Assembly: GCA_002163155.1 (NCBI GenBank)
Contig: MAAO01000002.1
Coordinates: forward strand, 124,001-188,000
DNA: 64,000 nt
Reading direction: 5' to 3'
Origin: Halobacteriovorax marinus
GTDB taxonomy: Bacteria > Bdellovibrionota > Bacteriovoracia > Bacteriovoracales > Bacteriovoracaceae
Shown piece after piece: positions 1 through 64,000 of the stretch. The position numbers were made by a program, and so were the translations under genes. The notes under the pieces are model-generated. The model saw only the letters and a list, made by a program, of their open reading frames with translations, ran no database searches and was not told the origin of the DNA. Numbering within the stretch: the stretch's first letter is position 1; every line of letters begins with the position of its first letter.

Positions 1-582
1 TCCATGTAGTAAATTGATGGCCACATCTTGAGTCTTACCTGCAACTTTAGAACCAAGGGACATAATTGTTTTATAGGTCTTCTTCATAGTGTAGAGAAGT
101 GACCAGATCCTTTTCACTTGTACTGCTGGTAATTGAATTTGTTTTAAAATAAAGTCGGGACTATTCCAACTGTAGCTCCTCTTCATTCCTCGCCATAGCG
201 TGTTGTTCTTCGAGGAATCTATGGAGGCCTGGGTATTTAAACCTCTTTGAAACTTTACCCACTTGTCCGCTTGTTCAAAGAAGCCATATTTATTTGAACA
301 ACTAATGAGGCGATCTACTTTGCAGGCAAGGTATTTAGATTGAATAATATTTTGGCGATTTAAGAATTGGTATTTAAAAACTTCAGACCACTTTCTCTTA
401 AGGTTACTAAAGGGGAATTTCTTGTAACAGACTCTCTCTTCTCTGGACTGACAGCTCTGTCTCTTCTTAATCAGAACAGTATTCTCTTCCCCATAGAGAG
501 AAGCTGGAAAGCGCTCTTTTAACTTTCCCGTTGAGCAGGAAAAGAGAGAAACTAAGAGAATGAAAGAAAGATACTTCAACAT
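1..582 (-). CDS. Lipoprotein of unknown function, 3' end outside window
   Basis: The reading frame is open from an ATG at 582 down to the window edge (194 codons, no stop), so only the N-terminal part is seen. The protein starts with a short positive and hydrophobic stretch ending in LFSC at residues 13-16, a lipobox, so it should be a lipoprotein. The rest is rich in Lys, Arg and Ser, with five more Cys that could form disulfides. No family was recognised. It is divergent from the dbpA gene, with about 130 bases between the starts. The start is supported by the signal peptide beginning right at this ATG. A real gene is likely; its function is unknown. Confidence 0.75.
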   Translation of the reverse strand, partial: MLKYLSFILLVSLFSCSTGKLKERFPASLYGEENTVLIKKRQSCQSREERVCYKKFPFSNLKRKWSEVFKYQFLNRQNIIQSKYLACKVDRLISCSNKYGFFEQADKWVKFQRGLNTQASIDSSKNNTLWRGMKRSYSWNSPDFILKQIQLPAVQVKRIWSLLYTMKKTYKTIMSLGSKVAGKTQDVAINLLHG

Positions 583-711
583 AGAGTCTTATCGACAAAA
601 ATAGTTGGTTTCTTTAGCTCGATTTCACCTCTAACAGGAAGAAATTACAGGTTTTTCTTGAGGTTTAACCACAGCAATCGCTTAATGCTTATAAAGCTGC
701 TATATAGACTC

Positions 712-2091
712 ATGAACGAAAAATTTAATACACTACCACTTAAACCAGAGCTCCTAAAAAACCTTGAAGAGCTTAAGTTCCACCAAATGACTCCCATTCA
801 GGCGAAGAGTCTTCCAGTTATATTGGAAGGACGCGATGTTATCGCTCAGGCCAAGACAGGAAGTGGAAAGACCGCTGCCTTTGGTTTAGGGATTTTAAAC
901 TCTTTAAACATGAGAGATTCCTATCCAAAATGCCTCATTCTTTGTCCAACAAGAGAGCTTGCTGAACAAGTGGCCAAGGAAATTAGAACTCTGGCCCGTA
1001 TGTCTAAGAATACAAAAGTTCTTACTATATGTGGTGGTACGAGTGAGTATCATCAAGAAAGATCTCTCTCCCATGGAGCTCACATTGTTGTGGGAACGCC
1101 AGGACGTATACAAAGTTTTCTTAAGAAGGGAATTTTAAATTTAGATAGAGCTGAAACTCTAGTGCTAGATGAAGCCGATAGAATGTTAGATATGGGCTTC
1201 TATGATGAAATGATGAATATCATCTCGTATTTGCCAGAAGACAGACAGTCTCTGTTATTTTCAGCCACCTATCCAGAAGAAATTCGTGAGTTAGGAGAGA
1301 GCTTTCAAAACGATGCTGTAGAAGTGAAAGTTGATACTATGCATGTGGAGAGCTCTATTGATGAGATCTTCTACGAAGTACAAGGGCACCAGGAAAAGAA
1401 TGATGCTCTTTTAAAAATTCTTTCAAAGTACCGTCCAGATCGTTTGATTATCTTTTGTAAGACTAAGAGAATCACTGATGATGTGGCAAAGTTTCTCGTG
1501 AAGCAGGGCATTTATGCTGCTGGAATTCACGGAGATCTTGAGCAGAATGAGAGAACTGAAATTATGACGAAGTTCTCTAATCGTAGTCTCTCTATTCTAG
1601 TGGCAACAGATGTTGCGGCCAGAGGATTAGATATAAGTGATCTCGCAGCGGTTGTTAATTACGATCTACCTACTGATCCTGAAATCTATGTTCACCGAAT
1701 TGGAAGAACAGGAAGAGCGGGACAGAAGGGAATGGCCTTTAGTTTATTTCTAAATAATAAGGGTTATATTCTCGACGATATTGAAGACTACACTGTTAAG
1801 AATTGTAAGTGTGAAGAGATCTCAGACATTGAAATCGAGCAGACTTATGATCTGACTCCTCCCATGCAAACCATTTACATTAGTGGTGGTAAGCGCGATA
1901 AATTGCGACCAGGAGATCTCTTGGGGGCAATTGTGGGTGAGGCGAAGGTTGATTCTAGCAATGTGGGCAATATTTCAATCTTCAATGTTCTAAGTTACGT
2001 GGCCATTAAGCGCGAAGTCGTGGATCAAGTGGTTGAAAAGCTTAGAGATGGCCGCATTAAGAAGAAGAAGTTCAAGGTCGGCTTCGCTTAA
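712..2091 (+). CDS. dbpA: DEAD-box ATP-dependent RNA helicase, DbpA type
   Basis: This is an ATP-dependent RNA helicase. The core shows all the family motifs: AQAKTGSGKT (Walker A), PTRELA, TPGR, LDEAD, SAT, and HRIGRTGRAG in the second RecA-like domain. The last 75 or so residues (from MQTIYISGGKRDKLRPGDLLG) match the RRM-like domain of DbpA, which in E. coli binds hairpin 92 of 23S rRNA and acts in 50S ribosome assembly. The frame stays open upstream to a TTG at 658, but the ATG at 712 fits the usual N-terminus (N-E-K-F-N-T-L-P-L) better. No strong Shine-Dalgarno site is seen. Assignment to DbpA rather than a general DEAD helicase rests on the C-terminal domain. Confidence 0.93.
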   Translation: MNEKFNTLPLKPELLKNLEELKFHQMTPIQAKSLPVILEGRDVIAQAKTGSGKTAAFGLGILNSLNMRDSYPKCLILCPTRELAEQVAKEIRTLARMSKNTKVLTICGGTSEYHQERSLSHGAHIVVGTPGRIQSFLKKGILNLDRAETLVLDEADRMLDMGFYDEMMNIISYLPEDRQSLLFSATYPEEIRELGESFQNDAVEVKVDTMHVESSIDEIFYEVQGHQEKNDALLKILSKYRPDRLIIFCKTKRITDDVAKFLVKQGIYAAGIHGDLEQNERTEIMTKFSNRSLSILVATDVAARGLDISDLAAVVNYDLPTDPEIYVHRIGRTGRAGQKGMAFSLFLNNKGYILDDIEDYTVKNCKCEEISDIEIEQTYDLTPPMQTIYISGGKRDKLRPGDLLGAIVGEAKVDSSNVGNISIFNVLSYVAIKREVVDQVVEKLRDGRIKKKKFKVGFA

Positions 2092-2124
2092 GACTGTAAA
2101 TTTCACTCTTTACTTTACTACTAG

Positions 2125-2167
2125 CTCCTAAGGACATAGATTGCACCTAATTTTAAAATGTTAGGAG
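2125..2167 (+). promoter_or_regulatory. Possible leader stem pairing with the ribosome binding site of the next gene
   Basis: CTCCTAA at 2125-2131 is the exact reverse complement of TTAGGAG at 2161-2167, which contains the Shine-Dalgarno site of the S1-domain protein gene starting at 2173. In the transcript this could form a 7-bp stem with a 29-nt loop that hides the ribosome binding site. An anti-SD-like heptamer can arise by chance, so this is only a candidate. Confidence 0.3.
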
Positions 2168-2172
2168 TTTTC

Positions 2173-3009
2173 GTGATCGAAATAGGTAAGGTAAATAAAT
2201 TAGTAGTAGTTAGAGAGACATCTTCTGGATACTACTTAAAAGAAGATGATTCATTTGAAGAAATCTTCATGCCGCCTTCGCTTGGTCCAATGAACCTCAC
2301 AGTTAATCAAGAAATTGAAGCTTTCATCTACATGGATACAAAAGGTAGCATGATTGCTACTGATCAAATTCCTCTCGCGCAAGTGGGTGAGTATGCTCTT
2401 TTAAGAGTTGTAGAAACTCAAGAGTTTGGTGCGTTCTTTGATTGGGGGATTGATAAAGACTTACTTGTGCCTGGAAATATGCAGAAGATCAAAGTTAGAA
2501 AATTCGAAGATCACATTGTTCGCGTTTGTCTTGAAGATGAAACGGATAGAGTTTACGGAACGACTAAACTTGGAAAGTATATTGAGTCATCTGACTTTGA
2601 TATTATGAGCGGTGACGAAGCTGATATCGTGCCGGTTCAAAAAACTGATCTAGGTTATAAATGTATTATCAATAAGAAATTTATTGGAATGCTCTATGAT
2701 AATGAAGTTTTCACGACGATTCAGTTTAACCAAGTTTATAAAGGTGTAGTGAAGAAGCTTAGAGATGATGGATTAGTAGATGCTGCTCTTCAGGTGCAGG
2801 GTGTACAAAACCTCATTGATTCAAAAGATAAAATTCTTGAAATTCTTGCTAGTCTTGGGGGAGAGTCTCCAATTTATGACAAGAGTTCTCCAGAAGCTAT
2901 TAAGAGTACATACTTTATGAGTAAGCAGACTTTTAAGAAAGCTGTTGGAATGCTCTATAGAGATAGAAAAATTACCATCAGTAAAGATGGGATTAAGCTG
3001 GTTAAATAG
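2173..3009 (+). CDS. cvfB: S1-domain RNA-binding protein, CvfB/YitL family
   Basis: The order of domains fits CvfB: an S1-like N-terminal part, a middle S1 repeat (YALLRVVETQEFGAFFDWG followed by DLLVPGNMQKIKV), a further S1-like segment around residues 135-200 (FIGMLYDNEV), and a C-terminal winged helix (FMSKQTFKKAVGMLYRDRKI). CvfB proteins bind RNA and influence gene expression post-transcriptionally; the exact targets are unknown. I place the start at GTG 2173 because TTAGGAG lies 5 bases upstream; an in-frame ATG at 2158 has no such site. At 278 residues the length is normal for the family. It stands alone after dbpA, perhaps as a small RNA-metabolism pair. Confidence 0.85.
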   Translation: MIEIGKVNKLVVVRETSSGYYLKEDDSFEEIFMPPSLGPMNLTVNQEIEAFIYMDTKGSMIATDQIPLAQVGEYALLRVVETQEFGAFFDWGIDKDLLVPGNMQKIKVRKFEDHIVRVCLEDETDRVYGTTKLGKYIESSDFDIMSGDEADIVPVQKTDLGYKCIINKKFIGMLYDNEVFTTIQFNQVYKGVVKKLRDDGLVDAALQVQGVQNLIDSKDKILEILASLGGESPIYDKSSPEAIKSTYFMSKQTFKKAVGMLYRDRKITISKDGIKLVK

Positions 3010-3169
3010 ATGGTGGCACTTCTTTCGTAAGGAAGATGAGCTGCCTATAAAGAGACACACTAGTTTTTGCCGACAAGGTAGTTATTTCAGTTAGTTAAGC
3101 CTGGTTCATGTTAAATAATAAGTACTTATGTTAATCTTATTATTAATAAACGAACTTAAAAGGTTAACT

Positions 3170-3994
3170 ATGTCTAAATCGATTATTCTCATTCTCATTC
3201 TCATAAGTCTTTTCTCTACAAATTTAATAATTGCTAGCTCTCCACAAGAAATAGAACAACAAATTCAAAGTGACCTTAAAAAGGAAAAGCTCTCTCCTAG
3301 AAAGCAGTACTATCTCTACGTATTGGCAGGAAGAGAATTTCTATACTCTTCTAATATTCAACTTGCTAAAAAATATTACACTAAGGCCAGAGAATTAAAG
3401 GTCTATGAGGATAAATCAGAGGTTTATATTAACCTTATCTCTGTTGCTATTAGGAAGAATGATACTGCGTCTATAAGAAAGTCTGTAAGTAATGCTAAGA
3501 GGTATTTTGCTGCTAATCCTAATTACAATAAAGGATCCTATAGTGACTATTTAAACTTAGTCTTAAAAACGAAGATTTTTGATTCTTCTATAAAAGAGAA
3601 AGACTTTTCTAGCTTATCAAAAGGATTTTATAACTTTGAAATTAGAAAAGTACAATTCGAAGAGCTTATTAAGAAGAAAAAATATCGAATGGCGCTAGCT
3701 AAGTTGGATCCAAATGGTGTCTCAGACGCTGGAGTTCAATATGAAATTCTCTATGATCTCTTAAGAGTTCTTGTTTTGAAAAAATCTATTAAGTCATCTC
3801 AACTGCTTTGTGCTCCAAGGTATAAGAAATTTCCTGATGATTACTCATATACAATGATGATCTGTGGTTCATTACACGAATATCTAAAGCACTCAAAAGT
3901 TTCAAATAAGAGTATTTCGCAATTAGAAAAATATTTCAGCAAGAGATACTCTGATAAGTCATACCTGCTTCTTGCCTTGAAGGAGTTGAAATGA
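3170..3994 (+). CDS. Exported helical-repeat-like protein, unknown function
   Basis: The ATG at 3170 follows AAAAGG and opens a clean signal peptide (MSKSIILILILISLFSTNLIIA, cleavage probably after the second Ala). The mature part is rich in Lys, Tyr and Leu with repeated helical segments of the style YLYVLAGREFLY, YYTKARELKVYE and VYINLISVAIRK, resembling TPR-like repeats; this is a visual impression, not a domain match. The stop overlaps the start of the next gene (ATGA), so the two are probably co-translated and work together in the periplasm or outside. No known family was recognised. Confidence 0.75.
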   Translation: MSKSIILILILISLFSTNLIIASSPQEIEQQIQSDLKKEKLSPRKQYYLYVLAGREFLYSSNIQLAKKYYTKARELKVYEDKSEVYINLISVAIRKNDTASIRKSVSNAKRYFAANPNYNKGSYSDYLNLVLKTKIFDSSIKEKDFSSLSKGFYNFEIRKVQFEELIKKKKYRMALAKLDPNGVSDAGVQYEILYDLLRVLVLKKSIKSSQLLCAPRYKKFPDDYSYTMMICGSLHEYLKHSKVSNKSISQLEKYFSKRYSDKSYLLLALKELK

Positions 3995-5337
3995 GAAATA
4001 TGAAGGTATTTAAATTATTTCTTGTTCTCATACTCCTATTTGTTGGGCAACCAGCTTTTGGAGGACAGAAGCTCAAGGCCACATGGAGTGGTGCAAAGAA
4101 TTTACTTCTCTCTCCAATTGATCTCTTTAGTGGAGGAAAGAATTGGGTGACAGGCAATAACTGGGACTCCTACGTAGAGAAAGAAGAAAATATGTCTAAG
4201 GACTCAGAAGGCAGGTCAGGAGAAAGTGTTTGTGCATCAATAACAAAAGAAGAACTCGACTCTCTTGAAAATAGTCTCGCAAAAGTTGGTGATAAGCTTT
4301 GTAAGTGTGTCGCTTGGGCAAATTGTCCACAGTCTAAGACTTGTACATGTGAAATGCTATGTCCTGATGGGCTTGCGATATTTGATCACGCTGATAATAC
4401 TTCAATGAATACAAATATGGATTCAAACTCATTTGGTTTTAGAAATAGTGGTAGTGCCTTTGTCTTTTCTGAAGAGGGAATGACTGCAGGTTATTGCTGG
4501 GGCCATGCTTCAGCTACGACTAAATTTAATCGTCTCGCAAAGTTTAGACCAAACGAAGAGGTTCCTTGTATAAAGAAGAAATCTTGTAAACGTGGTGATG
4601 AGGATTACCTAGAGTATATGGAAGATTTAATTGACGACATTATGAATAATAAACCAAGAGTGATTCCTGGTTATAAAAACCTAAAGGAATTCTCTTCAAA
4701 AAGAGATCAATCAGATTCTGTTCTCTTATATCTTGGAAAAACGGTATCTAATGAATGGTCAGATCAGGCGATGAGTTTTCAAGGACTCGGTGCCGTGAGT
4801 TCACAAAATGTTGTTTCTGGAGTCGGAAGAAAAACGATGTCTAAGAAGAGTACAGCGAGTTTTGCTAAAGATGTACAAGAAAAACTCAAATATGGACTAC
4901 AACCTCAATTAGTTATTACAGCCAAAGGAAAGGGGAGTGTGACTCACGTAGTGCTCGCTTCTAAGGTTTATCAAGAAGGTGATAAAACAATTATTTGTAT
5001 AAGAGATAATAATAGTTCAACTCGAGATAATTCTTTTAATAGCTCTAAGAAATGTGGGAAGTCCCAACAGATGACAATCGATAAAGATGGTAAAACTACT
5101 TATCCAAAAATGACCGATATGACTAATGAGTATATTGAAGTTGACCTTGATGATAAGGAAGCAACAGCAGGTAAAACAATATATACAAGTCGTGATGGAA
5201 GTACTCATTACACTAAGAAAGAAGGAAGTCCTGAAGTTGCCAAGATGACTATTGCCCACAATGTGGATTCAGATACTATTAAACAACTTCACAACTTAAG
5301 AGAAAATTGTCAAAAGGAATTGGGTTGTGATGATTAG
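3991..5337 (+). CDS. Secreted Cys-rich protein with papain-like catalytic pattern
   Basis: A signal peptide (cleavage near PAFGG, about residue 24) is followed by a Cys-rich segment at about residues 80-125 (CKCVAWANCPQSKTCTCEMLC). The sequence GYCWGHASA places a Cys-Trp near residue 169, THVV a His near 319 and IRDNN an Asn near 340. This Cys...His...Asn order and the C-W pair after a short Gly/Tyr run are typical of papain-fold peptidases, so a secreted cysteine protease is a fair inference; no database check was possible. It overlaps the upstream gene by 4 bases. A short sequence resembling its 3' end occurs again at 8286-8312. Confidence 0.7.
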   Translation: MRNMKVFKLFLVLILLFVGQPAFGGQKLKATWSGAKNLLLSPIDLFSGGKNWVTGNNWDSYVEKEENMSKDSEGRSGESVCASITKEELDSLENSLAKVGDKLCKCVAWANCPQSKTCTCEMLCPDGLAIFDHADNTSMNTNMDSNSFGFRNSGSAFVFSEEGMTAGYCWGHASATTKFNRLAKFRPNEEVPCIKKKSCKRGDEDYLEYMEDLIDDIMNNKPRVIPGYKNLKEFSSKRDQSDSVLLYLGKTVSNEWSDQAMSFQGLGAVSSQNVVSGVGRKTMSKKSTASFAKDVQEKLKYGLQPQLVITAKGKGSVTHVVLASKVYQEGDKTIICIRDNNSSTRDNSFNSSKKCGKSQQMTIDKDGKTTYPKMTDMTNEYIEVDLDDKEATAGKTIYTSRDGSTHYTKKEGSPEVAKMTIAHNVDSDTIKQLHNLRENCQKELGCDD

Positions 5338-5459
5338 TAATTTGTTAATACTTCTTTAAAAAAATGAATTAGTTTATAGGTGGATCAAATGATCAAAGGT
5401 GTTCCTGATTTATTGAAGTTGTTAATTATTTGGAGTATTAACTAGTATAGAGACTAAAG

Positions 5460-5837
5460 TTAGTCTGAGCTTCCGTCCCAAGTTTCAAGCTCAATTTTTA
5501 TACCATTAGGATCAGTTATATAAAAACGATACGGACCTTTTCCAGCTCCTCCAACAGGATTGTTTATATTTGGAAGTGTTTCAGAAACTCTTTTAAACTC
5601 TATATCAATATCTTGTATTGTACTAAACTCTAGTCCTATGTGAGAAATTATATTAGAAAACTCGCCTCTATTATTGATGTCTTCCAAAAAGTTCACTATA
5701 AATGACCCTACTTCGTAACTTAGATAGTTCTCTTGTTGAGATCGATTTTCTTGCAAGAGTATCGACTCCCAAAAGTTTTGAGTCTCTCCAATTTTTGCTG
5801 TTTTAAAAACTATATGAGTTAATTTACCTTTTCTCAC
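5460..5837 (-). CDS. VOC/glyoxalase superfamily protein
   Basis: This 125-residue protein has the two beta-alpha-beta-beta-beta halves of a single VOC domain: LTHIVFKTAKIGETQNFWE at the start and FYITDPNGIKIELE at the end. The likely metal ligands are the His of LTHIV, the His of ISHIGLEF and the Glu of KIELE. Such proteins range from glyoxalases to antibiotic-binding proteins, so the substrate is unknown. The start is GTG at 5837 with only a weak GAG upstream. It stands alone between two plus-strand genes. Confidence 0.8.
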   Translation of the reverse strand: MRKGKLTHIVFKTAKIGETQNFWESILLQENRSQQENYLSYEVGSFIVNFLEDINNRGEFSNIISHIGLEFSTIQDIDIEFKRVSETLPNINNPVGGAGKGPYRFYITDPNGIKIELETWDGSSD

Positions 5838-6296
5838 TATATCTCAATATTAAACTTTAGATTCTCAACTAATCTTTTCATTAATCCACATCATTGTCGA
5901 GAAAATCGTTATCATTGAAACTTTAGAGCAAACATATTCTATAAAGAACATACTTGATCTTAGGGAAAGAGTTTTATTCTTTAACTGAATAATTTTATAT
6001 TTTTTGTAGAAAGCTTGTTCAATTGACAACTATCCTAAGGCATTCAAATATTATGAATGTCGAATTAGATCTTCGGTACATAGATATCATTTCTTTCTTG
6101 AGTACAATAATTACGGAATCACTTATAAAAAGTATAATGGTATTTTGCAATTTATGAAAACTATTTGGCTGAGTCAATCTATTCAAAATTCTTAGTTGAT
6201 TATTTTTGTTACTTAAATTAAGTATGAATTATTTAAAGTATTATATTTATATCGTATTCTTGTTGAGAGACTTTTATAAACAATTGCGGAGGGCAT
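5838..6296. other. Intergenic region upstream of the TonB receptor
   Basis: These 459 very AT-rich bases hold no supported gene. They separate the divergent VOC gene and TonB receptor and should carry both promoters. The only clear element is GGAGGG at 6288-6293, the ribosome binding site of the receptor gene. No Fur-like box or riboswitch was recognised. Confidence 0.5.
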
Positions 6297-8252
6297 ATGA
6301 TGAAAAAGATCTTTTTTTTTGCGCTTGCATTAGGATTAACGAATTTTTCTTATTCAAAGGAAGCTCCAAATTACTTTTCTTATAGTCTTGAAGACTTACT
6401 AAATGTTAAAGTTAGTGTCGCTTCAAGATATGTTGAAACGATCAATGAATCTCCTTCTAACGTTACAGTATTTACCTCACAAGAAATTAGTCAAATGGGA
6501 ATAAAAACCTTAGGCAAACTTTTGGAACACGTTCCTTCTTTTTCTGTTTCAAATTTGGGAGATAGAAAAGCATTAAGTGTTCGTGGACAAAGGTCTTATT
6601 CACATGTTCTTCTTTTGGTTGATGGTATTCGCATGAACGAAGGACTGTTTGGAGGATTCTATCTTCTAAGCAATGACTTCTCTCTAAGAAGGGTTGAAAA
6701 GGTTGAGATCATAAGAGGGCCCGGTTCAGCAATGTTTGGTGCTAATGCATACTTTGGTGTTATTAAAATAACAACGAAAAGCAAGAAGAAGGAGTTCCAT
6801 ATTGAGGCGGGAAGTGCAAAACAAATAAATGTTTCTGCCTCACTCTTTCATAAAATAGGAAAATTCGAACTAGATTTATATTCAGAAGTTTATCAAGATA
6901 ATGATTATGAATATGAAACTTATCAAGACACAACTCTTTCAGGTAATGGTAGCGTGTCTACCGCAGGAGCTGTGCCAAAGGCAAAGGACTCAAAAGAGAG
7001 GTTAGATACTGGCTTAAAAATGAGATTTGAAAACTATAACTTAGATTTAATATATTCGGTTAGGAAGTACCTTGGTGGATCGAACCTTGATGGGAACTCA
7101 TACTCAAAGGATCAAAATAAAACAGAAGTTTATAATTTTGGTCTTGAATTCGGTCATTTACTAGAACTAGGGGATGAGGAAAGTTTAAAAAATTCATTTA
7201 GTTTTGTAGAAGGTTATTTTTCCCCTTTTGGTTACAAAGGAACCACTAATGGATCAGATACTTTTTCAGGTTGGGATTCAACAGAAAGAAGATTTAATTT
7301 TAATAGTATTTATAAAAAAGAATTCTCTACTACATTAAGAATCGTATCAGGAATTGAGATTCATAACGTTAGGCTTGTTGAAGATTTAAGCTACAGTAAT
7401 TTCGATTCTTCAGGCACTCACCAAGGTGAAATTATTGAAAATGGTCCTCAGTTTCCAGGTCCAAGTATCACTGACTCAGGACTTTTTCTTCAAATTCAAA
7501 AGAAATTTAGTGAGCTTTTAAACTTAACTGCAGGAGTTAGGGTCGATAGTAACTCTGTTTCTGGTAGCTCTATTAATCCTCGGCTTTCTATCATTTCTAA
7601 TATCTTGACTAAAACTACAGCTAAACTTATCTATGGAGAAGCTTTTAGATCCCCAACTATAGGAGAACTTTATCAAAATACAACATTTGTTAAAGGAAAC
7701 CCTAACCTAGGGCCCGAAAAAGTTAAGACATATGAATTAACATTGATACAAAATTTTTTAAAATCCAGAATTCAGGGTACTTATTATATAAACTTTTCTA
7801 AAGATGAAATTGAAGGATATGTAAATGGGTCTGTATTCAACTTTAGAAATAATAAAAAGAATCGTAGAGAAGGTATTGAGCTAGAGATGGTAAATGAGTT
7901 ACCAAATAATTTTTCTATTAAATCTTCTTTTTCACATAATTTTAAATTAGAAAAAACTGAAGCTGTAGTCCCTGATTATCTTACGATGGGTAGTCTAATA
8001 GTAAATTGGAATCGAAGTAAATGGAATTTTAATATCAATGGAATATATAAACATAAATACAAAGAACTTAAACAAGACAGTCTATTTCTAATTAATACAA
8101 AAATAGAATATTCAATTGATAAGCAAGTTAAAGTGTTTACCTATTTTGATAATTTATTTGATGATGAGTTTCTAAATACGACTTTTGTGAGGACAAATCA
8201 TCAGACAAATAGAGGTAGAATGCTTTCCGTTGGGCTTGAATTTAATTACTAG
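6297..8252 (+). CDS. TonB-dependent outer-membrane receptor
   Basis: The 651-residue protein has a signal peptide (to about residue 20), a plug domain (about 30-160) with VLLLVDGIRMNEG, VEKVEIIRGPGSAMFGANAYFGVIKITTK, and a beta-barrel ending in an aromatic residue plus N-Y, as expected for BamA-dependent folding. The region EAFRSPTIGELYQN is the usual barrel motif. The segment SLEDLLNVKVSVASR may act as a TonB box region. BtuB/FecA-like receptors import vitamin B12, siderophores or other ligands; the ligand is not evident here. GGAGGG at 6288-6293 supports the start. It is a distant paralogue of the receptor at 43057-45042 and stands alone as a transcription unit. Confidence 0.92.
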   Translation: MMKKIFFFALALGLTNFSYSKEAPNYFSYSLEDLLNVKVSVASRYVETINESPSNVTVFTSQEISQMGIKTLGKLLEHVPSFSVSNLGDRKALSVRGQRSYSHVLLLVDGIRMNEGLFGGFYLLSNDFSLRRVEKVEIIRGPGSAMFGANAYFGVIKITTKSKKKEFHIEAGSAKQINVSASLFHKIGKFELDLYSEVYQDNDYEYETYQDTTLSGNGSVSTAGAVPKAKDSKERLDTGLKMRFENYNLDLIYSVRKYLGGSNLDGNSYSKDQNKTEVYNFGLEFGHLLELGDEESLKNSFSFVEGYFSPFGYKGTTNGSDTFSGWDSTERRFNFNSIYKKEFSTTLRIVSGIEIHNVRLVEDLSYSNFDSSGTHQGEIIENGPQFPGPSITDSGLFLQIQKKFSELLNLTAGVRVDSNSVSGSSINPRLSIISNILTKTTAKLIYGEAFRSPTIGELYQNTTFVKGNPNLGPEKVKTYELTLIQNFLKSRIQGTYYINFSKDEIEGYVNGSVFNFRNNKKNRREGIELEMVNELPNNFSIKSSFSHNFKLEKTEAVVPDYLTMGSLIVNWNRSKWNFNINGIYKHKYKELKQDSLFLINTKIEYSIDKQVKVFTYFDNLFDDEFLNTTFVRTNHQTNRGRMLSVGLEFNY

Positions 8253-8285
8253 TAAGTAACTTTCATAACTAGAGGGAGAACTTTT

Positions 8286-8312
8286 CAAGAGGGATTGGGT
8301 TGTGTTGATTAA
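8286..8312 (+). pseudogene. Possible remnant of the 3' end of a paralogue of the papain-like gene
   Basis: In frame this stretch reads QEGLGCVD then stop, against QKELGCDD then stop at the end of the Cys-rich gene (5311-5337). Seventeen of 18 bases match in the core, with further matches on the left. Upstream residues (R-T-F against R-E-N-C) match weakly. The match is short and could be chance. Confidence 0.25.
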
Positions 8313-8346
8313 TTACACAAGACTTTTAAAGATAGATATTCTTCCC

Positions 8347-8715
8347 TCATAAAATTAAAACGAGATCTAAAATTTTCTTCGCTATTTCAGGAACCACTCC
8401 AGGTTTTAATATTAATAAACTTATATTCAATTTATCGAGTTCATCTAATGTTTCTTGATCTCTGAGTGATGAATATACGCAAATTTTGATATTATTGTCA
8501 GTCTTTCTTATTGTTCGTATTAATTCAACTCCAGACTTCTTAGGCATGACGATATCAGTTACCAGAAGGTCATATTCTTCCTCACGAAGTATTTTTTCTG
8601 CTTCACTAGCACTTAGGCAAGTCTCTATTCTGACACGATCTTCAGCTATCCTCTGTATTGACTTTTTGAGCATTTTTAATAAGACAGCTGAATCATCAAC
8701 TAATAGGATTTTCAT
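8347..8715 (-). CDS. Single-domain response regulator (CheY-like)
   Basis: The 122 residues are one receiver domain: the acidic pair in ILLVDDSAVLL (D7, D8), the phospho-acceptor Asp in LLVTDIVMPKKSG, a Ser in VYSSL at the switch position, and the conserved Lys in LILKPG. With no output domain it should act by protein contact, for example on a flagellar motor or a kinase. Its start overlaps the stop of the upstream CheX-like gene (ATGA) and has AGGGGA ahead of it, so the two are translationally coupled. A dedicated phosphatase beside a CheY-like protein makes good sense. Confidence 0.9.
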   Translation of the reverse strand: MKILLVDDSAVLLKMLKKSIQRIAEDRVRIETCLSASEAEKILREEEYDLLVTDIVMPKKSGVELIRTIRKTDNNIKICVYSSLRDQETLDELDKLNISLLILKPGVVPEIAKKILDLVLIL

Positions 8716-9650
8716 ATCTTCCCCTCTATGGCCGCTTCCATAACAACATCCCCAAGATCAGTTTTATATCGTATCGCTATTACTGGAACATCATACGGAT
8801 GAATGACTCTGTGTTGAGGCTCTACAACTACATCTGGAAGACCTATCATTAAGTCAGTTGGGAAATTACCTAATTTTTCAATTAGTAATCCACATACCTG
8901 ATTACAAATTTCACCTACAAATGCTGATTCCTCTTCAGTTGGTTCTGTAATGTCACTTCCCAAAGATTTATTTAATATCTTTAAATATAATGGTTTCGTA
9001 AAACTAATCGCCACTGATAATCTTAAAATTTTTGAATCAATATTAATAACCCCTGAAAAATCACCCGAAATACCTTCATTAGATCGTTTGTATATTTCAG
9101 ACTTGGACAATTCTAAACCTGATAGCATCTCAACAGTTTCATCAGTAGAAATTGCTAACTCAGTAAGTAGCTTTGCCGAAAGCTTTTTAACAATCTCTTT
9201 AGACATGGCTTCTTTCTTTGATTTTGGAAAGAAGATATTTTTAACCAATTTAACAAATTCTTCAGGGTTAAAAGGTTCATCTAGATAACTTAAAGAAACA
9301 GATTCGCTATGTTGTATCTCTTTTTTTGGCCCGAGAAGAATGATGTTGTCTGGAGAGCTATTCTTTTCTTTAAAAACTAGGTCTGTAAATCGACTATTAT
9401 TTTCAACAATCGTATTAGAATTCATTACGAGTAAAGTGAATTTTTGTTTTTGTAATTTTAAAAGGCATTCGGATAAACTTATTGCATTAATAATTGAGAT
9501 TTCAGATACATTATCTTTAAGGAGATCTTTTACAGAGTTTCTGATTTTTCGATCTTCATTAAATACTAATGCTGTCTTTTTTTGATTTGCCTTTAGGATT
9601 TTCATTAATACATTATGAATGACTTTATTCTCTGGAATATGAATATACAT
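8712..9650 (-). CDS. Receiver-like domain fused to a CheX-like phosphatase domain
   Basis: The C-terminal 160 or so residues look like CheX: an amphipathic helical start (KEIVKKLSAKLLTELA), DFSGVINI, the helix TEEESAFVGEICNQVCGLLIEKLG that corresponds to the E-x-x-N active-site helix (E...GEICNQ), and PDVVVEPQHRVI. CheX dephosphorylates CheY-P. The N-terminal 120 residues have the size and fold pattern of a receiver (KKTALVFNEDRKIRNSVKDLL, FTLLVMNSNTIVE) but carry Asn-Ser-Asn where the phospho-Asp should be, so this is probably a pseudo-receiver. An alternative start at ATG 9605 would trim 15 residues; neither start has a good ribosome binding site. Confidence 0.8.
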   Translation of the reverse strand: MYIHIPENKVIHNVLMKILKANQKKTALVFNEDRKIRNSVKDLLKDNVSEISIINAISLSECLLKLQKQKFTLLVMNSNTIVENNSRFTDLVFKEKNSSPDNIILLGPKKEIQHSESVSLSYLDEPFNPEEFVKLVKNIFFPKSKKEAMSKEIVKKLSAKLLTELAISTDETVEMLSGLELSKSEIYKRSNEGISGDFSGVINIDSKILRLSVAISFTKPLYLKILNKSLGSDITEPTEEESAFVGEICNQVCGLLIEKLGNFPTDLMIGLPDVVVEPQHRVIHPYDVPVIAIRYKTDLGDVVMEAAIEGKI

Positions 9651-9750
9651 TCATGCTTGAAATAATTATGTTTAACTTAATAAAACTCAGCCTTACTTAC
9701 TGAAAATTGATGCAAGAATCTGCCATAAATAATGATGTTTTGTGCTAAAG

Positions 9751-10302
9751 TTACTTCAACAACTTTTCCAACTTCTTAAGTCTCTTTTCGATAGCACTAA
9801 ATTTCTTTTTCTGATCAGTGTTGTTCTTATATAAGACTATAAAATTTTGTTCTATTCTCTTTTCAAAATTAGAAAATGTTTTAGAAAGATGATCATTATT
9901 CTTTAACTCCATCATGAGATTTTCATTTTTGAGTATGAAGCGTCTTAGGTAGGTGAAGGCCCTCGCAATAAATAGGCCCATCTCTACTGCTTTGTCAGAT
10001 CTTAGAACGAAGGAGAGTGCATAGGCACCTTGTTCGGTAAATACGGTCGGGTACATGTAATTTCGAGAATTTGTCTTTCTCAGGATCACAGTTTGTGATC
10101 CTGATGCCTCAAGATCCTCAGTATTTAGTTTAAAACAAAAGTCCTCAGGGAAACGATTTTGATTTCTTTTTACAGCTTGATTAATAACTCTAATTTCCAC
10201 ATCGTAGAGTTCTGCCAAGTCTCTATCTAACATCACTTTTTGATCTCTAAAGATGTGGATGTTATTTGTAACTTCTAATAATTTTCTCTTCTTTGTAGTC
10301 AT
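9751..10302 (-). CDS. ORF6N domain DNA-binding protein
   Basis: The first 120 residues match the ORF6N domain of phage and bacterial KilA-N-type DNA-binding proteins: NNIHIFRDQKVMLDRDLAELYDVE, INQAVKRNQNRFPEDFCFKLN, and YPTVFTEQGAYALSFVLRSDKA. A coiled-coil-like tail (LMMELKNNDHLSKTFSNFEKRIEQ to LKKLEKLLK) probably drives dimer formation. TAGGAG sits 6 bases before the ATG and lies in a predicted hairpin. A perfect palindrome within the coding region encodes G-S-Q-T-V-I-L, and a closely related one lies 105 bases upstream of the start. These suggest autoregulation. It may be a phage-derived or domesticated regulator. Confidence 0.88.
   Translation of the reverse strand: MTTKKRKLLEVTNNIHIFRDQKVMLDRDLAELYDVEIRVINQAVKRNQNRFPEDFCFKLNTEDLEASGSQTVILRKTNSRNYMYPTVFTEQGAYALSFVLRSDKAVEMGLFIARAFTYLRRFILKNENLMMELKNNDHLSKTFSNFEKRIEQNFIVLYKNNTDQKKKFSAIEKRLKKLEKLLK
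10081..10103. promoter_or_regulatory. Palindrome inside the ORF6N coding region (operator candidate)
   Basis: The arms CAGGATCACA (10081-10090) and TGTGATCCTG (10094-10103) are perfect inverted repeats around the spacer GTT. The core TCACAGTTTGTGA is identical to that of the palindrome at 10407-10429. Being inside the gene, it also constrains the protein sequence. Confidence 0.6.
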
Positions 10303-10328
10303 GTACTTCTCCTAAAGAGAGGAGGTAC
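10303..10328 (-). promoter_or_regulatory. Hairpin covering the ribosome binding site of the ORF6N gene
   Basis: On the minus strand GTACCTCCT (10328-10320) pairs with AGGAG-AA-GTAC (10313-10303), giving 9 bp with a 2-base bulge and a 6-base loop. The AGGAG ribosome binding site is in the stem, directly before the ATG, so translation may be limited. Confidence 0.4.
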
Positions 10329-10406
10329 AAAAGTGAGGGAAAAGGAGAGTTAGTAATAGCTTGGATTGTTTAAAGGATGAGTAGTCTTAGATAGGAATTG
10401 ATTTTG

Positions 10407-10429
10407 TGAGGTCACAGTTTGTGACCTCA
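10407..10429. promoter_or_regulatory. Palindrome upstream of the ORF6N gene (operator candidate)
   Basis: TGAGGTCACA (10407-10416) and TGTGACCTCA (10420-10429) form a perfect 10-bp inverted repeat around GTT. It lies between the DUF1456 gene and the ORF6N start, and shares core and spacer with the palindrome at 10081-10103. A dimeric regulator, probably ORF6N itself, could bind both. Confidence 0.6.
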
Positions 10430-10444
10430 AATGAAGTGAGTGAA

Positions 10445-10690
10445 TTAATCTTTGTTCTTATGCTTATCAGGTCTTGGTCCACGTTTTTTTTCGATTAAAC
10501 CATTTAGAAATTTTCTAAGAACTTGATCACCACATTCTCTAAAGTGAGGATGATCGTCTTTTCTAAAGAGGGCCGAAAGCTCACTCTTGCTCATTTCAAA
10601 ATCAGAAAGTTTTAGGATCTCGATGATCTCTTCGTCTTTGAGTTGAAGGGCAATTCTTATTTTCTTAAAAATATCGTTATTCGTTAACAT
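10445..10690 (-). CDS. DUF1456 family protein, single-repeat form
   Basis: The sequence MLTNNDIFKKIRIALQLKDEEIIEILKL, then MSKSELSALFRKDDHPHFRECGDQVLRKFLNGL, is characteristic of DUF1456 (YehS in E. coli). E. coli YehS has two such repeats in about 156 residues; here only one repeat is present in 81 residues, ending in a basic tail (KKRGPRPDKHKNKD). The function of the family is unknown. GAGAG precedes the ATG. It lies upstream of the ORF6N gene on the same strand but is separated from it by the palindrome. Confidence 0.85.
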   Translation of the reverse strand: MLTNNDIFKKIRIALQLKDEEIIEILKLSDFEMSKSELSALFRKDDHPHFRECGDQVLRKFLNGLIEKKRGPRPDKHKNKD

Positions 10691-10757
10691 AGATCTCTCG
10701 GTTTAGTTTTTGCCAAACCTAGCAAACTCTACGGAGAATGACGATCAATTATAATAT

Positions 10758-11789
10758 TTACCCTTTAGACTCTTCAGACTCTCTCTTAATCACTTCTTTG
10801 AGGGCAGCCTTTTCATTCTCAAGTACTTGAATTTCTTGATCATTTCCTACTTCTAATTTGAGCGCTGTAATTCTGTCTCTAATCTCAATAATTTTATTTT
10901 TGATATTCTCGATCTCTGCCACTTCCTGCGCCTTCTCAAACATAACTTTTTCTGGAGCATCAGAGTGGACTCTTTTTGAACCTTTTGTCTTCTTGGAGAT
11001 GAATTTAGCGTCTTCTTTAAAGACTCTTTGATTCATGAAGGCCGGGGAGACGATTTCGATCCCATCGTGGTGAAGGGAGTCGAGTACATTGGCGTGGAGC
11101 TGTGCTTTTGAAGAGATGAGTGTTTTTATATCATCGAGGTAGCCGGAGAGTTTATAGAGGACAGAGAAGTCGCCAAGCCCTTGAATATGAACATAGGGCG
11201 CTTCTAGTTTCATTTGGGTAGCTGCCTTGAGCAGCGCTTTTTCAATGCTCTCTCTTGGAACATCGTAACCAAGACTCACTTCACAGGAGATAATAGTTCC
11301 CTTGTGCATGATCTTAAGTGGTTTATTCACTAACATGAGGTTGGGCATAATGGTGAGATCTCTATCTGGCGTTTGAATTTCAGTATGTAGAAGTCCTAGT
11401 TCAGTCACTCTTCCAAAGTAGTCATCAATTCGTAGAAAATCTCCAGGCTGTATCTTCCTCAGGGTCCTTATCATAAAGCCCGCCATGATATTTCCAAGGA
11501 ATGTGGTGGAGGAGAGAGCAATGGCCGCGGAGATGATAATTCCAAAGAAACTCAGTAGATCACCCTTGGTGTCGTCACTAAGTGGACTTGCAAGGATGAC
11601 AATGACCATTAATCCCAATGTGAGCAGTAACACGAACAACTGGGGGAAGACTTTATTAGTGTCTACTCGCTTCTTGTTCTGATTATCAAGAAATCTTTGG
11701 ACAAGAAAAATGGAAATTAGTCCGATGATTATTAGACCGGAAAAAGGAAGCCAGTCAGTAAGGTGTTTTATAAGGTTTTGTAAGTTCAT
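10758..11789 (-). CDS. MscS-family mechanosensitive channel
   Basis: About four hydrophobic helices occupy residues 13-130. They are followed by the beta-domain signature GDFLRIDDYFGRVTELGLLHTEIQTPDRDLTIMPN, which is typical of MscS channels, and the alpha-beta cytoplasmic part (SCEVSLGYDVPRESIEKALLKAA). The pore helix region IIISAAIALSSTTFLGNIMAGFMIRTL matches the TM3 position. The last 60 residues form a charged coiled coil (AEIENIKNKIIEIRDRITALKLE), an addition beyond the minimal channel. It should release solutes on osmotic downshock at the inner membrane. It is divergent from the gene at 12004. Confidence 0.9.
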   Translation of the reverse strand: MNLQNLIKHLTDWLPFSGLIIIGLISIFLVQRFLDNQNKKRVDTNKVFPQLFVLLLTLGLMVIVILASPLSDDTKGDLLSFFGIIISAAIALSSTTFLGNIMAGFMIRTLRKIQPGDFLRIDDYFGRVTELGLLHTEIQTPDRDLTIMPNLMLVNKPLKIMHKGTIISCEVSLGYDVPRESIEKALLKAATQMKLEAPYVHIQGLGDFSVLYKLSGYLDDIKTLISSKAQLHANVLDSLHHDGIEIVSPAFMNQRVFKEDAKFISKKTKGSKRVHSDAPEKVMFEKAQEVAEIENIKNKIIEIRDRITALKLEVGNDQEIQVLENEKAALKEVIKRESEESKG

Positions 11790-12003
11790 AGGATAAGTTT
11801 AAGTCATAAGAATTTATTGAACAAGTCTTTGGGACTACAAAAAACAGCTATTTGTGGCATCGTTTGTAAATAATATATATTTCCAGGCTTTAGTTAACCC
11901 ATCAATCTTATTGAAATAGCTTAGTCAGCTTAAATGAACTAATTGAATAAAGTAGGTTTAAGTTAGAATTGAATGACTTAAATAGAATGAATTTGGAGAA
12001 TGA

Positions 12004-13404
12004 ATGAGTAACGCTCTTGTGATAATTAAAGATAAATGGCTCTCAAATGTCTTTGCCATTAATCTATCTTTCTATGCAGGGGTGAATTGTATCTTAAAGT
12101 ACGGTGAGCACGATTTAAATGGGATTGAAGATATCTCTGATATTATCGATCTCATAATCGTTGAAGAGTGGTTGGGTGATACAAATTCTTACGTTCTTTT
12201 AAAAGGCTTACTTGGTGAGGATAGATTAAAAGAAATTCCCATGATCTTTATAAGGCCGGAGGAGAGAGAACAAGCTCACCGCTTTGGTAGACATCTTAAC
12301 TATGAGACTCTAGATTCTATTTCCATTTCTGAGCTCTTAAAGAGTACTTCAAAAAGTTTAGATATTTCGGCTGCTGATATGAACAGTCGTCCAGTTCCTA
12401 GTAAATTTCCCATAGATCTAAAGTTCTTCAATGTCTTCAAGAATAGCCCTTTTCAGGTTTTTACAAAACATCGTCTTGACTCCAAAGAAGCCGTGTATGA
12501 ATTGTGCTTTGATAAAGGAGAAGAGATTACAGATGCTATCTTATTAAAATTGAAAAAAACTCATACTAGAAAACTCTACATTCTCTCTAGTGAGAGATTA
12601 AAGTTTGCTAATTGTTATACAGTAAGTGCCTTTGAGGCCTTTGAATCGGAACAAGACGATGGTTCAAAATTAGATTTCTTACAACTAGGAAGAGAGAGTA
12701 TCTTTACTCACCTCAATGATGGTGGAGACATTGAAGAGATCGCAGATATGGCTGATAAGAGTATTCTTGAGGTTATGAAAGAGGCCGATAAGATTAATCT
12801 AGTGAACTTTACGAGTTATCTAGAGAGCCTTCTTGCAAAGAGTGATTCCTACTTCTTGCAGCATGCGCTTCTTTCAACGTATATTAGTTTCTTACTGCTT
12901 AATAAACTTGGATGGAACTCTCTTTCTCAGAAGAAAACATTTTCTTCTGCAGCATTTTTTCAGAATATTTTATTTGATCTTCACCAAGAACGAATTGCAA
13001 AAATAAGAAGTGATGAAGAATTAGAAGAGATGTTTAAAGCGAATGATATTGATAAGGAAGAATACTTCTTAGTTCAAAAACATGCTCTTAAAACTTCTTC
13101 CTTAATGTCAGACACACAAATTTCATTCTTTCCTGAAAACACTCACACTATAATTCGTGAACATCACGGGAATAGAAAAGGCATAGGCTTTATAAGAGAT
13201 CCTGAGAAATCTCTTCACCCTATGTCGCTTATTTTTCTCCTGGCCAATGATTATGCTGACACAGTTCTACTGGATAAGGTTGCTGACCATGATGAAATAT
13301 TAAAAATTCTAAGTAAGAAATTTATTTCATTTCAAAAGTATAATAATTTTATTCAATTAATAAGTGAGAATGAAGAAGATAATTATATGCTGAATGTTTC
13401 TTAG
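12004..13404 (+). CDS. Degenerate HD-GYP protein with receiver-like N-terminus
   Basis: The layout resembles that of the REC-HD-GYP regulator at 33911-35281: an N-terminal receiver-like part (about 1-110), a middle part with PFQVFTKHRLDSKEAVYELCF and RKLYILSSERLKF, and a C-terminal HD-GYP-like helical domain (about 245-445). The catalytic signature is decayed: FFQNILFDLHQE stands where L-F-H-D-I-G-K would be, and EHHGNRKGIGF stands for H-H-E-x-x-x-G-T-G-F-P. A c-di-GMP phosphodiesterase activity is therefore unlikely; a binding or scaffolding role is possible. TTGGAG precedes the ATG. It appears to be a single-gene unit. Confidence 0.75.
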   Translation: MSNALVIIKDKWLSNVFAINLSFYAGVNCILKYGEHDLNGIEDISDIIDLIIVEEWLGDTNSYVLLKGLLGEDRLKEIPMIFIRPEEREQAHRFGRHLNYETLDSISISELLKSTSKSLDISAADMNSRPVPSKFPIDLKFFNVFKNSPFQVFTKHRLDSKEAVYELCFDKGEEITDAILLKLKKTHTRKLYILSSERLKFANCYTVSAFEAFESEQDDGSKLDFLQLGRESIFTHLNDGGDIEEIADMADKSILEVMKEADKINLVNFTSYLESLLAKSDSYFLQHALLSTYISFLLLNKLGWNSLSQKKTFSSAAFFQNILFDLHQERIAKIRSDEELEEMFKANDIDKEEYFLVQKHALKTSSLMSDTQISFFPENTHTIIREHHGNRKGIGFIRDPEKSLHPMSLIFLLANDYADTVLLDKVADHDEILKILSKKFISFQKYNNFIQLISENEEDNYMLNVS

Positions 13405-13540
13405 TGTAGTGGACCTCTTCTTTTGATTTTCTGGCGGCAACTGAATGATCGTTTGCGTTAACGATTCCCTCATAGAGTAAAATCGAGCCGAAGAAGGCCA
13501 GAGGAATCTGGTAATAGGGATAGAAAAGAACTTCAAACAA
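13349..13540 (-). CDS. Possible small membrane protein, doubtful
   Basis: A 63-codon frame with a TTG start gives MFEVLFYPYYQIPLAFFGSI then LLYEGIVNANDH, which looks like a short transmembrane protein. Against it: no ribosome binding site, a stop just upstream, and a 56-base antisense overlap with the 3' end of the degenerate HD-GYP gene. It could be a decayed gene fragment. Confidence 0.22.
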   Translation of the reverse strand: MFEVLFYPYYQIPLAFFGSILLYEGIVNANDHSVAARKSKEEVHYTKKHSAYNYLLHSHLLIE

Positions 13541-13829
13541 ATTGAATCCAATGGATAAATTTTAGTAAATATAGCTTTTATAAGTAAGTAAAATGAATTT
13601 AGAAAACGATACAAGCTATTAGAAACATATTTCAGCAGGCTTGGCGCGTTAATTACTTGTATGCAAAGCGTATTCGAGTATTTCTTAGTTCAAATTGTTG
13701 GCACGAACTTTTTCGTGTGTTAATTATGTAGCAATTAATTTATAAGCAACTGTTCCGAGATTTTTCCCAGATATTCTGTCTAACTTCTCTTGAGCTTGGT
13801 GCCATGCCATTTAAATAGGAGAATTCAAA
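13405..13829. other. Long leader region of the RRM gene
   Basis: Apart from the doubtful minus-strand frame (13349-13540) no gene is supported. A perfect 6-bp hairpin (CACGAA, loop CTTT, TTCGTG) lies at 13702-13717, and TAGGAG at 13817-13822 is the ribosome binding site of the RRM gene. The sequence TTGGCACG at 13698-13705 recalls a sigma-54 -24 box but lacks the GC at -12. A structured leader, as in cold-shock genes, is possible but not shown. Confidence 0.4.
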
Positions 13830-14099
13830 ATGGGTAGAAAATTGTATGTAGGGAACCTTCCTTGGTCTGCAACTGAAGAAACACTCAGAGAAACTTTTTC
13901 ACAAGCTGGAACTGTTGATACTGCAAAGTTAATCACTGATAGAGATTCTGGTAGAAGTAAAGGTTTTGCTTTTGTTGAAATGTCTTCTGATGATGAAGCT
14001 TTAGAAGCTATCTCTCAATTTGATGGTCTAGATAATGATGGACGTCCAATGAGAGTTAACGAAGCTAAGCCACAAGAGCCTAGAGGCGATCGTTACTAG
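13830..14099 (+). CDS. RRM-domain RNA-binding protein
   Basis: The 89 residues make up one RNA recognition motif with both signature strands: RNP2 (KLYVGNLPW, residues 4-12) and RNP1 (KGFAFVEM, about 47-54), with the aromatic residues that stack on RNA. Small RRM proteins like this occur in cyanobacteria and several proteobacteria, often cold-induced, and bind single-stranded RNA. The ATG has TAGGAG about 7 bases upstream. It has a long leader, stands alone and is followed by a clear terminator. The C-terminal tail is short and charged rather than Gly-rich. Confidence 0.93.
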   Translation: MGRKLYVGNLPWSATEETLRETFSQAGTVDTAKLITDRDSGRSKGFAFVEMSSDDEALEAISQFDGLDNDGRPMRVNEAKPQEPRGDRY

Positions 14100-14127
14100 T
14101 TTCTAGAATTAAAAAATATTTTAATGA

Positions 14128-14165
14128 GCACGAATTAGTCTTTGATTAACTCGTGCTTTTTTTTT
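14128..14165 (+). terminator. Rho-independent terminator after the RRM gene
   Basis: AGCACGAATTA at 14128-14138 pairs with TTAACTCGTGCT at 14147-14157 apart from one G-T position, followed by a run of nine T. It separates convergent genes and may also work on the minus strand, where A and T runs flank it. Confidence 0.85.
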
Positions 14166-14181
14166 GCTCTTATCTACTTTC

Positions 14182-16707
14182 TTAATCTTCAAGGCCAAGA
14201 AGTAATAACTTCAACTCAGAGATATTCACACGATTATAAACACCCATTCTTCCTCCGCGGTAGAGGTAGTTCATGAAGTGTTCAAAATAAGACATATTAT
14301 AGAAATCACTTATTCTAAAAGTATATCTCTGACCTTTTTCTAATTTTACATTAACAAAGTTTGAATCAGTCCAATAGCGAGCACTATTGTGATGAGGCAT
14401 AGTGAAGACTCCAGAGAATATAACACTCTCTCTATTTTCATCTAGCACTTCTATTTTCTTCACCGCAGCGGTTATTCCCGTATTGATAATTCCTAGATTG
14501 CTATAATTCAATTGCAGGGCGTAGTTTCCAGTTTTATTAATAGATTGATTATTAAATTCTAAGACATCACTGCTCTTTCCCCAATTTCTTAAATAGAGTT
14601 TTCCGTGTTCTGAATAGAAGTGGAGCTCTGAATTACTTCTCACGCCTTGTCCGGTCACAGGTAGCGTTGTAATGGTTTTTGGGGCCCAGTAGCACTGAGG
14701 TTCTGAATGTTGTGATCTATTGTAGCTACTCTTAAATTCAGCTTCTACAGTGTAACAAGGAGTCTCATTACTCTTATAACCTGAGTCAGAGAAAGTTGTC
14801 TCACGCAGTTTTGAAGCAATTAATGTTCCATTCCTATAAATATTGAAAGTGATATTTCTATAAGTCTCATGATTGAATCTAATAACAGGTTGTTCATTTT
14901 CAAAAGTGATAGAACTTATAGAAGGAGTGAGAGGAGCGAAGACTTTTTCAAAGTCACTATGTCCTAAACCATGGGGATCATCTAGGTCGAGAAGGTTAAA
15001 TCCATTTCCGCCATAGGTTGTTTCTCCAAGAATAATATTGATTTGATTTGAGTTTCTTAAATCAGAGGCCGTAAAAAAGTCTAATTGATTTCTCATTTGT
15101 CCATTTAGGGAAACGGATTTGATCTTGAAGTAGGTATTTGATTTATATGAGTTCTTTTTCTTTGGAAGAGTAATTGTAATATTCAGAAATTTATTATGAT
15201 ACTTAAAATTTGTAAGTTTTAGTGCGTTTGAGTTTTTAAAAATAGTGTTTCTCATTTTCTCCGTAATAAAGGGAGTAAAACGAATAGCATCTTTATTCAC
15301 TTCCTTACCAAAGACTCCATCTAGATTTAAAGAGAGCATGGCGGCCACTGACCAGAGTTGTCTCTGTGAGTTCACTACTGGACCTGAGCGGTTTCCATCG
15401 TCTACCCAATTTCCTAGTGAGAGAAATTCAAAGTTTTCCATATTGGATAAGTTCAGTGCAGAGCCTCTAATGAGAGACTCAAACATGTGGTTATAGATAT
15501 CTGCTTGTTTTTCTTTCTTAGCTGCTAGTAGAGCGTAGCTAGAAACAAAGGGCCAGATGGCCCTATTGTGATAAATAGGAGCTTCTTGATCTTGTGGCCA
15601 TAGTACTGAAGCACCAGCTTTAACCATGGGATAATTTCTAAGGGATTCTTTCTGCTCTTTTGTTTCAGCAATCTCGAAGAGGACCGCCATGGAACTTCCT
15701 AGCAGATCGAATTTATCAACGGAAGCTGTATCTAAGTAAGTCGTGATTAAACTCTTGTACAGACCTTTGTTTTGATCCCAGAAGTAATAATTTATTGATG
15801 ATTTTAAATCACTTGCTAGTCGTGCGTAGAATTCATATTGATTGATCTTCCCAAGCTCTAAGGCCATGAATGAGAGATTCTTTAGTGCCAATTGATGGGC
15901 AATATTTGTGGAGAGTGTTTTTGACATGGCCACATGAATGACATTTTCTTTGACCCAATTAGGGTAGCTCTGCTCACGCCAATCTAAAAATGACATCTCT
16001 CCTGAGTATAAACCGTCTTTGTAGTCGTAAATAGCCATTCTATCGTGATCAACCGTATTCTTAAGTGCAGTATAACTCTTATTAAGAAACTCTCTTCTCT
16101 CATTTCCTTCTAAGTACTTTAAAAGTTCACTTGAAGCTAGCGACCAGATTACTCTATCGGTACTGACAGGCCAGCTGCCACCAGTTCCTGTGTCCTGAAT
16201 AATTTCTAGGGATCTCTCATCGAGTCCTCTCATTTTTGATATTTTAAAAAGTAGAGAATTCTTAGTTCTTCTTTGTTCTAATGCCGCCAGCGAGAGGTGA
16301 GCGGAGTAGGAAATATCTCTGGTCCAAACATACTTCCACTTCTTTCCTGTTTCAAAACAGTGACAATCAGAAGTGATGAAGGCGTGATCAGAAATTTGTT
16401 CGACACTATTTTCTACCAGCTCTTCAATGGACATGGTGTAAATGGAATCAAATAAGTTTGAGCCGGTTCTTATAACGGGAAAGTTTTTATTTTCAGTAAT
16501 TTCTCTGGTGCGACTTGCTGGGAAATTGTCTCTGAGAAAATTATTCGTTTGTAATTTATAAGTTCTTAAATTGAACTCATCTTTAATGAGAGAAGAGCTT
16601 GAGTGCTTATCTTTCCAGAAGAGTTTATGAGAGTGGATTTCGTTCTTTGCGAGAGTGCTTACGCAAAGACAAAGAGTCATTAGGCTTAGATAGATTTTAG
16701 TTTTCAT
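14182..16707 (-). CDS. Secreted (alpha/alpha)6-barrel glycoside hydrolase
   Basis: A signal peptide (MKTKIYLSLMTLCLCVSTLA) is followed by a domain with the motifs of six-hairpin glycosidases such as glucoamylase or debranching-enzyme types: KYVWTRDISYSAHLSLAA, GSWPVSTDRVIWSLASSELL, YFWDQNKGLYKS, and PIYHNRAIWPFVSSYAL. The acidic residues in W-T-R-D and F-L-D-W-R-E are catalytic candidates. The last 250 or so residues contain a fibronectin-like part (PVIRFNHETYRNITFNIYRNG) and a carbohydrate-binding-like jelly roll (ALQLNYSNLGIINTGITAAV). It should act in the periplasm or outside the cell on an alpha-linked glycan; the substrate is unknown. The GH family could not be fixed by eye. Confidence 0.75.
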   Translation of the reverse strand: MKTKIYLSLMTLCLCVSTLAKNEIHSHKLFWKDKHSSSSLIKDEFNLRTYKLQTNNFLRDNFPASRTREITENKNFPVIRTGSNLFDSIYTMSIEELVENSVEQISDHAFITSDCHCFETGKKWKYVWTRDISYSAHLSLAALEQRRTKNSLLFKISKMRGLDERSLEIIQDTGTGGSWPVSTDRVIWSLASSELLKYLEGNERREFLNKSYTALKNTVDHDRMAIYDYKDGLYSGEMSFLDWREQSYPNWVKENVIHVAMSKTLSTNIAHQLALKNLSFMALELGKINQYEFYARLASDLKSSINYYFWDQNKGLYKSLITTYLDTASVDKFDLLGSSMAVLFEIAETKEQKESLRNYPMVKAGASVLWPQDQEAPIYHNRAIWPFVSSYALLAAKKEKQADIYNHMFESLIRGSALNLSNMENFEFLSLGNWVDDGNRSGPVVNSQRQLWSVAAMLSLNLDGVFGKEVNKDAIRFTPFITEKMRNTIFKNSNALKLTNFKYHNKFLNITITLPKKKNSYKSNTYFKIKSVSLNGQMRNQLDFFTASDLRNSNQINIILGETTYGGNGFNLLDLDDPHGLGHSDFEKVFAPLTPSISSITFENEQPVIRFNHETYRNITFNIYRNGTLIASKLRETTFSDSGYKSNETPCYTVEAEFKSSYNRSQHSEPQCYWAPKTITTLPVTGQGVRSNSELHFYSEHGKLYLRNWGKSSDVLEFNNQSINKTGNYALQLNYSNLGIINTGITAAVKKIEVLDENRESVIFSGVFTMPHHNSARYWTDSNFVNVKLEKGQRYTFRISDFYNMSYFEHFMNYLYRGGRMGVYNRVNISELKLLLLGLED

Positions 16708-16792
16708 AGCTACAATGATAGGTTTTTAATTTAGGTATTTGAAGGGTTTATTTTGATTTTATGAACCTCTTTGACGCGCTGTCTATAAAGTC

Positions 16793-17620
16793 TTAATCAT
16801 CAGACTTATAAAAATAGTAGGTAAAGCCTATGGCAGTGGAATAACTCTGCTCTTTAATAAAGAGTGGGGAGTTCTTATTAGCGCTAGCGCTGGCGTCATC
16901 AATACTCATACCTGTAAAGATAGTGAAGTCCTTGTAATTGTAAATGAGGGCAAGACCGTAACTCATGAGAACGTGACCAGAATTAGCTTCATAGCGAGGT
17001 CTTGAATTTGTGGTAAATTGATCATCCACTGAGTAGAGATAGTCATTGTATCTCTGGGTCGCCCATCTTCCTGAAATGGAAGTAAAGATGGAGAAATTTT
17101 CAGTGAAGTCATAGTAACTATAGAGAATGGGATTAAAAACAAAACCTCTAAAGTAAGTGTCTTTGATATTGGTAGAGACTACGTGCCTGTAGGGAATATT
17201 GAGTGAAAGTTTCCACTTCTTAGAATTGTACTTGTCTAGAAAGTGAAAAATAAAACCAGGACCTAGTTCTAGGAGAGTCTGTAGTTTAGGCATACCTTGC
17301 CTGGCCGTGTTCTTTTTAGAACTTACCGGTAGCGAACCACCAAAACTTAGATTCAATTCAAATTTCTTGGAATAGAGAAATCTCGTTCTAATTCCACCAT
17401 CTTCATCGGCCCTTAATCTATCACCCCTATAAATGAGAACAGGAAAGGGAAAGAGGATTTCATTATGTTGATTGGAACCTGGATAGTGAGGTGTCTTACC
17501 AAACACTGCTCCGGCCCCTAATTCAAGGGTGGACTTTTCCACGTTTGGTCTTCTCACACTTTGCGCGAATACATGGGATTGAATAAGGGTGATTAAAATT
17601 AAAACGGTGAGAAGTTTCAT
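16793..17620 (-). CDS. MipA/OmpV-family outer-membrane protein
   Basis: A signal peptide (to HVFAQ, residue 20) precedes a protein made of alternating beta strands: LELGAGAVFGKTPHYPGS, FPFPVLIYRGDRLRAD, LELGPGFIFHFLDK, and a C-terminal strand TAIGFTYYFYKS. The opening G-x-G-x-x-x-x-P-x-Y-x-G-S and F-P-F-P-V-L-I-Y-R-G are typical of the MipA/OmpV family, outer-membrane barrels linked to murein enzymes or general permeability. The length (275) is normal. It lies between the glycosidase and an SGNH hydrolase on the same strand with short gaps, so a loose operon is possible. Confidence 0.82.
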   Translation of the reverse strand: MKLLTVLILITLIQSHVFAQSVRRPNVEKSTLELGAGAVFGKTPHYPGSNQHNEILFPFPVLIYRGDRLRADEDGGIRTRFLYSKKFELNLSFGGSLPVSSKKNTARQGMPKLQTLLELGPGFIFHFLDKYNSKKWKLSLNIPYRHVVSTNIKDTYFRGFVFNPILYSYYDFTENFSIFTSISGRWATQRYNDYLYSVDDQFTTNSRPRYEANSGHVLMSYGLALIYNYKDFTIFTGMSIDDASASANKNSPLFIKEQSYSTAIGFTYYFYKSDD

Positions 17621-17647
17621 GACTCTATGCTAATTAAAAAATAAGTT

Positions 17648-18544
17648 TTACTCAAGCTTTTTATCTTGTAAGGCCTTAAAGAAATAGGGAGTATTCTCTT
17701 TTAATAATTGAATAATTTTTCTGGCAATATGTGTATGCCCTTTGATACTTGGATGCCATAGATCTTCTGCATATAGGTCCTGGAGTTTCTCTCTGTCTTT
17801 TAATTTAAGATTTACATAGTGGGCATTGTTTTCTTTTTGTACACTTGCTAGCAGGGTGAAAATATTTTCATAAGTATGGAAATAGGAAAGCATTAGATAG
17901 GGGATGTTCTGAGATTTAATGGTGGATAAAATTTGATGATAGGTTTTCTTGGATTCTTCCACATAGGAAAAATCATGTTGACCGTTATTTAGGGCACGGT
18001 TTTCAAAAATGAACTGACCTTCAAGTCCCTGGCTTATGTTCTTTCTATTTTTAAAATATAAGTAGCTTAGAGTGATGAGTTTAAAAGTTTTAATTTTCTT
18101 TATAAAAGTAGGAATTGATAAGTGATAGAATTTCAATTGAAGAAAGGGATTTAAAACCGGATCTGAGTCATTCACTCCAAAGTGGCATATCACCAAGTTC
18201 GGTTTATACTTTTTTAGATTGCGCTCTAATGTATTAGCTATGGAGTAACTTGTTTGGCCAGGATAAGAGAGATTGATCACCTGAAAATCTATATCTCTAC
18301 GTTTATCTTTTAAGAATTTCGCCACCTGATAGGGGTAGGCGTCTTGTAATCTATTCTTTAATAGCATTCCGTAACTAGTGGACTCACCAAGAACGAGGAT
18401 TTTAAATATCTTCTTTCCTGCTGTTTGAGTAATTGCAGTTTCATTGTCTCTATTAGTAAAGAAAGTGACACCTAGTCCCAAGACCTGCAAAGATACTTCA
18501 AAGAGAATTAATGTCATCAGGGAATAGAGAAAGATTTTTTTCAT
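17648..18544 (-). CDS. SGNH/GDSL hydrolase, membrane-anchored or exported
   Basis: The N-terminal hydrophobic stretch (IFLYSLMTLILFEVSLQVLGLG) anchors or exports the protein. The catalytic blocks are visible: GESTSYG holds the nucleophile Ser (block I), LSYPGQTS gives the block II Gly, FGVNDSD the block III Asn, and DLWHPSIKGH the Asp and His of block V. SGNH enzymes cleave esters in polysaccharides, peptidoglycan or lipids; the D-x-x-H-P-x-x-x-G-H form is common in acyl-ester hydrolases acting on cell envelope sugars. The gap to the MipA/OmpV gene is only 27 bases. Confidence 0.85.
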   Translation of the reverse strand: MKKIFLYSLMTLILFEVSLQVLGLGVTFFTNRDNETAITQTAGKKIFKILVLGESTSYGMLLKNRLQDAYPYQVAKFLKDKRRDIDFQVINLSYPGQTSYSIANTLERNLKKYKPNLVICHFGVNDSDPVLNPFLQLKFYHLSIPTFIKKIKTFKLITLSYLYFKNRKNISQGLEGQFIFENRALNNGQHDFSYVEESKKTYHQILSTIKSQNIPYLMLSYFHTYENIFTLLASVQKENNAHYVNLKLKDREKLQDLYAEDLWHPSIKGHTHIARKIIQLLKENTPYFFKALQDKKLE

Positions 18545-18615
18545 TATACTTACTTAACCAATTGAAAAACCACGTATTAGTCTTTTAATTCTATGGCAAA
18601 ATAGAATCAGTGTCC

Positions 18616-18634
18616 AGCTTACAGCTGTTAAGCT
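18616..18634. repeat. Inverted repeat between divergent genes
   Basis: AGCTTA (18616-18621) and TAAGCT (18629-18634) flank CAGCTGT. It lies between the divergent SGNH hydrolase and small exported-protein genes and could be an operator. Confidence 0.3.
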
Positions 18635-18687
18635 CTTGTCATTATTAGTTCTCTAGGCTAATTATGGAGTCTCATCAAAGGAAAAAT

Positions 18688-19155
18688 ATGAAAACACTCA
18701 TTCTACTATTGCCCTTATTCTCAACCCATACATTTGCCGTAACTCTTGAAGTTGTTGGTCCTTGTTCTGAGACTGCTGTTATTGAAGTTGAATACGATAT
18801 AAGTGATCTAAGTCAGTCTGTTGGGTTCTATAGTGTGGAAATGTTCACCGCCTTTGATATTCCTTTCCTAGGAACTGATGGGGGAATGAATTCAATTATA
18901 AATACGCCGACAGGTAAGAAGGCGATTGAGAAAATATCTGAGACTAAAATGCGTGCCCATGGTTGGTGCTATCAAGTTGATGGTTTTGAACCAGCTGCAA
19001 TGACTAATAATTACTTCTTTCCAACAAAGACTTCTCATTTGAGATGGGTCTTTGGATACTCTACTTTTGATGGTGATATTTTTACGGGGATTGGAGAGTG
19101 GACAGGTTACTGTGATCCTACTTACGCAGTTAAGCCAGCTCAATTCTGTCAGTAG
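18688..19155 (+). CDS. Small exported protein, DUF4430-like
   Basis: The ATG at 18688 is preceded by AAAGG and opens a signal peptide (KTLILLLPLFSTHTFA). The 155-residue product then has a compact beta-rich domain with GKKAIEKISETKMRAHGWCYQVDG and RWVFGYSTFDG. The pattern of an internal W-C-Y-x-V-D-G and a final W-x-x-G-Y resembles DUF4430/cobalamin-carrier C-terminal domains. There are four Cys in the mature part, probably two disulfides. The role is unknown. The in-frame ATG at 18664 is less likely because it would put charged residues before the signal peptide. Confidence 0.7.
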   Translation: MKTLILLLPLFSTHTFAVTLEVVGPCSETAVIEVEYDISDLSQSVGFYSVEMFTAFDIPFLGTDGGMNSIINTPTGKKAIEKISETKMRAHGWCYQVDGFEPAAMTNNYFFPTKTSHLRWVFGYSTFDGDIFTGIGEWTGYCDPTYAVKPAQFCQ

Positions 19156-19158
19156 TCA

Positions 19159-20160
19159 CTACAAGTTAGAGAAATACTCTTCAAAGAACCTATAAGACTC
19201 ACTTTCTTTGAAGTTTTTAATATGATTATACTTATCTTCATCAAAGAGATGAGTTTTAGTATCAGACTCTCTAAGAAAATTAAAGGCCGTCGCACATTCT
19301 GCAAACATTTCTTCAGGTCCTAACTTTGAATAATCAGAAGGGAAGTTGTTTGAAGTTATTTCTTCCACCAATACATCTGGATCATTTCTCATATCGTAAT
19401 TAGAGTAGAATTTTCCTAAGTAGGTAAAACCTTTTCTTTCTTTTTTCCAACCTACAGTAGTTATAAAATCTTGATAGAGCTCTTTATGAGACTTTTGAAT
19501 TGAGTGAAAGACTTCATGGACTAGAGAGTTGTTAAAATTAAACTGATCTTTTTCAAAGTATGAATTTTGATATAAGACAATCGTCTTCCAGTACTTATTG
19601 TACTCAGCGAATTTTGTATCATAGAGGTTTTCAGGACTTTTATAGATAATTTTTAAGCGTGGAAGTTTCTTAAATGAGGAGAGAGTTCCGGTGAAAAATT
19701 CCTTATTAAGGGCATCGATTTCTGAAGTTTTTAAAACACGGTCAACACTAATGATAAGTACATTTCTCTCTTTGAATAGACGCTCTTGTAAAACTTTGTG
19801 GGCCTTTACATAACCTTTTTTATAGTCGCCCATAACTTCAAAATCAATAAAGTCTGGAATACCATCTGTATCAATGTCTTCGTTTTCTTTTTCTTGGTCG
19901 TAGGGGTACTTGTCGGCGTAGTTTAAAATTCCATCATTATCAATATCATCGTCGAATAGATCTGGAATTCTATCTAGGTCAAAATCATCATGAATGGAAG
20001 CGAGATCAAGGTCTTGGTTAGAATCATCTAGATAGACTTTTCTATCTCCTTTAGCTAACACGTGAGCACTTGAAAAATTGAAATTCGTTCCAAGGTCATC
20101 TCTTTTACCTGCACAAGAGGCAAGTAAAAGAAGTGAAAGTAGTAAGAGGGTTTTATTCAT
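19159..20160 (-). CDS. Lipoprotein with Ca-binding repeats and an HExxH motif
   Basis: The start at 20160 gives a lipoprotein signal (MNKTLLLLSLLLLASC, lipobox at 13-16). Residues 45-95 are rich in Asp and Asn in the style of thrombospondin type-3/EF-hand-like repeats (DLDRIPDLFDDDIDNDGIL, DIDTDGIPDF), so calcium binding is likely. At about residue 214 lies H-E-V-F-H, a zinc metalloprotease signature, and GPEEMFAECATAF about 80 residues later could hold a third ligand Glu. A secreted or surface zinc peptidase is inferred; no named family was recognised. The start overlaps the stop of the upstream gene by one base (TAATG), so both are co-translated. Confidence 0.75.
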   Translation of the reverse strand: MNKTLLLLSLLLLASCAGKRDDLGTNFNFSSAHVLAKGDRKVYLDDSNQDLDLASIHDDFDLDRIPDLFDDDIDNDGILNYADKYPYDQEKENEDIDTDGIPDFIDFEVMGDYKKGYVKAHKVLQERLFKERNVLIISVDRVLKTSEIDALNKEFFTGTLSSFKKLPRLKIIYKSPENLYDTKFAEYNKYWKTIVLYQNSYFEKDQFNFNNSLVHEVFHSIQKSHKELYQDFITTVGWKKERKGFTYLGKFYSNYDMRNDPDVLVEEITSNNFPSDYSKLGPEEMFAECATAFNFLRESDTKTHLFDEDKYNHIKNFKESESYRFFEEYFSNL

Positions 20161-21422
20161 TAATCTACGGCCCATCCCCATGCCCAGTCCTCAATAAATC
20201 CTTGATCAAATCCTGAGATTGAGTAGGAGAGAAGTACTGCTGGAAGATAGAATGGTCCTAGTAATGCAGATTGTTTTGAATGTCCAGCTTCGTGTCCACT
20301 CGCAAAGTGGTAACCGGCGTGGTTATCAAATTCAAAGAGTCCCATACTCATCTTTCCGGCCATTGGTCCCATTCCAGAAGTATCAACATAGATTTGTTGT
20401 CCACTGGCCGAGATATTAAATGTTGGAAAATCAACATAGGGAGTAAAGGGAGAGACAATAGCAGTTGCTAAGATAATTCCGACTCCTATGAGAGTGTTGG
20501 GAAGTCCCCAAGTTAAATTTAAAATGACGACGAAAATCTTAGAAACAATTGAATCTGGGTTATTAGGATCAAAGAGAATCGATTTTGTTTCTAATTTTGC
20601 AATGAAGTCTTTTTGGATTTCAAGAAATTCTGTAAAGTTCTCATCTCCTAAATGTTCCTGCATATTGGCCATGGAATCAGTTCTCTTAGTGTCAGCCTTC
20701 TTAACTCTTTTAACTGTTATTGTGATGGCATTTCTTATATATCTAGGTAGGTTATTTCTTTCTCTATAATCACCTAAATTCTTTGTAGTCTTAGCAAGGT
20801 CATTATTTAAAACAACGTGTAGACCTAGAAAAGTGAAGTAGTTATCTTGAATTTCTTTTGAAAAATTCTCAAGGGTAGCAATATTCTTATAAGACTCTTG
20901 CATTGACCCAATAGTCATCGGTGCAATCATATCGAGCATTATGGTATTAAACTTCTTTAGATATTGTAGTGAGAAGAAGATTAAAGCTTCATTCTTTATG
21001 ATTTCTTTTTGTGTGTGCACTGGCAAGAAGTCTTCGTTTGTCTCGTAGTTCTTGCTACCAAGCGAGTGAACGATTTTCATAAGCTTTTGCGACTTATTCT
21101 TATACTCTTTAATCCAGTTGGTTAATTTCTCTCCATTTGTTTTTACAAATTCGTAAGACTCTGGAGCATCTTCTGATAACTTACCTTTAAGTTTTGGAGG
21201 ATGGTTTAAATGATTTCTAATTTCTTTTGCTATTTTATTAATTGATTTCGCAGTTAGAACTGTTTCATCTCTTCGTGCCTTACTTCTGCCAGCATCCCTT
21301 TCAAGTCCTGCAATGACCTTTTCAAGAGTAGTTGTCTCAGCATTGATACTAACCATGTCACAACCAACGAGTTGAAAAATGACGGCAAAGACTAGAAACT
21401 TTCTTAAGTATTTAAAAAACAT
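20160..21422 (-). CDS. Lipoprotein with a C-terminal HExxH motif
   Basis: The ATG at 21422, with AAAAGGATG upstream, starts a lipoprotein signal (MFFKYLRKFLVFAVIFQLVGC). Residues 30-300 are helical and charged, without recognised family. A hydrophobic stretch (WGLPNTLIGVGIILATAIVSPF) lies near residue 315. The last 45 residues hold GHEAGHSKQSALLGPFYLPA, an HExxH motif followed by a Q-S-x-x-L-G-P-x-Y-L pattern that is also seen at the end of some Rhs-type and other bacterial proteins. Metal binding is likely; peptidase activity is not certain. Both it and its co-translated neighbour carry HExxH, suggesting a functional pair. Confidence 0.72.
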   Translation of the reverse strand: MFFKYLRKFLVFAVIFQLVGCDMVSINAETTTLEKVIAGLERDAGRSKARRDETVLTAKSINKIAKEIRNHLNHPPKLKGKLSEDAPESYEFVKTNGEKLTNWIKEYKNKSQKLMKIVHSLGSKNYETNEDFLPVHTQKEIIKNEALIFFSLQYLKKFNTIMLDMIAPMTIGSMQESYKNIATLENFSKEIQDNYFTFLGLHVVLNNDLAKTTKNLGDYRERNNLPRYIRNAITITVKRVKKADTKRTDSMANMQEHLGDENFTEFLEIQKDFIAKLETKSILFDPNNPDSIVSKIFVVILNLTWGLPNTLIGVGIILATAIVSPFTPYVDFPTFNISASGQQIYVDTSGMGPMAGKMSMGLFEFDNHAGYHFASGHEAGHSKQSALLGPFYLPAVLLSYSISGFDQGFIEDWAWGWAVD

Positions 21423-21480
21423 ATTCACATCCTTTTGCACTGGTGAGTGTAAAATTCTTAATTGAGCGACCAAAGTTTTA

Positions 21481-21503
21481 ACACTTTAGAGTCCTCTAAG
21501 TGG
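21481..21503. repeat. Imperfect inverted repeat between divergent genes
   Basis: CACTTTAGAG (21482-21491) and CTCTAAGTG (21494-21502) pair with one unpaired T around TC. It sits about 60 bases upstream of the HExxH lipoprotein start and could be an operator or a leader hairpin. Confidence 0.28.
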
Positions 21504-21617
21504 TTAATATCCTGTTTATTTTAAGGGTATTAGTGATTAATAGTACAAGAGCTGTGCCAAGTGGATAATTCGGAGAATTCTCTCTACATTTTTCCCGTAG
21601 GACCCTATAATTAGGGG

Positions 21618-22697
21618 ATGAAGAAATTGATTCTCTCTATTTTATGCCTTCCTCTCTTTGGTAAGAGAGTTTGTCCTCTCGCTTTCTCTAAAATTGAAAT
21701 TAGCGGCAAGGGTGACTTTATTCCCTGTTGTGGGGACTGGCTTACAAGTGATTATTTTAAAATTGAAAAGAGTGATGATAATCTTTGGAATGGCGAGCAA
21801 GCAGTGAAGTTGAGAGCTTCAATGTATGCGGGAAATTTATCCTATTGTAAGACTGATATTTGTCAAACAACTTTGCTCTCTCCCTTTATTCTCTCTCTCT
21901 TATATTTTCTAGGACTCCTTAGGTACATTTTTCCGCAAACAAGTTTCAACTCCAAGAATTTGTGGAAAATGAATTTTAAAAAGACTCTCATGCCTGCTCC
22001 TCCTTCCATGGCGGTGTTGCAAGGGGACTTTAGATGTAATATCGCTTGTCCTAGTTGTCGTTCAACTCTTATCACTACCAATAAACCTGAAGATGAGGAG
22101 AGACTAGCTAGAGCGCAACATCTATTAGATCAAAACGCCAGAGGGCTCTCTAAAATTCAACTGGCCGGTGATGGTGAGGCATTTTTCACTAAATGGCATA
22201 GAGAACAATTTAAGAATTTCACCAAAGAGAATTTTCCAAAGCTCAAAGAGATCATCCTCTATACCAATGGTTTATTAGTGAATGAGAAAAGTTTTAACGA
22301 TCTACGTCCTGGTACTGACTTCGTTAAAAATATTATTATCTCCATTGATGCTGGAGATAGTGAGACCTATAAATTAGTTCGTGGGGGAGACTTTAATCTA
22401 CTACTAAAGAATCTGTATTGGATGAAGAGTTTAAGAGAGAGCGGAAGGATTCATACTTTTAGAATATGCTTTGTAGTCCGTTTTGAAAATCTTCACTCTG
22501 TTATTTCTTTTGTAGAACTAGGGAGGAAATTAGGTGTTGATCAAACTATTTTTAGGCCATTCAATTCTTGGGATAATATGGGAGTAGTTTCTTATAAAGA
22601 ACAAGCGGTGCACTTAAGTGATCACCCAAGACATGGAGAATTTTTAGAGATTAAAAATCAGGTCAAGTCGCTCCCAAGAGTTGTTTTCGAAGCTTAA
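21618..22697 (+). CDS. Radical SAM protein with N-terminal SPASM-like Cys region
   Basis: At residues 140-147 C-N-I-A-C-P-S-C is the CxxxCxxC motif that binds the [4Fe-4S] cluster, followed by KIQLAGDGEAFF (the GGE-like strand) and LYTNGLL and IISIDAG further on, all standard for radical SAM barrels. Before it, residues 18-80 hold CPLAFSKIEISGKGDFIPCCGDW, LWNGEQAVKLRASM and YCKTDIC, which looks like the SPASM Cys pattern that normally follows the barrel. The domain order is therefore reversed. Enzymes of this class modify peptides or sugars; the target is unknown. The ribosome binding site (AGGGG) is very close to the ATG. Confidence 0.8.
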   Translation: MKKLILSILCLPLFGKRVCPLAFSKIEISGKGDFIPCCGDWLTSDYFKIEKSDDNLWNGEQAVKLRASMYAGNLSYCKTDICQTTLLSPFILSLLYFLGLLRYIFPQTSFNSKNLWKMNFKKTLMPAPPSMAVLQGDFRCNIACPSCRSTLITTNKPEDEERLARAQHLLDQNARGLSKIQLAGDGEAFFTKWHREQFKNFTKENFPKLKEIILYTNGLLVNEKSFNDLRPGTDFVKNIIISIDAGDSETYKLVRGGDFNLLLKNLYWMKSLRESGRIHTFRICFVVRFENLHSVISFVELGRKLGVDQTIFRPFNSWDNMGVVSYKEQAVHLSDHPRHGEFLEIKNQVKSLPRVVFEA

Positions 22698-22701
22698 GGC
22701 C

Positions 22702-23841
22702 TTAGTTGTTTATGATGCGAGAAGCTCTGTCATAGCAGTTTCCACCACCGGCAGGAGCTCTTTTTATCGCCTCACTGGCAGGATTCACAAGGTTTTCAAA
22801 GTGTTGCCAGACGTTGTGTCTATTGGCCTCTCCTCTTCTCCAAGAGTCTGCTAGAGCGTGAGACCAATTCCAAGGATTATCAACTTTAGAATAGAACCAT
22901 CTGTCTCCACCTGGTTCTGGAATTGATTTATCATATCCCCAAATATTAAAAGGAAGTTTCTTGGCCGCATCTGATTCAGCTAGGTCATCGCGAACGACAA
23001 AGTGACCAAAATCAAAAATATGATGATCCTTAGTTCCTTGAACATTTTGATTGGGATCAACTCCGTATCTTCTAAAAACTTCTTGAATTCTTGCCGTCGC
23101 ATTTCTAGGTAACCATTCATTTTGATGAGAATTTTCTGAGACCCATCTATCGTGTCCCTGTCTAAGATAAAATCCTGCAGGAGATGTTGAGCCATCCGCA
23201 TGGACAACGTCAAAGCCAGGGTCTATCACTGCATATGAACCTACAATCTTATTGGGGATTCCAGAGTCTTTTACAATATCTCTCATCATGCGTTCATAGA
23301 TGAATTCTCTGATACTTTCTCCCAGAGTCGCTACGCCATTGCCATGGTCCCTTTGTGCTGGAACAAGAGAACCCGTTCCTTTCACATCAATAATTCCCAC
23401 CTGTCTCCCTTCATCACTTGGATCAAAGACATCAAAGACATTGGCGCGGTTGTAGCGACGAGGCCTATAGGCCTTCTTAGTAGCTCCTGTAGTTGGAATT
23501 GGTGTGTTCACAACAGTCTGTGCTGCTTGGGGAGAGCTTATATAAGCAGTATTTTTAAGTAACCACTCATCTATTTGTGGGTTGGAGAGATTCTGTAGGG
23601 CAGGGAAGTCTCTTCTTAAGAGGTCATAATCTGCAATCAAAATTCTCGCATTGGAGAGTTGTTGCATGTCTTCTACTGGAGAAGCGGCGTAGACTTCTTG
23701 AATCGAGCGCTTGGGATTCGTTGTAGAACTTATGGCATGAGCATCAGGATCTGAAGCAGGAGTTCTCTTAGTCAGAGAGCTCTTGGTGCAGGAAGCGAAG
23801 CTGATAGTTAGCAGAAGTAATACGATGGTGTTGATTTTCAT
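22702..23841 (-). CDS. Lipoprotein of unknown function
   Basis: The ATG at 23841 starts MKINTIVLLLLTISFASC, a lipoprotein signal with the Cys at residue 18; AAGGTAC lies upstream. The 380-residue protein is rich in Asn, Trp and Arg, with segments like QVGIIDVKGTGSLVPAQRDHGNG, YAVIDPGFDVVHADGS and HHIFDFGHFVVRDD, which read as an ordered, possibly enzymatic domain with several conserved-looking His and Asp. It ends with GGGNCYDRASRIINN. No family was recognised. It is convergent with the radical SAM gene, 4 bases apart. Confidence 0.75.
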   Translation of the reverse strand: MKINTIVLLLLTISFASCTKSSLTKRTPASDPDAHAISSTTNPKRSIQEVYAASPVEDMQQLSNARILIADYDLLRRDFPALQNLSNPQIDEWLLKNTAYISSPQAAQTVVNTPIPTTGATKKAYRPRRYNRANVFDVFDPSDEGRQVGIIDVKGTGSLVPAQRDHGNGVATLGESIREFIYERMMRDIVKDSGIPNKIVGSYAVIDPGFDVVHADGSTSPAGFYLRQGHDRWVSENSHQNEWLPRNATARIQEVFRRYGVDPNQNVQGTKDHHIFDFGHFVVRDDLAESDAAKKLPFNIWGYDKSIPEPGGDRWFYSKVDNPWNWSHALADSWRRGEANRHNVWQHFENLVNPASEAIKRAPAGGGNCYDRASRIINN

Positions 23842-23995
23842 TTTTTCAGTACCTTGAAGTTTAATCATCTCATGAACTTATCGGCTAAATACTCAAAAGA
23901 ATTTAGTGAGAAATGGCGTGTAACTTATTGATATAACTCGTTGGACAAAGCTATTTTCAGTCGTTACCATTATTGTTCAAACCAAGGACGATTGT

Positions 23996-25126
23996 TTGAT
24001 TAAGCTAATGATGGCCATCATTTTGTATATCTCTGTGGGAGTAGTTCATTCCCAGGCTCAGTGGAGCGTGGATTTTACAATTAAGACCCCAAGTTTTACG
24101 CCCGCTGGAAGTTCATTCTTTCTAACAGGGGAAAGCAAGTCCCTCTGTCAGTGGAAAGTTAAGTGCCATTCTTTGAAAGAAATTGCTCCTCATATCTATA
24201 GAGTAGTTTTAAATTTTCCTGAAACAATTAAGAAAGTAAAATTCAAAGTGACTAGAGGTGAGTGGAGTAGTGAAAGTACTAACTCCTTTGGAGCTGCTCA
24301 TAGTAATTTTGAAGTAGAAAAGACAAAGAGAAATCAAAGAGTCATTGTTAATATAGCGAATTGGAAAGATCTCCCAAATCTTGGTAGAAGCGACAATATT
24401 AGAATTATTAAAGATTTTTATTCGAAAGAACTTGGCTACAGCAAAGATCTACATATCTATCTTCCAAGTGATTATTTAAAGTACCCCAATAGAAAGTATC
24501 CTGTGATTTACATGCACGATGGTCATAATCTCTTTAATCCTCACTTTAGCAGTTTTGGAAAAGTTTGGAGTGTTGACCGCGCTATGGGTAGATTTGAAAA
24601 TACGCAGCAGGCGATCATCGTTGGCATGAGTAGTGATTTAAAACTTCGCTACGATGAGTATGATTACTTTAGAACAGGTCGAGAGTATGCTCGTTTTGTA
24701 GTGAACACCGTTAAACCTTTTATTGATAAGTCATTTAGAACGAAAATTGATAGAGAGAATACCTCTCTCATGGGCTCCAGTATGGGGGCTCTTATTTCTC
24801 TGACCATGCTTTGGGATTATCCACATATCTTTAGTAAGGCCGCAGGGCTTTCTATACCTGCCTTTATTCACCAAGGTTCTATTTTTAGATTTTTAAAAAA
24901 TAGAGCTTCTGCTCCTAAGGATATTGCTTTCTATATGGATCATGGTGGATTTGGAATTGATGCAAAGTATGAACGCCATGTAAAGAAACTACAACGGGTT
25001 CTTGTCTTAAAGAAAGGACTTAAAAAAACTCAGTTAAAATACTTTGTCTTTCCTCTGGCCGGTCATAATGAAATAGACTGGGCGAGGAGAGTTTCTACCC
25101 CCCTGCGCTTTCTTCTGGCTAAGTAG
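23996..25126 (+). CDS. Exported esterase, enterochelin-esterase/EstA-like
   Basis: After a signal peptide (to HSQA, about residue 21) comes a beta-sandwich domain of CBM20/48 type (WSVDFTIKTPSFTPAGSSFFLTGE, LKEIAPHIYRVVLNFP), then an alpha/beta-hydrolase esterase: YPVIYMHDGHNLFNP, the nucleophile elbow GSSMGALISL, an Asp region FYMDHGGFG, and the catalytic His in PLAGHNEIDW. This arrangement occurs in enterobactin esterases and carbohydrate esterases. A role in cleaving ester-linked envelope or food molecules is inferred. The TTG at 23996 has AAGGA 7 bases upstream; an ATG at 24008 is also possible. Confidence 0.82.
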   Translation: MIKLMMAIILYISVGVVHSQAQWSVDFTIKTPSFTPAGSSFFLTGESKSLCQWKVKCHSLKEIAPHIYRVVLNFPETIKKVKFKVTRGEWSSESTNSFGAAHSNFEVEKTKRNQRVIVNIANWKDLPNLGRSDNIRIIKDFYSKELGYSKDLHIYLPSDYLKYPNRKYPVIYMHDGHNLFNPHFSSFGKVWSVDRAMGRFENTQQAIIVGMSSDLKLRYDEYDYFRTGREYARFVVNTVKPFIDKSFRTKIDRENTSLMGSSMGALISLTMLWDYPHIFSKAAGLSIPAFIHQGSIFRFLKNRASAPKDIAFYMDHGGFGIDAKYERHVKKLQRVLVLKKGLKKTQLKYFVFPLAGHNEIDWARRVSTPLRFLLAK

Positions 25127-25127
25127 C

Positions 25128-28100
25128 TTACTTCTTTTGTAATTTTTGTAGCTGCTTGAATACAGATTCAGAGTAATTAGCATCTGGAAAATAAGAGAAG
25201 TTCCAATCAGTAGGTCCCTTATTTACAATTTTTCTATTGTGAGCTCTGAAGTGTAATTTATAGTGATTATAGAGTGGAGCGATAAAACTCTCTTCTAGTA
25301 ATTTCAATCTCTCTTCAAATTGCTCAAGACCTTGAACATTTGTAAGAGACATATCTTCCATGTGACTAATCAGTTTATTAATATTTTCTTTAATGACTAA
25401 CGCCACTGAAGCTACGTACATGAGTTCAACTCCCGAAAGGGAGGGAAGATCACTGGTAGGAGCTTGAGGGGGAAGACTAAAATTAGTACTTAGAGAATTA
25501 TTAATGGCATCAATTACAGAGCTGTCCATTTTTACAATGTCTTGAAGGCCAGTGTAATTTGTAAGTACGCGATTAAGCCTATGAACTAAACTCATCTTCT
25601 TATAGTCTGAATTATAAAAGAATCGATCAAAGAGAGTACTCGTTCTAAGTTTTTGGATCAATTCTTCTTTGTTTTGAATTTTTAAGTAAGGAGCAATCAT
25701 TTGATTGGCTTCAACCATAATTCTAAGTAACTCGCCCTTATCCACTGAGGCCATGGCTCCATTTGTACTGAAATCAATACCTAAGGTCTTAGCTTTCTTA
25801 TTAAGAGTAAAACCGAGGCTTTCACCATTAAAAGTTTGGTTTGGGAGTAAGCGAATATCAAAGGCTGCCGTAGCAAAACGAGGATTGATTTGTATTAAGA
25901 TTTCTTCTTTATGAGTGAGAAGTTTAATGAATTGATTGAGTCTAAATCCACCAAGAACAATATTTCCGTTCTTGTTCTCTTTAGTTGAGTGCAGAAAGTG
26001 TTTCATGAATTTTAAAACAACATACTTCACTTTCTTAGCAATCATTCCTCTTTTAAAGTCGACATCACCAGCAACTATATTTGTGATTTTATCTAAAGTT
26101 GTTGTGTCTCCTCTCGTTGTAAAAGAGGCCTTTCTTAGATCTAGTCTTAGTAATTCATTCCCAAGAAAAACTTCGTTCTTAGCAAGGGAGATCTTAGAGA
26201 TATATTTTTCTAATTTTTCTACACTTAGCGCAATCTCAGTACTTAGGTTGATTGTTTTTTGCGTGGTCTTGTACTTCTCACTGAAGTACCGAGCAGGATT
26301 TATAAAAGATCTCTTCGCTTTCTTTAAGTAAGTCATGGATAAATTCAACTTAAGAATTCCATTCTCTACAACTTTTAGACCCATGTCTTTAATTAGATAG
26401 TGTTCGCTTTCTTCATCTCTACCCATCGCTTTATCGACTTGTAGTTTTTGTTTGTGATAGGCATCTGCTAGAACTTTATTGATGAGACTTTCAAAACTTT
26501 TAAGGTTTACCTTCATTCTCATATCTGCTGGAGCAGTCTTTCTCGCTTCATCAATTCCCACAAAGTTTTGTGAGGCAGTGAATTCATCTCTTGAGTGAAT
26601 AGTCTTTAGGTATTTCTTTGATCTCTTATTATTTCCAGCAGTAAATTCTAGATAAGTCTGGTTTAATTTTTCATCATAGAGAGACTCTATATTCCATACT
26701 TGAACTGTGTTCTCACTATCCATAATTGTTTCAGCAACTATTTTAGGATCTACTTTAAAGAGAATCAGTCCCGATTCATCATCGTACTTAATAAGTTCTT
26801 TAAAGAAGTGTTCCATTTTGCCTTGGATATGTTCTTTACCTGCAAGAATGAATGGGTTCTTTTCAATATCAATTTTTGCGAGATTCACTAGGGAAGTGAG
26901 GTCATCATCAACTCTAGTCACATTGTTAAAATCTTGCCCTTGGGTAAGCATATTGCTTCTAATTCTCTGTTCAGAAGCATTAAGTTCTCCCTCTGTTGGA
27001 GTTGTTGTCGTGGCGAGAGGATCTTCTATGAGAGTAGCGGCCATAGTGTTCACGAGTGCCATCTTTATAAACCTGATAGCAGATCCACCGTGTTCTGAAT
27101 TGGTATCAATAGGTGTTCTTTCACTTCCTGTAAAAATTGAAAATGAGTTCACATCAAGCCCAAGCCATCCGTCATCTAACATTTTAATTCTAAGTGTTGT
27201 AGAAAAAGGCATAGCACTGCCCCATGTGTCTTCTGCAGGTCTCCATGGAGTCTTATTCCATTCTATACCACTTCCTTCAAGACCCATGGCCATGAAAGTA
27301 TTGTAATTAATATTCATCATTCCGCGAATACTAATTCCTGGAATTGTAGGGTCATAGAAGATATGTAATTCTTTAAACATTTGTTCATTTTCAAATTCAA
27401 AGTCTCTGAAAAATCTTACTGCTTGAGAAAAAGTGTCCTGAGAAATTCTCTTTTCTAGGAAAGGAACACCCAAGGAATTTGATCCTCCATTTTTAATTTT
27501 TCTATTGAGAAGAACTTTTCTCTTAATACTAGTCATTGTTGAAATAATGTATTCTCTAGCATCTCTATTTGTATTTTCGTAAGTGTCTAAGGGACTTGCA
27601 AGAAAGAGAGCGTTCTTTTTATTTAGTGATTTTCTCGCTCTAGTCTCAGTGGTTCTTCTTAGTTTTGAGAGCTGGTTAATATCTCTAATATCTAATTCTT
27701 CAAGCATTAGTTGTACTTTCATAGCACTTGAAAACTCATCCATCTCTTGCATGAAGACACTTATGTCTGAGTACTTATTGTAGAATTCTTCTCTTGCGTC
27801 TTTAAGTGAGCTTTGATCACCTTCATCTCTCTTGGCAACATTAGCTAACCATTTCTTAGAAGGTTTTCCAGATCCTCCCTGTACTTTTAAGGCCACGAGA
27901 TCGTTTGTTCCTAAAAATAAAACTGGGGAGAATTGCCAGAGGCGAAAATCTTCTAGCCATTTAGCGTAGGTCGTAAGGGATGGAATTTTTGAAATATCTA
28001 ATTTAAATGCAATTGTGTTTCCTCTAAATCTTAATCCTTTCTTTTCAATCATCTCTTTAATTTGTAGAGCGACATTATCTTCACTTGTACGCATTTCTGG

Positions 28101-28640
28101 TTTCACATCTAGCATGTAATTCATGAAACTTGTGTTCAGAAGTAGACCTGTGGCAAATTGAGAAATACGGTTAAAGGCCTTGAGGTAGGAATGTCCACCA
28201 AGTTTAAATTCAACGATTTCAATTTGAAAATATCTGGTTAGTGCTAACTTCTTTGTTGAGGGAAGTTTAAATGAAATATTAAACCTATGCTCCATGGGTA
28301 AACTATTTTCATGTCCTGTAATATTGTCCATATCTGACATAACATAGGCAGGGAGCTCTGCAGTTCCCTCTAAAATAAATAATCTATTAATGGGATCAAT
28401 AGAGAGTTTTGAAATTTCTTTAATCTGTGTGCCGGGAGCCGTTAGTTGATCGATGATGAATTTCTTAAAATCTTCATCAAAGGGAATCGTAAGGTTTACG
28501 ATACTCTCTTCTGAGTAGGGGTTAGTGTCTGTTCTACTCGCATTATAAGGAGTAGACGCGTCGATAGGAGCACTGTAGCTACTTTGGACACATAAACAAA
28601 AAATAGACAGTATTACCCACGTAATTACTTGAAATCTCAT
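25128..28640 (-). CDS. Very large exported protein of unknown function
   Basis: A signal peptide (MRFQVITWVILSIFCLCVQSSYSA) precedes 1145 residues with no recognised domain. It contains many alternating beta strands ending in charged turns (NRLFILEGTAELPAYV, LKVVENGILKLNLSMTYLKKAK, NGNIVLGGFRLNQFIKLL), reminiscent of long beta-groove lipid-transfer proteins such as AsmA-like or TamB-like ones, but lacks their signatures; this is only an impression. It is one of the largest genes here, and its 3' end is adjacent to and convergent with that of the esterase gene. It sits alone in its transcription unit or precedes nothing on its strand. Confidence 0.75.
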   Translation of the reverse strand: MRFQVITWVILSIFCLCVQSSYSAPIDASTPYNASRTDTNPYSEESIVNLTIPFDEDFKKFIIDQLTAPGTQIKEISKLSIDPINRLFILEGTAELPAYVMSDMDNITGHENSLPMEHRFNISFKLPSTKKLALTRYFQIEIVEFKLGGHSYLKAFNRISQFATGLLLNTSFMNYMLDVKPEMRTSEDNVALQIKEMIEKKGLRFRGNTIAFKLDISKIPSLTTYAKWLEDFRLWQFSPVLFLGTNDLVALKVQGGSGKPSKKWLANVAKRDEGDQSSLKDAREEFYNKYSDISVFMQEMDEFSSAMKVQLMLEELDIRDINQLSKLRRTTETRARKSLNKKNALFLASPLDTYENTNRDAREYIISTMTSIKRKVLLNRKIKNGGSNSLGVPFLEKRISQDTFSQAVRFFRDFEFENEQMFKELHIFYDPTIPGISIRGMMNINYNTFMAMGLEGSGIEWNKTPWRPAEDTWGSAMPFSTTLRIKMLDDGWLGLDVNSFSIFTGSERTPIDTNSEHGGSAIRFIKMALVNTMAATLIEDPLATTTTPTEGELNASEQRIRSNMLTQGQDFNNVTRVDDDLTSLVNLAKIDIEKNPFILAGKEHIQGKMEHFFKELIKYDDESGLILFKVDPKIVAETIMDSENTVQVWNIESLYDEKLNQTYLEFTAGNNKRSKKYLKTIHSRDEFTASQNFVGIDEARKTAPADMRMKVNLKSFESLINKVLADAYHKQKLQVDKAMGRDEESEHYLIKDMGLKVVENGILKLNLSMTYLKKAKRSFINPARYFSEKYKTTQKTINLSTEIALSVEKLEKYISKISLAKNEVFLGNELLRLDLRKASFTTRGDTTTLDKITNIVAGDVDFKRGMIAKKVKYVVLKFMKHFLHSTKENKNGNIVLGGFRLNQFIKLLTHKEEILIQINPRFATAAFDIRLLPNQTFNGESLGFTLNKKAKTLGIDFSTNGAMASVDKGELLRIMVEANQMIAPYLKIQNKEELIQKLRTSTLFDRFFYNSDYKKMSLVHRLNRVLTNYTGLQDIVKMDSSVIDAINNSLSTNFSLPPQAPTSDLPSLSGVELMYVASVALVIKENINKLISHMEDMSLTNVQGLEQFEERLKLLEESFIAPLYNHYKLHFRAHNRKIVNKGPTDWNFSYFPDANYSESVFKQLQKLQKK

Positions 28641-28709
28641 TACTCAACCTCTTGTATTAATTCTTTTACTTATTTAATACAAGATCGATACCAAGATTTT
28701 TTATGGAGT

Positions 28710-29795
28710 TTAATTAGACCTATTTTTAAAGGCCCTTTTTGAAATTTTCTGCATGAGATTATCTGAGATCTTAGAGTAGGGAGGAACAAATCTCTCAGAA
28801 CTAAAGAGATGAGGGTCTGCATTTACGAGAGGATTGTTCTTTACAAGACTGGAAGCTGAAATCATTGAAAGATCTTTTACAATTCTCTCTTGTGCCTTCT
28901 TACCCATAAAGTAATTCGCCATTAATTCTGCCGCTATTAATTTATCTCCCTTAATTCCTTTCATGAAATTAATGGTATCTAGCCAAACAATATTACCTTC
29001 TTTAAAATTTATTTTCTGCCAATTTCCATTGTTTTTCTTATTCTCTTCTTGGATCTCTGGACCCCAGCTAGAGACTATACTTAATTCATCTTTAAATACC
29101 GTTCCACTGGTCCAGAAATGACCAGCCTGTGCATAGAGTTGATTCATTTTCTTTTGAACAATTCCATTCTCTTTACCAAGTTCAAGAGCAAGGTGTCTCT
29201 TTCCATTATTTAAAAGATTATTCAAATAAAAGGGAGGCATGTCTAACGCCATGAGAGAAATTCCAATATTATACCAAATTTGTGTTTTATTAAGAGAGAA
29301 CTTTCCCTTCCACTTTGGAGTCCATAGCTCTCCAATTGATTTAGGAACATCTGCTACTTTGACTTTATCTCTATTTACATAGAAGCCGTAAACACCAGCA
29401 CCGTAGGGAATGTAGAGTGGCTTACCATTCTTCATACCCATGTCTAAACTCTTTGTACTCTTAAGAAGCTTTTTATAATTGGTAAGCCGTTTAGAATTTA
29501 CATTGATGGGTTGAAGTAGTTGCGTAATCTTTTCTCGATTCATTTTGACAAAGAAGAGTGTAAGAAAGCTCACATCACATTTCTTTTGTCGAATGACATT
29601 GAACATTTGATCAGAGCCCTCTGCGAAAGGAGAGATGACTTTAGCCTGTATGTCTAAGTGGTTTTTTTTGAAAATCCCATTGATATTTACAAGGTCACTC
29701 TTTGTAATATAGCCATCCCAAGTGAAGATTCTTAAATCCTCTGCTTGAGTCGCTAGACTTAAGAGAACAAAAATTGATAGGAGAACCTTATTCAT
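28710..29795 (-). CDS. Periplasmic polyamine-type ABC binding protein (PotD/PotF-like)
   Basis: The start at 29795 gives a signal peptide (MNKVLLSIFVLLSLATQA). The mature protein opens with LRIFTWDGYITKSDL, the first strand of PotD/PotF binding proteins, and continues with IPYGAGVYGFYVNRDKV, PKSIGELWTPKWKGKFSL and AELMANYFMGKKAQERI, all typical of the spermidine/putrescine-binding class. No permease or ATPase genes lie beside it, so it either works with a distant transporter or has become a sensor. The frame is open to 29846 but the signal peptide fixes the shorter start. Confidence 0.87.
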   Translation of the reverse strand: MNKVLLSIFVLLSLATQAEDLRIFTWDGYITKSDLVNINGIFKKNHLDIQAKVISPFAEGSDQMFNVIRQKKCDVSFLTLFFVKMNREKITQLLQPINVNSKRLTNYKKLLKSTKSLDMGMKNGKPLYIPYGAGVYGFYVNRDKVKVADVPKSIGELWTPKWKGKFSLNKTQIWYNIGISLMALDMPPFYLNNLLNNGKRHLALELGKENGIVQKKMNQLYAQAGHFWTSGTVFKDELSIVSSWGPEIQEENKKNNGNWQKINFKEGNIVWLDTINFMKGIKGDKLIAAELMANYFMGKKAQERIVKDLSMISASSLVKNNPLVNADPHLFSSERFVPPYSKISDNLMQKISKRAFKNRSN

Positions 29796-30073
29796 AGCTT
29801 TTATTTCCGGCTTCAGCCAATAGTAAAATACATTTGATATTATCAAATCTTATGAAGGTTTAAAATTAATTTAAGTTAAATTACAGTTTTAGTAAGGTAA
29901 TAAATCTTACTTAATCTTTCTTGCTCCTAATCTTGAATTCTTTCTCCTATAGCTATTCTTATCGGAATTTTTGATGGCGAATGGACTTCGTCAATTTACC
30001 TGATAAACAAAATATGTTATTTTTTTATATTAAAAAATTTATAAGTATTTAAAACATAATTCAGGGAGTTTTT

Positions 30074-31174
30074 ATGAGTAAGTTACTAGAGGTCTACTCT
30101 AATGGTGTAAGATTTGAGAATCCTTTTCTTGTGGGCTCAGGACCTCCATCAACAAACGCCAAAGTTGTCGCGAGATCCTTTGAAGCAGGTTGGGGTGGAT
30201 CTGTACTAAAAACATTTTCTCTTGATCACACTCAGGTTCGCAACATCGCTCCTAGATATGGAAAGTTGAATGAAGATGGAAAATGTATTGGTTTTACCAA
30301 TAACGAGCTTATTTCTGATATTTCCTGTGATGAGTGGCTGCAATATATTAGAGATCTTAAAAAGAGTTACCCCGATAAAGTCATTGTCGCTTCAATTATG
30401 GAAGAGCCTAATCAGGCACGCTGGCAAGAACTCACTGATAAAGTTGTCAGGGCCGGAGCAGATATTATTGAACTAAACCTCTCTTGTCCTCACGGAATGC
30501 CAGAAAGAAAAATGGGTGGTGCCATGGGGCAAGATCCTGAGATCGTAAAGCAAGTGACTAGTTGGGTAAAAGACGCCTCTGGTAGTGTTCCTGTTTGGGC
30601 GAAGATGACTCCAAATATCACCGACATTTGTGACCCTGCTAGAGCAGCGATTGATGCTGGTGCCGATGGACTTGTGGCGATTAATACTATTCTCTCTCTT
30701 TCAAATATTGATATGAAAACTTTTAAACCTAATCCTAACGTGAAAGGGGTTTCTGCTTTTGGTGGTTACTCTTATAAGGCGGTGAGACCTATTGCCCTTC
30801 GCATGGTTGGTGAACTTGCTATGGCCTTTCCTAAAACTCCTATTAGTGGAGTGGGAGGAATCGTTGATGGTCATTCGGCAGCTGAATTTCTCTGTATGGG
30901 ATCTGAGACGCTACAAGTTTGTACGGGTATTATGTTAGACGGATTTAAAATGATCGATAAGTTAAAAGCAGAGCTTGGCTCTATTCTTTCTGATCATGGA
31001 ATGAATAATGTTATGGAGCTTAAAGGAAAGTCGCTCGAGTACTTTGGTACTATGGCCGAAATGGCGGATCGTTTAGAAGCAAGTAAACTTAAAACGAAAG
31101 CTCATACTGGAAATTTTGCAGGAGATAATATAGTTGAAATTTCTAAGAATCTTTCTAATACAGAAAACAATTAA
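30074..31174 (+). CDS. Dihydropyrimidine-dehydrogenase-like flavoprotein (PreA-like) without ferredoxin domain
   Basis: The protein is an FMN-binding TIM barrel of the dihydroorotate/dihydropyrimidine dehydrogenase family: NPFLVGSGPPSTNAKVVARSFEAGWGG, the catalytic Cys in ELNLSCPHGMPERKMG, VWAKMTPN and PISGVGGI for phosphate binding. E. coli PreA is about 410 residues and ends in two ferredoxin-type [4Fe-4S] motifs; this protein stops at 366 residues and the last 60 contain no Cys. No PreT partner lies nearby. It may use another electron partner or reduce a different substrate. AGGGAG before the ATG supports the start. Confidence 0.85.
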   Translation: MSKLLEVYSNGVRFENPFLVGSGPPSTNAKVVARSFEAGWGGSVLKTFSLDHTQVRNIAPRYGKLNEDGKCIGFTNNELISDISCDEWLQYIRDLKKSYPDKVIVASIMEEPNQARWQELTDKVVRAGADIIELNLSCPHGMPERKMGGAMGQDPEIVKQVTSWVKDASGSVPVWAKMTPNITDICDPARAAIDAGADGLVAINTILSLSNIDMKTFKPNPNVKGVSAFGGYSYKAVRPIALRMVGELAMAFPKTPISGVGGIVDGHSAAEFLCMGSETLQVCTGIMLDGFKMIDKLKAELGSILSDHGMNNVMELKGKSLEYFGTMAEMADRLEASKLKTKAHTGNFAGDNIVEISKNLSNTENN

Positions 31175-31190
31175 TTGATAAAATCACTTA

Positions 31191-31212
31191 AGGGTTCTAC
31201 TTCTAGAACCCT
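31191..31212 (+). terminator. Hairpin after the PreA-like gene
   Basis: AGGGTTCTA (31191-31199) and TAGAACCCT (31204-31212) form a perfect 9-bp stem with loop CTTC, 17 bases after the stop. The T run is weak, so the terminator call is tentative; it could also stabilise the 3' end. Confidence 0.55.
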
Positions 31213-31296
31213 ATTCTATAGTCTCTAGATAAAGTTAAGAATTCCGTATTTGATTTAATTTCATAAATAAACTCCGAATAGTTATTGAGGAGTTTT

Positions 31297-32283
31297 ATGA
31301 AGAAAATATTATTAATTATAGGTTTGATTTCTCTTGGAATAATTTACAAGGTAAATTTCACTAATAGTAGTTCTAAAGAAAAAAGCAAAATTCGTATAGC
31401 TATTTTTTCTTGGTCTAACTCTAAGGGATATATTGAAAATATACAATCTTTCAAGGGATCCCTAGAGAAGTATGGACTTGTTAATAATAAGAATATAATA
31501 TTCAAAGAATATCTCTCAAATACTAGTCGAAAGAAGCAAAATGAGTTGGCTATCGAGGCAAGGTCGTGGAAACCAAACCTAATATACTCTTTAACGACTC
31601 CTGGTACATTAATCGTAAAAGAACATTTTAAATCAATTCCGATTGTTTTTTCTATTGTGACTTATCCTGTAGAAGCAAAAATTATACATTCACTTAAAAA
31701 TTCAACTAATAATCTTGTAGGGACGAGGAATTATGTATCTGCAGAGACTCAAATTAAATTATTACTAAAAATAAAACCTAAAACTAAGCTCGTAGGATTT
31801 GTTAGAAGAGATATTGAATCAAATTCAAATATACAATTCAAAGACTTTAAGAAAAACCTTTTAAAGAGAGGTATCGAAATTTTCGATATTAAAGCAAAGA
31901 ATCTAAATAGTCTAAAATATCAGTTATCAAATATATCTAAAAAAATGGATGTCTTATATTCTGCCTGCGATACATTGTTGCAATCTGGAGGAGAGGAATT
32001 AGTTATAGAGCATTCACTTAGTAATAATATACTTCCTTTTTCTTGCAATAAGAGAGGAGTTCGAGATGGTTCCTTATTTGGAATTGTTGTTGACCTTTCA
32101 ACTATAGGAAGTCTTTCAGGAGAAAAGGCTGCGAAGATAATTTTAGAGAAATTGACGCCAAGTGAATTAGTTTCTGAATCAACCAGTAAGGTGAATATCA
32201 TTTTAAATTTTAGAACTTTAAAAAAATTAAAGCTAACAATTAGTAATGAAGTTTTATCAAATGTTAGTGAGGTCATTTATTAG
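31297..32283 (+). CDS. ABC-type substrate-binding protein (PF04392-like), sensor partner
   Basis: The ATG at 31297 follows GAGG and starts an N-terminal hydrophobic segment (KKILLIIGLISLGIIYKVNF) that exports or anchors the protein. The body matches the ABC_sub_bind class: IRIAIFSWSNSKGYIENIQSFKGSL, KPNLIYSLTTPGTLIV, IPIVFSIVTYPVEAKII, NNLVGTRNYVS and VLYSACDTLL. The next gene starts one base inside its stop (TAGTG) and encodes a histidine kinase. This suggests the protein binds a small molecule in the periplasm and passes the signal to the kinase rather than feeding a transporter. Confidence 0.85.
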   Translation: MKKILLIIGLISLGIIYKVNFTNSSSKEKSKIRIAIFSWSNSKGYIENIQSFKGSLEKYGLVNNKNIIFKEYLSNTSRKKQNELAIEARSWKPNLIYSLTTPGTLIVKEHFKSIPIVFSIVTYPVEAKIIHSLKNSTNNLVGTRNYVSAETQIKLLLKIKPKTKLVGFVRRDIESNSNIQFKDFKKNLLKRGIEIFDIKAKNLNSLKYQLSNISKKMDVLYSACDTLLQSGGEELVIEHSLSNNILPFSCNKRGVRDGSLFGIVVDLSTIGSLSGEKAAKIILEKLTPSELVSESTSKVNIILNFRTLKKLKLTISNEVLSNVSEVIY

Positions 32284-33914
32284 TGAAAAAAAATAAGGAA
32301 TTTACTCGTTATTTACTACTTCTTAGTATTCCGATTATGGGAATTACAGTGTTTTTTAATATTATGTTTGTAGATATTTCTTCCTTTTCAATTGGCTACT
32401 TTAACTCTGTTGAGAGATTGAATCTTCAGATGAGACAAAATACAAAGATATATGAAAAGGTTATCAGCTTAGGGGAAGTGAACTCAGAAGTTGAACTAAA
32501 TAAAAAATACAACGATCTAAAAACATTAATCAAATTTAAGGTTAAAGAAAAAATCTCATCAGAGTTGGAAAAACTTCAAATTGAATTATTAAATGAGCTA
32601 AATCAGTTTCATAAAATTCAAGAATTGATGAACAGTAGAGAAATTACAAGTACTAAGTTCTCAATACTACATAATATTCACACCCACAGATTAAAGGGCC
32701 TTACCCTTCAGATTCAGAATTTAATCTTAGGGAGAGTTTCGAGCTTGTCTATAAGAGGTAAAAAAAGGATCCAAAGTTTAAAAAATACAAATACACTAGT
32801 TTCCTCTCTCTCTGTGTTTGGAATAATTATTGTGGTAATAGCTTTCATGAATATGAATGAACAAATTCTGATGAGAGAGTATTTAACTTCAGTTATAAAT
32901 AAAATTTCTGACGCGCTAGTCATAGTAGATGATGATAATAAAATAATTAAAATGAATGATAAGGCTAAGGTTATATTCGGTAATCAGCTCATTGGAGAAA
33001 ATGTTTTAAAAATTATAAAAGGATTCTCAAAGAATAAAGTTAATGTCGAATTAGAAACAACTTATATAGATGAAAATAAATCCAAAATACCACTCCTTTA
33101 TACAATTAATAATTACCAGGTTAACTATAAAACTATACATCACGTTGTTTTAGCAAAAGATATGAGAGTACAGAATAAGTTAAAGGGAGATCTCTTTAGT
33201 GCTGAAAAACTTGCATCCGTTGGAGAGCTCGCTGCTGGAGTTGCACACGAACTGAATACTCCTTTAGGATCAATTTATCTTGTACTTAGTCAAATTAAAG
33301 AGGCATTTAAAGAGTACAAGATTGAAGATGTTGATTTACTCGAAATGGTAGATGATTCGTTTGATTCTGCAAAAAAAATGGGGAAGATTATCTCTGGACT
33401 ACAGCTAGTGTCCAGAAGACCATCTGAACAGAAATCCCTAGTAGTGATAGATTCTATTATAGAGAGTGTCTTAAGTATATGTGAGAGTAATTTTCTAAAT
33501 AATAGAATTGAACTTGAAGTTAAGTTGCCCAAAGTGCCTGTCGAAATCCTTTGTAATCCTGCTCAAATTGGACAAGTTCTTGTTAACCTTCTAAATAATT
33601 CAAAAGACGCCGTAGAACTAATAGAACATAAGAAAATAGTTATTGAAGTCAGTGAATACAATGAAGAAGTTATTATTCTTGTAAAAGATAATGGACCAGG
33701 TATAAGTGAAGAAAATTTATTAAATATGTATGAACCTTTTTTTACGACGAAACAGGTTGGCAAGGGAACAGGTCTAGGACTTAGTATAAATAAAGGTATA
33801 GTCGAATCACATAAGGGAAAACTTGTATATTTACGAGATAATGAAATGACAGTTTTTAAAATTACAATCCCCATAATTCAAATTGATGAAATTGATCTTG
33901 GAGAAGCTGTATGA
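32283..33914 (+). CDS. Membrane sensor histidine kinase
   Basis: Two transmembrane helices (about 10-30 and 173-190) frame a 140-residue periplasmic helical sensor domain. A PAS-like domain follows (about 200-300: [24 protein letters not shown]), then the phospho-acceptor His322 in [17 protein letters not shown], the N-box [12 protein letters not shown], the G1 box DNGPGIS and the G2 box [10 protein letters not shown]. It is a complete kinase. It starts with GTG, overlapping the binding protein stop by one base, and its own end overlaps the REC-HD-GYP gene (ATGA), so the four genes form one operon. Confidence 0.95.
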
Positions 33915-35281
33915 GTGAAGAAAAGCTAAAGATCAAAGTTTTAGTTGTTGAAGATGATAAGAACTTTAGAAAAGTTCTTTGCTCAATACTAAAGCGTAAT
34001 GGGTTTTCTATTGTTGAAGCTGATAATGGGCGAACTGCATTAGATGTCCTTGCAGTTGATTACATCGATATCATTGTTTCTGATGTCAAAATGCCCGATA
34101 TACACGGGATTGAATTACTTCATAGAGTTAAACGGAAATACGATATACCTTTCATCATGATGACTGGGTTTAGTAAGCTTATTGAAACTACAGAAGCCCA
34201 TGAACTTGGAGCTTCTTATTTTTTGGCAAAACCGTTTATAGGTGAAGAAGTTATAGAGGCCATTGATTATGTACTAAATACGAGTCACGATAGAAATTCT
34301 TTACGTGGTGATGAGAGAGACTTCATGAGAGTAGAGATCGAGTCATTCTTAACAGGTAGTGAATTCTCTCATCCAGTATTTTTAAAACTCAATGATCTTA
34401 AGATTATAAAAATAGCTCACGAAGGAGAAGATTTAACAAGGGAGAGGTTAAAGCAATTAAAATCAAAAGGTGTCGATTCTCTTTATATCAAAACTCAAGA
34501 CTTTAAAGAATTCTTGAATATTAAAAATGCTTTATGTGAGAAAATCTCTGATTCATCTCATGTTAGTAAACAAAGAAAGATAGACTTTTATACAAGAGTA
34601 GAAGAAATTGCTCTTCGGTACATTTTCAAAACGGTTACAAATGACAAAGAAGTATTTGAAATTGCTTTAAATAATTTGTTACGAACGATAAAAATTGTTA
34701 TGGATGATTCACTTGCTTTTGAAACACTAATGTCATTTAGTAAGAATTCTCCATCCATTTTTAATCATTCCATTGCTGTCGCAATTCTTTCCGTTGCTCT
34801 TATTCAAAAAAAGGGGTGGGAGAGTGCTAAAACTCTGTTTTTAGCATCAGCCGGTGGCCTCTTTCATGATATAGGAAAAAAGGATTTAGTAAAAGGTATT
34901 GACGAGATTGAATTTGATATGATGACAAAAGAACAAAGGCTTGATTATGAATCACACCCCGAACTAGGTGCAAAAATATTAAGAGAAATTGCTTTCTTTC
35001 CAGACGAAGTTGTTCAAATTGTTTTACATCATCATGAATTAATCAATGGAACAGGGTTTCCTAAAGGTATATCGAGAGTGAAGATTCATCCAATCTCACA
35101 ATATGTGGCAGTTGCTGATAAATTTCTTAACGTACTCTATGGTTCACATGGTGAAGAACCTTGCTCAGATATCCAAGAGGTCTTAGGTCAATTTAAAAGT
35201 GTTAGAACAATCTATAATAAGGAAGCCATTGACCTCTTAGAGAATTTATTTTCTTTTCATGGAAAAAGGAAGGTCTCTTGA
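33911..35281 (+). CDS. Response regulator with HD-GYP c-di-GMP phosphodiesterase domain
   Basis: The receiver (residues 8-125) has D58 in IIVSDVKMPD, Thr in MMTGF and the Lys in FLAKPF. A middle domain (about 135-215: HPVFLKLNDLKIIKIAHEGE, VDSLYIKTQDFKEF) is shared with the protein at 12004-13404. The HD-GYP domain has HSIAVAILS, LFHDIGKKD (about 317-325), HPELGAKIL and the signature HHHELINGTGFPKG (about 372-385); G-F-P replaces G-Y-P, and the metal-binding residues are kept, so it is probably active in breaking down c-di-GMP. Translation is coupled with both neighbours. Confidence 0.93.
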   Translation: MSEEKLKIKVLVVEDDKNFRKVLCSILKRNGFSIVEADNGRTALDVLAVDYIDIIVSDVKMPDIHGIELLHRVKRKYDIPFIMMTGFSKLIETTEAHELGASYFLAKPFIGEEVIEAIDYVLNTSHDRNSLRGDERDFMRVEIESFLTGSEFSHPVFLKLNDLKIIKIAHEGEDLTRERLKQLKSKGVDSLYIKTQDFKEFLNIKNALCEKISDSSHVSKQRKIDFYTRVEEIALRYIFKTVTNDKEVFEIALNNLLRTIKIVMDDSLAFETLMSFSKNSPSIFNHSIAVAILSVALIQKKGWESAKTLFLASAGGLFHDIGKKDLVKGIDEIEFDMMTKEQRLDYESHPELGAKILREIAFFPDEVVQIVLHHHELINGTGFPKGISRVKIHPISQYVAVADKFLNVLYGSHGEEPCSDIQEVLGQFKSVRTIYNKEAIDLLENLFSFHGKRKVS

Positions 35282-36600
35282 AAAAAATCCTTTTATGTGA
35301 AGACGATAATGTTCTGCTAAAAGTTATGGCAAGATCCTTGAAAAGGGTAGGTTTTGCTATTATAGCTCTCAGTAGTGCTGAAGATGTTTTGCAGGAAGAT
35401 TTTTCTCACCTCAGTTTGATCATTATAGATATAGGACTTCCTGGAATGAGAGGTGATGAACTTCTAAAGAGACTTATATCAAAAAATATTGAGATTCCCA
35501 TTATTATTATCTCAGGGAATAGTGATGTCTCCTTAGCAGTAGAGTGTATGAAGAATGGGGCATATAATTACTTAGAAAAACCATTTGAAGAAAACTATCT
35601 TATCTCAAGTGTAATTGATGCCATTGGTGATAATGAAATTGAAGCAACCACAAATGAGTATAATTATGAATATTTTTCACGTTCTAATGAAGTAAATGAA
35701 TTGACCAAAATTATAAAGAAAATAGCAGGAGAAAATATTTCTGTTTTCATGTATGGCGAGTCTGGTAGTGGAAAAGAATTTTATGCCAAAGAAATTTATA
35801 AAAGCTGGCATAGGCCAGATGTTCCCTTTGTAAGCGTTAACTGTCCAGCTATACCAGACTCTCTTGCTGAATCTGAGTTGTTTGGTCATGAGAAAGGATC
35901 TTTTACAGGTGCAGATAAACTAAAAATAGGAAAGTTTGAGTTTGCTAATAATGGAGTTCTATTTCTAGATGAAATTGGTGATCTTAGTTTAGAGATTCAA
36001 GCTAAACTTTTACGTGTATTAGAAGAAAAAGAGATTGAAAGAGTTGGTTCTAATGAGAAAATTAAGTTAAATATTCAATTGATATCTGCAAGTAGTCAAG
36101 ATATCAAGTCACTTATTGCTGAAGGTAAATTTCGATCTGATTTATATTATAGGCTTTCTGATATTGAACTAAAAGTACCTCCTTTAAAATCACGTATTGA
36201 GGATATTGATTTTCTAGTCAGTCATTTCATATCTCAATACGAGAAAGAAACAGGAAAATTAGGTAAGACATTTAGTGAGAGTTCATTAAATATTTTAAAA
36301 TCTTATGACTGGCCTGGAAATATAAGAGAACTTAGATCAACAGTGAGAAGAATGATGATACTTTCTAAAGGGAATGTAGTAACTCCTGATGACCTAAGCG
36401 TTGGTCACTTTGGAAGTCTCTGCTCTCATATGGATACCAGTAAAAAAATAGCAAGAGTTTCGGGACAAATACAAAATCAAGAGTTAGAACTTATTCGAAA
36501 CTCAATAAAGACTCAGAATGGAAATTTAACTAAAGTATCAAAAGACTTAGGCATTAGCCGTGCTACCTTGTATAGAAAAATAAAAAAGTATGGAATTTAG
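35278..36600 (+). CDS. NtrC-type sigma-54-dependent response regulator
   Basis: The receiver (residues 3-115, phospho-Asp D51) is followed by the AAA+ domain with Walker A GESGSGKE (160-167), a GSFTGA loop (207-212, Ser for the usual Ala, which some active members have), Walker B VLFLDEIGD, and the motif DWPGNIRELRS, then a Fis-type helix-turn-helix (GNLTKVSKDLGISRATLYRKIKKYGI). It should activate sigma-54 RNA polymerase. The TTG start overlaps the stop of the previous gene. It meets the fibre-like operon tail-to-tail with a 4-base overlap. That operon has a sigma-54-like promoter at 40573-40590, so it is the most obvious target. Confidence 0.94.
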   Translation: MKKILLCEDDNVLLKVMARSLKRVGFAIIALSSAEDVLQEDFSHLSLIIIDIGLPGMRGDELLKRLISKNIEIPIIIISGNSDVSLAVECMKNGAYNYLEKPFEENYLISSVIDAIGDNEIEATTNEYNYEYFSRSNEVNELTKIIKKIAGENISVFMYGESGSGKEFYAKEIYKSWHRPDVPFVSVNCPAIPDSLAESELFGHEKGSFTGADKLKIGKFEFANNGVLFLDEIGDLSLEIQAKLLRVLEEKEIERVGSNEKIKLNIQLISASSQDIKSLIAEGKFRSDLYYRLSDIELKVPPLKSRIEDIDFLVSHFISQYEKETGKLGKTFSESSLNILKSYDWPGNIRELRSTVRRMMILSKGNVVTPDDLSVGHFGSLCSHMDTSKKIARVSGQIQNQELELIRNSIKTQNGNLTKVSKDLGISRATLYRKIKKYGI

Positions 36601-37637
36601 TAGGGTGATACGGTAATTGTAACCGTTCCTTGAAAATCTCCAGGAGTTATTTCGTAAAGGTTAGTAATATGAGAAAAAACATCTACGTAGTGCAGGCTGT
36701 TATGTGTTTGAGCTTGAGGTGTTATAATTGAATAATTTGACTCATCTAGTTGGTGAGATGTTTCAATATCAACGTATCCATTAGTCAAACTTGTAACCTC
36801 TCCTGTTATAACAACTCCACAATTTGACTCAATCCTAAAATCTCCACGACCTTTAAAGTTAACATTATATTGTTGGTTAAGCTCAAGAGGATACATTACA
36901 ATATTCTCTACTGATTGAACTTTTGCAAATTTTGCAACGTCCATTGTTACCATTCCTGTGGCCTGGTTTAAGAGCTGACTAGAATTTATATTAGGAAGAA
37001 GCTCTGTTTGTTCACTCATTGAAGTAATAGGAGTAGTGAATATTGAGAAAATTAAATCATTATAATCCTTATCTCCGCCATTCCAAAGATCCTCAAATCC
37101 AATGACGACCTTTTGCTCCTCTTCATCGTAAGAAGAAACAGTATGTTTAATTCCATCAATGTTTCGCTGCTCTTCTGTATAAAAGTAATGCCCTTCATTG
37201 TGATTTCTATAAAACCCATTAGGCTTTATATAAAAACCAAATGTAGTATCTTTAGAATATGTACCTAGATTAAAGGTATCTCCTATCTTTAAAGGACCAC
37301 CGCTTCCTCTCATTGATGCATTCTTGATAATCTCTTGTCTTTGAATATTTTCATTCTCATCTATTGTATAAAGACCAAAACTATTTTTAAACCCTGCTCC
37401 TTCCCATAGAAAAGTAGTGTACAATTCAGCATCTTCATTCAAAGTAAAAACAGCTTCTTGTGAGCTATTGAGAAAAGATTCATCTATCTCTTTATATTCA
37501 GGTAGCATGAGGTTTATTCTCTCCGTAAATTCAGGTGAAATTTCGAAATTTGTATGAGAATACTCACTGGAATATGAATAAGCTAGAACTTGAGTATTTA
37601 GTAAGAAGAATATGAAACAACTCAATATTAATCGCAC
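36597..37637 (-). CDS. Secreted DUF4114 protein with C-terminal fibre-subunit domain (putative tip adhesin)
   Basis: A signal peptide (to VLAY, about 19) precedes two parts. Residues 80-200 look like DUF4114, with the typical end GFEDLWNGGDKDYND (180-193). Residues 228-346 are homologous to the small subunit at 40083-40526: MVTMDVAKFAKVQSVENIVM against AIVTLEVAKFAKISGLENFV, FRIESNCG against FNLESNAA, SHQLDES against AYELDEG, and the ends QGTVTITVSPY and SAQIVITVAAL. The two-domain layout (binding domain plus subunit domain) is like FimH-type tip adhesins. The GTG start overlaps the secretin gene by 10 bases. This is the last gene of the operon. Surface adhesion is inferred. Confidence 0.82.
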   Translation of the reverse strand: MRLILSCFIFFLLNTQVLAYSYSSEYSHTNFEISPEFTERINLMLPEYKEIDESFLNSSQEAVFTLNEDAELYTTFLWEGAGFKNSFGLYTIDENENIQRQEIIKNASMRGSGGPLKIGDTFNLGTYSKDTTFGFYIKPNGFYRNHNEGHYFYTEEQRNIDGIKHTVSSYDEEEQKVVIGFEDLWNGGDKDYNDLIFSIFTTPITSMSEQTELLPNINSSQLLNQATGMVTMDVAKFAKVQSVENIVMYPLELNQQYNVNFKGRGDFRIESNCGVVITGEVTSLTNGYVDIETSHQLDESNYSIITPQAQTHNSLHYVDVFSHITNLYEITPGDFQGTVTITVSPY

Positions 37638-38860
37638 AATATTTCCGGTTTAATTAAAAAGATGACTTCTGATGTCTCTTTATATTTCTCTTCGTGTTTA
37701 AAGAACCAACCGAGAAGTGGGATTTCACTAATAATCGGAATTTTAGTCACTTGTGTTTTGTCTTTACTCGTAATCATTCCACCTATAAGTAATGACTCAT
37801 TTTTCCTAACTCGTATTGTTGTTGATAATGAATGTGAGGTAACCTTTCGTCCCTCTATTTCTCCCATTTCTAAATGTTCAATCTTAAGGTTTATATTATC
37901 TTTTTCAGTTATTGAAGGTGTTATTTTTAGATTAATTCCTGCCTTCAGTGGGATTATATGACCCTTCTTTCTAATCGTTTGATTCATATCACTTACACTT
38001 GAAGCAAAAAGAGCTGAAAGACCATCTTGAGTAATAATGGTAGGGTTTGCTTTAACTAGAACATCTCCAGTCTCTTGCAGTGCTCTCATATTTTTTACGA
38101 AGGAACTTAAACCTTCCCGAGTTAAAGAAACAAGCTGTCCTAATTGACCATTTCTGTAAGGAGAGCCCATTAAGCCACTTAGAATTTTATTCCCATGATT
38201 TGAAACTTCACTAATTGATATATTTAATTTAACTTGTCTTCTGGCCCTATCTGCAAAAGCAAGCTGATTCATGATATCAATTAATATTCTTCTAGGTGCT
38301 GTGATTGTGAGAACGTTTCTTGAGTTATCTCCAACAAGATATTCTCGGTAGAGAGGATTTATCTGATTGATGATTTCTTCTGGAGTTAAATTCTTTGTAT
38401 AGTAATTATGATTATAAGCAAGTCTCCACCATGAAGGAGCTTTATTCATCACAACACCAACATAGTAAAAGTCATTCTCAAATTTGTAATCGAATGGACC
38501 TGCTGATGTAATCATTTGTAAAGATTCTAGGAATGATTTTTCATTAATATTTACGGTAATTAGTCCCGTTACTGACTCACCAAACACTATTGGAATATTT
38601 GAAATTGTCGAAAGCTCTAACAAAGCCTCTCTCACATCTAGATCTAAAAATTCAAAAGTATACTTCTCTTTATCTAAATAATTCTTTATTCCTAAGTTTT
38701 CTTCATTAAACTTATTTGATTTTTCCTTTTCTATATACTCCCCACAGCTCTTAATCTCACTGTCTAGCAGATTAGAGCTTTTTAGTGAGTTCTTTTTTAC
38801 GTTAACTGTTGAGCATGAAATAAGAGTCATTAGTAATATAATGTGGATTAATGATTTCAT
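37628..38860 (-). CDS. Short secretin, lipoprotein
   Basis: The N-terminus is a lipoprotein signal (IHIILLMTLISC). A STN/N0 domain (FLDLDVREALLELSTISNIPIVF, then GLITVNINEKSFLESLQMI), one N1-like domain (YTKNLTPEEIINQINPLYREYL, NVLTITAPRRILIDIMNQLAFAD) and the secretin core follow, with the late signature IPIISEIPLLGWFFKHE and EVIFLIKPEIL. At 410 residues it is short compared with PilQ or GspD. Secretins form multimeric gated channels in the outer membrane. It sits between the chaperone-like and adhesin-like genes with overlaps or an 18-base gap, so it probably serves this fibre system; it could alternatively serve a type IV pilus encoded elsewhere, but no such genes are near. Confidence 0.92.
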   Translation of the reverse strand: MKSLIHIILLMTLISCSTVNVKKNSLKSSNLLDSEIKSCGEYIEKEKSNKFNEENLGIKNYLDKEKYTFEFLDLDVREALLELSTISNIPIVFGESVTGLITVNINEKSFLESLQMITSAGPFDYKFENDFYYVGVVMNKAPSWWRLAYNHNYYTKNLTPEEIINQINPLYREYLVGDNSRNVLTITAPRRILIDIMNQLAFADRARRQVKLNISISEVSNHGNKILSGLMGSPYRNGQLGQLVSLTREGLSSFVKNMRALQETGDVLVKANPTIITQDGLSALFASSVSDMNQTIRKKGHIIPLKAGINLKITPSITEKDNINLKIEHLEMGEIEGRKVTSHSLSTTIRVRKNESLLIGGMITSKDKTQVTKIPIISEIPLLGWFFKHEEKYKETSEVIFLIKPEILCD

Positions 38861-38878
38861 TGAATCCTCCAGTAAGAA

Positions 38879-40015
38879 TTACTTTGTAGGAATTATACTA
38901 ATTGGTAAAGTTGTTAGTTTAATTCCTTTATTCATAATACTTATCTGCTTTGTTACTAGTTCGAAATTGATATCATGAGAAATTTTAATAATTGCATACT
39001 TATATTTCATTGCACGTAAATTTATTTCTCTTGGGTAAATACTAATATTAGAATCTTTCTTCTCGTTAATTGGAAACGAAAGCTTCATTTCATTATTTGA
39101 ATTATTTGATATTTTAATTCTATAACTTGTTTGCTTTTTGGGTCTTACCTTAATTTTAATATCCTTTGGTAGAATAGAAACTCTCGGTGCAGTGCGAGTT
39201 GCTGATTCTTCTTCTTTTGTAGTTTTAATTGTTATTTTTACTTTTTTTATAACACTTTTCTTTCTATTTAGTTTTGAAAGAATTGTGACTTTATAATCTC
39301 CGGGCATTAAGTTCTTTTTGAACTTTCCAATAAGGTTTACTTTACTCTTTGGAAAGACGATGGACTCATCTGCTCCTTTTTGCCAAGATGAAAGGGATTT
39401 TAGAATTATTTTTTCAATTAGTTTTCCTTTACTATTTCTTATATAAGCGAAAGTAACACTTTTAAAGTCCTTGCTCGTTGTGTTTTCAATTTGGCATTGA
39501 ATGACTTTGTTTCCTTTTAACTTTTTCACTTCTGCCGATCTTAGTATTGCTCTTTCATAGACTCTCTTGTCACTTAGTTGTAATTTGAATACAACTGCAT
39601 ATCTGACATGAATACCAACTCCCTTTTTGGCACCACCCTTATCCTCTTCAATCATTACAGCATAAACTTTGGTTTCTTTTTTCTTTTTTGGAAACTTAAC
39701 CGTTCCCTTAATTCTAATGAGGCCAGATCTTTTTATGCTATATATATTTTTTTCAAGAATAATAGTTTCTTTATCTAAAGATTCAGTAAAGTCTAATTTT
39801 CCTGATATGTTTTGACTTGCTTCAAAAATTGTCGCTTTGATTTTCACATTTCCCTTTGCTTGGACATTTATTTGAAAAGACTCTTCCTTTTGACCAGAAT
39901 TTGTATACTCAAAATATAGAGGCTGAACTGATAGATCAGCAGCGAAAACTTCTTGTGCTAGGAATATGAGTATTGTTGAAAGCAGTAAATTTAGATTTTT
40001 AGAAGCAGGTCTCAT
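38879..40015 (-). CDS. Exported chaperone-like beta protein
   Basis: TAAGGAG precedes the ATG at 40015, which starts a signal peptide ending in VFA (about 25). The mature protein opens with ADLSVQPLYFEYTNSGQKEESFQINVQAKGN, the kind of first strand seen in pilus chaperones, continues with KVYAVMIEEDKGG and IHVRYAVVFKLQL, and has at least three Ig-like repeats (QIENTTSKDFKSVTFAYIRN, YRIKISNNSNNEMKLSFP). At 378 residues it is larger than usual FimC-type chaperones (about 230). It is very rich in Lys. Its place between the subunit and secretin genes supports a role in holding subunits in the periplasm; this is inference, as no donor-strand motif can be verified. Confidence 0.7.
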   Translation of the reverse strand: MRPASKNLNLLLSTILIFLAQEVFAADLSVQPLYFEYTNSGQKEESFQINVQAKGNVKIKATIFEASQNISGKLDFTESLDKETIILEKNIYSIKRSGLIRIKGTVKFPKKKKETKVYAVMIEEDKGGAKKGVGIHVRYAVVFKLQLSDKRVYERAILRSAEVKKLKGNKVIQCQIENTTSKDFKSVTFAYIRNSKGKLIEKIILKSLSSWQKGADESIVFPKSKVNLIGKFKKNLMPGDYKVTILSKLNRKKSVIKKVKITIKTTKEEESATRTAPRVSILPKDIKIKVRPKKQTSYRIKISNNSNNEMKLSFPINEKKDSNISIYPREINLRAMKYKYAIIKISHDINFELVTKQISIMNKGIKLTTLPISIIPTK

Positions 40016-40082
40016 TTTTATCTCCTTATTGAAAGACAGATAGGGCACTTGGCCCTATCTGATCTTCTAACGAATAGGGGAA

Positions 40083-40526
40083 TTAAAGGGCAGCAACAGT
40101 GATTACTATTTGAGCTGAGTATCCACCTGCTTCTTGGGCTGAAATTTCTCCAAGAATTGCTTCTGCACTGACTTTATGCTGTTCATTGTGAATTCCTTCA
40201 TCTGTGTCAAATGAAAGACCACCTTCATCTAATTCATAAGCAGTACTGATTGTGTTTTCTCCGTTACTTAATTGATCTCCTGTTAAAGTTACGGATACTG
40301 CGGCGTTTGATTCTAAGTTAAACATATCAAATCCACTGTATACTGAATTTGCATCACCATCTGTTGATACGGGGAGTAAAACAAAATTCTCTAGTCCTGA
40401 TATCTTTGCAAATTTGGCGACTTCTAATGTTACAATAGCATTCTTAGAATCTAATTCTGCGAAAGCAGAAGGCATAATCGTTAACAATAATGCGGATAGG
40501 GTTAAAGCTTTTAAGATTCTCAACAT
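40083..40526 (-). CDS. Small secreted subunit (putative major fibre subunit)
   Basis: A strong ribosome binding site (CGGAGG) and a signal peptide (to AFA, residue 23) start this 147-residue protein. The mature part has no Cys, is acidic and Ser/Thr-rich, and reads as beta strands: AIVTLEVAKFAKISGLENFVLLPV, AAVSVTLTGDQL, GYSAQIVITVAAL. Strand patterns at both ends suit an Ig-like subunit that could exchange strands. Its sequence recurs as the last 119 residues of the DUF4114 protein at the other end of the operon. It is first in the operon, as a major subunit would be. No named pilin family was recognised. Confidence 0.75.
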   Translation of the reverse strand: MLRILKALTLSALLLTIMPSAFAELDSKNAIVTLEVAKFAKISGLENFVLLPVSTDGDANSVYSGFDMFNLESNAAVSVTLTGDQLSNGENTISTAYELDEGGLSFDTDEGIHNEQHKVSAEAILGEISAQEAGGYSAQIVITVAAL

Positions 40527-40572
40527 ACGTTCCTCCGGTTAGTGGCCATTTAGTTAGACCTTGTGGTTTTAA

Positions 40573-40590
40573 TTGCACAAGTTGGGCCAA
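40573..40590 (-). promoter_or_regulatory. Sigma-54-like promoter of the fibre operon
   Basis: On the minus strand the sequence TTGGCCCAACTTGTGCAA has GG (40588-40587) and GC (40576-40575) exactly 10 bases apart, as in the -24/-12 consensus TTGGCACG-N4-TTGCA, with three mismatches. Transcription would start near 40563, about 37 bases before the ATG of the subunit gene. Confidence 0.5.
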
Positions 40591-40605
40591 TGATCTTTCA
40601 TTGGC
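40586..40605. repeat. Perfect 8-bp inverted repeat at the -24 box
   Basis: GCCAATGA (40586-40593), loop TCTT, TCATTGGC (40598-40605). One arm overlaps the -24 element of the sigma-54-like promoter of the subunit gene. It could be a binding site for a protein that blocks or assists that promoter. Confidence 0.5.
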
Positions 40606-40737
40606 TAAGTCTTTATATTCATTTTTAGCTTAAGTCTTTATCGAGAGAAAGTGTTTCACAATGACACACTATATATTTCCAACTGTCTCATATAGAGATT
40701 TTTAAAATCTTTAGTTTCATTTTTCAATGACTTATTC

Positions 40738-40754
40738 TTGGTACAAGTCTTGCG
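40738..40754 (+). promoter_or_regulatory. Sigma-54-like promoter of the LamG-like lipoprotein gene
   Basis: TTGGTACAAGTCTTGCG has GG at 40740-40741 and GC at 40752-40753, spaced by 10 bases as required, with mismatches only at three less fixed positions. The predicted start of transcription is about 40765, directly at the ATG (40766), and no ribosome binding site is visible, so the mRNA might be leaderless. It could be a chance match. Confidence 0.4.
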
Positions 40755-40765
40755 GTAATATAAGT

Positions 40766-42118
40766 ATGAAAACTCTATTTTCACTTCTGATATTAATTTA
40801 TTTAGTTTCGTGTGGTATTAATCAAAAATATCCTTCTGAAGAATCTACTTCATCTCAATCTAGCGGCCCTCCTTCTAATCCTGAAGATTGTTCAAATGTA
40901 GAAATAAATGATCTCATCAGCTTTTATTTAGACATAGATGGCGATGGCTTAGGTGACTTTAACCAAAGTTCTAAATTTTGTGAGTCAAGTGATACTAGTG
41001 GATATGTAAACAACTTTGCTGACCTTGACAACAATGATGGTCCCTTAGGAGATCTTGATGGTGATGGAGTTATCAATTCTGATGACCCTGACTTTATTCT
41101 CCATCCAGGATTTATTGGAGCTTTTACTTTTGATGGAGTTGACGATTACTTATCATTAGATGCTGGAGTCTTAGCTCAACACATTATGATTTCAAATGAA
41201 AGTCATTTCTTAGTTAGTATGATGGTTAATACTACAAATACTGTCGACAATTCTTTATGGAGTCTCTTACATTTTGAAAATAGGGGGATTGGTCTTATAG
41301 TTAACCAACTAGATATGGTGCAAAACTTTAATGAACTTACATTATTCTTTGCGGTTAATTCAAATAACAAGAGTTTTACTTTTGCTCCTAGTGTTGATGT
41401 TTGGAATAATCGCTTAAAAGATGGCGTTCATAAAGTAAGTCTAATGTGGATAGGTAAAACTTCTGATAATGTTTCAAGCTTTAAAGTGATGGGGTTCAAT
41501 TGGTACTGGGCTGGGGATTATGGATATATTGATGATAACGGAGATGTAATTGAAGGGGGTGAAATTAGAATCTATAGAAGTAAGAAGTCTCCTGAAGATA
41601 ATAGAAAGTACCTAATTTATAAACCTTATGATGATTTATGGCATAAGACTTCAATGCAAGACTGGAGTGAAGAAGGTAATGGAATAGATTATTCTCTATT
41701 AACTAATATTACTATTGAAGACTCTGTATCAGCTTCTGTTTCTCCCAATATTCCTTCGGGAGTGACAAGAAAAAGGAATTCTCTCATTGCTTTTATTGAT
41801 GGTGCTTATATGGGTCAATTGAATGATAAGAAAACTCTTACTAGTGAAGATGAAGCTCTTAGGATTGGTGCAAGGTCCATTAATTTGTCTCAGTACACTG
41901 AGATTGAATCCTTAAGTGAGTATGTTATAACAGATACATTAGCAATAGATGGAATTCAAGGCCTTCATTCTGCGATGGGGTTGATCGATCTAAGATCGTG
42001 GGCATTAGATAATAATAAGGATATTTACCTGTATTACCCTATGCAAGAAGATCCAACTGTAGGGGAAGTGTTAGACTATAGTGAAAATCAAGAAAACTTA
42101 GAAGCATGGAATTTCTAA
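40766..42118 (+). CDS. Lipoprotein with Ca-binding repeats and a LamG-like domain
   Basis: The ATG at 40766 opens a lipoprotein signal (MKTLFSLLILIYLVSC). Residues 45-115 contain Asp-rich repeats of thrombospondin type-3 kind (LDIDGDGLGDFNQ, GDLDGDGVINSDDPDF). After these, GAFTFDGVDDYLSLDAG begins a concanavalin/LamG-like jelly roll of about 330 residues, ending in DLRSWALDNNKDIYLYYPMQE. These domains bind sugars or proteins on surfaces. It is divergent from the fibre operon and shares its control region, so the two may be co-regulated. An upstream in-frame ATG at 40727 is unlikely, because it would place the signal peptide inside. Confidence 0.8.
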   Translation: MKTLFSLLILIYLVSCGINQKYPSEESTSSQSSGPPSNPEDCSNVEINDLISFYLDIDGDGLGDFNQSSKFCESSDTSGYVNNFADLDNNDGPLGDLDGDGVINSDDPDFILHPGFIGAFTFDGVDDYLSLDAGVLAQHIMISNESHFLVSMMVNTTNTVDNSLWSLLHFENRGIGLIVNQLDMVQNFNELTLFFAVNSNNKSFTFAPSVDVWNNRLKDGVHKVSLMWIGKTSDNVSSFKVMGFNWYWAGDYGYIDDNGDVIEGGEIRIYRSKKSPEDNRKYLIYKPYDDLWHKTSMQDWSEEGNGIDYSLLTNITIEDSVSASVSPNIPSGVTRKRNSLIAFIDGAYMGQLNDKKTLTSEDEALRIGARSINLSQYTEIESLSEYVITDTLAIDGIQGLHSAMGLIDLRSWALDNNKDIYLYYPMQEDPTVGEVLDYSENQENLEAWNF

Positions 42119-42120
42119 AG

Positions 42121-42750
42121 TTAACTTTCTAGTTTATAAATCTCTTCAATCTCTTTAATGATCTTATTAAAATCAATTTTTAAATCAATGAGCTTGCCCG
42201 TTTCCATATCAAAGACCCAACCGTGAACTTTAATTCCTCTGGTATGATCCGCGTGTTGAACAGCAGCAGTCTTAATAAGATTAATACATTGCTCTTGAAC
42301 ATTTAATTCGACAAGGCGCTTATACTTCTCGTGCTCACTTGTGATGGCGTTGAGCTCTGTCTTATGTATACGGTAAACATCTCTAATATTTCTAAGCCAT
42401 GGGTTTAAGATTCCTTGGTCTTTATTTTCTAGTGCTGCCTTTATTCCACCGCAACCATAATGTCCGCAAACAACAACGTGTTTCACTTTTAGTTGAGTGA
42501 CGGCGTAGTTAATTACAGTCATGACATTTAAATCAATACTTACAACCATATTGGCTACATTTCTATGAATGAAAGCTTCGCCAGGCTCAAGTCCCATCAA
42601 TTCTTCTGCAGTCACGCGACTGTCAGAACAACCGATATAGAGAATCTCTGGGTTGTGCTCGGCTGAGAGAGTTTTAAAATAATCTTTGTCCTCTGATATT
42701 CTTTCAGAAATCCATTTCTCATTATTTTTAAATACTTTACTTATATCCAT
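42121..42750 (-). CDS. can: Beta-class carbonic anhydrase
   Basis: The Zn ligands are seen in CSDSRVTAEELMGLEPGEAFIHRN (Cys and the Asp-Arg pair) and VVCGHYGCGGIKAA (His and Cys). At 209 residues the protein has the length of E. coli Can. It interconverts CO2 and bicarbonate in the cytoplasm. AGGAAAG is placed before the ATG. A good sigma-70 promoter is seen at 42809-42837 and lies inside a perfect inverted repeat. The gene is convergent with the LamG lipoprotein gene and divergent from the TonB receptor. Confidence 0.95.
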   Translation of the reverse strand: MDISKVFKNNEKWISERISEDKDYFKTLSAEHNPEILYIGCSDSRVTAEELMGLEPGEAFIHRNVANMVVSIDLNVMTVINYAVTQLKVKHVVVCGHYGCGGIKAALENKDQGILNPWLRNIRDVYRIHKTELNAITSEHEKYKRLVELNVQEQCINLIKTAAVQHADHTRGIKVHGWVFDMETGKLIDLKIDFNKIIKEIEEIYKLES

Positions 42751-42763
42751 GCTCTTTCCTAAA

Positions 42764-42779
42764 AGGTACGCGGGTACCT
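42764..42779. repeat. Short hairpin in the leader of the carbonic anhydrase gene
   Basis: AGGTAC (42764-42769) and GTACCT (42774-42779) with loop GCGG form a perfect 6-bp stem just upstream of the ribosome binding site. A role in translation or mRNA stability is possible. Confidence 0.35.
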
Positions 42780-42808
42780 ATCGTATTTTCTATAGTTTAG
42801 ACTCATAT

Positions 42809-42837
42809 AGTATACAATTTTGATCTTAGAGAGACAA
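42809..42837 (-). promoter_or_regulatory. Sigma-70 promoter of the carbonic anhydrase gene
   Basis: On the minus strand TTGTCT (42837-42832) and TATACT (42814-42809) are separated by 17 bases, close to the consensus. Transcription would start near 42802, giving a 50-base leader. The region is embedded in the inverted repeat at 42818-42856. The rest of the 306-base gap up to 43056 holds no gene. Confidence 0.65.
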
Positions 42838-42856
42838 AGTATTTCTAAGATCAAAA
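42818..42856. repeat. Perfect 13-bp inverted repeat across the carbonic anhydrase promoter
   Basis: TTTTGATCTTAGA (42818-42830) and TCTAAGATCAAAA (42844-42856) are exact reverse complements with a 13-base spacer. One arm lies between the -10 and -35 boxes of the minus-strand promoter, and the -35 box is in the spacer. As both neighbours are divergent, it is not a terminator; it looks like a regulator site. Confidence 0.7.
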
Positions 42857-43056
42857 GTCTTGTGATTACAGTAGATTAGATAGTTTTAAGTAGATAAGTC
42901 TCTATTGTAAATTTATTAATTTTTGGTAGATTGTCATAGGTTTCTTATAAAGTGTAGAAACGTAACAGTCTCTTATTTCAAATTATATTTAGTATAAATT
43001 AAATATCAGAAATGATTTCCACTTAAAAAAAATCTATTTTCTATTATGATTAACTC

Positions 43057-45042
43057 ATGCGCAAAAAATACTTACTTTTAATGAGTGTCTATTTTTTTAC
43101 ACAATCAGTTTTTGCTAATGGAGATCTTTTCAATAAATCTCTAAAAGAACTTATGGAAGTCACAGTTACTGTGGCCAGCAAGAATGAAGTAGATAACTCT
43201 CTAGCACCTTCCTCTGTGACAGTTTATACGGAAGTCGATATTCAAAGAATGTCTTATTATACTTTAAAAGAACTAGCGGCCATAACACCAGGTTTCTCCA
43301 GTGCAAATATTCATGCAGGACAAACAAACCTGATGGTTAGAGGACAAAAAGTTGAAGGATTCGATAATAATAAAGTACTCATCCTTCTTGATGGTCTTCC
43401 AACTAATCATCTTCGAAATGGAAGAGGAGCAGTTGATGGAGATCTCTCACTCATTGGAATTGAAAAAGTTGAATTTTTAAAAGGTCCAGCCTCTGCTCTA
43501 TATGGAACTGGAGCTTTTTTTGGTGTTATTAATTTAACGACAAAGAAGGCGATGAAAAATACTCATGATGCCTCAACTCAACTTTTCTTTGGATCTCATG
43601 GAACAAGAGGAGTTAGGGCCTACTCGATATTTAATAATGGAGAAATTCAAGGCAAATTAAGAGTTGCCATTAGTAAGCAAGGTCCTACTGGGGAGTTGAG
43701 AGGATATAAGAGTGGAACAAAAGCTTACGATGTTGACAAGACTAGAACAAACCATGGTTTTGATGATGCAAATGATTATCATGTTGATGCTAGCTTTAAA
43801 TCGCTCAGTGGATTTTTCCGTGACTTTACCTTCGGATATTTTCTAACTGAAAATACTCATGGTACTTTTGAGGATTCATCTAACTTTAATGGTTTTGCCT
43901 ACACATTTTCAACCAATTCAATTTACGCGAAATACGATCGATATTTAAATGAAAAGTTATTTCTCACTAGTTATTTAAAATTAAGTGAATCATCTGAAGA
44001 GGGATTGAGATACAATTACAATCTTGTCTACAAAGGGATTGAAGGTTTAGTGGAAGGTCATTATCAAATGACTTCAGATTCCTTATTCATACTTGGTGGA
44101 AACTATGACACAAGAAAAAGAGCTCCTAGGTCGGATGGAACTCTACAGGGTGACGGAACTGGAGCAAATTCATTTGTTGAGGGAGGTTCAGCCTCGCTAA
44201 ATACTTATTCTCTTTTCATGCAATATCAAACAAGTTTTGATTTCTTAAACGGTTTTCTTATTACGGCCGGGCTAAGGTATGATAATTCTCAATCAGATTA
44301 CTCAGACTCATCAAAGATTTCTCCAAGACTGTCTCTTGTGCAAAGTTTAACTAGAAATACTAACTTGAAGTTCATCTATGGAACCGCTCTAAGATCTCCC
44401 GATTTAAAGTCAACTCTTATAAATGCTGGTGTTATTCAGGAGGGAGGAAGCTTAAAACAAAGTAAGCTAGATGCTGAGTCTGTGAGATCATTGGAAATTG
44501 CAGTTACACATAAATATGAAAATTTACGCATTAGTGCTTCTATTTCAAAAGCGAATACAAAAGATGCGATAAATAGAAGAACATTTAATGGTAAAGACTC
44601 ATATAGAAATGACACCGGAAAAACAAAATCCAACGCAATTGATTTTGAAGCTAAGTACACTTTCTCAAAAGAAAGACAGGTTTTCATCAATTATTCTTAT
44701 TCTAAATCAGTAGTACCAAGTGTAACCAATGACTCTGACTTATACGGACAAGAAGTCGAAGGAACTCCGACAACCATGGTCAATTTTGGAGGTTACTATA
44801 AGTGGAGGTTTATTAGGAGTTCTTTAATTGGAAAGTTTATTGATTCTTTCCGAGTTGAGGATCAGTCTTCTAGACACAAAGGTTTCTTCTTATTAGATCT
44901 TAATCTAAGCTTTTCATATTCAAATAAGTTAAGATTTGAATTAAAGGCCACTAACTTAATAGGTGAAGATGCTAGGGTTCCAAATTTTCAAGAGCAATAC
45001 TTTCCAAGAACGTTCTTAGCAAATATTGCTTATGATTTTTAG
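43057..45042 (+). CDS. TonB-dependent outer-membrane receptor
   Basis: The 661-residue protein has a signal peptide (to VFAN, 21), a plug (about 30-165: SLKELMEVTVTVASKNE, NKVLILLDGLPTNHLRNG, IEKVEFLKGPASALYGTGAFFGVINLTTK), and a barrel that ends in the strand FLANIAYDF with a terminal Phe. The motif GTALRSPDLKSTL is the usual barrel segment. The plug start S-L-x-x-L-x-x-V-x-V-x-V-A-S is shared with the receptor at 6297-8252, so both belong to one subfamily; the ligand is unknown. No ribosome binding site is seen before the ATG. A bufferin-type operon follows 600 bases later, so a metal ligand is conceivable. Confidence 0.92.
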   Translation: MRKKYLLLMSVYFFTQSVFANGDLFNKSLKELMEVTVTVASKNEVDNSLAPSSVTVYTEVDIQRMSYYTLKELAAITPGFSSANIHAGQTNLMVRGQKVEGFDNNKVLILLDGLPTNHLRNGRGAVDGDLSLIGIEKVEFLKGPASALYGTGAFFGVINLTTKKAMKNTHDASTQLFFGSHGTRGVRAYSIFNNGEIQGKLRVAISKQGPTGELRGYKSGTKAYDVDKTRTNHGFDDANDYHVDASFKSLSGFFRDFTFGYFLTENTHGTFEDSSNFNGFAYTFSTNSIYAKYDRYLNEKLFLTSYLKLSESSEEGLRYNYNLVYKGIEGLVEGHYQMTSDSLFILGGNYDTRKRAPRSDGTLQGDGTGANSFVEGGSASLNTYSLFMQYQTSFDFLNGFLITAGLRYDNSQSDYSDSSKISPRLSLVQSLTRNTNLKFIYGTALRSPDLKSTLINAGVIQEGGSLKQSKLDAESVRSLEIAVTHKYENLRISASISKANTKDAINRRTFNGKDSYRNDTGKTKSNAIDFEAKYTFSKERQVFINYSYSKSVVPSVTNDSDLYGQEVEGTPTTMVNFGGYYKWRFIRSSLIGKFIDSFRVEDQSSRHKGFFLLDLNLSFSYSNKLRFELKATNLIGEDARVPNFQEQYFPRTFLANIAYDF

Positions 45043-45050
45043 TAGATCAC

Positions 45051-45458
45051 TTAAGAGAACATTTCAAAAATTTCCTTCTCAGTTAAACACTTTGTCTCTT
45101 CCTTAAAGGAGTAAAGATCTGAGCTCTTATCAATGAAGAATTGAATATCAAACTTAAAGCCTTCGTCACTCGCAAGTAGACCAAGAGGGATATGATAAAG
45201 TTCTTTTCCTTTAAATTTATAAAAGAGGTGAGTACCACATTCGCTGCAAAATCCTCTCTCTGCCCAATTCGAAGAGTTGTATCTCTTTATACTTGAGTCT
45301 TTTACAAAGCTCACATTGCTAGTATTGAGGATAGACATGAGTGGGCCACCGCCCCAGTTGCGACACATCTTACAATGACAAGCCGCGAATTCTTTCTTCT
45401 CTAATTCAAAGCTAAATTCTACTTTCTTGCACAAGCATGTGACCATGTGTTCGCTCAT
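45051..45458 (-). CDS. GFA/CENP-V family zinc protein
   Basis: The pattern CLCKKVEFSFE, CHCKMCRNWGGG, FCSECGTHLFYKF with the closing YHIPLGLL is the GFA fold, which binds one or two zinc ions through these Cys. Family members include glutathione-dependent formaldehyde-activating enzyme, but most have no known substrate, so the name should not be taken as function. The 135-residue length is normal. It is convergent with the TonB receptor gene, 8 bases apart. Confidence 0.9.
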   Translation of the reverse strand: MSEHMVTCLCKKVEFSFELEKKEFAACHCKMCRNWGGGPLMSILNTSNVSFVKDSSIKRYNSSNWAERGFCSECGTHLFYKFKGKELYHIPLGLLASDEGFKFDIQFFIDKSSDLYSFKEETKCLTEKEIFEMFS

Positions 45459-45633
45459 AAACTATCTCTCTAGTTGATTTTTATTGAATATTAACATCGT
45501 TCTGCTACAATTTATATCTATCATAAGTGGTTGAATATACAAGTAAAATGCTTTTTTTTAGATTTTCTTGAATTAAAAATCGTAACAAAAATGTCTTTAA
45601 ATTAACTAACTACAAATCTTAAAGGAGATTAGT

Positions 45634-45909
45634 ATGAAAAAGGAAATTATTTTAAGCGTAGCAGTTGCAGGACTAATGGCAGTATCAACTTCAAATACTG
45701 AAGCTGCACCAAAGTGGGCCAAAAAAGGTGACACGATTGTAAAGTGTAGAGGAATTGCCAAAAAAGGTGCTAATGATTGTGGTGCTAACGGACACGATTG
45801 TGCGGGACAAGCTAAAGTAAATAACGATCCAAAAGAATGGGTTTATGTTCCACAAGGTGTTTGTGAGAAAGTTACTGGTGGTGTTGTTTACAAGAAGAAA
45901 ACTATCTAA
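45634..45909 (+). CDS. bufA1: Bufferin precursor peptide BufA1 (DUF2282)
   Basis: A signal peptide (to TEAAP, about 24) is followed by a small Cys peptide: KCRGIAKKGANDCGANGHDCAGQ, then EWVYVPQGVCEKVTGG. The four Cys and surrounding residues fit DUF2282 bufferins, copper-binding peptides whose two middle Cys are converted into thiooxazole groups by the BufB/BufC pair before export. A strong ribosome binding site (AAAGGAG) is present. The gene is directly followed (4 bases) by BufB and then BufC. It should act in copper handling in the periplasm. The metal role is established for relatives, not for this protein. Confidence 0.9.
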   Translation: MKKEIILSVAVAGLMAVSTSNTEAAPKWAKKGDTIVKCRGIAKKGANDCGANGHDCAGQAKVNNDPKEWVYVPQGVCEKVTGGVVYKKKTI

Positions 45910-45912
45910 GTA

Positions 45913-46725
45913 ATGAATTCTAAAAAAATTATAGGCGCGGGGTTAAATCTGCGCCTTGATTACATTGATGAATTTTTAGAACTCATGCCTGAAGTGCCCT
46001 TTGTAGAAGTCATTACTGATAACTGGCACTCGGATGGGCCTCATCATAAGAAGTTAGAGAAAATTCGCGAAAATTATCCAGTTTCATTTCACTGTGTGTC
46101 GATGAATCTGGCCGGTGTTGACCCCATTAATTCCAAATATCTTTTAAAAACAAAAGAGCTGATGGATAAGTTTCAACCCTTTCAAATATCTGATCACTTA
46201 AGCTTCCAAACAATGGATGGAGTTAGCTTTCATGATCTCTTACCTTTTCCATTTACTGATAGAACTTTGGAGAATGTGAGTGAGCGCGTACTACAAGTTC
46301 AAGAGAATTTAAAAACGCCAATTTTAATTGAAAACCTTTCTTATTATACGGAATATAAAGAGTCACACATGAGTGAACTCGTATTCTTAAATAAGTTAAT
46401 AGATAAGACAGATGCTTTAATTCTTTTTGACCTTAATAATATTTGGGTCAATGAGAAAAATTCAATTGCAAGTACAGTCGATTTCGTTGAACAAATCAAT
46501 TGGGCGAAGGTCGCTGAAGTTCACGTAGCGGGACCTGATATCTTTGACGGGCTCTATGTGGATACCCATGGCTCTAATGTGGACGATGAAGTGATTGAGC
46601 TTGTAAAGAGGGCTAGTCTCTACTTAAAGAATTTACCGGTTGTTTATGAAAGAGATAATAATCTCCCACCATTTTCGGAAATACTTTCAGAAGTTAAAAA
46701 AATAGAGGGGGCGATTCATGGATAG
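45913..46725 (+). CDS. bufB: MNIO-family peptide-modifying enzyme BufB (DUF692)
   Basis: The 270 residues form a TIM-barrel-like multinuclear iron enzyme of the DUF692/MNIO family. Iron ligands are seen in ISDHLSF, ILIENLSYY, FDLNNIWVN, AEVHVAG and DTHGS, and VVYERDNN near the end. It uses iron and oxygen to change Cys residues of the precursor peptide. It lies between BufA1 and BufC, and overlaps BufC by 8 bases. The length is that usual for the family. Confidence 0.93.
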   Translation: MNSKKIIGAGLNLRLDYIDEFLELMPEVPFVEVITDNWHSDGPHHKKLEKIRENYPVSFHCVSMNLAGVDPINSKYLLKTKELMDKFQPFQISDHLSFQTMDGVSFHDLLPFPFTDRTLENVSERVLQVQENLKTPILIENLSYYTEYKESHMSELVFLNKLIDKTDALILFDLNNIWVNEKNSIASTVDFVEQINWAKVAEVHVAGPDIFDGLYVDTHGSNVDDEVIELVKRASLYLKNLPVVYERDNNLPPFSEILSEVKKIEGAIHG

Positions 46726-47200
46726 CCTCAAGTCTATTCTCACAAACTTTACCAGTGATATCTTAAATCAAGAGGGGGAAACTTCGAGTGAAGTTTTAAA
46801 AGATACAACTTCTTCCAATATGAAATACTATAAAAATAATTATCTCTATAATCATCTTGATCATCTAGGTAATGCTTATAAAGCAGTTAAAGTGATTCTA
46901 GGTGAGGGAAACTTTCAATACTTTGCGAGACTTTTTCTTCTTTCAACTCCTCCAAAGATGACGGATATGAATCAGTATGGTGCAGGCTTTTCTGAATTTC
47001 TTGGAGAGAGAGCTGAGTTAGAAAATATTCAATATCTCTTTCAGATAGCAAGACTCGATTGGTTCTGGTTCGCTCAAACAGAGGATGAAATATCAATACC
47101 TCAGGGTATTTACCAGTTGTGGAATGCATTTCTCGATGGCAGCGATATAAGTGAAATAGAAGTAGATGAAACAATTATAGAAAAAATATCATACCAATAA
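46718..47200 (+). CDS. bufC: BufC-like partner of the MNIO enzyme (DUF2063), short form
   Basis: The N-terminal part (YKNNYLYNHLDHLGNAYKAVKVILGEGNFQYFARLFLLSTPP, GAGFSEFLGE, LFQIARLDWFWF) matches the DUF2063/HvfC N-terminal domain, which presents the precursor to the MNIO enzyme. Relatives usually have an additional C-terminal domain and about 250 residues; here the protein ends at 160, with only a short acidic tail. Either this form is minimal or the C-terminal half has been lost. Its start lies within the end of the BufB gene. Confidence 0.82.
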   Translation: MDSLKSILTNFTSDILNQEGETSSEVLKDTTSSNMKYYKNNYLYNHLDHLGNAYKAVKVILGEGNFQYFARLFLLSTPPKMTDMNQYGAGFSEFLGERAELENIQYLFQIARLDWFWFAQTEDEISIPQGIYQLWNAFLDGSDISEIEVDETIIEKISYQ

Positions 47201-47229
47201 AAAACAAGTAAATTTAATAAGGGGAACTT

Positions 47230-47829
47230 ATGAAGTCATTAATCCTAGTCGCAGCATTATTTTATTCAACATTTACTCTCGCTAAAACTGAAGCATGGGT
47301 CATTGATAACGCCCACTCAAAAGTAGGCTTTGAGATCACTCATCTTATTATTTCAACAGTAGAAGGGAAGTTTAATAAGTTTTCTGGAATTTTAAAATTT
47401 GACGCTAGTAATCCTCTTAAGTCTATTAAAGGATTTTCTTTTCAAACTGATATTGATGCAGCGTCGATTGATACTTCTAATGGGAAAAGAGATAAGCATT
47501 TAAGAAGCGCCGATTTCTTTGATGTGAAGAAGAATCCTAAAGTGAAATTCATTTCTACTAAAGTGACTTCAAAGGATGGAAAGAAATTTGATATTCACGG
47601 AAAACTCACTATGGCCGGTGTCACTAAGAATGTTGTTCTAAAGACAAAGTACTTAGGTTCAGTTGATGCTTACGATGTGAAGAGAATTTCATTTGTAGCG
47701 AAGACTACTGTTAAGAGAGAAGACTTTGGTCTTACTTGGAATGACATTGTCGAGTCTGGTCCAGTGGTTGGTTCTGAAGTTGAGATTGAACTTAGAATTC
47801 AGGCCAAGAGAAAAGCTGATTTAGATTAA
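47230..47829 (+). CDS. YceI-family periplasmic protein
   Basis: A signal peptide (KSLILVAALFYSTFTLA) is followed by the YceI lipocalin-like fold: WVIDNAHSKVGFEITHLIISTVEGKFNKFSGIL, DIDAASIDTSNGKRDKHLRSADFFDVKKNPKVKF, and FGLTWNDIVESGPVVGSEVEIEL. YceI proteins bind polyisoprenoid or amphiphilic lipids in the periplasm and react to stress. It follows BufC by 29 bases on the same strand and with its own ribosome binding site (AAGGGGAA), so it could belong to the same operon. A terminator was not seen before it. Confidence 0.93.
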   Translation: MKSLILVAALFYSTFTLAKTEAWVIDNAHSKVGFEITHLIISTVEGKFNKFSGILKFDASNPLKSIKGFSFQTDIDAASIDTSNGKRDKHLRSADFFDVKKNPKVKFISTKVTSKDGKKFDIHGKLTMAGVTKNVVLKTKYLGSVDAYDVKRISFVAKTTVKREDFGLTWNDIVESGPVVGSEVEIELRIQAKRKADLD

Positions 47830-47832
47830 ACA

Positions 47833-48726
47833 TTAAGGGTCTAAGGGGTCTGTTCCTGCACTAAGGACAGACTGCGAGACCTTATATTCTGTAGCATTTT
47901 TTTCTAAGAGTTTAAATCCACCTAATTTATAGCCCAGTAACTCCTCTGATCTCGTGTCTAGGAAACTAATTTCATTAAAGGCATAGTAGTAGTTCTGTGC
48001 CTTCGTTGTCACTATGAGAGACTTTTCTATTCCATGTCTAATCATGAACCTTCCAGCATTTCTAAGATTGGTGATAGAATTCCTTGCATAGGGTTCTATA
48101 GCAATTCTATATTCGGGAATACCATACTTCTTCATGAGGACTTTCTTCATCTCATAGGCTTCATTGTGGGGAGTGTCTTTTGGGTGAACATTTCCACCAC
48201 TCACTAAGATCGCCGCATAATGATCTCGTTTAAAAATCTTGTAAGCAATTTCTAGACGCTCAAGTGAAGTCTCATCTAAAGCAATATCACTTTTTTGACT
48301 TGAGCTTGCATGTCCTGGAATAATCATAAGTATGTGATCAGAAATCTCTTCTTCTCGTAAGGCCAACAACACTCGACTTACAGGACGATTTTCTTTTTCT
48401 ATGTCTATTATATTCTGATGATCTTTCGCCATCTCTTTTTTGGCGTAGGCATAGTGATTGGCAGGAACACTATTTTTAAAATTATTGATATGATCTTTAC
48501 TAAAGAATGTTTTTACTTTTCTTCGAAGAGATCTCTTCTTATTTCGCTCTTCTTCTGAACAGTTTTCATTTCTAATGATATTCTTTTTAGTTTCCCCAAG
48601 AATACTATTTATGAACGTTTCCATTTCACATTCTGAGAGAGCATTAAGTCTCTGATTAAAGGGTTTTCTTAGGTGTGAACAACTACTAATTAGTAATAGT
48701 AGAAAAATAAGATTGATTTTTTTCAA
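47833..48726 (-). CDS. DUF218 (YdcF/SanA-like) lipoprotein
   Basis: A TTG start with AGGAG 7 bases upstream begins a lipoprotein signal (KKINLIFLLLLISSC). The C-terminal 170 residues match DUF218: ILMIIPGHASSS, YAAILVSGGNVHPKDTPHNEAYEMKKVLMKKYGIPEYRIAIEPYARNSITNLRNAG, SLIVTTKAQNYY. DUF218 proteins (ElyC, SanA, YdcF) act in envelope biogenesis. It precedes no known partner on its strand and is 9 bases downstream of the FabI gene, so it may be the last gene of that operon. Confidence 0.88.
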   Translation of the reverse strand: MKKINLIFLLLLISSCSHLRKPFNQRLNALSECEMETFINSILGETKKNIIRNENCSEEERNKKRSLRRKVKTFFSKDHINNFKNSVPANHYAYAKKEMAKDHQNIIDIEKENRPVSRVLLALREEEISDHILMIIPGHASSSQKSDIALDETSLERLEIAYKIFKRDHYAAILVSGGNVHPKDTPHNEAYEMKKVLMKKYGIPEYRIAIEPYARNSITNLRNAGRFMIRHGIEKSLIVTTKAQNYYYAFNEISFLDTRSEELLGYKLGGFKLLEKNATEYKVSQSVLSAGTDPLDP

Positions 48727-48735
48727 GGATAGCTC

Positions 48736-49500
48736 CTATTTAGTTACGATAGATATACCAGCATCTACGTAGTGTACTTGTCCCGTTATAGAAGATGAGT
48801 TATCGGAGAGTAGAAAACTTGCGAGATTTCCCACATCTTGAATGGTTACATTCTTCTTTAGGGGAGAGTGATCTTTTATATTATCTAAGAAAGTAGAGAA
48901 ATTAGGAATTCCCACTGCTGCTAGTGTCTTAATAGGTCCCGCAGAAATAGCATTCACTCTTATTCCATCTCTACCTAGATCGTGGGCCAGGTACATAGTG
49001 ATAGATTCTAAAGCCGCCTTGGCCACTCCCATTAAATTATAACCAGGGAGAACTTTCTTAGAGCCATAATAAGTCATAGAGATAATGGAAAAGTTATTTG
49101 AAAAGAGGGGCTTAAGAACTTGGCAAAGACTCACTAGAGAGAACGCTGAAATATCAAGTGTTTCAAAGAAGCCTTTCTTTGAGCACTCATGAAATCTCTT
49201 ATTGAATTCTTCGCTAGGGCTAAAAGCTATGGAGTGAACTAGTCCATCAAAAGTTCCCCATTTTTCTTTAATGACATTATGCAGGTTTTCGATTTCTTCA
49301 GTCTTCGTGACATCGGCTTCAATATAGAAATCCGCTTCAATTTCTTCAGCAAGAGGTTTCACTCTTTTTAGATTTGATTGGTGGAAATAACAAATTCCAA
49401 TTGTAGCACCTCTTGCTTTGAGATTTTGTAAAATTCCCCAAGCAATGGACCTCTTATTGGCAAGGCCTAGAACAACAATTTTCTTATTTTTTAAGTCCAT
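48736..49500 (-). CDS. fabI: Enoyl-ACP reductase, FabI type
   Basis: The short-chain dehydrogenase fold shows FabI features: VVLGLANKRSIAWGIL (cofactor loop), LVHSIAFSP, SMTYYGSKKVLPGYNLMGVAKAALES with the catalytic Tyr six residues before Lys, and VNAISAGPIKTLAAVGIPNF (substrate loop). It reduces trans-2-enoyl-ACP with NADH in fatty acid elongation. It overlaps the deacetylase gene by 17 bases, within a polyketide-like lipid cluster. A reductase of this type would remove double bonds, which a polyene route does not need, so it may serve primary lipid synthesis or a part-saturated product. Confidence 0.9.
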   Translation of the reverse strand: MDLKNKKIVVLGLANKRSIAWGILQNLKARGATIGICYFHQSNLKRVKPLAEEIEADFYIEADVTKTEEIENLHNVIKEKWGTFDGLVHSIAFSPSEEFNKRFHECSKKGFFETLDISAFSLVSLCQVLKPLFSNNFSIISMTYYGSKKVLPGYNLMGVAKAALESITMYLAHDLGRDGIRVNAISAGPIKTLAAVGIPNFSTFLDNIKDHSPLKKNVTIQDVGNLASFLLSDNSSSITGQVHYVDAGISIVTK

Positions 49501-50170
49501 ATTTTTCCTGAAACGTATTAGTCACCATGGCCTTTGTTAGAGGAAGAAAGTTGTAACCTTCTTCCTTGGCACAAGTAATAAAGTATTCAAGCTGTATGAG
49601 AAAGTTCTCTTGTTTACTACTTTCTAAAGTGTCATGTAATAGAATTATACTCCCATTTTGCAATTTCGCTAGGGCAGTATCCATTTTCGTTTTGGTGAGC
49701 TCATTATTGGTGTCATAGAATCGGGTATCCCAAAGAATCAGAGGTAACTGATCTTCTTTTAGCGCCCGCATTAAAGGAGGAGTTTTCATTCCAAGAGGTG
49801 ATCTAAAACCCACGACTTCACAAGCAAGTTGTTCTTTTAGAAAATCTTCAGAAGTTTGTACCCAAGCTTTTAGGTGTGACTTATTTTTAAAGTAATTGTT
49901 AGTGTCGTGGTCAATGGTATGATTTCCAATTGCGTGACCTTCTTCTATAATTAACTTTGCAATGTCTAAGTTATCTTTGACATGATTTCCAATAACAAAG
50001 AAAGTTGCTCTGGATTGATATTTCTTTAAGAGTTCTAAGACTTTCTTTGTGAGTACATCGTGAGGACCATCATCAAATGTTAAAAAAAGAGATTTTATAG
50101 TGAGCTCTTTAGAGTGAATTCTTCTAATACAAGGGCCTGTGAATTTATCGTAGAGGGATTGAAAACTCAT
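49484..50170 (-). CDS. Polysaccharide deacetylase (NodB-type)
   Basis: The NodB motifs are complete: LFLTFDDGPHD (catalytic and metal-binding Asp), GNHTIDHDTN (H-x-x-x-H metal ligands), GFRSPLGMKTPPL and LWDTRFYDT, and SIILLHDTLES near the end. No signal peptide is seen, so it may act in the cytoplasm on a lipid-linked or glycosylated intermediate. Such deacetylases are often found in aryl-polyene and flexirubin clusters; their exact substrate is not known. It overlaps both neighbours by a few bases. Confidence 0.9.
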   Translation of the reverse strand: MSFQSLYDKFTGPCIRRIHSKELTIKSLFLTFDDGPHDVLTKKVLELLKKYQSRATFFVIGNHVKDNLDIAKLIIEEGHAIGNHTIDHDTNNYFKNKSHLKAWVQTSEDFLKEQLACEVVGFRSPLGMKTPPLMRALKEDQLPLILWDTRFYDTNNELTKTKMDTALAKLQNGSIILLHDTLESSKQENFLIQLEYFITCAKEEGYNFLPLTKAMVTNTFQEKYGLKK

Positions 50171-50877
50171 GATTCAAACGAGTACACTATACTATCGCCA
50201 CCGGGTCTATTGACGGTGAAGTTAGTATGATTTTGACTCAATTTTCTAAGTATGTCTTCGAGTCCATTGGCCGGAAAAACTTCTCTTGAAGTTGGAGCTT
50301 CGCAGTGAGTGTTAAAACATATGTCTGTTAAAACTCTTCCCTTATGAGACTTAAATAACTCACTTGTTGAATCCTTTAGAAAAAGGGCACCACAAGCACC
50401 ACTTTTTAATTTGATTTCATTTCCATAAATACGCTCTTTTACTTCAAGCAGCTCTTTAGGATAAGCATCGATTCCCACAATGATCACAGGTTTAGTTGAA
50501 CTGGAGGCAAGCGCCATCTCAATTCCTGTTTCATAACTTATAAATCCATTACTAGCACTAATACCTAAGTGAATATTAGGAATCTGAAGAGAAACAGATC
50601 CTAGTGTTGAATTGTGTAAACTATTTTGAAAGAAAATTGGTCTTGCGTGATCTTTACTGGCAAGTGAAGAGAAGAAGCTATAAGTTTGTCCTAATTCTCC
50701 CTCTCCTGTGCATATAATAAGGTCATATTCACTGAGGGTAATCTCTTCTAAGATCTGACCAATCACTTTTTCACAAAGAATCATATTCGTAGATTTCTTT
50801 CGATTCTTTCTATCTAAGATTTCTTCTTCAATATCATTCATGGAGACTATTTGTGATGAGATTAATTTAAGCATCAT
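50167..50877 (-). CDS. Ketosynthase-like chain-length-factor protein (PF13723-like)
   Basis: This 236-residue protein has the N-terminal half of a ketosynthase fold: YDLIICTGEGELGQTYSFF, FFQNSLHNSTLGSVSLQIPNIHLGISASNGFISYETGIEMAL, and PVIIVGIDAYPKELL. The active-site Cys is replaced (G-I-S-A-S-N-G), and the C-terminal half is absent, as in the chain-length-factor-like proteins of aryl-polyene clusters. It should pair with the KS encoded next, with which it overlaps by 11 bases. AGGAGAG precedes the ATG at 50877. Confidence 0.82.
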   Translation of the reverse strand: MMLKLISSQIVSMNDIEEEILDRKNRKKSTNMILCEKVIGQILEEITLSEYDLIICTGEGELGQTYSFFSSLASKDHARPIFFQNSLHNSTLGSVSLQIPNIHLGISASNGFISYETGIEMALASSSTKPVIIVGIDAYPKELLEVKERIYGNEIKLKSGACGALFLKDSTSELFKSHKGRVLTDICFNTHCEAPTSREVFPANGLEDILRKLSQNHTNFTVNRPGGDSIVYSFES

Positions 50878-52042
50878 CTCTCCTAGAAACTATGAAAGAA
50901 GAATTTACTCCTCCAAAGCCTAGTGTGGCCTTTAGAATATTTGTCACTTTTCCTTCTAGAGGTTTTCTTGGCAATAGAAGATCTATTTCTTGATCTTGTT
51001 CGACTAGCGCACTTGAAGGAGGAATGAGTTGTGTTTCAAGTACTTTTAAAATGATCCCTAGTTCAAAAGCTCCACTTGCTGCTAGTGCATGGCCGTGGAC
51101 ACCTTTTGTACTAATGACTGGAACTTGATTACCAAATATTGCGTTTAGAGCAAAACCTTCAGATTGGTCATTATGAAATGAACCTGTTCCATGGGCATGA
51201 ATAAGTGAAATGGATTCTTTTGTTAATCCACTTAACTCTAAAGTTTCATGAATTGATTTCTGATAGCCTTTTCCCTCTGGATGGGGAGAAGTCATATGGT
51301 AGGAATCTAATACAGTAGATCCATCTCTTAAAAGATAAGGAGAATCGCTATTTCTCTCTAAGGTAAAAAATGCTCCACCTTCAGAGAGATTAATTCCCGT
51401 TCTATTTTGGTCAAAAGGTTTACAATTATCTTCTGTTAAAAGTTTTAAACTTCCAAAGCCTCTGATTGTTAATTTTCCAAGTTCTTCAACTCCACCAACA
51501 ATGGCCCGAACAGATCTCTTTGAAGACAATTGTTGATAGGCGAGTGTAATTGCCTGAGTAGATGCGCTACAAGCGGAACTTGTGATGAGAACTTTTCCAG
51601 TGAAGGCCAAAGTCTTTTTTATTTCAACACTAAGTTGCCCGAGAGATTGCTCTCTTATACTTTCGATTGTTTGATCTTTATCATCTCCAAGTGAGTAACT
51701 CATAAGAGAGTCTTCCCAGCTTGTTAAATTTCCGGTTGTTGTACCAATGACTATGGTGTCGGTCTTATTAAGCTCGATCCATTTGGCACTATCAATGGCA
51801 CTCATTATTGAAAAGAGTGAGTAGTAGAGAGCTTTACTCTTTACCTTCGGAATAGACTTACACCATTTTGAATTTTCTACAAATTGAGTAACTTTTGAAA
51901 AGTCACTCTTCGGGATAACACCCAGACCATTTTTAATGACTGAGTTATTAGAAAGGCACTTTTCCCATAGAGCATCAAGGCCTATTCCTGCTGGAGAAAT
52001 TAAACCGTGACCAGTTATGGAAATAGTGTCTACTGGATTCAT
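50867..52042 (-). CDS. Beta-ketoacyl-ACP synthase (FabF-like)
   Basis: The Cys-His-His triad is complete: SSACSASTQ (Cys), LIHAHGTGSFHND (His) and KGVHGHALAASG (His). The start ISITGHGLISPAGIG and the end ATLGFGGVNSSFIVSRR are family typical. Such enzymes condense malonyl-ACP with an acyl chain. Together with the adjacent non-catalytic partner it could make a polyene or long acyl chain. It overlaps the ACP stop by one base. Confidence 0.93.
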   Translation of the reverse strand: MNPVDTISITGHGLISPAGIGLDALWEKCLSNNSVIKNGLGVIPKSDFSKVTQFVENSKWCKSIPKVKSKALYYSLFSIMSAIDSAKWIELNKTDTIVIGTTTGNLTSWEDSLMSYSLGDDKDQTIESIREQSLGQLSVEIKKTLAFTGKVLITSSACSASTQAITLAYQQLSSKRSVRAIVGGVEELGKLTIRGFGSLKLLTEDNCKPFDQNRTGINLSEGGAFFTLERNSDSPYLLRDGSTVLDSYHMTSPHPEGKGYQKSIHETLELSGLTKESISLIHAHGTGSFHNDQSEGFALNAIFGNQVPVISTKGVHGHALAASGAFELGIILKVLETQLIPPSSALVEQDQEIDLLLPRKPLEGKVTNILKATLGFGGVNSSFIVSRRDDA

Positions 52043-52302
52043 TATTTTTTTGAATTAATAAAATCAGAAATAGTTTGTAAGCTCTTAAAGTATTTTGCCC
52101 CTTCTTTGGCATCAACGATATGAACTTTATACTTATCTTCAATAGCAGCGACAGCTTCTAGAATATCAATTGAATCCAATTCAAGGGGAGCAGCTCCAAG
52201 CATAGATTCATCATTTAATTCATCTAAGTTGATATGCTCTAGGCCAGTTGCGTCAAGAATGGTCGTTGCAATATCTACAATTTGCGCATCATTAATTGGC
52301 AT
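52042..52302 (-). CDS. Acyl carrier protein
   Basis: The 86 residues show the ACP four-helix pattern with the phosphopantetheine attachment Ser in PLELDSIDILEAVAAIEDKY. The Asp-Ser-Ile form (rather than Asp-Ser-Leu) is common in specialised lipid clusters. AGGAAG precedes the ATG. It is the first gene of the five-gene minus-strand unit (ACP, KS, CLF-like, deacetylase, FabI), divergent from the LolA-like gene with an 86-base promoter region between. Confidence 0.93.
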   Translation of the reverse strand: MPINDAQIVDIATTILDATGLEHINLDELNDESMLGAAPLELDSIDILEAVAAIEDKYKVHIVDAKEGAKYFKSLQTISDFINSKK

Positions 52303-52388
52303 GCTTACTTCCTTTTTTATTCTTTTAAAGATAATATCAAGAAGTATAGGATTCGAGACAATAATAGTCCACCATAAAGCTACAATTG

Positions 52389-52958
52389 ATGTACAAATTT
52401 TTTTTACTTTTCATATTACTTTTCTCTTCTTTCCACTCGCTGGGGGAGTCCTCTTTATTGGTAGAGTGGAAAAAGTATGAGAAAATTAAGTCAATAAAGT
52501 CTGACTTTAATCAAATAAAATATATTTCAAGTTTAGATATGTCCCTAACTTCTAAGGGGAAGTTGAGCTTTATCAAGCCACATTACTTTGAATGGAAGCT
52601 CGATTCTCCCGGTGGAATGAGGTTTGTTTTTGATAAGGAAATTATTTTCTTATACGAAAAAGGTAAGAAAGCTAAGAAGATTGACTCAAGTATCGTCTCT
52701 AAGAAAATGTTGTCCCCCATAAAGCACCTAAAGGGCTGGCTCAAGTTAGACCTCGCTTTCATAACGGCGAAATATTCAATTAAGAAGATAAAGGAGAGAA
52801 CTTTCGAATTTACTCCTAAAGATAAGAAACCGCTCTTTAAGAAAATACATCTCACGGTGGGGCGTAATCAGCCCATTGAAGAGATGAAGTTATTTGAACA
52901 TCATGGGGATAAAATTACATTTATTTTTAAAAACTCCCTGGTAAAGTATGAAAAGTAG
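52389..52958 (+). CDS. LolA-like outer-membrane lipoprotein carrier
   Basis: A signal peptide (to SLGES, about 20) is followed by a LolA-type fold: IKSIKSDFNQIKYISSLDMSLTSKGKLSFIKPHYFEWKLDSPG, FVFDKEIIFLYE, and TFEFTPKDKKPLFKKIHLTV. Paralogous LolA proteins occur in aryl-polyene clusters, where they are thought to carry the lipid product across the periplasm. The stop overlaps the MMPL exporter by 11 bases. A TTG three bases upstream is a possible but less likely start. Confidence 0.85.
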   Translation: MYKFFLLFILLFSSFHSLGESSLLVEWKKYEKIKSIKSDFNQIKYISSLDMSLTSKGKLSFIKPHYFEWKLDSPGGMRFVFDKEIIFLYEKGKKAKKIDSSIVSKKMLSPIKHLKGWLKLDLAFITAKYSIKKIKERTFEFTPKDKKPLFKKIHLTVGRNQPIEEMKLFEHHGDKITFIFKNSLVKYEK

Positions 52959-55062
52959 ATTCTTTCTCATTTTTCTTGTCCTAATTCTCATAAGTGGTTG
53001 CAAGAAGAATTACATCTCAACTGATCAAGATATTTTCTTTCCAAAAAATGTATCGAGCTTTATTAAAACATTTGAGTCTTTCGAACTTGGTATGTGGAAT
53101 TATGTGGTGGTGGACTCATCTGCTGATGTGGAAACTCTCTGTAGTGATCTAAAGGCAATTCAAGATACTTACTTTGAAAAACTCATGTGTGCACCGGAGC
53201 TCTCGGATCACTTGCCACTTTTACAATCTTATTTAACAGATCAATTCCATTTCAATATGGCCCCAAAAGCTTTGGAGCTCAATGAGAAATCTACTATAGA
53301 GATGAGTAAGCTTTCCTTTTTAATGGGTGAGCAGGGGCAGAAGTTATTAGAGCTCACCCGTATTGATCCTATGAACTATAAAGAACAGTTCTTTGAAAAA
53401 ATTAAGAAGCTTTCTAGTGATGATTTTAAGTGGAAGAAAGGTGTGCTCACTCATGTGAGTGATGGTCGCTCTGTTATTCCGGTACAATTCGCCTACTCAC
53501 CGAATAATTTTAAGAAAACCGATAAATTATACAAGTTATTAAAGAAGTACAACGCTGTTCTCATTGGTAGACATCAGGGCTTCTACGGCAATAGAGGGCA
53601 AATAGAGAAAGATTTAAAATTAGTGACCATGTCTACTATTGTACTAATCATTCTCTTTTTATCCTTTCTCTATTTTTACAAACTTCACTCGGTGATCTTG
53701 CTCTTTATCCCCATATCTTTTGGAGTGGTAACAGCTTGTTTATCAATCATTTCAATCTATGGAAGTATACATGGCTTAACTCTTTCTTTTGGTGTGGGAA
53801 TTGTAGGACTTAGTTTAGATTATGGAATTCATGCTCTAATGGGTGAGAACTCCAAGCGAGTTTGGTCATCAAATCTCTTTGGACTATTAACTACCGCCAT
53901 AGTGTTCATTGTTTTCTATTTTAGCCAAGTTCCACTGTTAAAGCAGATGATGCTCTTCTCTGTCATTGGTCTCGTGGTCTCATTTGTGGCCACAAAAATC
54001 TTTGTTAAAAAAATGAAAGTGAGAAGTGATTTTAAAATTGGTTTTGGAATCTCAAAGAAGTTTCTCCTAGTGGCGATGATTCCGCTTCTTTGCATTCTCT
54101 CTCTACCATTTATTCATTTAAATTTTGATTTTAATCGATTTGATTATATAGATAGTGAAGCTAAACCCGTAAGAGATTGGTTCTATAAATCGTGGAGTAA
54201 AGATAAACTATTTTTCAAACTTTATAAGAAAACGGCAATAGATAATTTATTTTTAGACTTTGATAAGACTAGAGATATTCCCATAAATAGAGAGTCTATT
54301 GCTTCCTACTTACCAAATAGTGCGATTCAAAAGAAAAACTATGCTAGCTGGCAAGAGCTCTTTCTTCTGCCAAAAAAGCAACTTGTCTCTAGTGAAAAAC
54401 TCTACGCACCTTTCTTTAATAACCTAGATGCATCCATGGAGAGTCCTCTTAAGAGGGCCAGTACTCCCAAATATTTAAAACATCTTGTTAATGAAGACTC
54501 CTATATCTCTCTGTGGTTCTCCTCTAAAGATAGCTTTGGTGAACAATTAAAAAAGAGAGTAGAAGGAATCGTCAGCTTAAGTGATATCTTTTTGAATTTT
54601 TCAAAAAACATTAGTCACGAGTTACTCATTCTCACTCCCATTACACTATTTTCGATCTTTATCATTCTACTCATTAGATATAGAAGTCTGACACACTCAT
54701 TAATGTGTCTCTTTCCCTTTGTCTTCTCTCTAGGACTTTATCTCTTAGTACAGAGGATGTTTTCATTTCCCATTTCATTTATGTCTATCATTGGGGTTTT
54801 CCTAATCTATGGACTGAGTGTGGACTATGGAATCTTCTCTACGGACTATTACAAAGACGCTGATGTTTACAAATTTGATTTAAATAGCTGTCTCTTTATC
54901 TCTTGGCTGTCATCAATTATTGGTTTCTTGCCTCTTGTACTTTGTTCTCACAATGTTCTAAGAGATCTGGGACTGGCGATAGTCATAGGCCTTGTGGGGA
55001 TTTGGTTTTCAACTTTCTATGTACTACCTTCGTTCTATACTTGGAGGAACAATGAAAATTAA
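52948..55062 (+). CDS. MMPL/RND-family lipid exporter
   Basis: The 704 residues hold about 11-12 hydrophobic helices in two groups (about 229-355 and 550-700), each following a periplasmic loop domain, as in MMPL transporters. Marks include GVGIVGLSLDYGIHALMG in the first half and YGLSVDYGIFSTDYY in the second, the paired G-x-x-x-D-Y motifs with a proton-relay Asp. It should export the lipid product over the inner membrane. It has an initial lipoprotein-like LISGC that is probably just the first helix. Genes for LolA-like and C45 proteins are translationally coupled. Confidence 0.92.
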   Translation: MKSRFFLIFLVLILISGCKKNYISTDQDIFFPKNVSSFIKTFESFELGMWNYVVVDSSADVETLCSDLKAIQDTYFEKLMCAPELSDHLPLLQSYLTDQFHFNMAPKALELNEKSTIEMSKLSFLMGEQGQKLLELTRIDPMNYKEQFFEKIKKLSSDDFKWKKGVLTHVSDGRSVIPVQFAYSPNNFKKTDKLYKLLKKYNAVLIGRHQGFYGNRGQIEKDLKLVTMSTIVLIILFLSFLYFYKLHSVILLFIPISFGVVTACLSIISIYGSIHGLTLSFGVGIVGLSLDYGIHALMGENSKRVWSSNLFGLLTTAIVFIVFYFSQVPLLKQMMLFSVIGLVVSFVATKIFVKKMKVRSDFKIGFGISKKFLLVAMIPLLCILSLPFIHLNFDFNRFDYIDSEAKPVRDWFYKSWSKDKLFFKLYKKTAIDNLFLDFDKTRDIPINRESIASYLPNSAIQKKNYASWQELFLLPKKQLVSSEKLYAPFFNNLDASMESPLKRASTPKYLKHLVNEDSYISLWFSSKDSFGEQLKKRVEGIVSLSDIFLNFSKNISHELLILTPITLFSIFIILLIRYRSLTHSLMCLFPFVFSLGLYLLVQRMFSFPISFMSIIGVFLIYGLSVDYGIFSTDYYKDADVYKFDLNSCLFISWLSSIIGFLPLVLCSHNVLRDLGLAIVIGLVGIWFSTFYVLPSFYTWRNNEN

Positions 55063-56629
55063 AGTATTTTCTAGCCTTATATTATTAACACTTTGTTTTT
55101 ACTTAATGGGATTGCATCTGGGAACAGTTGTTCCCTATGATATTAGCGATGAAGACTTAAGTGGACAGGCGTCTGAAAAAATAGAATTAGAACACGAACA
55201 TCTCTTATTACACGGATCAAGTTATAAGAGAGGTCTTGAATTTGGTAAACTCACCAAAGATAGACTACTAGATCAAGAACTCTTAATGACCGGTTATTTA
55301 AATAAGTTCATTCCTTCAAAACTAGGGCAAGAGTTGCTCTTCTTTGGCTCCATGTTGTGGTTTCAAGGACTAGATACTTTTATTGAAAAGGAATCACTCT
55401 TAGAAATGCAGGGAGTTGCTAAGAGTACACACCCTCGTTTTGATTCTTATGGAGCTCCACTTACAAGGCAACTTGCCTACCATGGTATCCACGAAGTCGG
55501 TCAGATGTTTGTAGATAGTGATAGAGGAGATATGGGATGTTTCTCTGCCATTGTTAAAGATAAAAATGATTCCTTTGTTATTGGTCGTAACTTTGACTTT
55601 GATATTGATAGCTTCTTTAGAAAGAACTTCTACTTAAAATGGAGTTTTCCAAATGACGATTCCATTTCCTACGTCTCGGTAATTTGGGCAGGAATGGTTG
55701 GAGTTGTTACAGGAGTTAATGCAAAAGGTGTCTACGTTGCCATCAATGCGGCAGGTTCTGAGGACTTTGCTCGCGTGGGAACTCCCACAACTCTCATCAT
55801 AAAAAATGTCCTGGCCAAGGCATCTACTTTAGATGAGGCAATTGAAATTATTAAAGAGAAGAAGAGTTTTATCACTGAAGTTTTTGTGGTCGGGTCCCAT
55901 CAAGGAGTGGCCGTGGTTGAGAAAACTCCAAAACGCTCTAATGTACGCTACATTAAATCAAACTCTATTGTATCTAATCACTTACTGGCAAAAGTTTTTA
56001 ATGACGACACTGTCAATAAGTATAGAAAATCGGAACTCACAACCAAACATCGTTATGATCGCGGGGTAGAGATTTTAAACAACTCAAAACTTAAAGGAGT
56101 TGATCTCGCCATATCAGTACTTAGAGATAAAAAGCTCTTTAAAGGAAGTCGTAAGCAACTAGGTCACAGAGGAGCGATTGATTCCCTTATCGCATCTCAC
56201 AGTACTATTTATGATGAAGCTAAGAATGTATTCTTTGTGAATTCAGGCCCTGGAGCTCAGGGAAAGTTCATAGGTTATGATTTAGTAAAATCATTCAAAA
56301 ATAAGAGACCGGTTGTTGTGAGTGAATATCCTAAGGATAATGATATTACACTTTCAAGATACTGGGATATTGTGAATACTTTGGAAGAGGTTAGCTCTTA
56401 TAAGAAATTATCTCTCCCTGAGAATTGTGACTTACTGGATAAGAAATTAGAGAGTGTTTTAAAGTTCAATATTTCTCACCATGACATTATGGAGTTACAT
56501 GGAAACTTTCTCTTCTCATGTAAGGGGAATTTAAATGCAGCAAAAGAGTTATGGCAGAGCGCTTTAAATGAAAAGCCACCATTTAAGCCTGTGGTAGATA
56601 GACTAAAGGGGAAACTCAATGAGAAATAG
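55052..56629 (+). CDS. C45-family autoproteolytic acyltransferase-like protein
   Basis: The ATG at 55052 follows GGAGG and overlaps the MMPL stop by 11 bases. After an N-terminal membrane segment or signal, the C45 pattern appears: LLLHGSSYKRGLEFGKL, the processing and catalytic Cys near residue 163 in GDMGCFSAIV, VIGRNFDFD, and GVVTGVNAKGVYVAINAAGS. Family members cut themselves before the Cys and then hydrolyse or transfer acyl groups. Its place in the cluster suggests transfer or release of the acyl product outside the inner membrane; this is inference. Confidence 0.87.
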   Translation: MKIKVFSSLILLTLCFYLMGLHLGTVVPYDISDEDLSGQASEKIELEHEHLLLHGSSYKRGLEFGKLTKDRLLDQELLMTGYLNKFIPSKLGQELLFFGSMLWFQGLDTFIEKESLLEMQGVAKSTHPRFDSYGAPLTRQLAYHGIHEVGQMFVDSDRGDMGCFSAIVKDKNDSFVIGRNFDFDIDSFFRKNFYLKWSFPNDDSISYVSVIWAGMVGVVTGVNAKGVYVAINAAGSEDFARVGTPTTLIIKNVLAKASTLDEAIEIIKEKKSFITEVFVVGSHQGVAVVEKTPKRSNVRYIKSNSIVSNHLLAKVFNDDTVNKYRKSELTTKHRYDRGVEILNNSKLKGVDLAISVLRDKKLFKGSRKQLGHRGAIDSLIASHSTIYDEAKNVFFVNSGPGAQGKFIGYDLVKSFKNKRPVVVSEYPKDNDITLSRYWDIVNTLEEVSSYKKLSLPENCDLLDKKLESVLKFNISHHDIMELHGNFLFSCKGNLNAAKELWQSALNEKPPFKPVVDRLKGKLNEK

Positions 56630-57122
56630 TTTAATTCTTCTCATAAGTTTTCTATTAGTCTCTTGCTCGACTCTCGTAAAGAAAGAAAAGAAGTTATTCT
56701 TAGAGGGAACATACTTTCATAAGGTGAGTATTGATATTTCTAAAGGACCTAAGTTTTCTTTTACAGGTATCAATAGAATAAGTGACTCTAAATTTAATGT
56801 GGTGGCCCTGAGTGGAATGGGAAATACATTAATTGATTATCAGCAAGACCTTAGAACAAAAGTTGAAACTCTCAGTTACGATCATAACTTCTTTCCAATT
56901 CCAAAGAAGAGGATAGAGAATCTAGTACATTTGTTACATAGAATGTATTCATTAACAGAGAGTATCTGCCAGCAAAGAACGTGTAATGACGAAGTCTACG
57001 GTTTTCATTTTAAATTTATTCGAAATGAACTGGGGCTAGTAGAAGAAATCAATATCTCAAGAGAAAATACCATGACTGTAAATGTCATCATAACAAAGTA
57101 TAAGAAAAATGAAGAAAATTAA
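56619..57122 (+). CDS. DUF3261-like lipoprotein
   Basis: A lipoprotein signal (RNSLILLISFLLVSC) precedes a beta-rich 150-residue domain with FSFTGINRISDSKFNVVALSGMGNTLIDYQQD, reminiscent of DUF3261 lipoproteins that accompany MMPL exporters in aryl-polyene clusters. The identity is from pattern and context only. It probably acts at the outer membrane with the LolA-like protein. It overlaps the C45 gene by 11 bases. Confidence 0.7.
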   Translation: MRNSLILLISFLLVSCSTLVKKEKKLFLEGTYFHKVSIDISKGPKFSFTGINRISDSKFNVVALSGMGNTLIDYQQDLRTKVETLSYDHNFFPIPKKRIENLVHLLHRMYSLTESICQQRTCNDEVYGFHFKFIRNELGLVEEINISRENTMTVNVIITKYKKNEEN

Positions 57123-57312
57123 TATCTTTCTAAATATCCTAATTTTAATTCTGTGTATTTCTACTCTGATTTTAAGAGTTGGAGGGCATAGTCCAACTCA
57201 GGTATCGAGTATCTTTGTCTATTCTATTCTTGCAGCAGGGTTGTTTTCTTGCTGGAGAACTCTAGTCCCGACTGGGCCTGTGGAGATGTTGACCAGAAAG
57301 GGAAGAAGTTAA
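57109..57312 (+). CDS. Possible small membrane protein at the end of the export operon
   Basis: The 67-codon frame begins inside the end of the DUF3261-like gene (14-base overlap) and gives two hydrophobic stretches (INIFLNILILILCISTLILR and VSSIFVYSILAAGLFS). The last third overlaps the 3' end of the minus-strand glycosyltransferase gene by 89 bases, so its tail may not be under selection. Coupling and hydrophobic pattern favour a real gene; no family was recognised. Confidence 0.45.
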   Translation: MKKINIFLNILILILCISTLILRVGGHSPTQVSSIFVYSILAAGLFSCWRTLVPTGPVEMLTRKGRS

Positions 57313-59266
57313 ACCATTGCTCAGGAGCAAATCTAGCTTTCTCTTCTAAGGCCTCTGTATAGTCATGCATAATTTCTAATAACTTCTCTTTCTTATTTTC
57401 ATTTTCTTTTAGCTCACAATCAATGGGTGGCGTAATAAAGAGATCGTACACAAGGTTTGGTCTCTTAATTCCAAAAGAAAAACAAAGAGAAGACTTCTTG
57501 GCCATGGCAATTTTAAAAGGAGTAGAGTCAAGTGCCACAAGCTTTCCACAAAATGAAATAAGTTGCACATTGTTTGAGTAAACTCTGTCTCCCATGTAGA
57601 TGACAGCTTCATTATTCGTTAGAGCTTGATTGATTTCAAAAATCGGTGCTCCCGTTGAAGTGTTTATGAAGTTGATGGCAGATTCGGAAATTTTATCCTT
57701 AGAATTCTGACCTTCTCCCGTATTGTATTCAACAATATTGTATTTAATATCTTTGAATTCTTCTTTTGGAAACATTTTAGATGCAAGCATCCAGCCTCCA
57801 ATATGAGCACCTACATGAATTTGTCCTCTTCCTTTTTGAAGAGCAATTTCAAGATTCTTATAGCCGTTCTTTCTGACTTCAAAAATTGAGAGGTCATTCT
57901 TATTAACATAGATTTTATCAATGAGAACCTTTCCTAAATTAAAGAAAGTTTTTAAGACTCTTATTTGCCTTTTTATGAAGCCTTCATTTGGAAAGAGAGT
58001 TTTAAAGTATTCATTGTGTGAGACTACTGCCTTTGGGGCAAAAATATAGAAGTAAGGGCAAATGAAGAATAGGAAAGTGTAAGCAAACTTTGGTCCAAAG
58101 TGATTTGTCATTGTTGCCATGAAGAAGTTTCCAAACTTTCCTCCACGATCTTTTCCTGTCCAAGATTTCTTTTCCCTCTTAGCAATTCCACCTTTTGCAA
58201 ATGAGAAGATAATAACCAGTCCCGCAAGAATCGACCCCAAGAGTAGGGATCCTACAATCCAAGCAGTGAGAAATTCTTCAGCTTTTTCTAAGCTGACAGC
58301 TTTAAAAGATAACTCCAAGTGAGTACCTGTTACAAAAGAGCCAAGCTTGAGTGAGATAAAGGTCCACACAGGAATGAGTGGTGGTATGGAAATTTGTGAG
58401 GCCAAGAACATAATTGAAAAATTAAGTCTAAAAACAAATGCAAAGAGTGCCAACACAAAAGCTTGTAGTCCATAAATAGGTTGCACAGCAAAGAAAACAC
58501 CTAGGGCCACTGATATGGTTCCCTTGGTTCCACCTGTATGAGTCTTAAGGAGTGACACAATAACAAGAGCGGTATTTAGCAGTGAGATTTTTACATTGTC
58601 CCAGAGCTTATCAAAGTGAGAAACTCTCTCTTCAGCTGGTGGGTAGTAAACATCAATCTCAACTTCTACCACAGTAACTTTCTTCCATAGTAAACGTATG
58701 AGAACTTCTATTTCAAAATCATATCTCTTAGTAAAGAAACTTAAGTTTTGTACATGGAATAGGGGATAACATCTAAATCCACTTTGAGAGTCTTCAATTT
58801 GAAAATCTGTTTGATACTTTACCCAGAAATTTGAAAACTTTCTTCCAAACTTTGAAGACGTTGGAACATTGTCACCCTGAAACTTTCTCTTTCCAATAAC
58901 AAGTGACCATGGATTTTTCTTAATGACTGGGAGGATATTTTTAACGTCTTCAGGCTTGTGTTGTCCATCTCCATCAATAGTGAGTAGGTGAGTGAACCTA
59001 TGTTCAAGAGCATATTTAAATGCTGATTGAATCGCTACGCCCTTTCCTAAATTCACCTCATGTCTATGAATGGAGAGTCTATTGCCTAATTCACTCTTTA
59101 TGAGTTCGTTAGAAGATTGTTCAATGAGAGTTTCTACTAATACATCTGATCCATCATCTAAAACGAGAATGGGAAGAGCCGTTGTTTTCAAACAGCCTTC
59201 GATAACTTCAAGAATAGCTTCGCTATTATTAAATGTAGGAATGCAAAGTAAGCATCTTAAAATCAT
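57224..59266 (-). CDS. GT2 glycosyltransferase - DUF2062 - LpxL-like acyltransferase fusion
   Basis: Three domains are seen in order. Residues 1-230 are a GT2 enzyme (CIPTFNNSEAILEVIEG, LVLDDGSD, TIDGDGQHKPEDV, SGFRCYP). Residues 240-350 are a DUF2062-like membrane part (GTISVALGVFFAVQPIYGLQ). Residues 390-660 look like an LpxL/HtrB acyltransferase (GRGQIHVGAHIGGWMLASKMFP, GDRVYS, PEQWFNFFPFW). In the last, the H-x-x-x-x-E/D motif reads H-I-G-G-W-M, so the acid is missing. Such fusions occur in aryl-polyene/flexirubin clusters. The start overlaps the PlsC-like stop by 4 bases. Confidence 0.9.
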   Translation of the reverse strand: MILRCLLCIPTFNNSEAILEVIEGCLKTTALPILVLDDGSDVLVETLIEQSSNELIKSELGNRLSIHRHEVNLGKGVAIQSAFKYALEHRFTHLLTIDGDGQHKPEDVKNILPVIKKNPWSLVIGKRKFQGDNVPTSSKFGRKFSNFWVKYQTDFQIEDSQSGFRCYPLFHVQNLSFFTKRYDFEIEVLIRLLWKKVTVVEVEIDVYYPPAEERVSHFDKLWDNVKISLLNTALVIVSLLKTHTGGTKGTISVALGVFFAVQPIYGLQAFVLALFAFVFRLNFSIMFLASQISIPPLIPVWTFISLKLGSFVTGTHLELSFKAVSLEKAEEFLTAWIVGSLLLGSILAGLVIIFSFAKGGIAKREKKSWTGKDRGGKFGNFFMATMTNHFGPKFAYTFLFFICPYFYIFAPKAVVSHNEYFKTLFPNEGFIKRQIRVLKTFFNLGKVLIDKIYVNKNDLSIFEVRKNGYKNLEIALQKGRGQIHVGAHIGGWMLASKMFPKEEFKDIKYNIVEYNTGEGQNSKDKISESAINFINTSTGAPIFEINQALTNNEAVIYMGDRVYSNNVQLISFCGKLVALDSTPFKIAMAKKSSLCFSFGIKRPNLVYDLFITPPIDCELKENENKKEKLLEIMHDYTEALEEKARFAPEQWFNFFPFWSTSPQAQSGLEFSSKKTTLLQE

Positions 59267-60027
59267 TTTTGTAACTCCATTAAGCTCTCTTCCATAACTC
59301 TTTTAGTATATTTACTGAGTTCCATACTAGTTCTAAACTCACTAGTATCTATGGGTTTAAGCGCCTTCACTTTAAGTTTGTTTTCAGTGAACATAGCTGA
59401 AGTTCCTCTAGGCCAAACTTTATCTGTACCATATAAAACAATGGGAACAATTTTGACTCCCTCATCTCTTGCCAGTTGAAAAGGAATGAGGCGAAACTTC
59501 TGGATCCCTTGGAAGTTTAAGGGACACCTTGTCATTTCTGGAAAAAAGAGAACACGATGTTTATATTTTATTGCTGAGCTAATTTCAAGTTTTGCTTTTT
59601 CCAGCTTCTCCACATCACCTTTTTCCATTTCAAAGTGCTTCGAGAGCCGCATTATAAGCCCTAGTACAGGGACTCTAAAGATATACGAGTTGGCGGCAGC
59701 TCTCAGAGAAAATACATTCGCAAGGAAAATGAACATATCTAAGTGCGAGCGATGATTGGCCATGAGTACAACTTTTTGACCTTTGAGTTTATTAAGTTCC
59801 TCTAAGTCTAGGAGATCAAATGATATTCCACTGAGGGAAATGTAGATAGAAATTGCTGAACGTAGGACGAAATAAAAAATATTTAAAAATGTTAAGGAAA
59901 ATTGACCTAAAATTCCAAAAAAGAAGAAGAAAGGTGATGCAATTAGAAATACAATAATTCCCAAAAGAATGAATAGTAGTAATGACAAGCGATGTTTCGC
60001 TTTGGTAGGATTATTTTCTAAAATCAT
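59263..60027 (-). CDS. PlsC-like 1-acyl-glycerol-3-phosphate acyltransferase family
   Basis: The acyltransferase motifs are present: VVLMANHRSHLDMFIF (H-x-x-x-x-D), a binding stretch FRVPVLGLIMRLSKHF, FFPEMTRCP and VPIVLYGTDKVWPRG. Two N-terminal hydrophobic helices anchor it in the membrane. It should attach the cluster's acyl chain to a lipid or phosphate-bearing acceptor, as LPLAT proteins of such clusters do. The ATG has only 29 bases to the divergent FabG gene, so the promoters overlap. Confidence 0.9.
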   Translation of the reverse strand: MILENNPTKAKHRLSLLLFILLGIIVFLIASPFFFFFGILGQFSLTFLNIFYFVLRSAISIYISLSGISFDLLDLEELNKLKGQKVVLMANHRSHLDMFIFLANVFSLRAAANSYIFRVPVLGLIMRLSKHFEMEKGDVEKLEKAKLEISSAIKYKHRVLFFPEMTRCPLNFQGIQKFRLIPFQLARDEGVKIVPIVLYGTDKVWPRGTSAMFTENKLKVKALKPIDTSEFRTSMELSKYTKRVMEESLMELQK

Positions 60028-60056
60028 TTATTCATCTTAATTTAAAGGATTTAATC

Positions 60057-60803
60057 ATGCCATTAAAAAATCATGTTGTTATTGTTACAGGTGGTTCTGC
60101 CGGAATCGGTTTTGCGGTCGCTAAGAGACTAGCGAGTGATGGTTATCATATTCTTATTAATTACAATAGTAACAAGGACGGAGCTCTTGCGTGTCAAAGT
60201 GAGATTAACGAACTTGATGGCGCTTGTAGTATTTTACAATTCAACGTGAAAGACCGTGAGCAATGTGAAAGTGCCTTAGAAGGATTTCTAGCAGAGAATC
60301 CTGATTTATCTATCTACGGACTTGTGAATAATGCCGGAATCACTCGTGATACTCTGGCAGGTCTTATGAGTGATGATGACTTTAGAGATGTTGTCGAAAC
60401 AAATATGTTTGGTAGTTTCTATTTAATGCGCTGGTGTGCCAAGAAGATGTTGCTTAAGAAGAGAGGCGCCATTGTGAATATGTCCTCTCTTTCTGGACAA
60501 GTTGGTAATGGTGGTCAATTAAATTACGCGGCCAGTAAAGCAGGAATCATAGCCATGACAAAATCTTTGGCCAATGAAGTTGGGAGAAGAGGGATTCGTG
60601 TAAATGCCGTTGCTCCTGGAATTATTGAAACAAAGATGACTGCTGAAATTCCTTTTCTTGATCAAATGAAGAAAAATATCCCTCTTAAAAGAATAGGTAA
60701 ACCTGAAGAAGTGGCCTCGGTTGTTTCATTTTTAATTTCAAATGAAGCATCTTATATGACAGGTCAAACTTTGAGTGTGAACGGGGGACTATACTTTTCA
60801 TGA
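60057..60803 (+). CDS. fabG: 3-oxoacyl-ACP reductase, FabG-like
   Basis: The SDR fold is complete: NADP-binding VTGGSAGIGFAVAKRL, LVNNAGITRD, the catalytic Ser in VNMSSLSGQVGNGG, and Tyr and Lys in YAASKAGI; the end has AVAPGIIETKMT and ASYMTGQTLSVNGG. The enzyme reduces the 3-keto group after each KS step. AAAGG precedes the ATG. The stop overlaps the next gene by 4 bases. Confidence 0.92.
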   Translation: MPLKNHVVIVTGGSAGIGFAVAKRLASDGYHILINYNSNKDGALACQSEINELDGACSILQFNVKDREQCESALEGFLAENPDLSIYGLVNNAGITRDTLAGLMSDDDFRDVVETNMFGSFYLMRWCAKKMLLKKRGAIVNMSSLSGQVGNGGQLNYAASKAGIIAMTKSLANEVGRRGIRVNAVAPGIIETKMTAEIPFLDQMKKNIPLKRIGKPEEVASVVSFLISNEASYMTGQTLSVNGGLYFS

Positions 60804-62293
60804 GTAAAACAATCACAATCATTGGTTCGGGAATATCATCTCTAACCACAGCGATACTGACTTTAAAAGAAGGTCACAAAGTTACTATTTTAGAACAACA
60901 TAGTGTGCCTGGCGGTTTTCTCCATTGTTTTAAAAGGTTTGGAGTTCGTTTTGAAACTGGTGCTCATTATATTGGGGCACTAGATGAGGGTCTACCTTTT
61001 CATAAATTATTAAATTATCTAGGCGTTTATCACGAAGACGATTACATAGCCCTAGATCCAGAGAATACTGATGAGTATAATATTGAAAACGGTATTTATT
61101 CTTATTGCAAAGGTTATGAGAAAAACATCTCTAAAATAACTGAGATGTTTCCAGAGTTTGGTGATGAAATTTCTACATACTTTGGTGAAATAAAAAACTC
61201 CGCAGTGAGTTTTCCTACTTATTACTTTAAAGAAGAATCCGATCAATCTGTCATGCTTAAGTATCTTAAGATGAGTCTACATGACTTTTTAATTTCACTT
61301 AAGATTCCTAAGGAGCTCTATGATCTATTGATCGCTCCTTGTATTTTACATGGCGTATCTCCTAAGGATCTCTCTTTTGGAATTCATTCCATCTTAATAG
61401 ATTCTATTTTAGTTTCGGCCCACGGTTTTCGCCACGGCGGTCAGTTGTTGGCGAAGCGATTAGTGGATAGGATCGAAGAGTTGGGGGGAGAAGTCCTCTT
61501 GAGAAAAGAAGTTGTCGATCTTGAGGTTACGGATGACGGCAAGGATATCAAAGCGATCAATTGTAAGGATGGATCCCGCTACGAGTCAGATCTCTTTATT
61601 TCAGGCATTCATCCAAAACATGTTTTTGACATGGTTGGCAAAGAAAACTTAAAGAAGTCCTTCTCTAGTAGATTAGGGAAGATGAAAGAGTCCTCTGCAT
61701 TTATTGGGGCCTATATTATTTTAAAGGATTCTCTAGGAATTAATCCCCTTAGAAATTATTACTTTGCTCCAAAAGGAGTACCTCCTTATTTTCATGCCGA
61801 GGAAATTAGAAGAGAAGATCAATTCTTCTTTATGACTTCACCGCAGCGAGATATTCAAAGACGTGATAAATTTCCCATTACTATTCATGCCTCCTGTGCT
61901 GGAGAGACCTTTAGCGGCTGGGATTTAGAAACATTAAAGCGAAATGACAAAGAGTATAATGCACTTAAGGAAGAGCTCTTTGTCCCTATTTTCGATCAGT
62001 TAGATAAGAGGTTTCCAGGTTTTAAGGATAATATTGAGAAGGTTTGTTACTCAAGTCCGCTCACTAATATTCGTTACAACCCAACTCCAAATGGTTCCGC
62101 TTACGGTATTTATCATAGTTTTGAAAACACTGGTGCTAGAGCGATTGGACCTCGAAGTCACTTTCATAATATGTACCTGACGGGACAAAATACTCTCTTT
62201 CCAGGACTGCTCGGGGCCTCTGTTTCAGGGCTAAGAACCGCTGGTCATATTGTCGGAATTAAGAGAATATTAAGAGAATTAGAACAACTTTAG
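60800..62293 (+). CDS. FAD-dependent oxidoreductase, CrtI/retinol-saturase-like
   Basis: The N-terminal dinucleotide-binding motif is TIIGSGISSLTTAILTLKEGHKVTILEQ, with a substrate segment PGGFLHCFKRFGVRFETGAHYIG. The end GLLGASVSGLRTAGHIVG is the typical FAD-binding finish of phytoene-desaturase-like and carotenoid-isomerase-like enzymes. No carotenoid genes are near. Within an aryl-polyene-like cluster it could desaturate, isomerise or saturate the polyene chain. The start overlaps FabG, so the genes are co-translated. Confidence 0.88.
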   Translation: MSKTITIIGSGISSLTTAILTLKEGHKVTILEQHSVPGGFLHCFKRFGVRFETGAHYIGALDEGLPFHKLLNYLGVYHEDDYIALDPENTDEYNIENGIYSYCKGYEKNISKITEMFPEFGDEISTYFGEIKNSAVSFPTYYFKEESDQSVMLKYLKMSLHDFLISLKIPKELYDLLIAPCILHGVSPKDLSFGIHSILIDSILVSAHGFRHGGQLLAKRLVDRIEELGGEVLLRKEVVDLEVTDDGKDIKAINCKDGSRYESDLFISGIHPKHVFDMVGKENLKKSFSSRLGKMKESSAFIGAYIILKDSLGINPLRNYYFAPKGVPPYFHAEEIRREDQFFFMTSPQRDIQRRDKFPITIHASCAGETFSGWDLETLKRNDKEYNALKEELFVPIFDQLDKRFPGFKDNIEKVCYSSPLTNIRYNPTPNGSAYGIYHSFENTGARAIGPRSHFHNMYLTGQNTLFPGLLGASVSGLRTAGHIVGIKRILRELEQL

Positions 62294-62301
62294 GTATAAA
62301 T

Positions 62302-63558
62302 ATGGAAAATGTCTGCATTACAGGAATGGGAGTGGTGAGCTCTCTTGGGAATGATTCGAGTGAGTTATTCGCTAACCTAAAAGAGGGAAAGTGCGCTTTT
62401 AAAGAATTTCCTGAGTGGAGAGATTATAACGGCCTAAGTTCTTTTGTTGGTGCTCCGGCCCAGGAGTACGATGCTTCCGGACTTCCAAGAAATGTTAGAA
62501 GATCAATGTCTCCCATGTCAGAGATGGCCTACTTGGCAACTGTTGATGCGCTTAAAGATGCAGGCCTTGATATTTCTAGAAATGGTACTGGAGAGGAAGG
62601 TCTCTTTCGTACAAATAATTTAAAGACTTCATTAATGATTGGTAGTACTTCAGGTTCTCCTATCTTCTTAGAAAAATATTATGAAAAAATGATTAAAAAC
62701 GGAGGTCCTAAGGGGCAACTCTCAACATCATTTTTTAAAATTATGAATCACTCGGTTGCTGCCAATGTGGCCCTTGCGATTGGTTATAGTGGTCCACTCA
62801 TTGCTGCTTCTTCAGCATGTAGTTCTTCGACTCAAGCTGTTGTTATGGCCTTGCAAATGATTCGCGCTGGAATTTATGATGTGTGTGTTGTCGGTGGAGC
62901 CGATGAACTTCACCACTCTTCAGTTTCAGTTTTTGACGTGGTTAAGGCCTCATCAAATAATTACAATGATAATCCATTAGACATACCTGGTCCTTTTGAT
63001 AGAGATCGCGATGGGCTTGTTGTTTCTGAAGGTGCTGGAATTATCGTTCTAGAATCAGAAAGACATGTGAAAGCTCGTGGTGGAAAAGTCTACGCTCATG
63101 TGAGTGGTGGATCTTTTATGTGTGATGGAATTCACATGAGTCAGCCGCAGTCTGAAGAAATGGCACAAACAATGAATCTTGCTCTTAAAGATGCAGGGCA
63201 ATCAATCTCTGAAGTTGATTACGTTAACGCTCATGCTACTTCTACTAAAGTAGGAGACATTCAAGAAATCAAAGCTATTGCTTCTCTCGGTGGAAGAGCT
63301 GATATGGGCGTGAGTAGTTTAAAGGGTCACTTAGGTCATAGTTTGGCTGCTTGTGGTGCTGTCGAAATAATTTCAATTATAGAAATGATGAAAAATAAAA
63401 CACTAATTGCAAATAGAAATGTAAAAAATATTATGGAAGAAGCAGAGGGCGTAAATGTTCTTACTGAAAATGTAGAGAAATCTATCAAGACAGTACTTTC
63501 AAATAATTTTGCATTTGGTGGAATGAACACCTCAGTAATTATTAATAATTTAATGTAG
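62302..63558 (+). CDS. Beta-ketoacyl-ACP synthase (FabF/FabB-like)
   Basis: The complete triad is seen in ASSACSSSTQAVVM (Cys), VNAHATSTKVGDIQE (His) and LKGHLGHSLAACG (His). The end NNFAFGGMNTSVIINN is typical. This KS differs from that at 50867-52042, so the cluster has two catalytic KS plus a non-catalytic partner. It lies 9 bases after the oxidoreductase and 13 before the ACP. Confidence 0.94.
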   Translation: MENVCITGMGVVSSLGNDSSELFANLKEGKCAFKEFPEWRDYNGLSSFVGAPAQEYDASGLPRNVRRSMSPMSEMAYLATVDALKDAGLDISRNGTGEEGLFRTNNLKTSLMIGSTSGSPIFLEKYYEKMIKNGGPKGQLSTSFFKIMNHSVAANVALAIGYSGPLIAASSACSSSTQAVVMALQMIRAGIYDVCVVGGADELHHSSVSVFDVVKASSNNYNDNPLDIPGPFDRDRDGLVVSEGAGIIVLESERHVKARGGKVYAHVSGGSFMCDGIHMSQPQSEEMAQTMNLALKDAGQSISEVDYVNAHATSTKVGDIQEIKAIASLGGRADMGVSSLKGHLGHSLAACGAVEIISIIEMMKNKTLIANRNVKNIMEEAEGVNVLTENVEKSIKTVLSNNFAFGGMNTSVIINNLM

Positions 63559-63571
63559 TAGGGAGTGTTAA

Positions 63572-63823
63572 GTGGTTCAAGAAGAATTAATTAGCAAAAT
63601 TAACGTAACTCTTAGTGAAGAGTTTGAATTACCAATTGAAAAGCTAACAAGTGAAGCTCATCTTGTTGATGATCTTGGTCTTGATAGTTTAGATGCCGTA
63701 GACATGCTTGTTCATATTGAAGATGAACTAGGTATGAAACTAGATGTTGAAAAAGTTCAGCACGCTAGAACATTAGGCGACATTTATAAATTAATTGGTG
63801 AAGTAAGTTCTGATTCAAACTGA
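63572..63823 (+). CDS. Acyl carrier protein
   Basis: The 83-residue protein has the consensus motif DLGLDSLDAVDMLVHIEDELGM with the phosphopantetheine Ser, a normal housekeeping-like ACP pattern. The GTG start has GGGAG upstream. It is the last gene of the FabG-oxidoreductase-KS-ACP unit. Its last 40 bases overlap the 3' end of the minus-strand dehydratase gene. Confidence 0.94.
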   Translation: MVQEELISKINVTLSEEFELPIEKLTSEAHLVDDLGLDSLDAVDMLVHIEDELGMKLDVEKVQHARTLGDIYKLIGEVSSDSN

Positions 63824-64000
63824 ATTTGAACTTTTGATACAAGCTTTTGAGATTGGTTGAAAAGCTTACATGACCAACTTCTTCTATGGGGTATGATTTG
63901 AAACTCCAGAAGCAGTTGATCAGATGGTCGAATTAATTCCGTAAATTTTGCAGTTTTAATTGATTTTATTTTAGTGTTTTCCTCTGGGAATAGAGTTGAA
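63784..64000 (-). CDS. Hot-dog-fold dehydratase (ApeI/FabZ-like), 5' end outside window
   Basis: A minus-strand frame runs from the edge to the stop at 63786-63784 (71 complete codons). It reads IKSIKTAKFTELIRPSDQLLLEF, then SWSCKLFNQSQKLVSKVQIQFE, matching the second half of hot-dog 3-hydroxyacyl-ACP dehydratases of the ApeI type, in which I-x-x-V-K-F-x-x-x-x-x-P-x-D-x-L precedes the last strands. The catalytic His would lie beyond the window. A dehydratase is required for a polyene-type cluster. The end overlaps the ACP gene by 40 bases, tail-to-tail. The call rests on pattern and context. Confidence 0.68.
   Translation of the reverse strand, partial: STLFPEENTKIKSIKTAKFTELIRPSDQLLLEFQIIPHRRSWSCKLFNQSQKLVSKVQIQFESELTSPINL

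Follow-up and report, generated by a model that had tools for sequence, protein, structure and literature searches.

ORF6N genes carry a conserved palindrome that is the predicted operator of their own product

Embedded operators in described systems and the ORF6N locus

C.Kpn2I, a restriction-modification controller, limits its own transcription by a roadblock at a site within its own coding region, and XRE genes related to C.Kpn2I carry similar motifs near their starts (PMC6237814). This system is the nearest precedent for the site described here. A binding-site-like sequence inside its own coding region was also found for an ORF6N gene in the window (the whole 64,000-nt stretch of Halobacteriovorax marinus DNA that was analysed), at positions 10080-10104, and in 236 of 256 homologs. 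However, C.Kpn2I belongs to the XRE/HTH family and its site lies at the beginning of the gene without obvious paired inverted repeats (PMC6237814), whereas the ORF6N site is a perfect palindrome of 25-27 bp, which is located about 200 nt inside the gene in codons of the DNA-binding domain and is present in nearly every member across phyla. A helix-base code and concerted switching are additional features on the ORF6N side. LacI restricts its own production through a roadblock at lac O3, an operator linked to its gene (PMC3711431). In contrast to the ORF6N sites, which occur almost only at ORF6N genes, lac O3 belongs to the control region of a different operon and is no embedded site shared by a whole family. 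In ParB-parS systems (e.g. parS within spo0J), a palindromic site is read by the product of the containing gene and incompatibility can arise between identical sites in one cell. For ORF6N, however, no partition partner was seen and there are many specificities per genome. In type I restriction systems, the specificity of HsdS is switched by swapping a DNA-reading segment between paralogs, whereas the tract that appears to be swapped in ORF6N genes carries the DNA site to be read as well. In the open-access literature searched, we found almost no described function for the ORF6N family and nothing on an embedded site.

The ORF6N gene of the window (10302..9751, minus strand) encodes a protein of 183 amino acids, for which the PF10543 profile and the structural model indicate an ORF6N domain (residues 14-97) and, behind it, two long helices. 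The profile match (E=1.9e-27, 95.8 bits vs. a cut-off of 27.8) identifies the gene as a family member. Its internal palindrome, TCAGGATCACA-GTT-TGTGATCCTGA (10080-10104, no strand), is the putative cognate operator, as judged from its sequence, its conserved place and its fit to the code described below. It involves 25 bp and is located about 210 nt into the open reading frame, where it encodes S67-L74 and the first base of codon 75. A second palindrome, TGAGGTCACA-GTT-TGTGACCTCA (10407-10429, no strand), is centred 116 bp ahead of the start codon and 326 bp from the centre of the internal one. Both share a 13-bp core, TCACAGTTTGTGA, which was not found elsewhere in the 64,000-nt window when two mismatches were allowed. 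An earlier sequence-only reading of this DNA had described two perfect palindromes with 10-bp arms and a GTT spacer, and it had placed the internal one 200-220 bases into the coding region, where it should encode part of the domain. Both palindromes are there and the placement was correct, but the arms of the internal one measure 11 bp, one more than claimed; those of the upstream one are indeed 10 bp long.

Conservation of the palindrome and the helix-base code

For comparison we used a sample of ORF6N genes that comprised the own bacterial family, 80 named loci of other organisms and viral contigs. More than half of these genes originate from one bacterial family and the code was tested outside of this family, too. 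A search for the palindrome at the same codons of other ORF6N genes, which had been proposed as a check, gave a clear answer. A perfect or near-perfect palindrome of 25-27 bp was present at the same place in 236 of 256 distinct genes from many phyla and from viral contigs, and its centre is the first base of the codon after a conserved Gln. When 180 homologous genes were compared, pairing at this centre amounted to 9.76 of 11 positions, compared with a mean of 2.84 elsewhere (sd 0.47, maximum 4.65), and because this value far exceeds those of other centres the palindrome does not result from chance. For 131 dissimilar genes, a synonymous-codon null model predicted 5.35 paired positions out of 13 but 11.26 were observed (z about 43). 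Pairs 2-6 and 9-12 were complementary in 92-99% of the cases and pairs 7 and 8 in about 85%, whereas pairs 14 and 15 reached only 0.54 and 0.42. There are dozens of compensated changes across the family. The peptides encoded over the palindrome differ (LRSQFVTS, LRCQIGIS, LMFQFGTS, LWSQSVTI, WRTQFASS) and pairing is kept; four genes even read the palindrome in another frame, which yields unrelated residues such as EVVTNCDHL. Symmetry of the half-sites at k4k5 (palindrome positions k are counted from the centre) was observed in 86% of the genes vs. 31% expected under independence. Taken together, these comparisons strongly support the reading of the palindrome as a sequence constrained at the DNA level. 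The pRha phage regulators (PF09669), which are distant relatives forming a sister family, did not contain an internal palindrome in 15 loci above the pRha cut-off; palindrome-bearing loci with a pRha match have weak pRha scores and are ORF6N-like.

Palindromes were also found outside of the coding region. A post-stop palindrome, mostly 11-25 bp behind the stop codon, was present in 10 of the 20 genes without an internal one vs. 21 of the 236 genes with one (Fisher P 1.3e-5). The palindrome is needed in cis, though not always inside the gene. For three genes (L019, L121, L142) the internal site does not fit the code, and a fitting palindrome adjoins the gene. A regular looping pair of an upstream and an internal site, as suggested by the sequence-only reading, did not hold up as a rule. 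Only 31 of the 236 genes with an internal palindrome have a second one within 260 bp ahead of the domain, and flanking palindromes of such genes matched the code of their own gene in just 24 of 65 cases, which is the chance level. Thus, some sites do not belong to the gene next to them. The 65 extra flanking palindromes may serve other paralogs as sites, and in that case there would be a network. Several loci (L103, L129, L137, L138, L140, L142) contain extra palindromes within the coding loop, 27-78 nt off the expected place. Beside other ORF6N genes there are palindrome arrays (L121, -657 to -281 from the internal palindrome; L169, +334/+386/+428; L143, +332/+383; L159, -322/-280), the spacing of which is often about 42 or 52 bp, corresponding to whole helical turns; their arms differ and are still perfect or near-perfect.

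The bases of the half-sites covary with residues of one protein helix (h1, h2 and h5, corresponding to R38, V39 and Q42 in the window). APC-corrected mutual information connected k4 and k5 with two residues of this helix at 21, 15, 13 and 10 sd and k7 with a third residue at 9.7 sd, whereas control third positions reached values of up to about 6. In addition, k8-k13 were linked to residues of the following GGRRY-like segment. The helix residues that covary with k4/k5 are encoded about 24-27 codons away from the palindrome. Gln at h5 goes along with the half-site CA in 111 of 113 genes, Arg at h2 together with Glu at h5 with CG (44-45 of 47), Asn/Tyr plus Lys with TC (18 of 18), Arg with GC (18 of 18) and Ile/Val/Leu plus Arg with CC (5 of 5). 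Position k7 tracks h1 (G with Lys in 140/141, mostly A with Arg) and k8 tracks a wing residue (G with Tyr in 87/91, A or T with Lys in 75/79). In the major groove, Gln typically contacts adenine and Arg or Lys contact guanine. Leave-one-out analysis predicted the palindrome class correctly for 192 of 201 genes, compared with 113 when the majority class was assumed, and a code trained on the own family was correct for 88 of 92 genes of other phyla and viruses. Thus, the code between helix residues and half-site bases is nearly deterministic. The suggestion that gene and operator travel together is borne out by this covariation, and with regard to it the palindrome behaves as the ORF6N protein's own site would.

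For the window protein, the AlphaFold model and the covariation data point to a putative recognition helix IRVINQAVKR (codons 37-46, 10165..10194, minus strand) with R38, V39 and Q42 as specificity residues. RNYMY (codons 80-84, 10051..10065, minus strand) is the putative wing, since the homologous fourth residue covaries with k8. In the model, residues 37-46 are helical and the residues encoded by the palindrome form a low-confidence loop. R38, V39 and Q42 predict a half-site with k7=A and k5k4=CA, and the internal site has exactly these bases. The upstream site also carries k5k4=CA but has G at k7, which goes along with Arg less often (14 of 54 symmetric cases). Since the internal site fits at k7 and k5k4 and the upstream site only at k5k4, the former is the predicted main operator and the latter a possible second one; R38, V39 and Q42 would read the internal site in preference to the upstream one. 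The upstream palindrome is identical, including the rare GTT centre, to the internal palindrome (C1:1376296) of a broken ORF6N gene in the same genome (L049, G000:C1:1376235-1376390), with which the upstream site shares 36 bp at 89% identity. Because of this identity, the upstream palindrome may belong to or derive from the type of the broken gene.

Specificity switching and genomic context

On a tree that was built without helix, loop and wing, we counted 69 changes of h5 and 66 changes of the palindrome class. Both jointly required only 72 changes, so that almost all of them were concerted, with about 66 joint switches of helix and palindrome. Among close independent pairs of genes that differ at h5, the palindrome class was also different in 76 of 82. 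These data strongly support co-switching of helix and site, as far as sequence comparison can tell. Two genes (L002 and L004) share 96% and 88% identity on either side of a 111-nt segment that spans the helix up to the palindrome, and in this segment the identity drops to 56%, as if the helix tract had been swapped in one exchange. Helix codons and operator are about 80-100 bp apart and thus a single recombination tract could swap both, so that specificity would switch in one step and coexisting paralogs would be insulated. Identical palindromes were not observed in any of the 164 same-genome gene pairs, whereas random regrouping gave 7.5. At matched protein identity, coexisting paralogs shared a palindrome in 1 case vs. 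9 expected, a comparison in which the within-genome pairs are paralogs and the close between-genome pairs may be orthologs. The palindrome was also considered as a crossover site; this was rejected, since a comparison of the flanks among copies of the own genome revealed a variable segment and no point of exchange at the palindrome.

The host genome contains 15 ORF6N matches, and both arms of the palindrome are altered together in its copies (e.g. GGTCGC..GCGACC, AGTCAC..GTGACT). When a generalised 17-mer was searched genome-wide with up to two mismatches, we found 8 places, compared with none in the reversed control. Of these, six coincide with the same codons of ORF6N genes, another is the upstream site of the window gene and the last one lies elsewhere (C1:550822). 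In whole-genome scans, which revealed 2-8 sites in each genome, the palindromes clustered at ORF6N loci and were almost confined to ORF6N genes or their remnants. Dispersed repeats of the REP/RAYT type were ruled out by this distribution, since the sites are not scattered intergenically. A few lone palindromes (L256, L264, L252, L258, L265) were detected, some of them in recognisable remnants of ORF6N genes.

In the window, a DUF1456 gene (10445-10690) adjoins the ORF6N gene and is conserved in the genus (L201-L204). In the sister genome that was read (L201), no ORF6N gene directly follows DUF1456, and thus the window gene has probably been acquired at this position only recently. Sister genomes align with the window at their DUF1456 loci over the DUF1456 gene only, so that no empty-site boundary can be drawn at the palindrome; no clean empty site was found among 26 genomes of the genus that have one ORF6N locus. 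At some loci, units of about 0.5-0.7 kb are flanked by repeats of about 25-38 bp that resemble tRNA 3'-ends (AGTTCGATATGTCCAAACTACGCTCCACCA), and one such unit consists of just an ORF6N gene (L041, 110-147, 617-654, 1342-1379, 2020-2057; also L314, L285, L231, L250). Such a motif was present nearby in 31 of 256 ORF6N loci, and single-gene cassettes with tRNA-like attachment sites are possible.

Rival readings and the proposed mechanism

Since the palindrome encodes residues of the domain to which the helix belongs, the covariation might reflect packing of the palindrome-encoded loop against the helix. However, in genes without an internal palindrome the non-coding flanking palindromes obey the code without exception (13 of 13, permutation P 5e-5), with a fit at k8 too; palindromes read in another frame obey it in 4 of 4 cases, at both k4k5 and k7. 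Thus, protein packing does not account for the code, and with a loop that is modelled only at low confidence we regard this explanation as extremely improbable. Just as improbable is a mutational artefact, in which a near-palindromic protein motif was perfected by template switching (quasi-palindrome correction) and has no function. As known from template-switch mutagenesis in general, such correction yields perfect symmetry with sequence freedom, but it explains neither the covariation with a helix 24-27 codons away nor the post-stop copies that replace lost internal ones, and it is contradicted by the code in the non-coding copies. An mRNA stem-loop that is bound by the nascent protein or an RNase would be in line with perfect stems of 12-13 bp, a 3-nt loop, a predicted RNA stability of about -15 kcal/mol and an occurrence limited to transcribed or immediately flanking DNA. 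However, the sense strand shows no preference for G.U pairs (internal A.C 24 vs. G.T 11; external CA/AC 14 vs. TG/GT 9), no Rfam family matches the palindrome and the half-site would be read base by base via the helix-residue code. We consider this reading very unlikely, and a structured RNA element was rejected on the same G.U and Rfam results. A more general hairpin-first view (cruciform, ssDNA, RNA), which had started from free arms and perfect pairing, was abandoned once the helix-base code emerged. Sequence-specific reading of the palindrome by the gene's own product is indirectly but strongly supported by the covariation data, and ORF6N proteins would very probably bind a private operator that their own gene carries.

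A different question is whether such a private site is mainly an operator. It might instead serve as an address in cis, for incompatibility or exclusion of like copies or as a mark for exchange or mobilisation, with ORF6N genes as selfish cassettes. This would agree with the occurrence of the site both within genes and behind the stop codon, with the avoidance of the same palindrome by paralogs of one genome and with the numerous copies (15 in the host genome), which are often located near tRNA genes or bounded by repeats resembling tRNA 3'-ends. However, insulated autoregulators would equally avoid shared sites, the window does not contain a tRNA gene and no linked partner recombinase or nuclease was seen when the neighbours were looked at unsystematically. 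As the main function of the site, we find an address unlikely. Somewhat speculatively, ORF6N genes may be self-addressed selfish units, in which genes with the same address exclude each other and which form open-ended incompatibility types over bacteria and phages.

Our preferred reading, to which we assign a probability of about 0.7, is that ORF6N proteins are sequence-specific, winged-helix-like homodimers with a site in their own gene, a self-limiting roadblock and switching of specificity in one tract. Homodimer binding is most likely in view of the symmetry of the site. The specific site would be the palindrome of 25-27 bp, usually within the stretch that encodes a flexible loop of the DNA-binding domain, or else just behind the stop codon. 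The dimer would bind this site in its own transcribed gene, stall RNA polymerase and limit its own synthesis, which would provide each ORF6N gene with a private, self-contained negative feedback. We infer that the site most likely serves autorepression through a block of RNA polymerase. A plain roadblock is, however, at odds with the post-stop sites, which would not lower the output of their own gene. One report describes many transcription-factor sites within genes as transcriptionally inert (PMC10294691). Post-stop sites and the 24/65 match of flanking sites do not fit a plain roadblock and leave room for exclusion or address functions. Fold comparison of the model (VIA-align) gave middling similarity to winged-helix-like DNA-binding domains, namely Ski-like (Z 6.6), Dachshund (Z 5.7) and RacA-DNA (Z 5.0) structures. 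Foldseek did not return matches at E <= 0.001, sequence comparison did not retrieve a solved homologue and a DNA-level search did not reveal an E. coli relative.

For the ORF6N family, these data provide a predicted DNA site, a residue-to-base code and a model of autoregulation in one step. They point to a conserved double use of coding DNA, which encodes a protein loop and at the same time the predicted operator of the same protein, and which has persisted across phyla while specificity switched dozens of times. Natural pairs of cognate helices and sites may be a source of orthogonal regulators and a rare record of protein-DNA co-switching, in which gene and switch would travel and diversify as one unit.

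Follow-up and report, generated by a model that had tools for sequence, protein, structure and literature searches.

What switches on the fibre operon of this Halobacteriovorax genome is the question raised by the 243-bp intergenic region ahead of it. The operon comprises, in order, genes for a subunit, a chaperone, a secretin-like lipoprotein and a DUF4114 protein. The original prediction placed a sigma-54-like promoter overlapped by a palindrome in front of the subunit gene. It proposed control by a neighboring NtrC-type activator, with possible occlusion by a second factor at the palindrome. We analyzed the locus within its window, i.e. the whole 64-kb stretch of DNA under study, which belongs to a 4.55-Mb genome (Table 1). 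We conclude, with a probability of about 0.8, that the fibre operon is driven by a sigma-54 promoter at positions 40590-40573 of the minus strand, that the adjacent regulatory gene run is the leading source of its activator, that a hairpin behind the subunit gene would lower expression of the genes downstream, and that the palindrome is local to the lineage.

Table 1. Positions of predicted signals and genes at the fibre locus (window coordinates)
Feature	Position	Strand	Remarks
Sigma-54 promoter, TTGGCCCAACTTGTGCAA	40573..40590	minus	GG 40588-40587 (-24), GC 40576-40575 (-12), inferred start ~40563
Perfect 8-bp inverted repeat, GCCAATGA-AAGA-TCATTGGC	40586..40605		read 40605-40586; 4-bp loop; covers -24 GG
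Candidate enhancer word, TGTGTCATTGTGA	40656..40668	minus	~93-105 nt upstream of inferred start
Divergent sigma-54-like site, TTGGTACAAGTCTTGCGG	40738..40755	plus	ahead of lipoprotein ATG 40766
Fibre subunit, 147 aa	40083..40526	minus	signal peptide by eye
Intercistronic hairpin, CAGATAGGGC-CAAGT-GCCCTATCTG	40037..40061	minus	between subunit and chaperone genes
WxLIP/PapD-like periplasmic chaperone	38879..40015	minus	ORF called from GTG 40048; ATG 40015 more likely
Small secretin-like lipoprotein, 410 aa	37628..38860	minus	lipoprotein by eye
DUF4114 protein, probable tip	36597..37637	minus	C-terminal part resembles subunit (32%)
NtrC-type response regulator	35278..36600	plus	receiver, sigma-54 AAA+ with GSFTGA, Fis-type HTH
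Receiver + HD-domain response regulator	33911..35281	plus	in run of NtrC-type gene
Histidine kinase	32283..33914	plus	in run of NtrC-type gene
ABC-type substrate-binding protein (PF04392)	31285..32283	plus	heads run of NtrC-type gene

The probable promoter and the sigma-54 motif of the genome

Read on the minus strand from 40590, where TTGG begins, the site is TTGGCCCAACTTGTGCAATT, and its GG and GC lie exactly ten bases apart, as had been predicted. It agrees with the sigma-54 context TGGCNC-N5-TTGC at this spacing except in the -12 box, GTGCA, which has GTGC where TTGC is expected. At sigma-54 promoters, transcription usually starts 12 nt after the GC; the predicted start therefore falls near 40563, with a leader of 37 nt. 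The distance of 37 bases to the subunit ATG given originally for the promoter elements holds for this predicted start and not for the -12 box, as the C of its GC lies 49 nt from the ATG (A at 40526).

The genome has an intact rpoN, a 491-aa ORF that carries the AID domain and, as recognized by eye, an RpoN box. Genome-wide, TGGCNCNNNNNTTGCW with at most one mismatch was matched 403 times, versus 110 for the reversed pattern, and 30 exact sites yielded the sigma-54 motif TTGGCAC-N5-TTGCTT. T directly follows TTGC in 28 of these 30, and the A of TGGCAC is present in 23. At 25 exact sites, an ORF of 60 aa or more begins within 130 nt downstream; at one other the ORF begins at 375 nt, and the remaining four have none within 400 nt. 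A scoring matrix was built from all 30 exact sites, and the column-reversed matrix served as the control. The candidate scores 12.06, which ranks 6th among the 127,958 strand positions of the window; with the column-reversed matrix, no window position reaches this value. By arithmetic estimate, approximately 0.011 such scores are expected by chance on the sense strand of the intergenic region. The score is lower than that of every exact site, the weakest of which reaches 16.1. All 30 have T where the -12 box of the candidate has G, a position fixed by how the set was built, and the final A of this box is matched in only two.

Sites with such -12 boxes recur in the genome. The class TTGGCMC-N5-VTGCWW has 11 sites including the candidate, versus none for the reversed pattern, and as the class was written so as to include the candidate, these counts show that it is real without amounting to a p-value. 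Four of the 11 carry GTGC and precede one paralogous family of 98-aa likely secreted proteins, two read ATGCAA and lie ahead of genes for likely secreted proteins, and at four no clear gene could be recognized by eye. One stretch (L088; G000:C8:4001-24000) holds four near-identical genes for likely secreted 98-aa proteins, each after TTGGCCC-N5-GTGCTT, and this cluster lies near a second NtrC-type gene with GSFTGA. A divergent site on the plus strand of the same intergenic region as the candidate scores 14.19, above the candidate itself.

A counterpart of the promoter was found in a diverged relative, G023. Among 129 genomes of the family, the operon chaperone occurs only in this genome and in G023; across the phylum, 4 of 368 genomes match it, two of them weakly or in part. 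The G023 subunit ortholog is 59% identical to that of the window, and its gene is preceded, 63 nt before the ATG, by TGGCCTCCAACTTGCTT (matrix score 14.4), in an upstream region that includes CTGGCCTCCAACTTGCTTT and otherwise aligns poorly with that of the window. The pattern TGGCNYNNNNNTTGCTT, which was written to include the G023 site, has 11 matches in the G023 genome versus 3 for the control, and 33 versus 2 in this genome; the 11 matches in G023 correspond to a chance of about 2 in 10,000 for such a site in a given 166-bp single-strand stretch (by arithmetic). This conservation ahead of the orthologous operon, in a single relative, is the best single evidence for sigma-54 control. The predicted sigma-54 promoter is thus backed by the genome motif, the variant class and the G023 counterpart, and it is with high probability real, and ordinary in kind.

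The surroundings of the G023 operon show further features. A leader hairpin, TAAGGAGC-CTGAAC-GCTCCTTA, lies between promoter and subunit ATG (L003 1428-1449), holds an AAGGAG word and is absent from the leader in the window. A GFA-family gene is directly upstream of the operon in G023 (L025 7711-8118); in the window (45051-45458) its distance upstream is 4.5 kb, and genes for a lipoprotein, a carbonic anhydrase and a TonB-type receptor (by eye) intervene, an arrangement consistent with a shared locus with insertion or loss.

The palindrome over the -24 box

The 8-bp inverted repeat described over the -24 box is indeed perfect. Since it lies upstream of the predicted start, it would act, if at all, as DNA. 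For the same reason it was rejected as an operon terminator, being outside the operon mRNA; the sole terminator-like call in 36500-40900 was the plus-strand reading of this palindrome.

Taken by itself, the palindrome is no more than mildly unusual. Of 2000 dinucleotide shuffles of the 243-bp region, 3.4% had an inverted repeat with an arm of at least 8 and a loop of at most 8, and the window contains 26 such repeats (nested ones counted separately), approximately 0.10 per 243 bp. One exact copy is present in the genome. With three mismatches 15 more places were found, versus 7 for the reversed pattern, which is an unfair control as it holds CG. The palindrome is missing at the G023 promoter, where the longest arm is 3. 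At 30 other strong sigma-54 sites of the genome, no inverted-repeat arm exceeds 5, and the palindrome was rejected as a genome-wide sigma-54 feature.

We consider it probable that the palindrome arose by chance or is neutral, as its frequency in shuffles and in the window, its lack of conservation and its uniqueness in the genome suggest. That it sits exactly on the -24 GG speaks against this, as does TCATTG, which occurs four times in the 243 bp (two within the palindrome) versus 0.25 expected, albeit as a word picked after being seen. Judged by sequence, these repeats suggest a repeated binding word. The palindrome is local to this lineage and probably dispensable for the basic switch.

The source of the activator

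RNA polymerase with RpoN would form a closed complex at the -24/-12 boxes, and an enhancer-binding protein (EBP) bound upstream would hydrolyze ATP to start transcription. The leading, though unproven, source of this protein is the adjacent run of genes for a substrate-binding protein, a histidine kinase, a receiver-HD protein and the NtrC-type regulator. As the original prediction stated, the operon ends against the gene of an NtrC-type activator; the two convergent genes overlap at their stops by 4 bp. By its domains the neighbor is complete for sigma-54 activation, with GSFTGA in place of GAFTGA. An excerpt of a Desulfovibrio vulgaris study lists GSFTGA among the variants that would keep activity and assigns targets to two GSFTGA regulators (PMC4641369), and GAFTGA/GSFTGA is given for Cereibacter in an excerpt of another (PMC11999139). 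Control of the fibre operon by this neighbor is plausible on grounds of adjacency. The composition of the run suggests that a ligand is sensed outside the inner membrane.

In G023, no activator ortholog was recognized, and the best match (39%) resembles the best matches in operon-less genomes; the relative would therefore use another activator, or the gene is missing from its assembly, which has a completeness of 94 and in which the contig stops within the operon, short of any adjoining activator gene. No conserved run of kinase, receiver-HD regulator and EBP was seen in the stretches compared: the best receiver-HD matches elsewhere reach 33-34% (G063 and G014) and have no EBP beside them there, with the G063 contig stopping just past its receiver-HD gene.

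A tenable, though less likely, alternative is that the sigma-54 promoter is activated by an EBP encoded elsewhere and common to G023, which would bind the word TGTGTCATTrTGA, while the neighbor would serve other genes. Several EBPs are present in both genomes, and the word is common to both at 12 of 13 positions and lies at a similar distance to the promoter, in G023 as TGTGTCATTATGA in the opposite orientation (weak). It occurs once per genome, which is about chance for such a word, so its weight lies in placement alone. Of 300 shuffle pairs, 0.7% attained the local-match score, but an equally good match was seen in 2 of 30 unrelated sigma-54 upstream regions, which makes the shared word a lead only; shuffle fractions at word lengths of 11, 13 and 16 were 0.305, 0.015 and 0.12. 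As a regulon-wide enhancer the word was rejected, with no enrichment upstream of the 30 sites. It is a weak candidate enhancer by sequence, and these statistics, together with the adjacency that favors the neighboring activator, count against a distant EBP.

The occlusion model, in which the promoter is activated by the adjacent regulator and the polymerase is kept off by a second factor on the palindrome, is improbable. It draws on the convergent overlap, the receiver, AAA+ and HTH domains of the activator, its GSFTGA as a variant that would keep activity, the coverage of the -24 GG and the TCATTG repeats. Both operator tests, of conservation and of recurrence, were negative; because the palindrome is absent at the relative and at the 30 sites, is present in a single copy and is matched in 3.4% of shuffles, occlusion is speculation, and the failure to recognize an activator ortholog in G023 also counts against the model. 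Least probable is a chance -24/-12 match with the operon driven by a sigma-70-type promoter farther upstream, for which one can cite the weak -12 box and two weak minus-strand pairs of sigma-70 type in the region, against the G023 counterpart, the motif statistics and sigma-70-type sites that are not in excess (14 in 36500-40900 vs a shuffle mean of 18.1).

The fibre operon and its proposed regulation

Under the preferred reading, a sigma-54 promoter with the neighboring run as leading activator source, a second layer of control would lie within the operon. The hairpin between the subunit and chaperone genes has a z of -5.09 here and of -4.46 at the same place in G023, with a changed stem pair. 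It is possibly an attenuator or processing site, would reduce the expression of the three genes behind it (chaperone, secretin-like and tip), and may set an excess of subunit. The G023 hairpin (L003 1945-1974) has an altered stem plus a T run. A search of 39900-40900 for known RNA families gave a single match, far below its gathering score.

For the chaperone, the structure model (mean pLDDT 60.5) is closest to WxLIP and PapD-type chaperones, namely 9i25 (E 1.8e-10), 6k73 and 5d6h, and the chaperone profile gave one chance-level match (E 0.84) among the sequences of solved structures. The structure model of the subunit was discarded as unusable (mean pLDDT 35); its G023 ortholog has a weak likeness to DUF4402. 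Chaperone and secretin-like genes stand in the same order in G256 and in G023, where the contig ends inside the secretin-like gene. In G305 (L098), the gene of a 257-aa WxLIP/PapD-like protein has as neighbors those of a small secreted protein and of a large one of 863 aa, which was examined by Pfam and NCBIfam and is possibly an usher-type counterpart. It is a speculative and rather doubtful proposal that the operon encodes a pathway unnamed in Pfam/NCBIfam, in which the chaperone would pass DUF4402-like subunits to a secretin-like usher substitute, with a sigma-54 on-switch, a ligand-sensing relay of substrate-binding protein, kinase, response regulator and EBP, and a hairpin-set subunit excess.

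The locus resembles known sigma-54 promoters with NtrC-type activators in its GG/GC spacing, its rpoN, its genome-wide motif and its nearby activator with receiver, AAA+ and Fis-type HTH; it differs in the weaker -12 box, the inverted repeat over the -24 box and the putative assignment of the activator. In commensal Neisseria, pilE pili are under RpoN control with Nps/Npa, according to an excerpt of PMC6528607, and in both cases a surface-fibre subunit gene is under RpoN and a two-component activator, here by prediction. The fibre locus differs in that no type IV pilin was seen and in that the subunit gene is followed by those for a chaperone and a secretin-like protein. The chaperone model matches those of chaperone-usher and WxL/WxLIP systems (PDB 9i1y, 9i25, 5d6h, 6k73), which likewise have subunit and tip-like genes in one operon; in contrast to chaperone-usher systems, this operon lacks an usher gene, the place of which is taken by that of a short secretin-like lipoprotein. 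For Bdellovibrio bacteriovorus, an RpoN-like gene, bd0843, is reported in an excerpt of PMC3464611. In our literature searches, no work came up on sigma-54 regulation in Halobacteriovorax, none joining Halobacteriovorax, a two-component system and a sigma factor, and, among the matches listed, none on DUF4402 alongside a secretin or chaperone.

The analysis provides a sigma-54 motif for this Halobacteriovoraceae genome, where it precedes many genes whose products are likely secreted or at the surface, and it proposes how a rare fibre operon may be switched on, in a form that can be tested. Should the palindrome be functional, it would add a local element to a mechanism that is already known. 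The operon itself, with its chaperone, its secretin-like lipoprotein and a hairpin present in both genomes, is more interesting than its promoter.
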